A stretch of 38,630 nucleotides of DNA, taken from assembly GCA_016185125.1 (NCBI GenBank), contig JACPOC010000004.1, positions 1 to 38,630 of the forward strand, in the 5' to 3' direction. The notes beneath the pieces are model-generated. The model made no database searches and was not told where the DNA came from. It saw nothing but the letters and a program-made list of their open reading frames with translations. Shown piece by piece: positions 1-38,630 of the stretch; the first letter of the stretch is position 1; each line of letters begins with the position of its first letter. The stretch comes from Bacteroidota bacterium (GTDB lineage Bacteria; Bacteroidota; Bacteroidia; B-17B0; Aurantibacillaceae). The position numbers and the translations under genes are program-made.

Positions 1-262
1 AAATCTTTTAATTGCAATTCTTATATCACCAATTGCAATAAAAACCCGCCAATTGCAATAGAAATCTTTTAATTGTAATTCTTATATCACCAATTGCAAT
101 AAAAACTCAGCAATTGCAATAGAAATCTTTTAATTGCAATTCTTATATCACCAATTGCAATAAAAACCCGCCAATTGCAATAGAAATCTTTTAATTGTAA
201 TTCTTATATCACCAATTGCAATAAAAACTCACCAATTGCAATAGAAATACGCCAATTGCAAT
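1..262. repeat. Phased array of the palindrome ATTGCAAT
   Basis: Thirteen copies of the 8-bp perfect palindrome ATTGCAAT (two of them, at 72 and 194, read ATTGTAAT) start at 11, 32, 52, 72, 93, 113, 133, 154, 174, 194, 215, 235 and 255. The steps are always 20, 20 and 21 bp, so three sites make a 61-bp unit. Pairs of units make a 122-bp higher-order repeat: positions 1-122 and 123-244 differ at one base only (110 versus 232). Spacers are 12-13 bp and AT-rich. The array begins at or before the window edge, so its full length is unknown. No open reading frame crosses it. It is not a CRISPR array, because repeats and spacers are too short and the spacers themselves recur. Function unknown. Confidence 0.9.
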
Positions 263-502
263 TCTTATAAACTACCATTCACGTGCAGGGAATTGTTAAA
301 AAGCATAATAATAGCAAATGGATTTATGATTTAGGCTAAAGATAAACTGTAAATATACAGTTGGGTTATAAATATCAACTGTAACCCTTATCAACACCTG
401 ATTTAGATGTTTTGTCGTTTGTAATATTTTCTACTGCATAGCGGTTGAAATTTTTTTCAAAAAAAATAGTTGTATCAATGATTTCAAGCCAACCTTGTGC
501 AT
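263..502. other. Non-coding stretch with overlapping stem-loops
   Basis: I see no gene here. It holds a perfect hairpin AACTGTA/TACAGTT (345-351 with 356-362). A second copy of AACTGT (377-382) could pair with the same ACAGTT (357-362), and GGGTTA (363-368) can pair with TAACCC (382-387). The pairings exclude one another or form a pseudoknot. Whether the region is transcribed is not visible. Confidence 0.5.
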
Positions 503-536
503 AAAAAAGGCTGCCCTTTTGGAGCAGCCTTTGTTT
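503..536 (-). terminator. Intrinsic terminator of the ribosomal cluster
   Basis: On the minus strand, an 8-bp GC-containing stem AAGGCTGC/GCAGCCTT (524-531 with 507-514) closes an 8-nt loop and is followed by a run of T (complement of the A run 503-508). It lies just after the rplQ stop, where the long minus-strand transcript should end. The plus-strand side also has a T-rich flank (531-538), so it may act in both directions. Confidence 0.85.
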
Positions 537-553
537 TTGGTTTAGAATTGATA

Positions 554-1069
554 TTACTCCGCTGATTTATCGTCAGCCGACTTATTTTCTGCTGAACTAT
601 CTGTTTTAGGAGCTTTTTCAGTAGCTTTTTTAGCAGTTCCTTTAGCGCGGCTCCTGCGGGTAGTTTTCTTAGCGGTTGTATCTGCACCGGCTTTACCGTT
701 GGTGTAAATCTCGTTAAAATCAACCAACTCAATCATAGCCATTTCAGCGGCATCGCCCTGGCGGTTACCGGTTTTAATAATGCGGGTATATCCTCCGTTA
801 CGTTCTGCAACTTTACCGGCCACATCTTTAAACAAAGAGCTAACCGCTTCTTTATTTTTTAAATACGCAAATACCATACGGCGGCTGTGAGTACTGTCAT
901 CCTTACTTTTAGTAATGAGTGGCTCCACATAAGTGCGTAACGCTTTTGCCTTTGCAAGAGTAGTAAAAATACGCTTGTTCTCAATAAGAGCGCAGGCTAA
1001 GTTCATTAACAAAGCGTGTCTGTGAGCGGTTTTTCTGCCTAAATTATTTATTTTATCTCCGTGTCTCAT
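554..1069 (-). CDS. rplQ: 50S ribosomal protein L17
   Basis: L17 is a large-subunit protein near the peptide exit tunnel. The first 115 or so residues carry the family core, beginning [20 protein letters not shown]. The remaining 55 or so form an Ala/Lys/Thr/Ser-rich charged tail, as often seen in Bacteroidota, which makes it longer (171 aa) than the roughly 127-residue E. coli protein. It is the last gene of the ribosomal cluster, 72 nt after rpoA, and is followed at once by the terminator at 503-536. The gap from rpoA is filled by an inverted repeat. Confidence 0.97.
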
Positions 1070-1090
1070 TTTATTATAATTAAAAATTGA

Positions 1091-1131
1091 GAATTAAAAA
1101 TTAAAAATTATACATTCTTAATTTTCAATTC
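1091..1131. repeat. AT-rich inverted repeat in the rpoA-rplQ gap
   Basis: Arms 1091-1108 and 1114-1131 are 18 bp each and pair along their full length apart from two G-T type mismatches, with a 5-nt loop. The unit is built from AATTAAAAATT-like words, a type of short intergenic repeat common in Bacteroidota. In RNA it would form a long, weak A-U hairpin between rpoA and rplQ. Confidence 0.6.
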
Positions 1132-1141
1132 TTCATTTATT

Positions 1142-2134
1142 TTAGTCCTTATCTAATTTATATTTTAAAACATTCATTCCAAACTGTAAGCCTTTAGCCT
1201 GAACTAAGTCTTCTAACTCAGTTAAAGATTTTTTACCAAAATTACGGAATTTTAAAAGATCGTTCTTGTTAAAAGATACAAGCTCTCCTAATGTTTCAAC
1301 GTCGGCTGCTTTTAAGCAATTTAACGCGCGAACCGAAAGATCCATGTCCACCAACTTCGTTTTTAATAACTGACGCATGTGAAGGCTGGTTTCATCAAAT
1401 TCTTCTTCGTGGCGTTTTTCTTCAGTGTCAAGAGTAATTTTTTCATCTGAGAATAACATGAAGTGAAATATCAGAATCTTAGCTGCTTCTTTCAAGGCTT
1501 CTTTGGGATGAATTGACCCATCTGTAATGATATCCATTATCAAACGCTCGTAATCGGTTTTTTGCTCAACACGATAGTTTTCGATGGTATATTTTACATT
1601 TTTAATTGGTGTGTAGATAGAATCAATAAAGATGGTTCCGTGCGGTGCGCTGTTACTTTTGTTTTCTTCGGCAGGAACATATCCGCGTCCGCGTTCAACT
1701 GTTAATTCCATTTTTAAACGTACGGAAGAATCACAATTGAAAATAACTAAATCCGGATTTAATATTTGAAAGCCATTTACGTATTTACCGATATCGCCGG
1801 CTGTAAATTTATCGCTTCCCGAAAAGTGCACAGTTACTTTTTCGTTATCGTGGTTATCTAATTGCTTTTTAAAACGAACCTGCTTTAAATTAAGTACAAT
1901 TTCAGTTACATCTTCAACCACGCCTTTAACGGTGGAAAATTCGTGATCAACTCCTTCAATTTTAACACTGGTAACGGCGTAACCTTCGAGTGAAGATAAT
2001 AAAATACGACGCAAAGAGTTACCTATTGTTATACCAAAACCCGGCTCAAGTGGTCTAAACTCAAACTGACCAGTGGTTTCAGTAGAGTTAATCATTACAA
2101 CTTTGTCAGGTTTAACGAAATTTAAAATTGCCAT
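1142..2134 (-). CDS. rpoA: DNA-directed RNA polymerase alpha subunit
   Basis: The alpha subunit dimerises to start assembly of RNA polymerase, and its C-terminal domain touches upstream DNA and regulators. At 330 aa it has the usual length. The N-terminal domain (about 1-235) includes the signature around [21 protein letters not shown] short acidic linker (about 236-250) leads to the C-terminal helix-hairpin-helix domain (about 255-320, with [18 protein letters not shown]-like pattern). It follows rpsD by 31 nt and precedes rplQ, the standard end of the alpha operon. Confidence 0.98.
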
Positions 2135-2165
2135 ATTGTTAGCTTTTAATTTTTTTAATTTATGA

Positions 2166-2771
2166 TTATTTAGAGTATAGCTCGACGATCAACTGTTCCT
2201 TGATATTTTCAGGGATCTGTGAACGCTCAGGACGGGTAATAAACTTACCTGTCATGGTGCTTCTGTCGAATTCTAACCAAGAATGCTTGTTTGCAGCGGC
2301 TGACACAGTAGCGGCAATTACTTCCAAAGTTTGTGATTTTTCACGAACAGAAACAACATCGCCCGGCTTTAATGTATACGATGCAATGTTAACAACATTT
2401 CCGTTTACGTTAATATGCGCGTGAGACACGATTTGACGAGCGGCACGGCGAGTTGGAGCAATTCCTAAACGATAAACAACGTTATCCAAACGGCTTTCTA
2501 TGAGTTGAAGTAAAACTTCGCCGGTGATACCGTGAGAACGAGCTGCTTTATCAAAGGTTCTTGCGAATTGCTTCTCTAAAATACCATACGTGTATTTTGC
2601 TTTTTGCTTCTCCATTAACTGGATGCAATATTCTGATTGTTTAGCACGTTTTTTTGTGTTACCGTGCTGCCCCGGAGGGTAATTCTTTTTTTCTAACGCC
2701 TTATCCGGACCAAAGATGGGTTCCTTGAATTTACGGGCGATTTTTGATTTGGGACCTGTGTACCTAGCCAT
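2166..2771 (-). CDS. rpsD: 30S ribosomal protein S4
   Basis: S4 is a primary 16S rRNA-binding protein that nucleates small-subunit assembly. At 201 aa it is full length, with the N-terminal S4 domain followed by an RNA-binding S4 fold (about 92-155). The N-terminal region lacks the four-cysteine zinc knuckle, so this is the zinc-free form. In many bacteria S4 represses its own operon; the 108-nt gap upstream, with a hairpin at 2804-2828, is a candidate place for that here (inference). Confidence 0.98.
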
Positions 2772-2803
2772 TTTAAATAATTGTTTGTTTTTGTTATTAT
2801 TTA

Positions 2804-2828
2804 TTTGATGATCCTTTAGACCATCAAA
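2804..2828 (-). promoter_or_regulatory. Leader hairpin upstream of rpsD
   Basis: The rpsK-rpsD gap holds a perfect 7-bp stem TTTGATG/CATCAAA (minus-strand RNA, 2828-2822 with 2810-2804) around an 11-nt loop, 33 nt before the rpsD start. A second weaker stem-loop lies just upstream (about 2834-2865). The same stretch contains a perfect TAGGTTTG (2832-2825), matching the Bacteroidota -7 box, but no TTG at the right distance. It may be an S4 feedback site, an RNA processing site or a weak promoter. Confidence 0.35.
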
Positions 2829-2879
2829 CCTAACCTTATCTTTCCTCGAAAAGGTCGGCTTTTGTTGTTAATTTTAATA

Positions 2880-3290
2880 TTATACGCGGCGACGCTTTGG
2901 AGGGCGACAACCGTTGTGAGGCATCGGAGTAATATCCATGATTTCAGACACTTCAATTCCTGAAGCAGCTAAAGTTCTGATAGCACTTTCTCTTCCTGCA
3001 CCCGGGCCTTTTACATAAACTTTTACTTTACGTAAACCTGCTTCGTGAGCCACTTTTCCGCAATCCTGTGCAGCCATTTGAGCAGCATAAGGCGTGTTCT
3101 TTTTTGAACCTCTGAATCCCATTTTACCGGCACTGCTCCAGGAAATAACCTGACCTGCATTATTAGTTAATGAAATAATGATGTTGTTAAAAGTAGCATT
3201 AATATGCGCTTCTCCACTTGCTTCAACCTTTACCGTGCGTTTACGAGATGCAGTTTTAGCGGCGGCGGCTGTTTGTTGTTGTTTTGCCAT
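2880..3290 (-). CDS. rpsK: 30S ribosomal protein S11
   Basis: S11 sits on the platform of the small subunit and helps shape the mRNA exit region. At 136 aa it is slightly longer than usual because of an Ala/Gln/Lys-rich N-terminus (first 20 residues). The family core follows: [16 protein letters not shown], then [13 protein letters not shown], ending in [18 protein letters not shown]. It sits between rpsM and rpsD as in most bacterial alpha operons, but with unusually long gaps (96 and 108 nt) on both sides. Confidence 0.98.
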
Positions 3291-3319
3291 TTTTATTGGT
3301 GTTCTTCTTTAATATTATT

Positions 3320-3384
3320 GTTATTGGTTATAAGCTATTGGTTATTGGTTATTGGTTAACCGGCTAACGTTTAACTAATAACTA
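3320..3384. repeat. GTTATTGG-type inverted repeat in the rpsM-rpsK gap
   Basis: This gap carries tandem GTTATTG words and an inverted repeat: GTTATTGGTTAA (3348-3359) against TTAACTAATAAC (3371-3382), 12 bp with one wobble position and an 11-nt loop. Similar GTTATTTGTTAT runs occur in the gaps at 9537-9570, 9969-10019 and 13433-13487, so it belongs to a dispersed family within this operon. Confidence 0.6.
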
Positions 3385-3386
3385 TT

Positions 3387-3764
3387 TTACTTAGCTGCCA
3401 TTTTCTTGTTGGCAATTGTTTTACGGCGGCCTTTACGTGTGCGCGCGTTAGTTTTTGAACGTTGCCCGCGAACAGGTAATCCGTTACGGTGGCGACTTCC
3501 GCGATAGCTGTTAATATCTGTTAAACGTTTAATGTTTAACTGAACTTCAGAGCGCAAAGCTCCTTCCACTTTAAAGCCGGCGTTAATGTGGTTACGAATA
3601 GCATTTTGCTCATCGTCACTCCAATCGCTCACTTTTTTATCGTGATGAATACCAGCTTCTGTTAATATTTTAGCTGCTCTGCTTGGGCCAATACCATAAA
3701 TATAGGTTAAACCTATAACGCCTCTCTTATTTTTTGGTAAATCAATACCGGCTATACGTGCCAT
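3387..3764 (-). CDS. rpsM: 30S ribosomal protein S13
   Basis: S13 lies in the head of the 30S subunit and contacts the P-site tRNA and the 50S subunit. At 125 aa it is full length. It opens [20 protein letters not shown] with the helix-two-turn-helix core, and the C-terminus is the expected basic tail ([18 protein letters not shown]). It follows rpmJ by 38 nt, the usual order infA-rpmJ-rpsM. Confidence 0.98.
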
Positions 3765-3802
3765 CTTCTTTTATTTTTTAAAAAGGTTTGTAAAGATAGA
3801 AA

Positions 3803-3919
3803 TTACTTCTGTCTTTGTTTAAATTTTGGGTTTTTTTTGTTTATTACGTATAGCTTCCCCTTGCGGCGAACTATTTTGCACTCTGTGCTTCTTTTTTTGA
3901 TAGATGCTCTAACTTTCAT
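3803..3919 (-). CDS. rpmJ: 50S ribosomal protein L36, zinc-free form
   Basis: This 38-residue gene lies between infA and rpsM. Its translation begins [20 protein letters not shown] and ends NPKFKQRQK, the L36 pattern over the whole length. The classic zinc-binding L36 has three Cys and one His. Here only one Cys remains (C14); the other positions are S/T, N and F. It is therefore a zinc-independent version. Gaps are 41 nt to infA and 38 nt to rpsM. Confidence 0.95.
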
Positions 3920-3960
3920 ATCGCTTTTATTTAAAAATCTAATATCTAAATTCTCACTCC

Positions 3961-4179
3961 TTATTTATATCTGAACGAAATCCTTGCCTTTGTTAAATCG
4001 TACGGACTCATTTCCAGCCTTACTTTATCTCCGGGTAATATCTTTATGTAGTGCATTCTCATCTTACCTGAAATATGCGCTGTAACCACGTGTCCGTTCT
4101 CTAACTCTACTCTAAACATCGCGTTACTTAACGCTTCAATAATGGTACCGTCTATTTCGATATTCGATTGTTTTGCCAT
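3961..4179 (-). CDS. infA: Translation initiation factor IF-1
   Basis: IF-1 occupies the A site of the 30S subunit during initiation. The 72-residue product is the standard length and consists of one OB-fold (S1-like) domain, with typical segments [32 protein letters not shown] and ending ARISFRYK. It starts 8 nt after the secY stop, which supports co-transcription. Confidence 0.98.
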
Positions 4180-4187
4180 CTATCGAA

Positions 4188-5522
4188 TTAACCTTGTTGA
4201 ACCATCATTGCATTAGCACCACGACCCTTTATCCTACCCGACTTCATCAATCCATCGTAATGACGGTTTAATAAATATGTTTCAATTTGCTGAAGCGTAT
4301 CTAATACAACACCTACCAGAATCAATAAAGAGGTTCCTCCGTAAAAATCTGCAAAAGCGCTATTAATACCTAATTTTTGCGCGAAGGCAGGCATAATGGC
4401 CACTGCTGCTAAAAACAACGATCCCGGCAATGTAATTCGGCTCATTACCTGATCAATAAACTCAGCTGTTTTTTTACCCGGTTTAACTCCCGGGATAAAA
4501 CCTCCGTTACGCTTCATATCGTCGGCTAACTGATTGGGATTGACCATAATAGCAGTATAAAAATAAGTGAAAAGGATAATTAAGATAGCGAAAATAAAAT
4601 TGTACCAGAAACCATATCTTTCAGAGAATACTCCTCCGCCCGTTCCTGAGCTAAACCCTTGAATAGCAGCCGGAATGAACATGATTGCCTGAGCAAAAAT
4701 GATAGGCATTACACCCGCAGCATTTACTTTTAAAGGAATGTACTGACGAACCCCGCCGTATTGTTTGTTACCAATAATCTTTTTAGCGAACTGTACCGGT
4801 ATTCGTCGTGTTCCTTGAACCAAAAGTATACTTCCTACAACTACTAATAATAGAATAACAATTTCAATTAAAAAGATAATTAAACCTCCGTTACCATTTG
4901 TTCTGGATTTTACTTCAGATAAGAAAGCGAAAGGTAATCTGGAAATAATACCGATCATGATAATCAGAGAAATACCATTTCCTAAACCTTTATCAGTAAT
5001 TCTTTCGCCTAACCACATTACAAACATGGTACCGGTTACAAGAATAAAGATGGATTGTATCCACCACATACTTGAAAGATCGGTAAAGGCGGCAGGAGCA
5101 GTAGATTTAATGGAAGCAATGTAACCGGGAGCCTGAACAGCGGTAACTGCAATGGTTAAAAAACGGGTGTATTGATTGATTTTTTTACGTCCGCTCTCAC
5201 CTTCTCTTTGCATTTTTTGAAAATAAGGAACGGCCATACCCAATAACTGAATAATAATGGAGGCCGTGATATAAGGCATGATACCTAAACCAAAAATGGA
5301 AGCGCGTAAAAACGCACCACCGGCAAACATATTAATTAACCCCACAATACCACCGGCTTCGTTGGTGCTTTGGGCCGCGTTTAGTGCATCTACGTTAATT
5401 CCCGGAAGAACAACGTAAGAGCCCAAACGATAAATGAGAACAAGACCCAGCGTAACTAAAATACGCTGTCTCAGCTCTTCAATGGTCCATATATTGCGAA
5501 GTGTATCTAAAAAACGCTTCAT
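4188..5522 (-). CDS. secY: Preprotein translocase subunit SecY
   Basis: SecY is the channel-forming subunit of the Sec translocon in the inner membrane. The 444-residue product has about ten hydrophobic segments. Family signatures include GLGIMPYITASIIIQLL in the second segment region, the cytoplasmic loop MNPNQLADDMKRNGGFIPG-like pattern, and the C-terminal helices. It lies between rplO and infA, the standard spc-cluster place. A 69-nt gap separates it from rplO. Confidence 0.98.
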   Translation of the reverse strand: MKRFLDTLRNIWTIEELRQRILVTLGLVLIYRLGSYVVLPGINVDALNAAQSTNEAGGIVGLINMFAGGAFLRASIFGLGIMPYITASIIIQLLGMAVPYFQKMQREGESGRKKINQYTRFLTIAVTAVQAPGYIASIKSTAPAAFTDLSSMWWIQSIFILVTGTMFVMWLGERITDKGLGNGISLIIMIGIISRLPFAFLSEVKSRTNGNGGLIIFLIEIVILLLVVVGSILLVQGTRRIPVQFAKKIIGNKQYGGVRQYIPLKVNAAGVMPIIFAQAIMFIPAAIQGFSSGTGGGVFSERYGFWYNFIFAILIILFTYFYTAIMVNPNQLADDMKRNGGFIPGVKPGKKTAEFIDQVMSRITLPGSLFLAAVAIMPAFAQKLGINSAFADFYGGTSLLILVGVVLDTLQQIETYLLNRHYDGLMKSGRIKGRGANAMMVQQG

Positions 5523-5591
5523 AAGCAGTATCTATTTTTGTTTTTTTGTCTGGTAAAAAACACCAAAGGATTTTCCCGGGGGTTTAATTTA

Positions 5592-6071
5592 TTATTTATT
5601 TCTTATTGCGTTTAAGTCGGCCATTTCTAAAATGGTAGCTGAACCGCCTTTATCTTCAATAGCTTTTTTAGCTGTGGCAGTAAAAGCGTGAATTTTAATA
5701 TCCACTTTTGATTTTAATTCGCCACGACCCATAATTTTTACAAGATCATTTTTGTGCGCTAATCCGTTTTCAATCAACACATCCAATGTAATCTCGGTAA
5801 TTTTAGTACTGTCAAGCAATGCCTGAATAGTATCTAAATTAATTCCATGATGATCTACACGGTTAATGTTTTTAAAGCCGAATTTAGGTAAACGACGCTG
5901 TAAAGGCATTTGACCACCTTCAAAACCACGCTTTGAAGAATAACCTGAACGCGACTGAGCACCTTTATGACCGCGGGTAGCTGTACCACCACCACCGGAA
6001 CCTTGTCCGCGACCACGGCGGAAATTTGTTTTTACAGAACCTTTCGCAGGTGTTAATCCACTTAATTTCAT
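5592..6071 (-). CDS. rplO: 50S ribosomal protein L15
   Basis: L15 is a late-assembling 50S protein. The 159-residue product has the long Gly/Arg-rich N-terminal extension (about residues 10-50, with RRGRGQGSGGGGTATRGHKG) that threads through 23S rRNA, followed by a globular domain (about 65-155). It is slightly longer than the E. coli protein (144 aa). It lies between rpmD (57-nt gap) and secY. Confidence 0.97.
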   Translation of the reverse strand: MKLSGLTPAKGSVKTNFRRGRGQGSGGGGTATRGHKGAQSRSGYSSKRGFEGGQMPLQRRLPKFGFKNINRVDHHGINLDTIQALLDSTKITEITLDVLIENGLAHKNDLVKIMGRGELKSKVDIKIHAFTATAKKAIEDKGGSATILEMADLNAIRNK

Positions 6072-6128
6072 TAGAATTTTTGTTTTTTTATTAGTTGCCT
6101 AATGGAATAGCCGAAGCTATTTCATTAT

Positions 6129-6308
6129 TTAGCTATTTTCAATTTTTAATAAATGTGCTACTTTGCTGATCATACCGTCAATTGCAGGATTTGATTCCTT
6201 TTCAACTGTTTGATAAGTCTTTTTAAAGCCTAAAGCTACCAATGTTGCTCTTTGAGCAGGACTGCGCTTTGAGGTACCTTTAACTAACGTTATTTTTACT
6301 TTTCCCAT
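6129..6308 (-). CDS. rpmD: 50S ribosomal protein L30
   Basis: This short gene (59 aa) lies between rpsE and rplO. It begins MGKVKITLVKGTSKRSPAQR and continues ATLVALGFKKTYQTV, the L30 ferredoxin-like fold pattern in which the residues after the first strand bind 5S/23S rRNA. The start is 10 nt after the rpsE stop, and the length matches the family (about 58-60 aa). Confidence 0.95.
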   Translation of the reverse strand: MGKVKITLVKGTSKRSPAQRATLVALGFKKTYQTVEKESNPAIDGMISKVAHLLKIENS

Positions 6309-6318
6309 GATTAAATTA

Positions 6319-6837
6319 TTAACCGTTAAATACTCTGTCTAATTTAATACCGCGTTGTTGAGCGATAGTAATAGGATCGCGCATTTTCATTAACGCATCC
6401 ATTGTTGCTTTAACCACGTTGTGAGGGTTACTTGAACCTTTTGACTTAGCCAAAACGTCGGTTACTCCAACACTTTCTAATACTGCGCGCATGGCACCAC
6501 CGGCAATTACTCCGGTACCGTGTGCGGCAGGCTTAAGAAACACGCGTGCTCCACCGAATTTGCCTTCTTGCGCATGAGGTACTGTACCGTTAAGTACAGG
6601 AACTTTTACCAGGCTTTTTTTAGCATCTTCGATACCTTTTGTAATAGCATCAGTTACTTCATTTGCTTTACCAAGGCCCTGGCCAATAACACCTTTTTCA
6701 TTTCCAACCACAACAATGGCTGCAAAGCTAAAGTGACGACCACCTTTTGTAACCTTAGTTACACGCTGAATGGCAACTAATTTATCTTTTAATTCAATGT
6801 CGCTTGATTTAACGCGCTTTACTACTTCTTTAGACAT
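6319..6837 (-). CDS. rpsE: 30S ribosomal protein S5
   Basis: S5 lines the mRNA entry channel and affects decoding accuracy. The 172-residue product contains the double-stranded-RNA-binding-like N-terminal domain (about 15-80, with [18 protein letters not shown]) and the C-terminal domain with [19 protein letters not shown]. The residues of the loop where spectinomycin resistance changes arise in other bacteria (around VTKGGR) are unaltered. It follows rplR by 12 nt and precedes rpmD by 10 nt. Confidence 0.98.
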
Positions 6838-6849
6838 TATAAATATTTT

Positions 6850-7206
6850 TTAAAATTTTAAACCACCTTCGCGGGCACCTTCGGCCAACGATTTAATTCT
6901 ACCGTGATATAAGAAACCGTTACGATCAAATACTACCGAAGTAATACCATTTGCAATCGCTTTTTCAGCAATTAGTTTTCCAACCTGTTTTGCTTTTTCA
7001 ATCTTGGTAACCTTAGCTCCTTTAAGCGATTTTTCGGAGGATCCAACAGCCATAATAGTTTTTTTAGTGCTATCGTCAACCAACTGAGCGTAAATCTCAG
7101 AGTTGCTGCGGTACACGCTAAGTCTTGGGCTTTGTGTAGTACCTTTAATGGTTTTACGAAGTTTAAACTTTATTTTATTTCTTCTTTCTTGTTTATTCAG
7201 TGCCAT
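6850..7206 (-). CDS. rplR: 50S ribosomal protein L18
   Basis: L18 binds 5S rRNA and helps dock it in the central protuberance. The 118-residue product has a basic N-terminus (MALNKQERRNKIKFKLRK) followed by the core with PRLSVYRSNSEIYAQLVDD and the C-terminal VVFDRNGFLYHGRIKSLAEG-like pattern. Position between rplF (36-nt gap) and rpsE is standard. Confidence 0.98.
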   Translation of the reverse strand: MALNKQERRNKIKFKLRKTIKGTTQSPRLSVYRSNSEIYAQLVDDSTKKTIMAVGSSEKSLKGAKVTKIEKAKQVGKLIAEKAIANGITSVVFDRNGFLYHGRIKSLAEGAREGGLKF

Positions 7207-7242
7207 CTTTTAAATTTTTAAGATGATTTACAATTTATTGAA

Positions 7243-7797
7243 TTATTTTTTAGAGGCTGATTTACCCGCTTTTCTTCTCAGAACCTCACCGGTAAACTTA
7301 ATACCTTTTCCTTTGTATGGTTCAGGCTTACGTAAACTGCGGATTTTAGCGGCTACCATTCCAATAAGTTGTTTATCAGCACTTTCCATTTGAATTTTTG
7401 GATTCTGACCTTTTTCGGAAGTGGTGGTAACTTTAATTTCCTTAGGTAATTCAAAGTTAATGTTGTGAGAATATCCTAAAGATAACTCAAGCATTTGGCC
7501 TTTAACCGTTGCGCGGTAACCAACACCTACTAATTCCTGCTCAGTTTTATAACCCTCGCTTACGCCTTTAATCATATTGGCAATAAGTGAACGGTATAAA
7601 CCGTGAAGCGCTCTGTGGCGTTTTTGATCAGTTGGACGGGTTAGCACAACGTGCTCATCTTCCATCTTTACTGTAATATCTGTATCAACTTTTTGAGTTA
7701 ATGTACCTCTGGTTCCTTTTACGGTAACTAATCCGTTAGCTATACTAACGTCTACTCCTTTTGGTACTGTTATTGGGGCTTTTCCTATACGTGACAT
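7243..7797 (-). CDS. rplF: 50S ribosomal protein L6
   Basis: L6 lies near the factor-binding site of the 50S subunit. The 184-residue product opens MSRIGKAPITVPKGV and shows the two repeated L6 domains (about 1-80 and 85-175), ending with the signature PEPYKGKGIKFTGEVLRRKAG. Gaps are 21 nt after rpsH and 36 nt before rplR. Confidence 0.98.
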   Translation of the reverse strand: MSRIGKAPITVPKGVDVSIANGLVTVKGTRGTLTQKVDTDITVKMEDEHVVLTRPTDQKRHRALHGLYRSLIANMIKGVSEGYKTEQELVGVGYRATVKGQMLELSLGYSHNINFELPKEIKVTTTSEKGQNPKIQMESADKQLIGMVAAKIRSLRKPEPYKGKGIKFTGEVLRRKAGKSASKK

Positions 7798-7818
7798 GTT
7801 AATTTTCCTCCTATTTGA

Positions 7819-8217
7819 TTATGAAATATAACATAAAACCTCGCCACCAACGTTTAATTTCTTAGCTTCTTTATCGGTAATTACACCTTTAGAAGTAGAA
7901 ACGATGGCAATTCCTAAACCATTTAATACGCGCGGCATAGTAACTGAACCGGAGTACTTACGTAAACCGGGACTAGATACGCGCTCTAAAGTGCGGATGG
8001 CCGGAAGTTTTGTTACCGGATGATATTTTAAGGCTATTTTAATTACGCCTTGTTTGTTATCGGTTGTTTCAAACTTATAGTTTAAAATGTAACCTTTTTC
8101 GAAAAGGATCTTGGTGATCTCTTTTTTTAAGTTAGAAGCAGGAACTTCTACTATTCGGTGGTTTGCTTTAATCGCATTTCTAACGCGAGTTAAATAATCT
8201 GCTACTGTGTCTGTCAT
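7819..8217 (-). CDS. rpsH: 30S ribosomal protein S8
   Basis: S8 is a primary binder of the central domain of 16S rRNA. The 132-residue product begins MTDTVADYLTRVRNAIKANH and ends with the family signature STSKGVITDKEAKKLNVGGE. It is the first gene after a 155-nt gap that contains a good promoter (8295-8325), so the genes from rpsH to rplQ can be transcribed separately from the genes before it. In E. coli S8 is the repressor of the spc operon; no comparable site was identified here. Confidence 0.98.
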   Translation of the reverse strand: MTDTVADYLTRVRNAIKANHRIVEVPASNLKKEITKILFEKGYILNYKFETTDNKQGVIKIALKYHPVTKLPAIRTLERVSSPGLRKYSGSVTMPRVLNGLGIAIVSTSKGVITDKEAKKLNVGGEVLCYIS

Positions 8218-8294
8218 TTTTTTTAAGTTTATATTTTATTCCGAGTTAACGAAATAATTATATTAAACAATATATTTATTTTTTTTTGAGGGGG

Positions 8295-8325
8295 CAAATA
8301 TACAACTATTTCCCCACACAACCAA
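8295..8325 (-). promoter_or_regulatory. Internal promoter before rpsH
   Basis: In the 155-nt rpsN-rpsH gap, the minus strand reads TTG (8325-8323), 20 nt, then TATATTTG (8302-8295). This is a full match to the Bacteroidota housekeeping pattern TTG-N19/20-TAnnTTTG. It would give a leader of about 70 nt for rpsH. The gap is by far the longest in the cluster, which fits a promoter here. Confidence 0.65.
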
Positions 8326-8372
8326 TTTATTTTATCTTTTGTTCAAATTAAGAACAATAAATAAAATAAAAT

Positions 8373-8642
8373 TTACCAGCTTGCTTTAGTAACTCCCGGA
8401 ATTAATCCAAAAAGAGCCATATCGCGGAAAATATTACGGCTAACTCCAAAAGTACTCATGTACCCGCGCGGGCGGCCGGTTAATTTACAACGGTTACGTA
8501 AACGAACTTTTGAAGAGTTACGCGGAAGCTTTTGTAGTGCATCCCAATCACCTGCTTTTTTAAGTTCTGCACGCTTGGTTGCGAATTTATCAACTAATTT
8601 TTGACGTTTGACCTCGCGGGCCTTCATTGATTCTTTTGCCAT
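8373..8642 (-). CDS. rpsN: 30S ribosomal protein S14, zinc-free form
   Basis: S14 lies in the head of the 30S subunit. The 89-residue product is the long form with one Cys only, so it lacks the CxxC...CxxC zinc motif of the short form. The C-terminal half has [20 protein letters not shown] and ends [11 protein letters not shown]. It follows rplE by 3 nt. The 155-nt gap after it is the main break in the cluster. Confidence 0.98.
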
Positions 8643-8645
8643 GTT

Positions 8646-9209
8646 CTATTTTTCTTTCTTTTTAAAAGGAATACCAAATTCTGTTAATAAAGCGTGAGCT
8701 TCTTTATCGGATGAAGCAGATGTTACAAAAGTAATATCCATACCCTGAATCTTGCTTACTTTGTCAATATCAATTTCAGGGAAAATGATTTGCTCGGTTA
8801 CACCTAAAGTGTAGTTACCGCGACCATCAAATCCTTTATCATTAACGCCTTTAAAATCACGAATACGGGGTAATGCTGAAGCGATCAAACGATCTAAAAA
8901 TTCATACATTTTATCGCCGCGTAAAGTAACACGCACGCCAATGGCAACGCCTTTACGTAATTTAAAGTTAGAGATATCCTTGGTAGAATACGTTGGAACA
9001 GCTTTTTGACCGGTAATAGTGGTCATTTCTTTAACTGCTGATTCAATCATTTTTTTATCAGATACGGCATCTCCAATACCTTGGTTGATACAGATTTTTT
9101 CCAATTTAGGAACCTGCATTACCGTGGTGTATTCGAATTGCTTTTTTAAGTTTTGAACGATTTCGTCCTTGTATTTACCTTTTAAACGAGGTTGATATGT
9201 TGCTTCCAT
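8646..9209 (-). CDS. rplE: 50S ribosomal protein L5
   Basis: L5 binds 5S rRNA and contacts P-site tRNA. The 187-residue product contains [14 protein letters not shown] near the N-terminus, [15 protein letters not shown] in the middle, and ends GIPFKKKEK. Its start codon overlaps the stop of rplX by one base (TAATG), which suggests translational coupling. rpsN follows 3 nt later. Confidence 0.98.
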
Positions 9210-9526
9210 TATTTAACTGCCTCCTTGGTTTTACGTGAGATACGGATACTTTTACCTGATTTCTCATCCATTTTTTTTCCTAAACGAACTGTTTTTCCAC
9301 CTTCCAAATACATTAGATTGGAAATGTGTATAGATCCTTCTTTTTTAACGATACCGCCGTTAGTGTTCTTAGCGCTTGGCTTTTCGCTTTTGCTAAGCAT
9401 ATTTACACCTTCAACAATGGCACGCATTTTTTTAGTGTCTATTGAAACGATCTTACCTTCAGAACCTCTGGCTTCACCAGAGATTACTTTTACGGTATCG
9501 CCTTTTTTTAATTTTATTTTTGACAT
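9209..9526 (-). CDS. rplX: 50S ribosomal protein L24
   Basis: L24 is an assembly-initiator protein at the exit-tunnel side of the 50S subunit. The 105-residue product starts [20 protein letters not shown] with the KOW motif (about 5-35), followed by the L24 C-terminal region. The stop overlaps the rplE start (TAATG). The 62-nt gap from rplN carries GTTATTTGTTATC-type repeat sequence (9537-9570). Confidence 0.98.
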
Positions 9527-9588
9527 TTTCTTTTTTGTTATTTGTTATCAGTTGTCCGTTATCGTTTAACCTTTACCGGAAAACCTTT

Positions 9589-9957
9589 CTAAAGTACTTC
9601 CGGGGCTAACGAAATGATTTTCATAAACTGCTTATCGCGTAATTCGCGGGCAACCGGGCCAAAGATACGTGTTCCGCGCATCTCATCAGTAGCGTTTAAT
9701 AAAACAACAGCATTATCATCAAAGCGGATATAAGATCCGTCCTGGCGGCTGATTTCTTTTTTAACTCTAACAATTACTGCCTTACTAACAGTACCTTTTT
9801 TAATGTTACCGCTTGGTAAAGCGTGTTTTACAGTAACCACCACTTTATCGCCTATTGAAGCGTAACGTTTTTTGGTTCCGCCCAATACACGGATAACAAG
9901 TACTTCCTTTGCACCGCTGTTATCTGCTACTGCTAATCTTGATTCGTTTTGTACCAT
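9589..9957 (-). CDS. rplN: 50S ribosomal protein L14
   Basis: L14 lies at the subunit interface and contributes to bridges with 16S rRNA. The 122-residue product is exactly the standard length: [20 protein letters not shown] at the start, [21 protein letters not shown] in the middle, and [12 protein letters not shown] at the end. Gaps of 78 nt (from rpsQ) and 62 nt (to rplX) both contain repeat-like AT-rich sequence. Confidence 0.98.
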
Positions 9958-9968
9958 TTCTTTTTATT

Positions 9969-10019
9969 GTTATTTGTTATTCGTTTTTCGCTATTTGTTA
10001 TTATCCAATAACTTATAAC
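9969..10019. repeat. GTTATT-type inverted repeat in the rpsQ-rplN gap
   Basis: GTTATTTGTTATT (9969-9981) faces AATAACTTATAAC (10007-10019), an imperfect inverted repeat of 13 bp with three mismatches, flanked by further copies of the same words. It resembles the repeats at 3320-3384 and 13433-13487. Confidence 0.45.
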
Positions 10020-10035
10020 TTATAACTTTAATAAT

Positions 10036-10299
10036 TTATTTAACTTTTTCAACTACTTCAACCAAACGCCAGTTTTTAGTTTTGCTTAAAGGGCGGGTTT
10101 CTGCAATTTTAACGGTATCGCCAATACTGCACTCATTTTTTTCGTCGTGAGCCACAAATGTACTGGTTTTATTAAGGAACTTACCATATTTAGGGTGTTT
10201 TACTTTACGCATAACGGCCACTACAATACTTTTATCCATTTTGTTGCTGGTTACTACACCAACTTTTTCTTTTCTTAAATTTCTTTCAATTTTTTCCAT
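10036..10299 (-). CDS. rpsQ: 30S ribosomal protein S17
   Basis: S17 is an OB-fold protein that binds the 5' domain of 16S rRNA. The 87-residue product has the typical segments [37 protein letters not shown] and [20 protein letters not shown]. It follows rpmC by 15 nt. Confidence 0.98.
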
Positions 10300-10314
10300 G
10301 ATGATTTAAAGCAA

Positions 10315-10512
10315 TTATTTTGCTCCTTTTTTACGTTTGTTAACTTCGGTGTTTAAACGGGCAATGTTTCTGCGATCAACGCGAATCTTAGCCGGGTTTT
10401 CAACCGGAGAAACCGCATGATTTAAAGTTAATTTATTTAAATTTGCTTCTTCCTCTTTTATCTTTGAAATCAGTTCCTGATCAGATAAACCTACTATTTC
10501 TTTATTTTTCAT
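10315..10512 (-). CDS. rpmC: 50S ribosomal protein L29
   Basis: L29 is a small coiled-coil protein at the exit of the nascent-chain tunnel, part of the docking site for SRP and trigger factor. The 65-residue product is a helical hairpin: first helix with LSDQELISKIKEEEANLNKL, second with PAKIRVDRRNIARLNTEVNK. It sits between rplP (78-nt gap) and rpsQ, as usual. Confidence 0.97.
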   Translation of the reverse strand: MKNKEIVGLSDQELISKIKEEEANLNKLTLNHAVSPVENPAKIRVDRRNIARLNTEVNKRKKGAK

Positions 10513-10590
10513 TGTTGTCTTTTTGTTTTTTGCCCTTGTTTAATTAAAGTAACGGTTCAATCAAACTTGGATTAATATACTGATAACTAA

Positions 10591-11025
10591 TTACTTAGCT
10601 ACTTCAGCTTCTACATAGTCCCTACGAACTATAAATTTTGTAACAATTGGTAATTTTTGTGCGGCCAAACGTAAAGCTTCTTTTGCCACCGCTAAAGGAA
10701 CACCTTCAGCTTCAAACAAAATACGGCCTGGTTTAACGGCTGCCATCCAATATTCCGGCGCACCTTTACCTTTACCCATCCTTACCTCTGCCGGTTTAGA
10801 TGTAACCGGACGGTCAGGAAAAATACGGATCCAAACTTGTCCTTCACGTTTCATGAAACGGGTGATGGCTATACGGGCAGCTTCGATTTGACGAGAAGTC
10901 ATACGCGATTCTGCCATCGCTTTTATTCCAAATGAACCAAAGGCTAATTCATGACCACGCTTAGCGTCGCCCTTGATTTTCATCTTTTGGGACTTTCTAA
11001 ATTTCGTTCTTTTAGGTTGTAACAT
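10591..11025 (-). CDS. rplP: 50S ribosomal protein L16
   Basis: L16 sits close to the A-site tRNA elbow and is needed for peptidyl-transferase activity. The 144-residue product starts [19 protein letters not shown] and carries the conserved [20 protein letters not shown] segment. Length is slightly over the E. coli protein (136 aa). It follows rpsC by 26 nt. Confidence 0.98.
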
Positions 11026-11051
11026 GACCTTATATTTTTTCTAATTCTAAA

Positions 11052-11837
11052 TTATTTATCTTCTCTTTTAGTACCGGGACCGCGTTTTTTACCTGCGCCT
11101 CCGCCAAATCTTGGCTTATCGCCTCTATCGTTACGGTCGTTACGGTTATTGTTATCGTTACCGCTCTTTTTCTCTCTGGCCATTACTGCACCGTTAGGGC
11201 TAAGATCGCGTGGCCCAAAAACTTCGCCACGGCAAATCCATACTTTTATTCCGATACGACCGTATGAAGTGTGAGCTTCCGCGATAGCGTAATCAATATC
11301 CGCACGTAATGTATGCAAAGGAGTTCTTCCTTCTTTGTAACCTTCGCTTCGAGCCATTTCAGCACCACCTAAACGGCCGCTTACTTTAATTTTAATTCCT
11401 TCTGCTCCCATGCGCATGGTTGAAGCCATTGACATTTTTGCAGCACGACGGAAAGAAATACGACCTTCGATTTGACGAGCGATACTATCAGAAACTAAAC
11501 GGGCATCTAATTCCGGACGTTTAATTTCGAAGATATTGATCTGAACTTCCTTTTTGGTTAATTTTTTTAACTCTTCTTTTAATTTATCAACTTCTTTACC
11601 GCCTTTTCCGATAATAATTCCGGGACGAGCAGTATTGATAGTAACAGTAATTAATTTTAAAGTTCTTTCAATAACAATTTTAGAAATGCTGCCTTTAGCT
11701 AAACGCGCTTTTAAGTAGTTACGGATTTTTTCGTCTTCAACTAATTTCTCTGAATAGTCGTTGCCGCCATACCAGTTAGAGTCCCACCCTTTAATGATGC
11801 CTAATCTGATACCTATTGGATTTACTTTTTGTCCCAT
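11052..11837 (-). CDS. rpsC: 30S ribosomal protein S3
   Basis: S3 forms part of the mRNA entry tunnel. The 261-residue product has the KH domain (about 40-110, GxxG loop in [13 protein letters not shown]) and the C-terminal S3 domain (about 120-210, ending [14 protein letters not shown]). The last 40 or so residues are an Asn/Arg/Asp/Gly-rich low-complexity tail, a lineage-specific extension. It follows rplV by 5 nt. Confidence 0.98.
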
Positions 11838-11842
11838 TTCTA

Positions 11843-12238
11843 TTAAATATTTTTTGTATCTACTACTAAAGTTACGTGGTTGGTGCGCTTTCTGATGCGG
11901 TATCCGCGGCCCTGAGGAGCAGTGCGTAAACGCTTTACCATTAAGCCACTATCAACCATTACCGATTTTACGAATAAAGTTCCTTCTTCGGCGCGTGTAT
12001 TGCTCTTTTGCTCGTAGTTAGCGATTGCAGATTTCAATAATTTTTCCAAGCGGCCGGAAGCCTCGCGAGTGTTGAACTTTAATATGTTTAAAGCTTTGTA
12101 AACATCTAAACCTCTTACTAAATCAGCTACCTGACGCATTTTACGTGGTGAAGTAGGGCAATTATTTAATTTAGCGAAGTAGCTGGTTTTATTTTCTTCC
12201 TTGCGTTTTTCAGCAATTAATCTTTTTCTTTTTCCCAT
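11843..12238 (-). CDS. rplV: 50S ribosomal protein L22
   Basis: L22 reaches into the exit tunnel with its long beta-hairpin. The 131-residue product has the core [22 protein letters not shown]-like segment at about 22-43 and the hairpin region [19 protein letters not shown] near the C-terminus. It is preceded by rpsS (8-nt gap) and followed by rpsC (5-nt gap). Confidence 0.98.
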
Positions 12239-12246
12239 GGCTTCAA

Positions 12247-12516
12247 TTATTTTTTATTATGGCCGGCGTGACCTTTAAATACGCGGGTTGGCGAAAACTC
12301 TCCTAGTTTATGCCCTACCATGTTCTCGGTTACATAAACCGGAATAAATTTTGCACCGTTATGTACAGCAAATGTATGCCCTACAAATTCCGGTGGAATA
12401 GTTGAACGACGAGCCCAGGTCTTGATTGCAGACTTCTTGTTGCCTGCATTCATTTTTTCAACTTTGTCGGCCAGGTTATGGTCGATAAAGGGGCCTTTTT
12501 TTAGTGATCTTGGCAT
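12247..12516 (-). CDS. rpsS: 30S ribosomal protein S19
   Basis: S19 lies in the head of the 30S subunit with S13. The 89-residue product begins [15 protein letters not shown] and includes [20 protein letters not shown] and [16 protein letters not shown], all family signatures. The 79-nt gap from rplB holds the motif CTTCTCGACTACGCT, which resembles dispersed intergenic repeats of Bacteroidota. Confidence 0.98.
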
Positions 12517-12595
12517 TTCTTTTTGTTTTTAGTTTTGGAACCCGCCCCTTCTCGACTACGCTGGAAGTAACAGAGCCATTAAACGTTTATAATTA

Positions 12596-13420
12596 TTATT
12601 TTTTTCTTCTTTCGATGATGTGTTTGTTAGAAGCTTTTGACTTGTAACGGGTTTTGAAGCCTTTAGCCGGGATACCTTTGCGTGAGCGCGGGTGACCTCC
12701 TGAAGCACGACCCTCGCCACCTCCCATAGGGTGATCAACCGGATTCATGGCAACTGGTCTGTTACGTGGACGACGGCCTAACCAACGGCGGCGACCGGCT
12801 TTACCATGCACTTCCTGATTGTGATCAGGATTTGATACCGAACCAATTGTAGCTTTACAAGTGATAAGGATCATACGCACCTCGCCCGAAGGCATTTTTA
12901 AAATTGCATACTTACCATCACGGGCAGATAACTGCGCGTAAGCACCTGCGCTGCGAGCTAAAGCTGCACCTTGGCCAGGACGTAATTCAATGTTATGAAT
13001 GATGGTTCCTAAAGGAACTTCAGATAATAAAAGTGTGTTTCCTATTTCAGGGCCGGCACCTTTACCTGACATTACTTTTTGACCCACTTGAATACCATGA
13101 GGAGCAATAATGTAACGCTTTTCACCGTCTTTATAAACGATAAGAGCAATACGTGCTGAACGGTTTGGATCGTATTCAACTGTAGTAACAGTTCCTTCGA
13201 TTCCGTCTTTATCGCGTTTGAAGTCGATTAAACGATATGCTTTTTTGTGTCCGCCGCCAATGTAGCGAATGGTCATTTTACCGGTATCGTTACGACCACC
13301 GGATCTTTTAGTTGGTTTTACTAAACTTTTCTCAGGCTTATCAGCTGTAATTTCAGCGAAATCCGCAGATAACTTGTATCTTAAACTCGGAGTTAGTGGC
13401 CTATATTTTTTTAATCCCAT
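12596..13420 (-). CDS. rplB: 50S ribosomal protein L2
   Basis: L2 is among the most conserved 50S proteins and is required for subunit joining and peptidyl transfer. The 274-residue product is full length. The C-terminal part has the signature [20 protein letters not shown], which contains the His close to the catalytic centre. It begins [15 protein letters not shown], and is preceded by rplW with a 75-nt, repeat-containing gap. Confidence 0.98.
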
Positions 13421-13432
13421 TTTATTTTAATT

Positions 13433-13487
13433 GTTATTGGTTATTTGTTATTTGTTATCCGTTCAACGTATAACTTCAACTTCTAAC
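13433..13487. repeat. GTTATT-type inverted repeat in the rplW-rplB gap
   Basis: Tandem GTTATTG/GTTATTTG words (13433-13463) face AACGTATAACTTCAAC plus TTCTAAC (13465-13487), which reads as an imperfect reverse complement of the first part. The arms are nearly adjacent, so a long imperfect hairpin is possible. Same family as at 3320-3384 and 9969-10019. Confidence 0.45.
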
Positions 13488-13495
13488 TTTTTTGT

Positions 13496-13786
13496 TTATA
13501 CACTAGCGTAAAAATCAATTGCTTCGCCTTGCTTTAAGGTTACTATTGCTTTTTTACTGCGATTTACACGACCAACAGCCATACCACGTGTAGTATTACG
13601 GGTTTTAACCTTTCCAACATATTGCTGAGTGTTAACAGAGTCAACCTTCACACCATACATTTTCTCAATGGCTGCTTTTATCTCTAACTTATTAGCCGTT
13701 CTTGCCACTACAAAACCATAGCGATTTAATTTTTCGCTTTGAGAAGTCATTTTTTCTGTAATGATTGGCTTAATTAAAATTTCCAT
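13496..13786 (-). CDS. rplW: 50S ribosomal protein L23
   Basis: L23 lies at the exit of the peptide tunnel and is a docking site for trigger factor and SRP. The 96-residue product begins MEILIKPIITEKMTSQSEK and has the typical EIKAAIEKMYGVKVDSVNT segment. It is 1 nt after rplD, so the two are probably translationally coupled. Confidence 0.97.
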   Translation of the reverse strand: MEILIKPIITEKMTSQSEKLNRYGFVVARTANKLEIKAAIEKMYGVKVDSVNTQQYVGKVKTRNTTRGMAVGRVNRSKKAIVTLKQGEAIDFYASV

Positions 13787-13787
13787 C

Positions 13788-14417
13788 TTACTTATTTAAA
13801 ATTGTTTCAATTACTTTAACCGAACTTTCTGAAAGGATCAGGTTTTCTGCGTGAAGAATATCGTATGTATTCAAATCAGAAGCATTAATAACCTTTGCAC
13901 CCTGAATATTACGGGACGACAAATAAACGTTTTTATTTGATGCACCTAATACTAAAAGAGTTTTTTTATCAGCTAAATTCAAATTCTTTATTAAGTCAAC
14001 GAAATTTTTAGTTTTTGGAGCTTCGAAGTTGAAGTCCTCTAAAACGGTGATTGCGTTTTCTTTTGCTTTATAAGTTAAAGCAGAGATACGAGCTAATGCT
14101 TTTACCTTCTTATTTAATTTGAATGAATAATCGCGTGGTCTTGGACCAAAAGCACGACCTCCACCAATAAACAAAGGAGATTTCATTGAACCTGCACGGG
14201 CTCCACCGGAACCTTTTTGACGCTTTAATTTCTTTGTGGTACGTGAGATCTCTGCACGTTCTTTTGACTTGTGAGTACCCTGGCGCTGGTTAGCTAAGTG
14301 CTGCTTAACGTCAAGATAAATACAATGATCATTTGGTTCAACATTAAAAATTGAATCAGTTAAGTCAACTTTTTTTGTTGTTTTTTTACCACTTATGTTA
14401 AATATTTCTACTTGCAT
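13788..14417 (-). CDS. rplD: 50S ribosomal protein L4
   Basis: L4 contacts the exit tunnel with an extended loop. The 209-residue product has the loop segment [20 protein letters not shown] and [20 protein letters not shown], then the globular C-terminal domain. In E. coli L4 also represses the S10 operon, but no matching leader was recognised here. It follows rplC by 2 nt and precedes rplW by 1 nt. Confidence 0.98.
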
Positions 14418-14419
14418 GA

Positions 14420-15043
14420 TTACTTCTCAATTAAAAGGTAAGACCCTTTAGCTCCCGGTACGGAACCTTTAATAAGAAGTAAATTCTTATCGGCCATAAT
14501 TTTTACTACTACAAGGTTTTGAACCTTTTTACGGTTACCACCCATTCTACCGCCCATGCGCATACCAGGCATTACACGTGAAGGATCGGAAGATGCGCCC
14601 AATGAACCAGGAGCTCTTTCGCGATCGTGCTGACCGTGAGATTTGTTGGCGTGCCCTACTCCACTAAACCCGTGACGTTTAACAACACCCTGAAAACCTT
14701 TACCTTTGCTTGTTCCAACTACATCCACAAAATCACCTTCAGCGAAAAGTTCTACTGTTAGAACATCACCTAAGTTTTTTGCTTCTTCAAAATGACGGAA
14801 TTCTACTACTTTACGCTTTGGAGTTGTTTTTGACAATTCAAAGTGACCTTTCATTGCAGATGACGTGTGTTTTTCTTTTTTCTCGTCAAATGACAACTGT
14901 AATGCAGTGTACCCGTCGCTTTCATTGGTTTTTACTTGCGTAACCACGCAAGGACCTGCTTCAATAACTGTGCATGGCACGTACTTGCCATTGGCATCGA
15001 AGAAGCTGGTCATTCCTATTTTTTTACCAATTAATCCAGACAT
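14420..15043 (-). CDS. rplC: 50S ribosomal protein L3
   Basis: L3 is an early-assembling protein whose long loop reaches the peptidyl-transferase centre. The 207-residue product begins [20 protein letters not shown] and carries the loop region [20 protein letters not shown] and [20 protein letters not shown]. It follows rpsJ after 69 nt and runs into rplD with a 2-nt gap. Confidence 0.98.
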
Positions 15044-15112
15044 TTTGTTTATTTATTTATTGATTTTTATTTTATTTTTTATTTTCGGGGTCTCCTCCAA
15101 CGAGGGCCTTCT

Positions 15113-15418
15113 CTAAACTTTAATTTCTACTTCAACACCGCTAGGTAATTCAAGCTTCATTAACGCATCAACAGTTTTTGATGAAGAACTGTAGATGTCA
15201 AGTAAACGCTTGTAAGAACACAATTGAAACTGATCACGCGCTTTTTTGTTAACGTGTGGGGATTTTAGTACTGTAAAAATTCTTTTGTTAGTTGGTAATG
15301 GAATTGGACCATTAACAACCGCTCCTGTAGCTTTTACAGTCTTTACAATTTTCTCTGCTGACTTATCAACTAAGTTAAAATCGTATGATTTTAGTTTTAT
15401 TCTGATTCTTTGGCTCAT
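15113..15418 (-). CDS. rpsJ: 30S ribosomal protein S10
   Basis: S10 is a component of the 30S head and, with NusB, of transcription antitermination complexes. The 101-residue product begins [20 protein letters not shown] and contains [20 protein letters not shown], the family signature. It follows fusA by only 33 nt, so the str-type and S10-type clusters are joined without a visible terminator. Confidence 0.98.
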
Positions 15419-15451
15419 ATTAAAAGAACGTATTTTGGTTTGTTATATTAA

Positions 15452-17566
15452 TTATACTTTTTCAGCTTTTTTACCTTTTGCTTTTGCTACAACATCTGCT
15501 GCCACGTTTGCAGGAGCTTCGTTGTAATGACTGAATTCCATAGTGGAAGTTGCACGGCCTGAAGTAAGAGTACGTAACTGAGTTACATATCCAAACATTT
15601 CAGATAAAGGAACTTTAGCCTTAATTACCTGTGAAACTCCTCTTGAATCCATTCCTTCAATCTGGCCACGACGACGGTTTAAGTCACCTACCACATCACC
15701 CATGTTTTGCTCTGGGCAAAGAACTTCAACCTTCATGATTGGCTCTAACAATACCGGCTTACATTTTGGTAATGCTTCGCGGAATGCAGTGCGGGCACAA
15801 ATTTCGAAAGATAAAGCATCCGAGTCAACCGCGTGGAATGAACCGTCGTTTAACACAACTTTTAATCCAACTAACGGATATCCTGCTAAAACACCATTAT
15901 TTATAGAAGCTTTAAAGCCTTTTTCAATTGCAGGGATAAATTCACGTGGAATATTACCGCCTGTAATTTCATTTTTAAACTGAAGTTCGCCTTTAGAAAG
16001 ATCATAATCCGCATCCACCGGACCAACACTGAAACGGATATCGGCAAATTTACCGCGACCACCAGTTTGCTTTTTGTAAATTTCGCGGTGATCAACAGTT
16101 GTTGTAACTGCTTCTTTATAAGACACTTGCGGAGAACCTTGGTTAACTTCAACCTTAAATTCACGCTTTAGGCGGTCAACAATAATTTCTAAGTGAAGCT
16201 CGCCCATACCTGAAATAATGGTTTGACCGGAATCTTCGTCCGTTTTAACACGGAAGGTTGGATCTTCTTCAGCTAATTTATTTAAACCAACACCTAAGCG
16301 ATCTAAATCACCTTGAGTTTTAGGCTCAATAGCAATTGCGATAACGGGCTCAGGGAAATTCATTGCCTCTAATACGATAGGATGTTTTTCATCACATAAA
16401 GTATCACCGGTACGAATATCTTTAAATCCTACAGCAGCTCCAATATCACCTGCCTCGATAAACTCAACAGGATTTTGTTTGTTAGCATGCATTTGAAAAA
16501 TGCGGGAGATACGCTCTTTGTTTCCTGAACGCGTGTTAAGTACATAAGAACCTGCATCTAAACGGCCTGAATAAGCACGGAAAAAGCACAAACGACCTAC
16601 GAAAGGATCGGTAGCGATTTTAAAGGCAAGGGCGGTAAAAGGATCTTTCACATCCGGCTTACGGGTAATTTCGGCACCGGTATCAGGATGAGTACCTTTT
16701 GTAACTTCTTTATCTAAAGGTGAAGGCATTAATTCCATAACTAAATCGAGCATGGTTTGAACACCTTTATTTTTAAACGCGCTTCCGCAAACCATTGGTA
16801 CTATTTTATTAGCCACACAAGCTTTACGTAAAGCATCTAATACTTCTCTTTCAGTGATTGTATCCGGAGCGTCAAAGAATTTTTGCATGATGTTATCATC
16901 AAAATCAGAAACGGCTTCCAGCATTTTTTCTCTCCATTCTGTAGCTTCTTCAAGCATATCAGCAGGAATAGGAACTTCTTTAAAAGTCATTCCTTTATCT
17001 TCTTCATTCCAAACAATTCCACGGAAATTGATTAAATCAACTACCCCGATAAAATTTTCTTCAGAACCGATTGGTAACTGAAGAGGAACGGCATTACCAC
17101 CTAAAATTTCGCGAGCCTGCTTAACAACGTTTAAGAAGTCAGCGCCCTGGCGATCCATTTTATTAACGAAACCAATACGGGTTACGTTGTAATTATCAGC
17201 TAAGCGCCAGTTAGTTTCAGATTGAGGCTCAACACCGTCAACGGCTGAAAATAAGAACACTAAGCCATCTAATACACGTAAAGAACGGTTCACTTCAACT
17301 GTAAAGTCAACGTGGCCGGGTGTATCAATAATATTAATTTTATAATTGTTATCACGGTACTTCCAGAAACAAGTGGTAGCGGCCGAAGTAATGGTAATTC
17401 CACGCTCCTGCTCCTGTGCCATCCAATCCATTGTTGCAGCACCGTCGTGTACTTCACCAATTTTGTGAGTAACGCCTGTGTAATACAAAATACGCTCGGT
17501 ACAAGTTGTTTTACCGGCATCAATGTGGGCTGCTATTCCTATATTTCTTGTGTAACGTAAGTCCAT
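15452..17566 (-). CDS. fusA: Elongation factor G
   Basis: EF-G is the GTPase that drives translocation and, with RRF, ribosome recycling. The chosen start gives 704 aa beginning [20 protein letters not shown], with the P-loop at about 13-20, the DTPGH and NKMD motifs downstream, and domains II-V to the end. An upstream in-frame start (17674) would add 36 residues and overlap rpsG by 101 bp; it is rejected because the MDLRYTRN start is 7 nt after the rpsG stop and fits the family. tuf, which follows fusA in E. coli, is absent here; rpsJ comes next. Confidence 0.97.
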
Positions 17567-17573
17567 TTGTTTA

Positions 17574-18041
17574 TTAGAATCTAAAGTGTGAAAATGCTTT
17601 ATTTGCTTCTGCCATTTTGTGTACGTCTTCCTTCTTTTTAAAAGCAGCACCCTCTTCTTTTGCGGCGGCAACAATTTCTCCGGCTAATTTCTGAGCCATT
17701 GATTTTTCGTTACGTTTGCGTGCATAAAGAATTAACCATTTCATACCCATTGAAACCTTACGATCAGGACGAATTTCAGAAGGAATCTGGAACGTAGCAC
17801 CACCTACACGGCGTGAACGAACTTCAACCTGCGGGGTAATGTTAGCTAAGGCTTTTTTCCAAACCTCAACTCCATCTTCATTTGTACGTTTGGCAACAAC
17901 TGCTATTGCTTCGTGGAAAATGTTAGAAGCGGTGTTCTTTTTTCCATCGTACATCAAATTATTTAAAAAACGTGTTACCAATGTATCGTTATAAATCGGA
18001 TCCGGTAACAACACGCGTTTTTTTGCTCTGGCTTTTCTCAT
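17574..18041 (-). CDS. rpsG: 30S ribosomal protein S7
   Basis: S7 nucleates the head of the 30S subunit and touches tRNA at the E site. The 155-residue product begins [19 protein letters not shown] and includes [18 protein letters not shown] and [19 protein letters not shown]. It lies between rpsL (18-nt gap) and fusA (7-nt gap). Confidence 0.98.
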
Positions 18042-18059
18042 GGTATTATAATATCTTTA

Positions 18060-18467
18060 TTATTTCTTTTTCTTGGCTGGTGCAGCTGCCGCTCCCGCTT
18101 TAGGGCGTTTAGCTCCGTATTTTGAACGTTGTTGTTTACGTCCTTCAACACCGGCAGTATCTAAACTACCGCGAACGATATGGTAACGTACACCCGGAAG
18201 ATCTTTTACACGACCCCCGCGCACAAGCACGATAGAGTGTTCCTGAAGATTGTGACCTTCCCCGGGAATGTAAGCAATGATCTCCTGCTTATTGGTTAAA
18301 CGAACCTTAGCCACTTTGCGCATAGCAGAGTTAGGTTTCTTAGGGGTTGTTGTGTACACTTTGGTACAAACACCACGGCGTTGTGGACAAGAGTCCAAAG
18401 CGGCCGATTTGCTTTTGTTAGACGCCTTATGACGTCCTTTTCTTACTAATTGTGATATTGTAGGCAT
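18060..18467 (-). CDS. rpsL: 30S ribosomal protein S12
   Basis: S12 sits at the decoding centre. The 135-residue product begins [20 protein letters not shown] and keeps the two lysines where streptomycin-resistance changes arise, in [12 protein letters not shown] and [13 protein letters not shown], so it looks wild type at both. The C-terminus is a short Lys/Ala-rich tail. It is the first gene of the cluster; a promoter lies 64-93 nt upstream. Confidence 0.98.
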
Positions 18468-18530
18468 CTTAAATCCTCTGTATTACTTGATTTTATTAGT
18501 GTTTCAGCTATTTTTCCTTTTACGGGACGG

Positions 18531-18560
18531 CAAAGATAGGGAAATATATTCAATCAACAA
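18531..18560 (-). promoter_or_regulatory. Main promoter of the ribosomal cluster
   Basis: On the minus strand, TTG (18560-18558), then 19 nt, then TATCTTTG (18538-18531). This is a full match to the Bacteroidota pattern TTG-N19/20-TAnnTTTG. The start of transcription would be about 55-60 nt before rpsL. No other gene lies between this promoter and rpsL. Confidence 0.75.
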
Positions 18561-18621
18561 TAATTTTTGAGGAAATTTTTCACCTTTTTATAATAATTTT
18601 ATTATTATTCGGTCGAAAACC

Positions 18622-18680
18622 ATAAAAAAGGGTTTTCCGGCTCTCAAAAAATTGAGAAAAATGCGGGGTAACCCTTTAAA
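18622..18680 (-). terminator. Terminator between the small ORF and the rpsL promoter
   Basis: Minus-strand RNA would form an 8-bp stem AAAGGGTT/AACCCTTT (18677-18670 with 18634-18627), with an inner hairpin CTCAA/TTGAG (18656-18652 with 1847-43 of the same block, i.e. 18647-18643), followed by a run of T (18629-18624). It would insulate the ribosomal promoter from transcription coming from 18719-18898. Confidence 0.55.
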
Positions 18681-18718
18681 AAAAGAAAAAAATCAGAAAA
18701 ATTTAAAAAGAGTATATC

Positions 18719-18898
18719 CTAACTTTTAATTATTTCAATTTCCTGAACAAAAATAGATTTTTTAATTTCCAGATTTTTACTGTAATTAAGAATAGAGGAA
18801 AGTATGTTTTGCGAAGGTAAATCTATCTCCGGACAAGCTTCCCTTTGCTGTGTGTTTTGTTTTCCGGTAAGTTTTAAAGAAGTAGATGTTGTTATCAT
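18719..18898 (-). CDS. Small conserved-looking hypothetical protein, 59 aa
   Basis: The ATG at 18898 gives 59 residues; an upstream in-frame TTG (18904) would add two. The product is polar in its first half (MITTSTSLKLTGKQNTQQRE) and ends in a likely helix with PSQNILSSILNYSKNLEIKK. The pattern of a short polar head plus an ILNYSKxLE-type segment resembles tiny uncharacterised proteins I associate with Bacteroidota, but this is from memory and no function is known. A terminator follows it (18622-18680), which supports expression. It is cytosolic, with no signal peptide and no membrane segment. A chance ORF remains possible. Confidence 0.45.
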   Translation of the reverse strand: MITTSTSLKLTGKQNTQQREACPEIDLPSQNILSSILNYSKNLEIKKSIFVQEIEIIKS

Positions 18899-19144
18899 AG
18901 GCAAATATTTTTTTTGTTTATTTGATTCTCTATTAAAACGAAGTTACTAAATATTTATTGTGCAAGGTTGGGTAAATATTAAAATTTTAATTAACTGTAA
19001 ATCAAGTAGTTGAAATAAGGCTACCCATCTGTATTTAAATCAGGTAATTACATTCTATTTTTATTAAGTAGTGTGTAACTAAATAAAAGAATTACCGCTT
19101 ATTTTTAACAGTGTGAAATTTAAAGCTTCAATGACCAACACTCT

Positions 19145-19831
19145 TTAAAGAGGGCAGATTACAATTCCGGTACCCAGCACCAATGAAGGGCCATTTCTCT
19201 CATTATACATTCCATTAACGTATGTAACGTGGTAGTAAACAGAACCTGCGACATAATTTTTCCAACTAACCCTTTTGGTTAACTTCACATACAATTCAAA
19301 CCCAATTCCCGCTTCAGCAGTAGAAAGCCTTACCTGATTCCAGTTCATTTCAGGTTGTGAGGATGCTTTTTGCTCAGTTATACTAGAAACGGCAGACAAT
19401 AAACCGTTATGCACGTACTGAGAAAATGCGAAGATATTTAGCTGCAAAATTTGTCTTTTTGGTTGAGCAACATATTCTTCGGCTTCAACTTCATCTTCAT
19501 CCACATTATTTTTTTTAGGGTCTGATAAAATGTAAGAAAAACTTAATTTTCCGCCATTGAGTTGCATTCCGCGATTTTGAAATAAAACCCCCAAATTGTA
19601 AGACGTTCTGCCTTTTTTTATTACCACATGGGGCGAAAGAAATGAACCATGACTATTTCCGGAAGAAACATTATCCACTCCGCATCTTAAGTAACAGCGT
19701 TCTTTACGTTTATATTTTTGCCCAAAAAAAGTGCTTGGCTGAAACAAAATTAAAACGATTATCAAAAACTTTAGGCCTGTAATAAATAACTCCGAAGCAA
19801 TTGTGCTGTTTTTAGGATTTGTTGTTTTCAT
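19145..19831 (-). CDS. Putative secreted or outer-membrane beta-rich protein
   Basis: The chosen ATG (19831) gives 228 residues with a clear signal sequence: basic start MKTTNPKNSTI, hydrophobic stretch FLIIVLILF, then a likely cleavage after TFFGQ (about residue 38). An upstream in-frame start at 19903 is rejected because it would bury the signal peptide. The mature part alternates polar and hydrophobic residues (for example SYNLGVLFQNRG, GGKLSFSYILSD, AEAGIGFELYVKL, AGSVYYHVTYVNG), as in small outer-membrane beta-barrels. An acidic insert (VDEDEVEAEE) probably forms a loop. I do not recognise the family. Two Cys near the start of the mature protein (CYLRCG) may form a disulfide. It stands alone between non-coding stretches. 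Confidence 0.6.
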   Translation of the reverse strand: MKTTNPKNSTIASELFITGLKFLIIVLILFQPSTFFGQKYKRKERCYLRCGVDNVSSGNSHGSFLSPHVVIKKGRTSYNLGVLFQNRGMQLNGGKLSFSYILSDPKKNNVDEDEVEAEEYVAQPKRQILQLNIFAFSQYVHNGLLSAVSSITEQKASSQPEMNWNQVRLSTAEAGIGFELYVKLTKRVSWKNYVAGSVYYHVTYVNGMYNERNGPSLVLGTGIVICPL

Positions 19832-20140
19832 TATTTTCCTTTTTAATTGATTAATGACGCAAAGTACAGTGGCGTAAAGCGTTAAATCTTGCTCCATACC
19901 CAATGCACATTTCAGGTGTAAGATTTTTAAGAAAAAAGGTCAACTTATGACTTTTACCAACAGCAAAATGCAGCCTCTTGAATAAAAGAATAGAGAAATT
20001 TACTTCTCACCGTGATTATACAATTAAATTTTTGTTAGAAAATTTTTGTGAAGAAATAGAATATATTTACGCCGTTTAAAAATTACAAAAACGTGTACTA
20101 TTAATGGCATCAAACTAAGTAGAACCTATACTGTTTGGGT
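19832..20140. other. Non-coding stretch
   Basis: I see no gene, RNA gene or repeat here. A partial -7-like TACTTTG lies about 30 nt upstream of the 19831 start on the minus strand, without a matching TTG, so it is not called a promoter. Confidence 0.5.
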
Positions 20141-20554
20141 TTAAATTTGATCAAGCATAAACTTGGTAAGAGGTTTATTTAAGAATATAATTTCTTTTGA
20201 AATAGAGAGTGCTTTGGCTCTATCCTCGTGATTAACAGAGGAGGTTAAAATAACTAATTTAGAAGACTTAATGGTTTTCTCCAGGTTGGTTTTAAAATAT
20301 TCAATAAACTGAAAGCCATCCATAAATGGCATGTTGATATCTACAAATATTACATCGGGGAACATTTCCGTACATCCTTGCACAATACTTATATTATTAA
20401 GAAACTCTACGGCGCTTCTGCCGCTTGTATTTACATAAATTTTTTTTGCAAATAAATTAGATTCAAGGGTTTTTACATTAATAAAATTATCCAGCTCATT
20501 ATCGTCAATAAGAAGAACGGCTTTATGCTTATAAGATGGCTCTTTTACTTTCAT
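20141..20554 (-). CDS. Single-domain response regulator
   Basis: The 137-residue product is one receiver (REC) domain with no output domain. Conserved residues are visible: acidic pair D17-D18 (VLLIDDNELD), phospho-acceptor D72 (VIFVDINMPFMDG), T104/S105 (LVILTSS) and K127-P128 (FLNKPL). The family passes phosphate signals by protein-protein contact. It starts 14 nt after the stop of the upstream 469-residue gene and is very likely co-transcribed with it. No histidine kinase is encoded in the window, so its partner is unknown. Confidence 0.9.
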   Translation of the reverse strand: MKVKEPSYKHKAVLLIDDNELDNFINVKTLESNLFAKKIYVNTSGRSAVEFLNNISIVQGCTEMFPDVIFVDINMPFMDGFQFIEYFKTNLEKTIKSSKLVILTSSVNHEDRAKALSISKEIIFLNKPLTKFMLDQI

Positions 20555-20568
20555 GTTTGCGATGGTAT

Positions 20569-21978
20569 TTAACTGTATTTACTACTGAGTTCATTTACAA
20601 AATGCTTTAACAACAAATTCTCATTCTTGTTTCGAGCCATAAAAAGTGCAAAATAATTTTTTTGTTTATCCGTTACTTTTGTTCCACCTTGCTTAATATT
20701 GAGCTCAAGTACTTTAGTTATATCTGCTACGTTGGCGTAATTCTCAATTTTTTCAGTTCTTATTTTTCTATTAATACTTTTTAATAAGCTATCTGCCAGG
20801 TCAAATTCCTTTAATTGAATATATATGAAGGCGAGCGATAATTTAATATCGGTTTGTATATGAAAAAAATCCTTAAAGCTATTTTCATTTATTAATTTAT
20901 TAAATCGAACACTGGCATCTTTATAATTTAAAGAATAATAACTTATCATCGCCTGATAAATGCCCCATAATACATGCGAATGCGGGTCATTCACATCGTA
21001 AATAAAATTTTTAACCGGATGTTCGGTTATGTATTTAATATTATTTTGTTCATGCAAAAAAGCAATTTCTGAAATCAAAAAATTAGAAGTACAACAGATG
21101 TGGCTCGACAACAGTAGAGTATTTAAATTACTCCTAACTTTGGCATGATACTCCCATGCGCCTTTGGTATTTCCTATTTTATAATAATATTCAAAAAACA
21201 GATATTCAAGGGCAGGAATCCAAGTTTTAAAAGAGTCCGTTTCAGGAAGCTCGGCAATTAACCTGTTGGTAGTATTAAGAAGCTCTTCGATATTTACCTC
21301 TTTATTTATAGCCGTATTACAGAATATACATAATTGCAACTCTAGTACATTTTTAATTATTTCAATTTGACGAGATTTATGTAAATTGCAATGATAAGTG
21401 ATCTCTTTTCGCAAAAATAAAAGCGTTTCCAGAAGTTTTTCTGATCGCGAAAAATCATACTGCCCTAAAATACGGTTAAAATTACCTAAAATTTCTTCCG
21501 ATTTTTCTAAAGATAAACTATATGCAATGTGTTTATTATACAGCTGAGAATAATAAAAATATTTATCCGAGTATAAATTTACCTTTTTTAAAGCACTGTA
21601 AACTAACAAAAGTTCATTATGCATATCAAACTGCAGTAAATCCTTTTCTATTTTTTGAAGAAAGGCCATCATTTTTTCCCTAGGCTCTTGAACGCTCATT
21701 TCCGGGATAAGATTGAGTTTTTTTAAAAGTTCTTGCCGGTTTACAAAAATATCTCCCGATAAATGCTCCTGAATTTTATCAAACAACCTCGATTTTAAAA
21801 CATAAAAAGAATTGTCATTAATATCCAACTTTTTCTTAATCTCTTCCTCGGTAACCCCACTTCTATACGATTGCAATAAAAATAAAAAATTTTGAGCCTT
21901 ATTTTTTACTAAGGCCTCTTCCAAACAAATATATACATCATTTTCAAGTTGGGCAATTACTTTTTGTAGTTTAATCAT
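20569..21978 (-). CDS. Uncharacterised helical-repeat protein next to a response regulator
   Basis: The 469-residue product has no signal peptide or membrane segment and is probably cytosolic. Residues about 35-75 (SGVTEEEIKKKLDINDNSF) look like a winged-helix-type segment: a helix, a turn, then a second helix with SFYVLKSRLFDKI. The rest (about 90-450) is nearly all helix with Tyr/Leu-rich stretches such as YKDASVRFNKLINENSF and EFDLADSLLKSINRK, compatible with degenerate TPR-like repeats. I do not recognise the family. With the response regulator 14 nt downstream, it may be a regulatory scaffold or a target of the phosphorylated receiver (inference). Confidence 0.75.
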   Translation of the reverse strand: MIKLQKVIAQLENDVYICLEEALVKNKAQNFLFLLQSYRSGVTEEEIKKKLDINDNSFYVLKSRLFDKIQEHLSGDIFVNRQELLKKLNLIPEMSVQEPREKMMAFLQKIEKDLLQFDMHNELLLVYSALKKVNLYSDKYFYYSQLYNKHIAYSLSLEKSEEILGNFNRILGQYDFSRSEKLLETLLFLRKEITYHCNLHKSRQIEIIKNVLELQLCIFCNTAINKEVNIEELLNTTNRLIAELPETDSFKTWIPALEYLFFEYYYKIGNTKGAWEYHAKVRSNLNTLLLSSHICCTSNFLISEIAFLHEQNNIKYITEHPVKNFIYDVNDPHSHVLWGIYQAMISYYSLNYKDASVRFNKLINENSFKDFFHIQTDIKLSLAFIYIQLKEFDLADSLLKSINRKIRTEKIENYANVADITKVLELNIKQGGTKVTDKQKNYFALFMARNKNENLLLKHFVNELSSKYS

Positions 21979-22242
21979 AACGAGCTTCTAAATAGGACAG
22001 TTTAACATTTGTACAATATTCACCAATTATCTCGGAAAACACAAATATTAACTAAAATATATTAGATTGGCTTGCAAGCCATATGAACATAAGTTTTTTC
22101 CTTACCCTTTTAAAAATGTAGATATTATAACCCATTTTGTATATTTTTTTTTATGAATTTAACAAATTGGGGAACGTTTTAATAGGTATGATTTTTTATT
22201 ATTTAAAACCAAACACATTTTTTAACCAACAACCTAAAAAAC

Positions 22243-22815
22243 ATGAAAACTAAAAGCAAAACATCCGGTAAATCTTCTGAATCTATGCAGTATGGAATGG
22301 ACGAATCAACTCTAATGAAATTATTTGAAAACGAATTAAAAGATATTTATTGGGCCGAAAAAGCACTGACTAAAGCTATTCCAAAAATGATTAAAAAAGC
22401 AACATCCGATGAATTGATCGAAGCTTTAGAAAGCCATCTTGAAGAAACCGAAAATCAGGTTAAAAGAGTAGAACGCGTATTCGAATCTATTGATAAAAAA
22501 CCGATAGCTAAAAAATGCGAAGCCATGAACGGCCTCATCAAAGAAGCCGAAGAGATTATGAAAGAATCTCAGGAAGGTGCTATGCGCGATGCCGGCATTA
22601 TTACTGCCAGCCAAAAAGTTGAGCATTATGAAATTGCTTCTTACGGCACTTTGCGTACCTTTGCCCAAACACTTGGTTTAGATGAAGCAGTAACATTGCT
22701 TGATGAAATTCTTGAAGAAGAAAAATCTGCCGACGAAAAACTCACTCAGATAGCCCAAAGCACCATTAACATAATGGCAGCCATGGAAACGGAAGAGGCT
22801 GAAGAGGAAGAATAG
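22243..22815 (+). CDS. DUF892 (YciE/YciF-type) ferritin-like protein
   Basis: The 190-residue product is a four-helix ferritin-like protein of the DUF892 family, often linked to stress responses; the biochemical role is unsettled. Visible family segments are FENELKDIYWAEKAL (about 28-42), SHLEETENQVKRVERVFES (about 68-86), EHYEIASYGTLRTFA (about 126-140) and LDEILEEEKSADEKL (about 151-165), whose Glu and His residues form the presumed di-metal site. The first 18 residues are Ser/Lys-rich and the last 10 strongly acidic. It stands directly before the cyanophycin genes, separated by a terminator, so a link to them is uncertain. Confidence 0.9.
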   Translation: MKTKSKTSGKSSESMQYGMDESTLMKLFENELKDIYWAEKALTKAIPKMIKKATSDELIEALESHLEETENQVKRVERVFESIDKKPIAKKCEAMNGLIKEAEEIMKESQEGAMRDAGIITASQKVEHYEIASYGTLRTFAQTLGLDEAVTLLDEILEEEKSADEKLTQIAQSTINIMAAMETEEAEEEE

Positions 22816-22848
22816 TTTATTAAGCTAAATACAAAATATATAAAATCA

Positions 22849-22876
22849 AAAAGGCAACAGGGCGTTGCCTTTTTTA
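22849..22876 (+). terminator. Intrinsic terminator after the DUF892 gene
   Basis: A stem of about 10 bp, AAAAGGCAAC/GTTGCCTTTT, with a 5-nt loop and a T run (22868-22875). It ends only about 20 nt before the ATG of the cyanophycin synthetase A gene. That gene therefore needs read-through or a promoter overlapping the terminator; the closest -7-like box is TACCATTG (22875-22882), one base off consensus and without a TTG partner. Confidence 0.8.
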
Positions 22877-22895
22877 CCATTGCATTAAAACCAAT

Positions 22896-25487
22896 ATGAA
22901 AATTTTAGAAACTAAGGTAATGCGCGGGCCAAATTATTGGTCGGTAGAACATGGCTCTCTTATTGTGCTCAAAGTGCAACTTCCTGAAGTTCCGGATTCT
23001 GAAATAAAATCTATTATACAAAAGGCAAAACAATTATTGCCTACCCTTTCCAGCAAACATCATTTAGAAGATACCAAACTTACAGGCCTTGTTCAGTTAA
23101 TAAAATACATAGCCATTGAATTGCAATGCATGGCTGAAATGGAATGTAATTATGTAAGATCTAAAGCCGGAACAAATAAAGGCGAATATTTCATAAACAT
23201 ATCTTATGTTATTGAAGAAGCCGGGCTTTTTGCCGCGCGAGCCGCTTTTGAAATAACAGAAGCACTCATCGCTAATAAATTTATTAATATTGAAGATATT
23301 GTAAAAGAACTATTGGAAATAAGAGCCCAACACAAACTCGGCCCAACCAGTTCCTATATTCTCGACGCGGTTAAAAAAAGAAAAATTCCTTTTCGCAGAT
23401 TTAATAACGGCTCTTTAATTACATTGGGCTACGGTAATAAACAGCAAAAAATACGCACCGCCGTAACCGACACTACTAGTGGCCTGGGCATTGAACTGGC
23501 AGGCGATAAAGAAGAAACAAAAAAAATTCTGGCAGAGGCTAATCTTCCCGTACCAAAAGGCATTTTGGTTTATAGCGAAGCAGGCCTGCGCGAAAGAATT
23601 CATGAAGTAAAATATCCTGTGGTATTAAAACCGCTCGATGGAAATCACGGCAGAGGAGTTACTACAAATATCAGAGATATTGACAAAGCTTTATTTGGCT
23701 TCGAAATCGCTAAAAAAATATCAAACGCAATTATTCTCGAAGAATATATTGAAGGAAATGATTACCGTTTTTTAGTTGTCAATTTTAAATTAGTGGCCGT
23801 GTCTAAACGCACACCAGCTTTTGTTATAGGCGATGGCATTTCAACCGTTCAGCAATTAGTGGATAATGAAAACAAAAACCCCGAACGCGGTACGGAAGAA
23901 AAACATGTATTGGCACTCATAAAAATTGACGCTATTACTCTTAAAATGCTTTCCGAAAAAAATCTTACAATAAATTCCATTATTCCTAAAGGCGAAGTGC
24001 TTACTTTAAAAAATACCGCTAACATAAGCGCCGGCGGAATTGCTGAAGATGTAACGGATAATATTCACCCCGAAAATATATTTATGACCGAGCATGTTGC
24101 CAAAATGTTTAACCTCAACATTTGCGGCATTGATGTTATGGCAAAGGCCGTAGATGTGCCTATTACCCGCGAAAATGGCGCTATTATTGAAGTAAACGCC
24201 GGGCCGGGCTTGCGCATGCACTCTAACCCCCAATTGGGGCCCGTGCGCGATGTAGCCTCACCCATTGTAGAAATGATGTTTCCAACAACCGCACACGCAC
24301 GCATTCCCATTGTGGCTGTAACAGGTACAAACGGAAAAACTACCACCACCAGAATTATAGCCCACCTTGCCAAACACGCCGGCTATAAGCCCGGTTTTTG
24401 TACCACCGAAGGCATTTATATTGATGGCCATTTAACTTTCGATGGCGATTGCACCGGCTCGGTAAGCGCGCAAGATGTACTCTTTGATCCCATTATAGAT
24501 TTTGCGGTAATTGAATGCGCCCGCGGAGGAATTTTAAGATCGGGGCTGGGCTTTGATGAATGCGACGTAAGCATCATTACCAATGTTTCTGAAGATCATC
24601 TTGGCCTTAAAGATATTAATACCATTGAAGAAATGGCTAAAGTAAAAAGTGTGGTGGCAAAAGCTACCTCCAAAAACGGTTATTCTATTGTAAATGCGGA
24701 TAACGATCTTTGCTACAAAATTAAAGACGATTTGGATTGCAACATTGCACTCTTCAGTACCAAATTTGATAATGAAAGAATTACAGAACATTGTAACAAT
24801 GGCGGATTAGCAGCCAGCATTGAAGATGGCTACCTTGTGGTTTATAAAGGCAGCACCAAAATACAAATAGAAACACTTGATAATATTCCTTTAACTTTTA
24901 AAGGAAAGGCAAGTTATATGATTAAAAATATTTTACCTGCCACTCTTGCCGCAATTATCAGCGGTTTTAGCGTCGATCAAATACAAAAAGGATTAAAAAC
25001 TTTTTTACCATCTCCTTTATTTACGCCCGGGCGGATGAATCTTTATAATTTCAACGGCTTTAAAGTGATGGTAGATTACGCTCATAACATGGATGGTTTT
25101 TTTGAATTGAAACGTTTTATTGATGAAGTGGAAGATTCTCCTAAAGTAGGCGTAATTGCTGTGGCGGGCGACAGAAGAGACGATGACATCAGGCACGTTG
25201 GGCTTTTGGCAGCTACCATGTTTGATAGCGTTATTATTAAACACGATAAAGATTTAAGAGGAAGAACAGCCGACAATATTTCTGACCTTTTAAAAGAAGG
25301 CATCGCGCAAATAAATAAGCCCGTGCCAACTGTTGTAATTTCTGATGAAAAAGAAGCTATTGATTATGCTTTCGCAAACGTTCAAAAAGGGTCATTTATT
25401 TTAATTTGCGCGGGTATAGTGTCCGAAACCGTTAGTTACGTAAACAAACTTCACAACATCAGCAGCTTAAGTTCACAGCTCCAATAA
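22896..25487 (+). CDS. cphA: Cyanophycin synthetase A (N-domain motif lost)
   Basis: Cyanophycin synthetase adds Asp then Arg, using ATP, to grow the poly-Asp chain with Arg side groups. The 863-residue product has three parts: N domain (1 to about 160, begins MKILETKVMRGPNYWS), ATP-grasp domain (about 210-465, loop G249NHGRG254, later AFVIGDGIST) and Mur-ligase-like domain (about 470-863, P-loop GTNGKTTT at 477-484, ECARGGILRSGLGFD, AGDRRDDD, and DYAHN). The key difference from the second copy is in the N domain. Where that one has H79-x-x-E82-H83, this protein has Q67-L-I-K70-Y71, and about 12 residues before it are missing. By family knowledge HxxEH forms a hydrolytic site that makes primers. 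It lies 25 nt upstream of an isoaspartyl peptidase gene. Confidence 0.95.
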   Translation: MKILETKVMRGPNYWSVEHGSLIVLKVQLPEVPDSEIKSIIQKAKQLLPTLSSKHHLEDTKLTGLVQLIKYIAIELQCMAEMECNYVRSKAGTNKGEYFINISYVIEEAGLFAARAAFEITEALIANKFINIEDIVKELLEIRAQHKLGPTSSYILDAVKKRKIPFRRFNNGSLITLGYGNKQQKIRTAVTDTTSGLGIELAGDKEETKKILAEANLPVPKGILVYSEAGLRERIHEVKYPVVLKPLDGNHGRGVTTNIRDIDKALFGFEIAKKISNAIILEEYIEGNDYRFLVVNFKLVAVSKRTPAFVIGDGISTVQQLVDNENKNPERGTEEKHVLALIKIDAITLKMLSEKNLTINSIIPKGEVLTLKNTANISAGGIAEDVTDNIHPENIFMTEHVAKMFNLNICGIDVMAKAVDVPITRENGAIIEVNAGPGLRMHSNPQLGPVRDVASPIVEMMFPTTAHARIPIVAVTGTNGKTTTTRIIAHLAKHAGYKPGFCTTEGIYIDGHLTFDGDCTGSVSAQDVLFDPIIDFAVIECARGGILRSGLGFDECDVSIITNVSEDHLGLKDINTIEEMAKVKSVVAKATSKNGYSIVNADNDLCYKIKDDLDCNIALFSTKFDNERITEHCNNGGLAASIEDGYLVVYKGSTKIQIETLDNIPLTFKGKASYMIKNILPATLAAIISGFSVDQIQKGLKTFLPSPLFTPGRMNLYNFNGFKVMVDYAHNMDGFFELKRFIDEVEDSPKVGVIAVAGDRRDDDIRHVGLLAATMFDSVIIKHDKDLRGRTADNISDLLKEGIAQINKPVPTVVISDEKEAIDYAFANVQKGSFILICAGIVSETVSYVNKLHNISSLSSQLQ

Positions 25488-25512
25488 CAACAGCATGATA
25501 TAACCCAAATTT

Positions 25513-26430
25513 ATGTCAAAAATTACAGTAGCAATTCATGGCGGAGCCAGAGACGAAACCGAATTTATCCGCAAAAATTTAAACGGATATAAACAAGCTT
25601 TAAAAGAATCCGCCCAAATTGCTTTTGAATTACTAAAACGCGGCAAACCTGCCCTGGATGCCGTGGAAGCGGCCATCACCTTTATGGAAGACAATATGTT
25701 GTTTAATGCGGGAAGAGGCTCAGCCATTAATTCACTGGGCTATGTAAGCATGGATTCCTCCATTATGGATGGAAAAGATCTGCGATGCGGTTCAGTGGCG
25801 CTGCTTCAAAAAGTAAAAAACCCCGTACAACTTGCACGGCTTATTTTGGAAGAAAATCACCATATTTTATTGGCCGGAGAAGGCGCCCTCAGCTATGCTA
25901 AATATAAAGGAGTAAGGCTTGAAGAAGATGCTTATTTTATCCTTCCACATCAATACGATATGTTTATGGAACGTAGAGATAAACTCACACAAAAAGAACA
26001 GGATGCACTAAAAAACCATGGCACCGTAGGCGCAGTTGCTTTAGATGCTAAAGGAAATCTGGCGGCGGCCAGCTCTACCGGCGGAACTTCCTTTAACCGA
26101 AACGGCCGCGTAGGCGATGCCGCTATGATTGGCGTGGGCTGCTACGCCAACAATAACTCCTGCGCTGTATGCGCAACCGGTGATGGGGAATTAAACATCC
26201 GCTCCATTGCATCAGGCTATGTTTCTGTTTTAATGGAACAAGGTAATATGAGCATTCAGCAAGCCTGTGATTATGTAATTCATCAAAAAAATAAAAACGC
26301 CAAAGGAGATATGGGTCTTATTGCCGTTGATCCAAAGGGAAATGTTGGAATTTCGTACAACAGCCAATTAATGCACCGCGCCTGGATAAGCTCTGATCAG
26401 GAGGTAATTGTTAAAATTCATGAGAAATAA
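25513..26430 (+). CDS. iaaA: Isoaspartyl peptidase / L-asparaginase (plant type), first copy
   Basis: Ntn-hydrolase that cleaves isoaspartyl dipeptides; with cyanophycin it would split beta-Asp-Arg into Asp and Arg. The 305-residue product shows AIHGGA near the start, LFNAGRGSAIN (about 65-75), MDSSIMDG, and the autoprocessing site HGTVGAVALD with the nucleophile T171. After cleavage the beta subunit begins there; STGGTSFNRNGRVGDAAMIG and GYYAN-like CYANN then TGDGE follow, the substrate and oxyanion-site region. It lies 25 nt after cyanophycin synthetase A, probably in one transcript. Followed by a 470-nt gap. Confidence 0.93.
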   Translation: MSKITVAIHGGARDETEFIRKNLNGYKQALKESAQIAFELLKRGKPALDAVEAAITFMEDNMLFNAGRGSAINSLGYVSMDSSIMDGKDLRCGSVALLQKVKNPVQLARLILEENHHILLAGEGALSYAKYKGVRLEEDAYFILPHQYDMFMERRDKLTQKEQDALKNHGTVGAVALDAKGNLAAASSTGGTSFNRNGRVGDAAMIGVGCYANNNSCAVCATGDGELNIRSIASGYVSVLMEQGNMSIQQACDYVIHQKNKNAKGDMGLIAVDPKGNVGISYNSQLMHRAWISSDQEVIVKIHEK

Positions 26431-26900
26431 ATACTACACCTTTGAGCCAATATTAATCGGTGCTTGTGGGTAAATTACGCATCTTGAGCAATATTTACAT
26501 CATTTAACATTCCCCAAAATTTTATAACTAATTGATTTTCAAATACCCGTTTGCTGGCACAAATCTTTAATCTCTTTATTCGAAACTAACTCTAATTTAC
26601 ATTAAAGGTAGTTGTAAAAAATTCGTAAACTAAATCATGTATGCATGTTTTTCTTTACGTGCCATCAACTAATATTGAGGGTAATTAATGAAAATTGTTA
26701 GTCGATTTTCCATTCTACAAATTGACTGTTCAAATACCGTCGGCCTTGTTAACACAAGTTCGGCGGTTTTTGATTTTAGGCCGTTCCCCACTTCTACATA
26801 ACTGTGGAAAATAAACCCGACATAAGGCAATTTTAAATCTGATTTTCAGATATTTAGTAATTGGTACAAATTTTAATTATATTAGATTAAATTCTCACAC
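26431..26900 (+). other. 470-nt non-coding gap before cyanophycin synthetase B
   Basis: No convincing gene lies here. The gap holds an intrinsic terminator (26737-26771) and a small hairpin AATCTGA/TCAGATT-like (about 26836-26853) close to the next start. No consensus -33/-7 promoter was found by eye. The 37-residue ORF at 26688-26801 runs straight through the terminator hairpin and is not supported. The length and terminator suggest that synthetase B is regulated apart from synthetase A, by its own promoter or by attenuation. Confidence 0.5.
26737..26771 (+). terminator. Intrinsic terminator or attenuator ahead of synthetase B
   Basis: Arms 26737-26749 and 26754-26766 pair over 13 bp (CCGTCGGCCTTGT with ACAAGTTCGGCGG; two G-T wobbles and one mismatch) with a 4-nt loop, followed by five T (26767-26771). 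It is about 300 nt after the isoaspartyl peptidase stop and 130 nt before the next start. Either the end of the first transcript or an attenuator in a leader. Confidence 0.7.
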
Positions 26901-29552
26901 ATGAAGATTATCAGTACTAAGGTAATGAAGGGTCCCAACTTTTGGTCAAATTATCGCAAACACATTATTATAATGAAGCTTGACCTTGAGGAACTTGAAC
27001 AATCTCCCACCAATAAAATTAAAGGTTTTTCTGAACGTATCGAACAATTAATACCTTCCATGTTCTCTCACCGCTGCTCCGAATCTCACGAAGGCGGCTT
27101 TTTTTTACGAATTAAAGAGGGCACCTGGATTGGTCACGTGGTTGAACACATTGCTCTCGAAATTCAAACCCTTGCAGGTATGGATTGCGGATACGGCAGA
27201 ACCCGCTCCGACTCTAAAGAAGGCGTTTATTTTGTGATTTTTGCTTACCATGTTGAAAAGGCGGGCTTATATGCCGCCGAAGCCGCGGTAAGAATTGCCC
27301 AGGCATTGGTGGATAACGTGCCTTATGATATTAATAAGGATATTGAAGTTTTAAAAAAACTAAAAGCAAAATACGGACTTGGCCCAAGTACGCAATCCAT
27401 CGTGGAGGAAGCTCTGGAACGCGGCATTCCCTACAAACGCCTAAATAACAGCTCTATGGTGTTATTTGGTCAGGGTATTTATCAGAAAAAAATAAGAGCC
27501 ACATTAACCAGTTCCACCAGCCACATGGGCGTTGAGATTGCTTGCGATAAAAACGAAACAAAAACCATTTTAAAATCGGCCTATATTCCAACTCCCGAAA
27601 GCGAATTGGTGTATGATGATCTGGATCTTGAATTGGCCGTGCAAAATGTTGGTTTTCCGGTAGTTATAAAACCCATCAACGGCAACCATGGCCGGGGAAT
27701 CACTATCAATATTCAAACCCTCGAACAAGCTAAAGAAGCTTTTAAATTAGCCAAAGAAATTTCAGAAGATGTTCTGGTAGAACGATATTTAGTGGGTGCC
27801 GATTTTCGTTTTTTGCTCATCAATTTTAAACTGGTTGCCGTTGCAAAACGAACGCCCGCCTTTGTTATTGGCGATGGCAAATCTACCATTAACCAATTGA
27901 TAGATGAAACCAACCTTGATCCTGCCCGCGGCGATGGCCATGAAAATATGCTCACCAAAATTAAGATTGATAAATTAACGCTGGATATACTCGCACAAAA
28001 AAATTATACGCTTGAAACTATTCCTCCACAAGGAGAAGAAGTTTTATTAAAAGATACCGCTAACATAAGCACCGGCGGAACCGCTACAGATGTTACACAT
28101 TTAGTTCATCCGGCAAATGTGTTTATGGCAGAAAGAATTTCAAAACTTTTAAACATGGATATTTGCGGCATTGATGTAATGACCGAAAATATCGAAGTTC
28201 CTTTAACCAATCAAAATGGCGGAGTTATTGAAGTAAACGCTTGTCCGGGTTTTAGAATGCACTTATCCCCCACCAATGGCAAGCCCCGCAATGTAGCGGC
28301 TCATGTGGTGGATATGCTGTATCCGCAAGGCATGCCATCACGCATTCCTTTGGTAGCGGTAACGGGTACTAACGGTAAAACTACAACCACCCGCCTTATT
28401 GCGCACATGGCTAAACAGGCCGGCCACTTGGTGGGTTATACCACCACCGATGGTACTTATATTCAGGAACATTTAATAAATACGGGCGATTGCACAGGCC
28501 CTGTGAGCGCGCAAACAGTTCTTACCGACCCAACAATTGATTTTGCAGTACTTGAATGTGCCCGCGGAGGAATTTTAAGAGCAGGTTTAGGTTTTGATAA
28601 TTGCGATATCAGTATTATTACTAATATTTCTGAAGATCATTTATCCCTTGACGGCATTGATACCCTCAGCGATATGACACGCGTAAAATCGGTAGTGGCT
28701 CACAGTACGTTTAAACATGGTTACGCTATTTTAAATGCCGATGACGAACGGGTTTTTAATTTAAATGAAGAGCTGGATTGCAACATTGCTTTGTTCAGTA
28801 TTGAACCAAATAACCAAAGAGTGGCAGAACATTGCAATAAAGGAGGCCTGGCGGTAATTCTCGACAATGGTTTTGTTACCATTTGCGCCGGGCAAACAAA
28901 AATACCGGTTGAAAAAATAAACGACATTCCTTTATCAATGGGCGGTAAGGCAGATAGTATGATTAAAAATATTCTTCCGGCAGTATTAACCGCTTATCTT
29001 AAAAATTTTACTTTAAAAAATATTCGAATAGCTCTTAAATCCTTTATTCCTTCGCCGCAATTTACTCCCGGCCGAATGAACCTGTTCCATTTCAAAGATT
29101 TTGATGTAATGATTGATTACGCCCATAACAGCGGTGGCTTTGTTGAATTAAAGAGCTTCATGGAAAAAACAATTTCTACCTGCAAAATAGGCATCATCGC
29201 CGCTGTGGGAGATCGTAGGGATGAAGATATCAGGAATGTTGGCGTTTTTGCCAGTCAAACTTTTGATGAAATAATTATCCGACACGATAAAAACCTTCGT
29301 GGCCGTACCAAAGAAGAGCTCAATACCCTGATTATGGAAGGCGTAAACTCTGTAAAAGCCAATATGCAAGTAAAAGTAATTTCCGATGAAAAAGAGGCTT
29401 TGCTTTATGCCATAAAAAATGCTCAAAAAGGTTCATTTATAACTGTATGTACCGATTGCGTACAAGAAACTATTGATTACCTTAGCAAAATGCACCAGGA
29501 AGAAATACAGAACTCAGAAACTATTAACCAAACATTATTAAAAGCTTCTTAG
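26901..29552 (+). CDS. cphA: Cyanophycin synthetase B (complete motif set)
   Basis: The 883-residue product is a full-length cyanophycin synthetase. N domain (1 to about 165) contains H79-V-V-E82-H83 in GTWIGHVVEHIALEIQTLAG and GYGRTRSDSKEGVY; the HxxEH residue numbers coincide with those of the described primer-generating site in cyanobacterial-type CphA1. ATP-grasp (about 220-475) has G261NHGRG and AFVIGDGKST. Mur-ligase-like domain (about 485-883) has GTNGKTTT at 489-496, ECARGGILRAGLGFD, GDRRDED and DYAHN. It is about half identical to the first copy over most of its length, differing chiefly in the N domain. The cyanophycinase gene starts 6 nt after its stop, so these two are one operon. 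Confidence 0.96.
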   Translation: MKIISTKVMKGPNFWSNYRKHIIIMKLDLEELEQSPTNKIKGFSERIEQLIPSMFSHRCSESHEGGFFLRIKEGTWIGHVVEHIALEIQTLAGMDCGYGRTRSDSKEGVYFVIFAYHVEKAGLYAAEAAVRIAQALVDNVPYDINKDIEVLKKLKAKYGLGPSTQSIVEEALERGIPYKRLNNSSMVLFGQGIYQKKIRATLTSSTSHMGVEIACDKNETKTILKSAYIPTPESELVYDDLDLELAVQNVGFPVVIKPINGNHGRGITINIQTLEQAKEAFKLAKEISEDVLVERYLVGADFRFLLINFKLVAVAKRTPAFVIGDGKSTINQLIDETNLDPARGDGHENMLTKIKIDKLTLDILAQKNYTLETIPPQGEEVLLKDTANISTGGTATDVTHLVHPANVFMAERISKLLNMDICGIDVMTENIEVPLTNQNGGVIEVNACPGFRMHLSPTNGKPRNVAAHVVDMLYPQGMPSRIPLVAVTGTNGKTTTTRLIAHMAKQAGHLVGYTTTDGTYIQEHLINTGDCTGPVSAQTVLTDPTIDFAVLECARGGILRAGLGFDNCDISIITNISEDHLSLDGIDTLSDMTRVKSVVAHSTFKHGYAILNADDERVFNLNEELDCNIALFSIEPNNQRVAEHCNKGGLAVILDNGFVTICAGQTKIPVEKINDIPLSMGGKADSMIKNILPAVLTAYLKNFTLKNIRIALKSFIPSPQFTPGRMNLFHFKDFDVMIDYAHNSGGFVELKSFMEKTISTCKIGIIAAVGDRRDEDIRNVGVFASQTFDEIIIRHDKNLRGRTKEELNTLIMEGVNSVKANMQVKVISDEKEALLYAIKNAQKGSFITVCTDCVQETIDYLSKMHQEEIQNSETINQTLLKAS

Positions 29553-29558
29553 TTTTTT

Positions 29559-30452
29559 ATGACACCAAAAGGAAAGCTGTTAATTATAGGAGGAGCCGAA
29601 GATAAAGGTCCCATACGGATCAGGCCTCAGATCAAATCTAAGAACAAGGATTTTGTGGATTATGAGATCCTAACCAATCTTATTCCCCCTTCTACCTCAA
29701 AATTTAACCGCATTGAAATTATAACCACTGCCTCGCAACAACCTTTTAAAACCGGAAACATGTACATCCGCTCTTTTAAAAAAGCGGGTTATCATAACGT
29801 TAGTCACATGAGTATTGAAAATAAGGAAGAGCTTAAAAACCCTTCGCTTATTACGCGCATCGAAAACGCTGATACCGTATTCTTCAGTGGCGGAGATCAA
29901 TTTCGCCTTTCAACCATTATTGCAGGCTCTGAATTAATGCAGGTAATTATGAAGCGCTACATGAAAGATGAAAATTTTTTATTGGCCGGAACCAGCGCGG
30001 GAGCAATGGCAATGGGCCGGCTCATGATTTATCATGCAGAAAATAACGAAGCCATGCTAAAAGGTCACGTAAAAATTACCTATGGCCTTGAAGTACTGGA
30101 TAGTTGTATTGTAGATACTCACTTTGTAAAACGAGGCCGTTTCGGCAGGTTGGCTCAGGCAGTAGCCATGAACCCGCTTTCATTAGGCATTGGTATTGGG
30201 GAAGATACAGCCCTTTTAATTACTAAAGGAAACGATGCTACTTGTATTGGTTCGGGAATGGTTATTATTATTGATGGAACTAAAATACGTTACAACAGCG
30301 TAAATGTGGTGGAAGATGATTATCCCTTAGGAATTGAAGGTTTAAAAGTGCACATGCTGGCAAGAGGCAACGGTTTTTTACTGCATGAAAAAAAATACGT
30401 TCCAAACGCGGAAGTATTTTTAGCCAAGAGCTTAGTAAATGCCAATAACTAA
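29559..30452 (+). CDS. cphB: Cyanophycinase, peptidase family S51
   Basis: An intracellular serine exopeptidase that cuts cyanophycin to beta-Asp-Arg dipeptides. The 297-residue product has no signal peptide. Catalytic residues are clear: nucleophile S146 in GTSAGAMAMG, H188 in VDTHFVKRGRFGRL and E215 in GIGEDTAL. The S-H and H-E spacings (42 and 27 residues) equal those of the Synechocystis enzyme triad (S132, H174, E201). FFSGGDQFRL holds the substrate Gln. It starts 6 nt after synthetase B. Its last 21 bp overlap the tail of the convergent isoaspartyl peptidase gene. Confidence 0.96.
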   Translation: MTPKGKLLIIGGAEDKGPIRIRPQIKSKNKDFVDYEILTNLIPPSTSKFNRIEIITTASQQPFKTGNMYIRSFKKAGYHNVSHMSIENKEELKNPSLITRIENADTVFFSGGDQFRLSTIIAGSELMQVIMKRYMKDENFLLAGTSAGAMAMGRLMIYHAENNEAMLKGHVKITYGLEVLDSCIVDTHFVKRGRFGRLAQAVAMNPLSLGIGIGEDTALLITKGNDATCIGSGMVIIIDGTKIRYNSVNVVEDDYPLGIEGLKVHMLARGNGFLLHEKKYVPNAEVFLAKSLVNANN

Positions 30453-31388
30453 ATCATCATCATTTCTTTTGCATGCACGGTACATTCCTTCGGTGTTATA
30501 AGGCATTTCAATATTGCCTAAAGCATCAATAGCAATTAAACCGCCTTCGCCGCCAATTTTTACAAGTTTATCGTGTACCACTAAATCGCAGGCAGCTTTT
30601 AAAGAAAGCCCTTTGTATTCCATTAAACACGAAATATCATAAGCCACCACAGCACGCATAAAAAACTCTCCGTGCCCGGTGCATGAAATGGCACAGGTAT
30701 TATTATTAGCGTAAGTTCCCGCGCCAATAATAGGACTATCCCCTATTCTACCATGTTTTTTATTGGTCATTCCCCCGGTAGAAGTTGCGGCGGCTACATT
30801 GCCATAAACATCCAAAGCAACTGCGCCCACGGTTCCAAACTTTTTATCCTCCAAATCTGTTTTACTTTCAATTTCTTTTAAGGAGGTGTGATCAAGAACG
30901 ACTGTATCTGCTTGTCGTGCTTTTTGTAATTGATCATAACGGTATTGAACAAAAAAATAATCATCCGATTCAACAGGTATACCCATTTCTTTTGCAAAGT
31001 TTACAGCTCCGCCTCCTGATAGAAAAACATGCTCCGTATGCTCCATAACGGCACGCGCTAGGGTAATAGGGTTTTTAACGTTATATACCCCGCTGATAGC
31101 GCCGGCTTTTAAAGTTTTGCCATCCATAATGGAAGCGTCCATCTCATTTCTGCCTTCGTGTGTAAACACAGAACCTTTGCCTGCATTGAACAAGGGATTA
31201 TCCTCTAATTGCTTTACAACGGCTTCTACGGCTTCTAAGGCAAGGCCATGCTTTAACAGAATAGCTTCACCAACCAAAACAGCTTCTTTAAGAGCGCTGG
31301 TGTATAAGGCTTCCTTTTCGGCACTCATTAAACTTTTTAAAATAGTTCCTGCGCCTCCGTGCATGGCAATGCCAATTTTCTTTTTCAT
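30432..31388 (-). CDS. iaaA: Isoaspartyl peptidase / L-asparaginase (plant type), second copy
   Basis: A second Ntn-hydrolase of the same family, 318 residues. It has AMHGGAGTIL, LFNAGKGSVF, MDASIMDG, and the autoprocessing site KFGTVGAVALDV with nucleophile T186; then STGGMTNKKHGRIGDSPIIG and TGHGEFFMR. It differs from the first copy in the linker before the Thr and in TGHGE instead of TGDGE, so the two are diverged paralogues, possibly of different specificity. No signal peptide. It is convergent with cyanophycinase (21-bp overlap) and 36 nt after the HTTM gene on the same strand. Confidence 0.93.
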   Translation of the reverse strand: MKKKIGIAMHGGAGTILKSLMSAEKEALYTSALKEAVLVGEAILLKHGLALEAVEAVVKQLEDNPLFNAGKGSVFTHEGRNEMDASIMDGKTLKAGAISGVYNVKNPITLARAVMEHTEHVFLSGGGAVNFAKEMGIPVESDDYFFVQYRYDQLQKARQADTVVLDHTSLKEIESKTDLEDKKFGTVGAVALDVYGNVAAATSTGGMTNKKHGRIGDSPIIGAGTYANNNTCAISCTGHGEFFMRAVVAYDISCLMEYKGLSLKAACDLVVHDKLVKIGGEGGLIAIDALGNIEMPYNTEGMYRACKRNDDDLVIGIY

Positions 31389-31424
31389 AAGTAAATTTAC
31401 AAATTAAATTTTTATGCCATTGTT

Positions 31425-32885
31425 TTATGTTTCTATGCACTCCCACAGTATTTGGCGAATGGGTGGCGCATATTTATAATCAGGCACAGTAAATTCGCTC
31501 ATGTAAACAATGCGCAAGGTTTTTATTCTTTTTTCAGGATAAGTTTCATTCCAGATTCTTTTATAATAGTTGCAAAAATATCCGCGCATAAAAGTGTTGT
31601 AATTTATAATCATATTCTCGGTATATTTTCGCCAGCGATCATTTTTATAAAGGGCTGTAACACTGAGCGGTTTTTTATAATTAACCTCTCTGCCCTCATT
31701 CATCAGATCAATGGTTTTATTATCTTTAGTAATTCCCTCTAAAATGTACCAGCCGTCGTCCTTAAAAACGCCGGGAGCAAACATTCCCCAGTTCTGATCG
31801 AGTCTTAAAACATAGCCAAGCGGCCGTAAACCATCAGAGAGTTTACTGTGAATGAAAGTGAGGTTACTAAAGTTCCAATCAAAAACAAAAACAATCAAAA
31901 AGATCAGAACTGCTGTTTTAGCATTTTCCAGATATTTATTCAACTCATAAACCGGTGTTTTCCATCTAATTATTTTATTAATTAAAACCGAGATGTTTTT
32001 AAACGAAACAGAAACTGTTGCCTTCATTTTAAAAAAAACAACATCCAGTTTATCCATCACTAATGAAGGTAAAATGCCAATACTTGTTACTATTCCTATT
32101 AAGGGAAACAATCCTATTAACAAGGTAAATCCATTAAGAGCATGAAATAAGATGATCGAAATAATTCCTGCTAAACGAAACCATTGATGCTTAAAAGGAA
32201 TAAAAAATAATAGCGGCACCAGCAATTCAAAATAATAGGCAACGCAGGTAAGTTTTTTTAAGAGTTCGGGATAATAAAATAACTTCTTAGCGTGCGGATA
32301 AACTATCTGATCTAAACCATAAACATAATACATGGCTGAAAAATCCTTATTCCATTCTACTCCTTTAAGCAGTGCCGAACCACTGTAGATGTAACAGATT
32401 TGTAAAAGATAAGCCACCGTGGCCACTGTACAAATGGTTGTGTATTTAAATTTATGTGGCAATAAAATTGAATCGCAGGAATACCTTGCTCCCCAAGGGA
32501 TAAACATTCCCCAAAATAAAACCATCCGTAAAAGATCATCGCCCCCTTGTAAAATAAGTCCGTTTCGGTTATGTAACGACAATAACATTAACCACGACAG
32601 GCAGGTAAACAAACGGGTTCGATAACCCATAAACAACATCACTGCAAAAAACCAGGAAATGCAAAATAGAATAAATTGAACCTGCCATAAGCCATTAATG
32701 GCATGAAATGAAATATAATAATCGTTCCACGAATGCTCAAACAACATGGTAAGCGGAACGGCACCTGTATTCGCATAAAAAAGTTCAAGGTCGCTAACCC
32801 TAATGGCAAGATCAAACATTATTAATAATGCTACGCCCATGCGCATTAAACTCAGCGCCCTGATATCAAAACTCAAATACTTCAA
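31425..32885 (-). CDS. HTTM-domain membrane protein (VKGC-like)
   Basis: The 486-residue product belongs to the HTTM family, related to the N-terminal part of vitamin K-dependent gamma-carboxylase; the bacterial role is mostly unknown. It has about nine hydrophobic segments between residues 15 and 340, the pattern YIYSGSALLKGVEW around 190-205, and a soluble C-terminal part with NWGMFAPGVFKDDGWYIL. The only start that keeps the conserved N-terminal YLSFDIRALSLMRMG segment is a TTG (32885); ATG starts at residues 14 or 16 are alternatives. No DCC1-type partner gene is adjacent. It lies 36 nt upstream of the second isoaspartyl peptidase, possibly in one transcript. Confidence 0.85.
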   Translation of the reverse strand: MKYLSFDIRALSLMRMGVALLIMFDLAIRVSDLELFYANTGAVPLTMLFEHSWNDYYISFHAINGLWQVQFILFCISWFFAVMLFMGYRTRLFTCLSWLMLLSLHNRNGLILQGGDDLLRMVLFWGMFIPWGARYSCDSILLPHKFKYTTICTVATVAYLLQICYIYSGSALLKGVEWNKDFSAMYYVYGLDQIVYPHAKKLFYYPELLKKLTCVAYYFELLVPLLFFIPFKHQWFRLAGIISIILFHALNGFTLLIGLFPLIGIVTSIGILPSLVMDKLDVVFFKMKATVSVSFKNISVLINKIIRWKTPVYELNKYLENAKTAVLIFLIVFVFDWNFSNLTFIHSKLSDGLRPLGYVLRLDQNWGMFAPGVFKDDGWYILEGITKDNKTIDLMNEGREVNYKKPLSVTALYKNDRWRKYTENMIINYNTFMRGYFCNYYKRIWNETYPEKRIKTLRIVYMSEFTVPDYKYAPPIRQILWECIET

Positions 32886-32898
32886 TAAACAATTATAA

Positions 32899-32980
32899 AA
32901 AAAAAAGACCGTCTTGTTTTTTACCCTATATACATAACAGCTTTTTAAAGCCTTGTGTTTTTAGTTATAAAACAAGACAG
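32899..32980 (-). terminator. Terminator after the Thr/Ser-rich gene
   Basis: Arms 32911-32920 and 32969-32978 form a perfect 10-bp inverted repeat (GTCTTGTTTT/AAAACAAGAC) around a 48-nt loop that contains a second short hairpin. On the minus strand the structure ends in a long T run (complement of the A run 32897-32906). It lies between the Thr/Ser-rich gene stop and the HTTM start, so the HTTM gene must rely on read-through or its own promoter. Confidence 0.55.
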
Positions 32981-32995
32981 TAATTTCAAATAAAA

Positions 32996-33487
32996 TTATC
33001 GTGTAGTGCTGGTAGTGCCCGTGCTGCCGGTCGTTCCTGTGCTTCCGGTTGAATTGGTGCTGCTGGTTGTATTACCTGTGCTATTAGTGGTTCCGGTGGT
33101 GTTTCCGGTGGTGTTTCCGGTACTGTTGGTTGTTCCGGTAGATTGCGTGGTGTTAGTGGAATAAGTTGATCCTGTACTATTGGTAGTTCCTGTGCTGCCG
33201 CCATCGGTTGAATTTGTGGTTTTACCGTTGGTAGTGTTTGTTGTGTTTGTGGAATTTGTTGTACCTGTTGATTTTGTACTTTTTGTAGAGCCTGCATTAC
33301 TATCGCTCGTAGATTTGGTGGTTTTTGTGGTAGAGGTTGTTTTTCCGGAAGTGCTTTGCTCCTGATTATCGGTGGTGGAAGTAGTTGAATCTTCTACTTT
33401 TTCACGACTAATAGTGTTTGTTTGTGTTAATGCTAAAAGTGCCGCCGAGGAGGCAATACAGGCCACAATAAATAATTTTTTTTTCAT
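32996..33487 (-). CDS. Secreted Thr/Ser/Asn/Gly-rich repeat protein
   Basis: The 163-residue product has a signal peptide (MKKKLFIVACIASSAALLAL, cut near residue 22) and then a low-complexity chain built only of Thr, Ser, Gly, Asn, Lys and a few acidic residues, in repeats such as GTTNSTGNTT and STKSTKSTG. No Cys in the mature part and no hydrophobic anchor. The composition suggests an exported, disordered, mucin-like chain. One DST triplet matches the D(S/T)(A/I/L/V/M/T) O-glycosylation motif known in Bacteroidetes. The other minus-strand frame over the repeat gives a Pro/Gln-rich ORF without a signal peptide and is taken as a shadow. Start chosen for the signal peptide. Function unknown. 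Confidence 0.7.
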   Translation of the reverse strand: MKKKLFIVACIASSAALLALTQTNTISREKVEDSTTSTTDNQEQSTSGKTTSTTKTTKSTSDSNAGSTKSTKSTGTTNSTNTTNTTNGKTTNSTDGGSTGTTNSTGSTYSTNTTQSTGTTNSTGNTTGNTTGTTNSTGNTTSSTNSTGSTGTTGSTGTTSTTR

Positions 33488-33634
33488 AGTTTAAATTTTA
33501 AAAGTTATAAAACAGCTTACTAAAAGTTTGTACCCGCGCTAAATTTCATCTCTCAATATAATTTGTGTAAATAATTCCATAAAAGAGGTGCGAATTTTAA
33601 CAATAGAGTAATTTTAACTTCATAAAGGTTTGCT

Positions 33635-33642
33635 TACATTTG
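33635..33642 (+). promoter_or_regulatory. Candidate -7 box ahead of the secreted S51 gene
   Basis: TACATTTG matches the Bacteroidota -7 box TAnnTTTG; no clear TTG lies 19-20 nt upstream. It ends 6 nt before the ATG at 33649, so a transcript from it would be nearly leaderless. Weak evidence. Confidence 0.3.
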
Positions 33643-33648
33643 ATTTTT

Positions 33649-34938
33649 ATGCGTGGTTTTTTATTTTTTTATTTATTGATAAACTGCGGCTTCCTGCAAG
33701 CGCAAACCTATACCAGTTATTTGGTTGGAGATACTTCTAACGTAACTAAAACCACAGAATACCGAATATGTTTACTTGGAGGAGCCACCGAGGATGATAA
33801 TGCCATGAAATGGTTTTTGAACGGCAGCGGTGGCGGGGATATTGTAGTAATTCGCGTTACCGGTACCGCCGGCTATAATAATTACTTTTATTCTTCATTG
33901 GGAATACCCGTTAATTCTGTTGAAACCCTTGTTATTCCCAGTGTTGCAGCTGCAAATGATCCTTATGTAAGACGTCGCTTAAGGGAAGCGGAAGCCCTAT
34001 TCATTGCCGGTGGAAATCAGAATGACTATATTAGTTATTGGAAAAACACCGCTGTGGATAGTGCTTTAAACTATCTTATTAATATTAAAAAAACACCATT
34101 TGGCGGAACAAGCGCAGGCATGGCCATTCAGGGGCAGGCCTATTATAGTGCAGCTGCAGGTTCAATCACTTCTGCTGCGGCGCTTGCTGATCCATACGCC
34201 AACGCGGTTACCATTGGAAATAACGATTTTATACATAATCAATTATTAAAACGTGTTATTACAGATACCCACTACGACAATCCTGACAGGCGCAGCAGGC
34301 ATACCACTTTTTTAGCGAGATTATTTCAGGATAGTACAAAAGCTTTTTACGGCATTGCATGTGATGAATATACAGCAGTTTGTTTTGATAGTACGGGTAT
34401 TGCAAAAGTATTTGGAGGATATCCAACTTATGATGACAACGCTTATTTTATTCAGCCCAACTGCTTACTGCCAAACATCCCCGAAAATTGTACGGCTTCG
34501 CAAGCTTTAACTTGGAACAGATCAGGCGAAGCTTTAAAAGTTTATGCTATTAAAGGAACTGCAACAGGTGCCGGAAGTTTTGATCTAAAGAACTGGCAAA
34601 GCCCCAATGCAACCGGAGGACTATGGCAAAATTGGTTTGTACTAAATGGAAATTTTTCTGCAACCAGTAATGCAAACCCTCTTGCCTGCATTACAACTGA
34701 TCTTAAAAGTAACCTGCTGGAAGGCCGTCAAGAAATTTTTTTTCCTAACCCTGCAAACCATATAGTATATTTTAATACCAAGCCTGACGAAATAAAAATT
34801 AAAGATATAACAGGAAAAACAGTTGCCAATTTTTTTAATTGTAATCAAATATCTATTGAAGAATTAAATGCAGGGCTTTATTTTATTGAATTAAAATTTA
34901 AAAGCAGTATAATCATAAAAAAAATAGTGATAAACTAA
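33649..34938 (+). CDS. Secreted cyanophycinase-like S51 peptidase with T9SS sorting tail
   Basis: The ATG at 33649 gives 429 residues (a TTG at 33640 would add three). A signal peptide (MRGFLFFYLLINCGFLQAQ) leads to an S51 domain (about 35-300): IAGGNQNDYI in place of GGDQ, nucleophile S155 in GGTSAGMAIQG, H208 in ITDTHYDNPDRRSR, and E240 in GIACDEYTAV. The triad is complete, with wider spacing than in the intracellular enzyme. The last 70 residues (FFPNPANHIVYF, IKDITGKTVANF, LNAGLYFIELKF, ending KKIVIN) are a type A T9SS sorting domain, so the protein should cross the outer membrane. By its family it may degrade cyanophycin or related peptides outside the cell; substrate is inferred. Confidence 0.9.
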   Translation: MRGFLFFYLLINCGFLQAQTYTSYLVGDTSNVTKTTEYRICLLGGATEDDNAMKWFLNGSGGGDIVVIRVTGTAGYNNYFYSSLGIPVNSVETLVIPSVAAANDPYVRRRLREAEALFIAGGNQNDYISYWKNTAVDSALNYLINIKKTPFGGTSAGMAIQGQAYYSAAAGSITSAAALADPYANAVTIGNNDFIHNQLLKRVITDTHYDNPDRRSRHTTFLARLFQDSTKAFYGIACDEYTAVCFDSTGIAKVFGGYPTYDDNAYFIQPNCLLPNIPENCTASQALTWNRSGEALKVYAIKGTATGAGSFDLKNWQSPNATGGLWQNWFVLNGNFSATSNANPLACITTDLKSNLLEGRQEIFFPNPANHIVYFNTKPDEIKIKDITGKTVANFFNCNQISIEELNAGLYFIELKFKSSIIIKKIVIN

Positions 34939-35046
34939 CACCCTACCGGGGCTTCTTATGGGTGGTGATAGAACTTATCCGGGTGGAATAATTTTGAATT
35001 AACAAGTAATTAATTCTTTCTCCTCACAACTGATTTACACGTGGCT

Positions 35047-37113
35047 TTAAACTCTTATTCCAATTATTAAAACATCATCCACCTGCTCCAGATTACCTTT
35101 CCAATCTGTAAGGGTTTTGGCCAAGGTTTCGCGCTGCTGTTCCATAGATTGATGTTGAATGGATAAAATTAATTGCTGCAAGGGTTTATACTTAAATTTT
35201 TTACCATTGTTTCCTCCAAACTGATCGGCAAAACCATCGGTAAAAACGTACACCGTATCGCCGCTAAAAAGTTCTACTTCATGATTATTAAACTGGTGCA
35301 TTTCTTCTCCCAAAAAAATACCTATCGGAAATTTATCGCCTTTAATTTCCTGTAGTTCTGTATTTGCATTGTTCCTAATGATCCATACAGGATTATTAGC
35401 GCCCGAAAATTGCAGAACGGAGGAGTTTTGAGAAGTTTTATGTAGTGAACAAAGTGCAATATCCATTCCATCTTTTACAGTAGACTCTTCAATTGTTTGA
35501 CGGAGTGTTTCACTTAATCCAATATTAATTTCATTTAAAATATCTGAAGGTTTTATTTTATGATGCCCCTTAACAGCCTGGTTAAGTAAATTATGCCCCA
35601 CAATACTCATAAATGCTCCCGGAACGCCATGCCCGGTGCAATCCACGGCGGCAAAAAGAATTTTTTTTGTTCCCTTATCTTCCACTTCCTGTATCCAGTA
35701 AAAATCGCCGCTTACAATATCCTTAGGCTGATAAAGAACAAAAGATGTTCCCGCAAATATTTTGCTGAAGGCGGTGGTTGGAAGAATAGCTTCCTGAAGC
35801 CGGAGGGCATAACGTATACTGCTTTTAATATCTTTATGCTGATCTTCAATAATATTATAAGCAGTTTCAATTTTATTATTTTTTTCGGCGAGTTGATAAT
35901 TAATTTTTCTTTTTTGCACGTAGCCCCTAACAGCCAATAAGGCCAGCAGTAGAACCATTCCTCCACCAATAGCTACCGCCCAACTTATAAAACGCTGCCG
36001 GGTTAACTCATCGTTTTTAATTTTTTTATCTTTCATTAAAAGATCTATCTCTCTGCCTTTTTTTTCTGAATCAAAGCGGGTTTGCATTTCGGCAATTTGC
36101 TTGCTGCTTTCGCTGTTGTAAATAGAATCGTTTAACTGCTGATAAAATTCATTCATAAAAAGAGCATCCTTATAATTTCCTGCTTTTTTATATACTTTAT
36201 AAAGCCCCCTGTAAGCTTCAAGTGTTTTATCGTTGGCGCCTATTTTTAAAGCCTGCTCTAATCCTCTTTTATAGTAGGAAATTGAGGCGGGGTAAGCACC
36301 GCTTTGATAAAAAAAATCGCCTATATTGTTCAGAGCCAAAGCCATGCCGTAAACATTGCCTGCTTTTGCATAATTATCATAAGCTTTGGTAATATAAAAG
36401 CGTGCTTTTTTAAGATCATTTTGTTTTAAATAAGCACTGGCAATATTATTATAACAAGTTGCCACTGCTTCCTGATTACCAATTTCTTCGAATAATTTTA
36501 AAGCCTGAAAACAATAATCAAGTGCCTGCATCTGATCGTGCTTTTCGCCATACACATTGCTAAGTGCGATTAAGCAGGAAGCCGTACCCATTTTATTTTT
36601 AAGCTTTCGCGACATTGCTAAAGCCTGCTTAAAATATTTATATGCTTCATCGGGTTGGTGCATATCTAAAAAAACATTTCCTATAGCGCCCGAAGCAGAT
36701 AAAATACCCGAATCATTTCCTAAAGAATCGTTAATGCGCAAGGCTTTAATATAACAAGACAAGGCGGTTTTATAATCGGCCAAATTATAATAGCCGTTGC
36801 CCATATTATGGTAAGATTTGGCCTCAAAACGGCGCATGCCTTTACTTATTGAAAGTTTTGAAGCTTCAACGGCGTAATTAATAGATTTATTCGGATCCAT
36901 ATCTACCATATACACCGAAAGAGTATTTAGCATTTTTATTTTAAGAGAATCTACTGTAATTGTGGGAAGCACTTTTTGAAGAGAATCAATTTCGTGCTGA
37001 TCTTGTGCGCGGACTTTGGAGGGCGAAACAAAAAAAACAATAACAATAAAGCACCATGTTGCAAGGGAAAATAAGTGCTGAAATTTTGGGGGCAATTTCA
37101 ATAAATAAATCAT
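35047..37113 (-). CDS. TPR-containing SpoIIE-type (PP2C) protein phosphatase
   Basis: The ATG at 37113 gives 688 residues with a signal peptide (to about residue 37, ending KVRAQ); a start at 37164 adds 17 residues ahead of it and is rejected. The periplasmic part (about 40-340) holds TPR repeats (SYHNMGNGYYNLADYKTA, CYNNIASAYLKQND, ALNNIGDFFYQSG). A membrane segment (about 375-398, GGGMVLLLALLAVRG) leads to a coiled coil and a cytosolic SpoIIE domain (about 430-688) with metal-binding D491 (VDCTGHGVPG) and D626 (FTDGFADQFGG), ending QVDDVLIIGI. Such proteins sense a signal outside and dephosphorylate anti-sigma-antagonist partners inside; no partner is visible here. Confidence 0.92.
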   Translation of the reverse strand: MIYLLKLPPKFQHLFSLATWCFIVIVFFVSPSKVRAQDQHEIDSLQKVLPTITVDSLKIKMLNTLSVYMVDMDPNKSINYAVEASKLSISKGMRRFEAKSYHNMGNGYYNLADYKTALSCYIKALRINDSLGNDSGILSASGAIGNVFLDMHQPDEAYKYFKQALAMSRKLKNKMGTASCLIALSNVYGEKHDQMQALDYCFQALKLFEEIGNQEAVATCYNNIASAYLKQNDLKKARFYITKAYDNYAKAGNVYGMALALNNIGDFFYQSGAYPASISYYKRGLEQALKIGANDKTLEAYRGLYKVYKKAGNYKDALFMNEFYQQLNDSIYNSESSKQIAEMQTRFDSEKKGREIDLLMKDKKIKNDELTRQRFISWAVAIGGGMVLLLALLAVRGYVQKRKINYQLAEKNNKIETAYNIIEDQHKDIKSSIRYALRLQEAILPTTAFSKIFAGTSFVLYQPKDIVSGDFYWIQEVEDKGTKKILFAAVDCTGHGVPGAFMSIVGHNLLNQAVKGHHKIKPSDILNEINIGLSETLRQTIEESTVKDGMDIALCSLHKTSQNSSVLQFSGANNPVWIIRNNANTELQEIKGDKFPIGIFLGEEMHQFNNHEVELFSGDTVYVFTDGFADQFGGNNGKKFKYKPLQQLILSIQHQSMEQQRETLAKTLTDWKGNLEQVDDVLIIGIRV

Positions 37114-37134
37114 TCTAAAAAAAACATTATTTAT

Positions 37135-37142
37135 CAAATATA
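37135..37142 (-). promoter_or_regulatory. Candidate -7 box of the SpoIIE phosphatase gene
   Basis: The minus strand reads TATATTTG (37142-37135), a full match to TAnnTTTG, 21 nt before the chosen ATG. No clear TTG lies 19-20 nt upstream (the sequence there is TGTGTTAA-like). It supports the 37113 start over the one at 37164. Confidence 0.4.
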
Positions 37143-37234
37143 ACAATAAATCAATATTTAACACATTTGAACTTAATTTTTCACTTACTATATATTATAG
37201 CAAGCACCCGCCAAATTCTCAATTAACTTTGATT

Positions 37235-38398
37235 ATGCTTAAGCCTAAGGTTCTCCTTTCTAAAGGAATTCATAAAGAGTGCGAAATAATAAAAATTGAA
37301 TTTGAAAAAAATTCGCTTGTATTAGAACGTCTTAGGCAAATGCGTGGATTGCGGTGGAGCAAAACTTTGGCCTGTTGGTATGTTCCCTTAAATAATTGTC
37401 CGCATGGAGCTTTATATAATTTATTGAAAGATATTGCCTTGGTTAGTTTTAGTAAAGTAAACAAGCCTTTTTATGAAAATAGAGAAACACTCGCTCCTCT
37501 TAAAAATTACGAACAACCCAAGGAAGCAGATTGTAAGGAAGTTACACACAAGCTTACACCGGAGCATTATTTAAAACTCGAAAATTTTAAAATGTGGCTT
37601 CAAAGCAAGCGTTACAGTGCCAACACAATTGCAACCTATATTCAAGCTCTTAGTTTATTTCTGAGATATTTTTCTGAAAAAACTGTTGAAGCGATAGACA
37701 ATACAGACTTAATAAGCTTTAATAATAATTATATTTTACAGCATAAATTATCTTCTTCCTTTCAGAACCAAGTAGTAAATGCGGTTAAACTTTTTTTTTC
37801 AATTGTTGAAAATAAAAAAATACAGCCCCAATTAATTCACCGCCCAAAACGTGCAAAAGTGTTACCTAATGTGTTAAGCAAAGAAGAAGTTAAAGCCTTG
37901 CTGGCCGCTCCTTTAAATATAAAACACAAAACCATGCTAAGTTTAATTTATGCCTGTGGTTTACGATGTGGGGAATTAATAAGATTAACGCCCGCCTCGG
38001 TAGACGCTAACCGGCATCTTTTAATAATTAAACAATCTAAAGGCCGTAAAGACCGTATAATACCTTTAAGCGATAAAATATTGATGTTGTTGCGTAACTA
38101 TTATCAAATCTACAAACCAAAAACCTATCTTTTTGAAGGGCAAAAAGTAGGAGAAATGTATGATGAACGCAGTTTGCAGCAGGTTTTAAAGAATAGTGTG
38201 TTTAAAGCAAAAATACAAAAGCCGGTAACATTGCATTGGCTGAGGCACAGTTATGCAACTCACTTATTGGAAAACGGAACAGATTTGAGGTACATACAAG
38301 AGATATTGGGCCATAGCAGCAGCCGCACTACCGAAATTTACACCCATGTAAGTAATAAAAGCATTCAAAAAATTGTATCACCATTTGATTATTTGTAA
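37235..38398 (+). CDS. Tyrosine recombinase with an unusual N-terminal domain
   Basis: Site-specific DNA recombinase of the phage-integrase family. The ATG at 37235 gives 387 residues (a TTG at 37229 adds two). The catalytic domain (about 210-387) is intact: R244 (ACGLRCGEL), K269 (SKGRKDRIIPL), H334-x-x-R337 (LHWLRHSYATH), H360 (LGHSSSRTT) and Y369 (EIYTHVS). Residues about 110-190 form the SAM-like core-binding domain (YSANTIATYIQALSLFLRYF). The first 65 or so residues are extra: LRQMRGLRWSKTLACWYVPL looks like the HARP-type motif of annealing helicases. No other mobile-element gene is seen, and the region after it holds repeats and hairpins, so it may be a solo integrase at the edge of an element. 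Confidence 0.93.
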   Translation: MLKPKVLLSKGIHKECEIIKIEFEKNSLVLERLRQMRGLRWSKTLACWYVPLNNCPHGALYNLLKDIALVSFSKVNKPFYENRETLAPLKNYEQPKEADCKEVTHKLTPEHYLKLENFKMWLQSKRYSANTIATYIQALSLFLRYFSEKTVEAIDNTDLISFNNNYILQHKLSSSFQNQVVNAVKLFFSIVENKKIQPQLIHRPKRAKVLPNVLSKEEVKALLAAPLNIKHKTMLSLIYACGLRCGELIRLTPASVDANRHLLIIKQSKGRKDRIIPLSDKILMLLRNYYQIYKPKTYLFEGQKVGEMYDERSLQQVLKNSVFKAKIQKPVTLHWLRHSYATHLLENGTDLRYIQEILGHSSSRTTEIYTHVSNKSIQKIVSPFDYL

Positions 38399-38630
38399 AA
38401 AATGTTTAAATTTAACACTCCGCTACCAACATTCGGCAATCTCGCACCTGTGAGTGAGCTAACCGAAGGTTTATATCGGGTATAAGGTAGTTAGCCCACA
38501 TTGCTGACAAGAGAGTGACACCAAATTAATTGTATTTTCGGCTGACAAAAGAGTTTTCGGCTGACGAGATTCCGGTAAAGCAAGTTTTATTTCGTTAAGA
38601 CAACATTTTGGGGTCAATCTTGAAGTATCG
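38399..38630. repeat. Non-coding end with hairpin and short direct repeats after the recombinase
   Basis: No gene is seen. A hairpin GCTAAC/GTTAGC (38458-38463 with 38490-38495) encloses a nested pair CCGA/TCGG (38463-38466 with 38476-38479). TTTTCGGCTGAC occurs at 38535-38546 and 38554-38565. GCTGACAAGAGAG (38503-38515) recurs with one change at 38541-38553. Such a mix beside a tyrosine recombinase may be its recombination site, but the region is cut by the window edge. Confidence 0.5.

Follow-up and report, generated by a model that had tools for sequence, protein, structure and literature searches.

Two neighbouring cyanophycin synthetase genes in a Bacteroidota genome, one with and one without the N-domain primer-making site

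The window analysed here is a stretch of 38,630 nucleotides, bases 1-38630 of contig C7 of a 3.34 Mb Bacteroidota genome (completeness 99.9%). It carries a cluster for the nitrogen-storage polymer cyanophycin, in which DUF892, synthetase A, IaaA1, synthetase B and CphB follow one another on the + strand and IaaA2 lies on the opposite strand. The gene for the DUF892 (PF05974) protein (22243..22815) lies directly 5' of that for synthetase A (22896..25487; 863 aa), and IaaA1, of the isoaspartyl peptidase/asparaginase family (PF01112), starts 25 bases past A (25513..26430). After a gap of 470 bases comes synthetase B (26901..29552; 883 aa) and, 6 bases past it, the cyanophycinase CphB (29559..30452), which scored 203 bits against TIGR02069 (cut-off 126.6). 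IaaA2 (30432..31388, - strand) is an isoaspartyl peptidase with a match to NF007589 of 362 bits, under the cut-off of 567 for that model. Judged by gene spacing, DUF892, A and IaaA1 likely form one unit, and B and CphB a separate one. A search of five intergenic gaps for the Bacteroidetes-type -7 box (TAnnTTTG) gave no match on the + strand. Further along the + strand, 33640..34938 encodes a cyanophycinase-like Peptidase S51 protein that scored below the TIGR02069 cut-off and, from its T9SS sorting tail, is probably secreted; a phage-type integrase (37229..38398, +) lies at the right end of the window.

Both synthetases were assigned over their full length to CphA1 with the model TIGR02068 (NCBIfam; curated cut-off 850), A with 1010.4 bits and B with 1202.2 bits. 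They are 50% identical, and no further full CphA gene turned up in the genome; two weaker matches on another contig (25 and 31%) cover the Mur part only. The primer-making motif of the CphA1 N domain is Cx19HxxEH (Sharon et al., 2022; PMC9262961). Residues 1-142 of B align in exact register with SuCphA1 (PDB 7lg5), and C59, H79, E82 and H83 are all there, so that B has the whole motif in the numbering of SuCphA1 (7lg5/7txv). The N domain of B comprises residues 1-160 (26901..27380, +), with the codon of Cys59, the third metal ligand, at 27075..27077 (+) and HVVEH (H79-H83) at 27135..27149 (+). A preliminary description of this DNA had named H79, E82 and H83 of B as the site, which the alignment bore out, and had left Cys59, the fourth ligand of the motif, unmentioned.

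In the N domain of A (residues 1-148; 23339 being its last base on the + strand from 22896) all four motif residues are missing. The segment aligned to HxxEH reads QLIKY (Q67-Y71; 23094..23108, +), with Q67, K70 and Y71 at the motif positions as had been described, and Cys59 is gone. A deletion of about 12 preceding residues had also been noted; the total of 12 stands, and it is made up of two gaps rather than one stretch, the first of 3 residues around residue 30 and the second of 9, which takes out the loop that bears Cys59. All four residues were present in 82 of the 99 CphA proteins aligned and in none of the eight full-length proteins of the A clade (defined below), and the asymmetry between A and B is therefore not due to chance. 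By its motif, B classes with the primer-independent CphA1 enzymes whereas A does not; having no motif residue, A classes with primer-dependent CphA1, as represented by TmCphA1.

The ligase sites were intact in both proteins, as previously stated for the ATP-grasp and Mur-ligase motifs. The phosphate loop of the G domain, GNHGRG, was located at residues 249-254 of A (23640..23657, +) and 261-266 of B (27681..27698, +), and the Mur P-loop, GTNGKTTTT, at residues 477-485 of A (24324..24350, +) and 489-497 of B (28365..28391, +). The alignment was further checked at 18 G and M residues named in the available text of Miyakawa et al. 2022 (PMC9427784) or Sharon et al. 2022 (PMC9262961), and all 18 were kept in A and in B (K220, K261, H267, R309, R323, N394, S396, E450, G456, R458, K499, T500, T522, E558, D585, H586, R731 and H748). 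Cyanobacterial CphA2 resembles A in having no N-domain motif (PMC9262961). According to the available text of PMC10206079, CphA2 has a single active site and works with β-Asp-Arg dipeptides, whereas A has a complete Mur site. Neither A nor B was accepted as a CphA2, in line with the earlier description, since GTNGKTTTT and the catalytic M residues are retained in both. B agreed with SuCphA1 at 20 of 22 G and M positions checked, differing at F692 (S in B) and A755 (E in B; TeCphA1 numbering); it further differs from SuCphA1 in having T at W672 and in adjoining a second synthetase. A resembles the primer-dependent TmCphA1 (7lgn) and Acinetobacter baylyi (7lgm) enzymes in lacking the N-domain site and keeping the G and M sites, and it shares with TmCphA1 a shortened Cys-loop region; unlike them, it falls within the Bacteroidota class II enzymes, near an intact paralogue.

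Orthologues of A were searched for in 87 genomes of the family of the window (f1), 395 genomes of the class and 36 genomes of a second family (f21). Three further f1 genomes, all of the genus of the window, carry an orthologue at 71-79% identity, and the class sample and f21 together yielded four more (55-56%). The N-domain site is absent from all eight full-length A proteins and from a shorter ninth relative (in genome G470). To keep the trait from influencing the grouping, a tree was built from the G and M domains without the N domain; its root was not inferred, and 23 of the 99 rows, of class I, were omitted. In this tree the nine site-less proteins, from two Bacteroidota families, form one clade (SH-aLRT 100) within B-type class II, the placement of the G470 protein being less sure because of its long branch. 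A tree that included the N domain gave the same grouping for the five A proteins sampled at that time. Since the A clade sits inside a group with intact sites, loss and not gain is the simple reading, and a single loss at the base of the clade would be the simplest account of these sequences. On this evidence A and B are paralogous CphA1s, with A placed within B-type class II in a clade that has lost the N-domain metal site throughout. The suggestion that the loss is unique to this genome was ruled out by the nine of nine clade members in two families without the site, and the phylogenetic check proposed at the outset thus showed a clade-wide loss. In A of genome G023, His267 of the G loop is replaced by Gln. 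The G470 protein (L092, G470:C10; 724 aa) is truncated and has neither the N-domain site nor the Mur P-loop; it retains the G residues, which gives this Bacteroidota protein a layout like that of CphA2. Because of the His267 substitution in G023 and the lost Mur site in G470, some members of the A clade may not be full elongases.

The divergence of A is concentrated in its N domain. Between A orthologues, identity was 52-65% (f1) and 43-74% (f21) in the N domain, 72-86% and 82-92% in G, and 72-83% and 78-94% in M. In the same genomes, the N domain of the B orthologues (71-87% in f1, 79-91% in f21) was about as conserved as G (68-83% and 87-93%) and M (68-84% and 80-93%). The pN/pS values, to be read with synonymous sites mostly saturated, were 0.25-0.47 in A vs 0.11-0.23 in B for the N domain, and 0.07-0.22 in the A clade vs 0.08-0.26 in B for G+M. 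In the least saturated pair (G429-G476), dN/dS was 0.159 (N) and 0.043 (G+M) for A, and 0.069 and 0.049 for B. At positions conserved in at least 95% of the 82 intact proteins, all eight A proteins kept the residue at 12/50 in N, 78/96 in G and 90/100 in M, and all eight had lost it at 16, 8 and 0, respectively. By these measures, relaxed selection in A is mainly confined to the N domain, with G and M as constrained as in B, and A of the window is under purifying selection.

That A is a decaying duplicate is thus extremely improbable. Its N domain is indeed shortened and diverging fast, and the cyanophycinase that neighbours A elsewhere has been lost from this genome; against this, the frame is open, the catalytic residues are kept, the G+M values match those of B and the clade spans two families. 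Decay, which had been offered as grounds for abandoning the proposed division of work, was accordingly rejected. The predicted model of A (mean pLDDT 83.7) retains the N-domain fold, with its strands, a helix (64-79) at the place of HxxEH and the long helix that follows all present. Among solved structures the model comes closest to CphA1s (7wae, with Z 46.9 and an rmsd of 6.1 over 694; 7txv, Z 43.7; 7lgn, Z 40.7). By analogy with the findings of Sharon et al. 2022 (PMC9262961), the N domain of A probably remains in use for binding polymer and as a structural element.

The state of the site was compared with copy number in the 236 genomes of the three samples with a CphA match, the best two candidates per genome being scored in the class sample. 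The N domain was read in 197 genomes (157 + 40); the 39 unread, several of them with cut or partial genes, were 33 of 162 in the class sample, G001, G027, G057, G066 and G076 in f1, and G480 in f21. Duplicate loci of one gene were dropped from alignment counts and trees, as was L037 (G005:C7), the second copy of G005, a class II CphA interrupted by in-frame stop codon(s) and lacking its N terminus; G005 also has an intact class I copy. The G142 gene is split over two frames and its motif piece was counted as intact, as was L171, and G278 (L249), with unread bases in the loop and Cys and HxxEH present, was set apart. One copy was read in 171 genomes, of which 167 had it intact, one was G278 and three had lost the site; 'one copy' here means one copy read, as a second, unread or incomplete one exists in G005, G070 and G077 at least. 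More than one copy was read in 26 genomes (13 all intact, 13 mixed, none all lost), and each of the 13 with a site-less copy thus also has an intact one. All nine A-clade genomes have an intact B-type copy, and an intact partner of A is in this sense conserved.

The site-less copies numbered 20: nine of the A clade, seven of a second, long-branched group here labelled class IV, one in G116 and three standing alone. Four of the seven class IV copies occur in A-bearing genomes (G013, G030, G429 and G478). His267 of the G loop, the mutation of which to Ala inactivates the G domain of SuCphA1 (PMC9262961), is Gln in five of the seven class IV proteins, as in A of G023. The three lone site-less copies belong to one genus, g62, and account for all three g62 genomes read; Cys59 is gone from them and E82 is Y or Q, with both histidines kept, and a search of the full genomes found no second CphA. 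A rule that a site-less copy always has an intact partner was rejected on these three cases, and since g62 has a site-less CphA alone, a partner is not always needed. By Fisher's test the association had p ~3e-10 by genome, with the genome with unread bases counted against the trend and the genomes being related to one another. The counts are not independent, since the 13 mixed genomes go back to two or three separate losses within Bacteroidota. With origins judged by eye, p was 0.008 if G116 is its own origin (3 vs 1) and 0.046 if it is joined to class IV as in the tree (2 vs 1); before the last 40 genomes were added the values were 0.015 and 0.07. Across these sequences, loss of the site alongside an intact copy is a trend and not a law.

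A search of plasmids brought up a further pair, in Deinococcus deserti VCD115. The CphA of plasmid 2 has the motif; that of plasmid 1, 70% identical to it, has A, A, E and R at the motif positions, leaving Glu alone, and agrees with its partner at the 16 G and M residues checked. From these sequences the two are an asymmetric pair of separate origin. The motif is present in the plasmid cphA genes of D. taeanensis, D. ficus and QL22 and in KNUC1210. Other arrangements were also encountered. On Deinococcus plasmids, L211, L214 and L209 are CphA relatives annotated 'Mur ligase family' in which the N-domain site and the G domain are degenerate and most M residues are kept, in L211 and L214 all seven that were checked; the KNUC1210 gene is split into two annotated genes, and the layout is the mirror image of that of CphA2. 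Open frames of 544-601 aa that match CphA in the M domain only (43-47% identity) were found at G409:C4, G446:C33, G208:C15 and G304:C262, and a similar match in Legionella adelaidensis extends over two genes, one 'Mur ligase family' and one cyanophycinase. A plasmid of Chryseobacterium sp. SNU WT5 carries a CphA without the motif (L206), closest to class IV (46-52%); its surroundings include gntA, by annotation the gene of a pre-guanitoxin N-hydroxylase, as well as a urea carboxylase-associated gene.

The surroundings of A and B were compared in the relatives. The f1 loci run DUF892, A, (second cyanophycinase), IaaA1, B, CphB, IaaA2, and the f21 loci run B, IaaA2, DUF892, A, second cyanophycinase. 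One contig holds both synthetases, at most a few genes apart, in seven of the eight full-length loci; in G030 each sits on a contig of its own that stops close by. DUF892 lies directly 5' of A in all eight, and the DUF892 of the window is 85-92% identical to its f1 counterparts, above the identity of A itself. It also occurs near a site-less class IV gene in G478, and since unlinked DUF892 genes were found in genomes with B only, DUF892 is not specific to A; a single literature search gave no paper linking DUF892 with cyanophycin. The canonical class I CphA, present in most relatives, was not found in the four A-bearing f1 genomes. In f21, G471 and G478 have it besides A and B, and in G471, G478 and G470 it is an intact copy alongside the B-type copy, so that in these three genomes it could also prime A.

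A second cyanophycinase follows A in six of the eight full-length loci, as an open frame in five and frameshifted in G013. It is missing after A in the window (at 25488-25512) and was not found in G030, and no remnant was detected between A and B (best tblastn E value 2.2 in the window and 2.7 in G030). These genes, together with IaaA1, which is linked to A in the four f1 loci, would suit an A that makes or edits a chemically different polymer, with another side chain, served by a cyanophycinase and an isoaspartyl peptidase dedicated to it. At seven positions the eight A proteins all share a residue that differs from that of at least 90% of the intact enzymes; these positions point the same way, and three of them adjoin known substrate or Mg residues (Su 397 beside S396, Su 523 beside T522 and Su 214 beside E215). 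Every checked residue for Asp recognition and catalysis is however kept in A of the window, and A persists where its cyanophycinase is absent (window, G030) or frameshifted (G013), and we consider a different polymer very unlikely.

How a site-less enzyme can be primed has been studied with TmCphA1, which requires a primer of at least (β-Asp-Arg)-Asp and cannot use the β-Asp-Arg dipeptide (PMC9262961). The N domain of SuCphA1 added in trans renders TmCphA1 primer-independent, and a SuCphA1 whose G and M sites are dead can prime it as well; within SuCphA1, priming in cis is somewhat better than in trans, and the E82Q substitution abolishes primer-independent synthesis without greatly affecting primed synthesis (PMC9262961). 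About 1 in 5 CphA1s is without the N-domain site, and leftover chains or other molecules of the cell were proposed, though not tested there, as primers in vivo (Sharon et al., 2022; PMC9262961). According to the available text of PMC10206079, CphB-type enzymes release β-Asp-Arg dipeptides; since TmCphA1 cannot use these, degradation would be a poor source of primers save for leftover chains.

From its residues, A is very probably a primer-dependent elongating enzyme, and B very probably the only CphA of this genome with a primer-making site. By analogy with TmCphA1, A would in all likelihood be unable to cut cyanophycin and would need a ready-made primer no smaller than (β-Asp-Arg)-Asp; it may depend on B for this in the cell, or the two may form mixed oligomers. 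The explanation that accounts best for the whole, and which we consider somewhat more probable than not, is that B starts chains and A elongates on ready-made primer. The N-domain site of B would make primers, with which new chains start, and A, without a cutting site, would lengthen ready-made chains through its G and M sites. The tight gene linkage, and an intact copy that is never absent from the A-bearing genomes read, favour B as the source of these primers. Through regulation of the two likely gene units, the cell could adjust how many chains are started relative to how far they are elongated. Separate units would also permit A and B to be made at different times, which counts against the explanation. 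The cyanophycinase that A has of its own in six of eight loci (one frameshifted) counts against a shared pathway and fits two parallel modules. The preliminary description had proposed this division of work; the kept ligase sites of A and the clade-wide loss support it, and the lone copies of g62 stand against a partner being always needed.

The same g62 genomes, with TmCphA1 and the proposal of remnant chains (PMC9262961), speak for an A that is primer-dependent and independent of B, restarting from leftover granule chains under conditions of its own, with B a separately regulated isoenzyme. The 470-base gap 5' of B and the DUF892 linkage in eight of eight full-length loci also agree with it. 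An intact copy is nevertheless retained in all nine A-clade genomes, and in the four f1 genomes, where class I was not found, that copy is B; we therefore hold this alternative to be unlikely, while giving it real weight.

Mixed oligomers, in which A would use the N-domain site of B, are compatible with priming by B and elongation by A. Mixed dimers of SuCphA1 mutants stay functional when the active N site is on the other protomer, although without primer their activity is somewhat reduced, and W672 is a tetramer-interface residue, the change of which to Ala makes SuCphA1 dimeric (PMC9262961). The Su672 position is W in 75 of the 82 intact proteins; in f1 it is T, T, T and S in A and T in all four B proteins, and in f21 it is W in all eight, so that A and B share T/S in one family and W in the other. 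This was noticed after the fact, and is given little weight since there is no clear general excess of family-specific sharing: positions that follow the family numbered 7 vs 6 crossed by majority and 3 vs 1 by unanimity, and a general co-evolution of A and B was rejected on the 7 vs 6 count. The two proteins are, moreover, just 50% identical. On balance, mixed oligomers appear improbable. A wider proposal, that an obligate pair of starter and elongase arose several times in at least two phyla (Bacteroidota and Deinococcota), possibly as mixed oligomers, with the number and length of chains controlled separately, is put forward as a tentative one, which we think may well be wrong.

CphA1, its N-domain site, the absence of the site from some enzymes and trans-priming were already known, and as priming between enzymes has been published (PMC9262961), the principle is not new. 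The available text of PMC5178258 describes adjacent CphA1 and CphA2 genes in Betaproteobacteria (Sideroxydans), which resemble the window in having two cyanophycin synthetase genes side by side; the state of the N-domain site is not discussed in that text, and the likeness is one of gene adjacency. Sharon et al. 2022 (PMC9262961) do not speak of a paralog, two cphA genes or a second CphA in their main text, and nothing on such pairs was found in the available text of Sharon and Schmeing 2023 (PMC10206079). A search by title and abstract, with most of the subscription literature outside its scope, found no paper on paired site-bearing and site-less CphA1s. The conserved natural pairing of the two, as read from these genomes, would be the new element. 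The pair also demonstrates that loss of the N-domain hydrolase need not involve the ligase domains, with relaxed selection limited to the N domain. A natural, conserved pair offers a test of a primer source other than leftover chains, and may be a way of uncoupling the starting of chains from their elongation in cyanophycin production.
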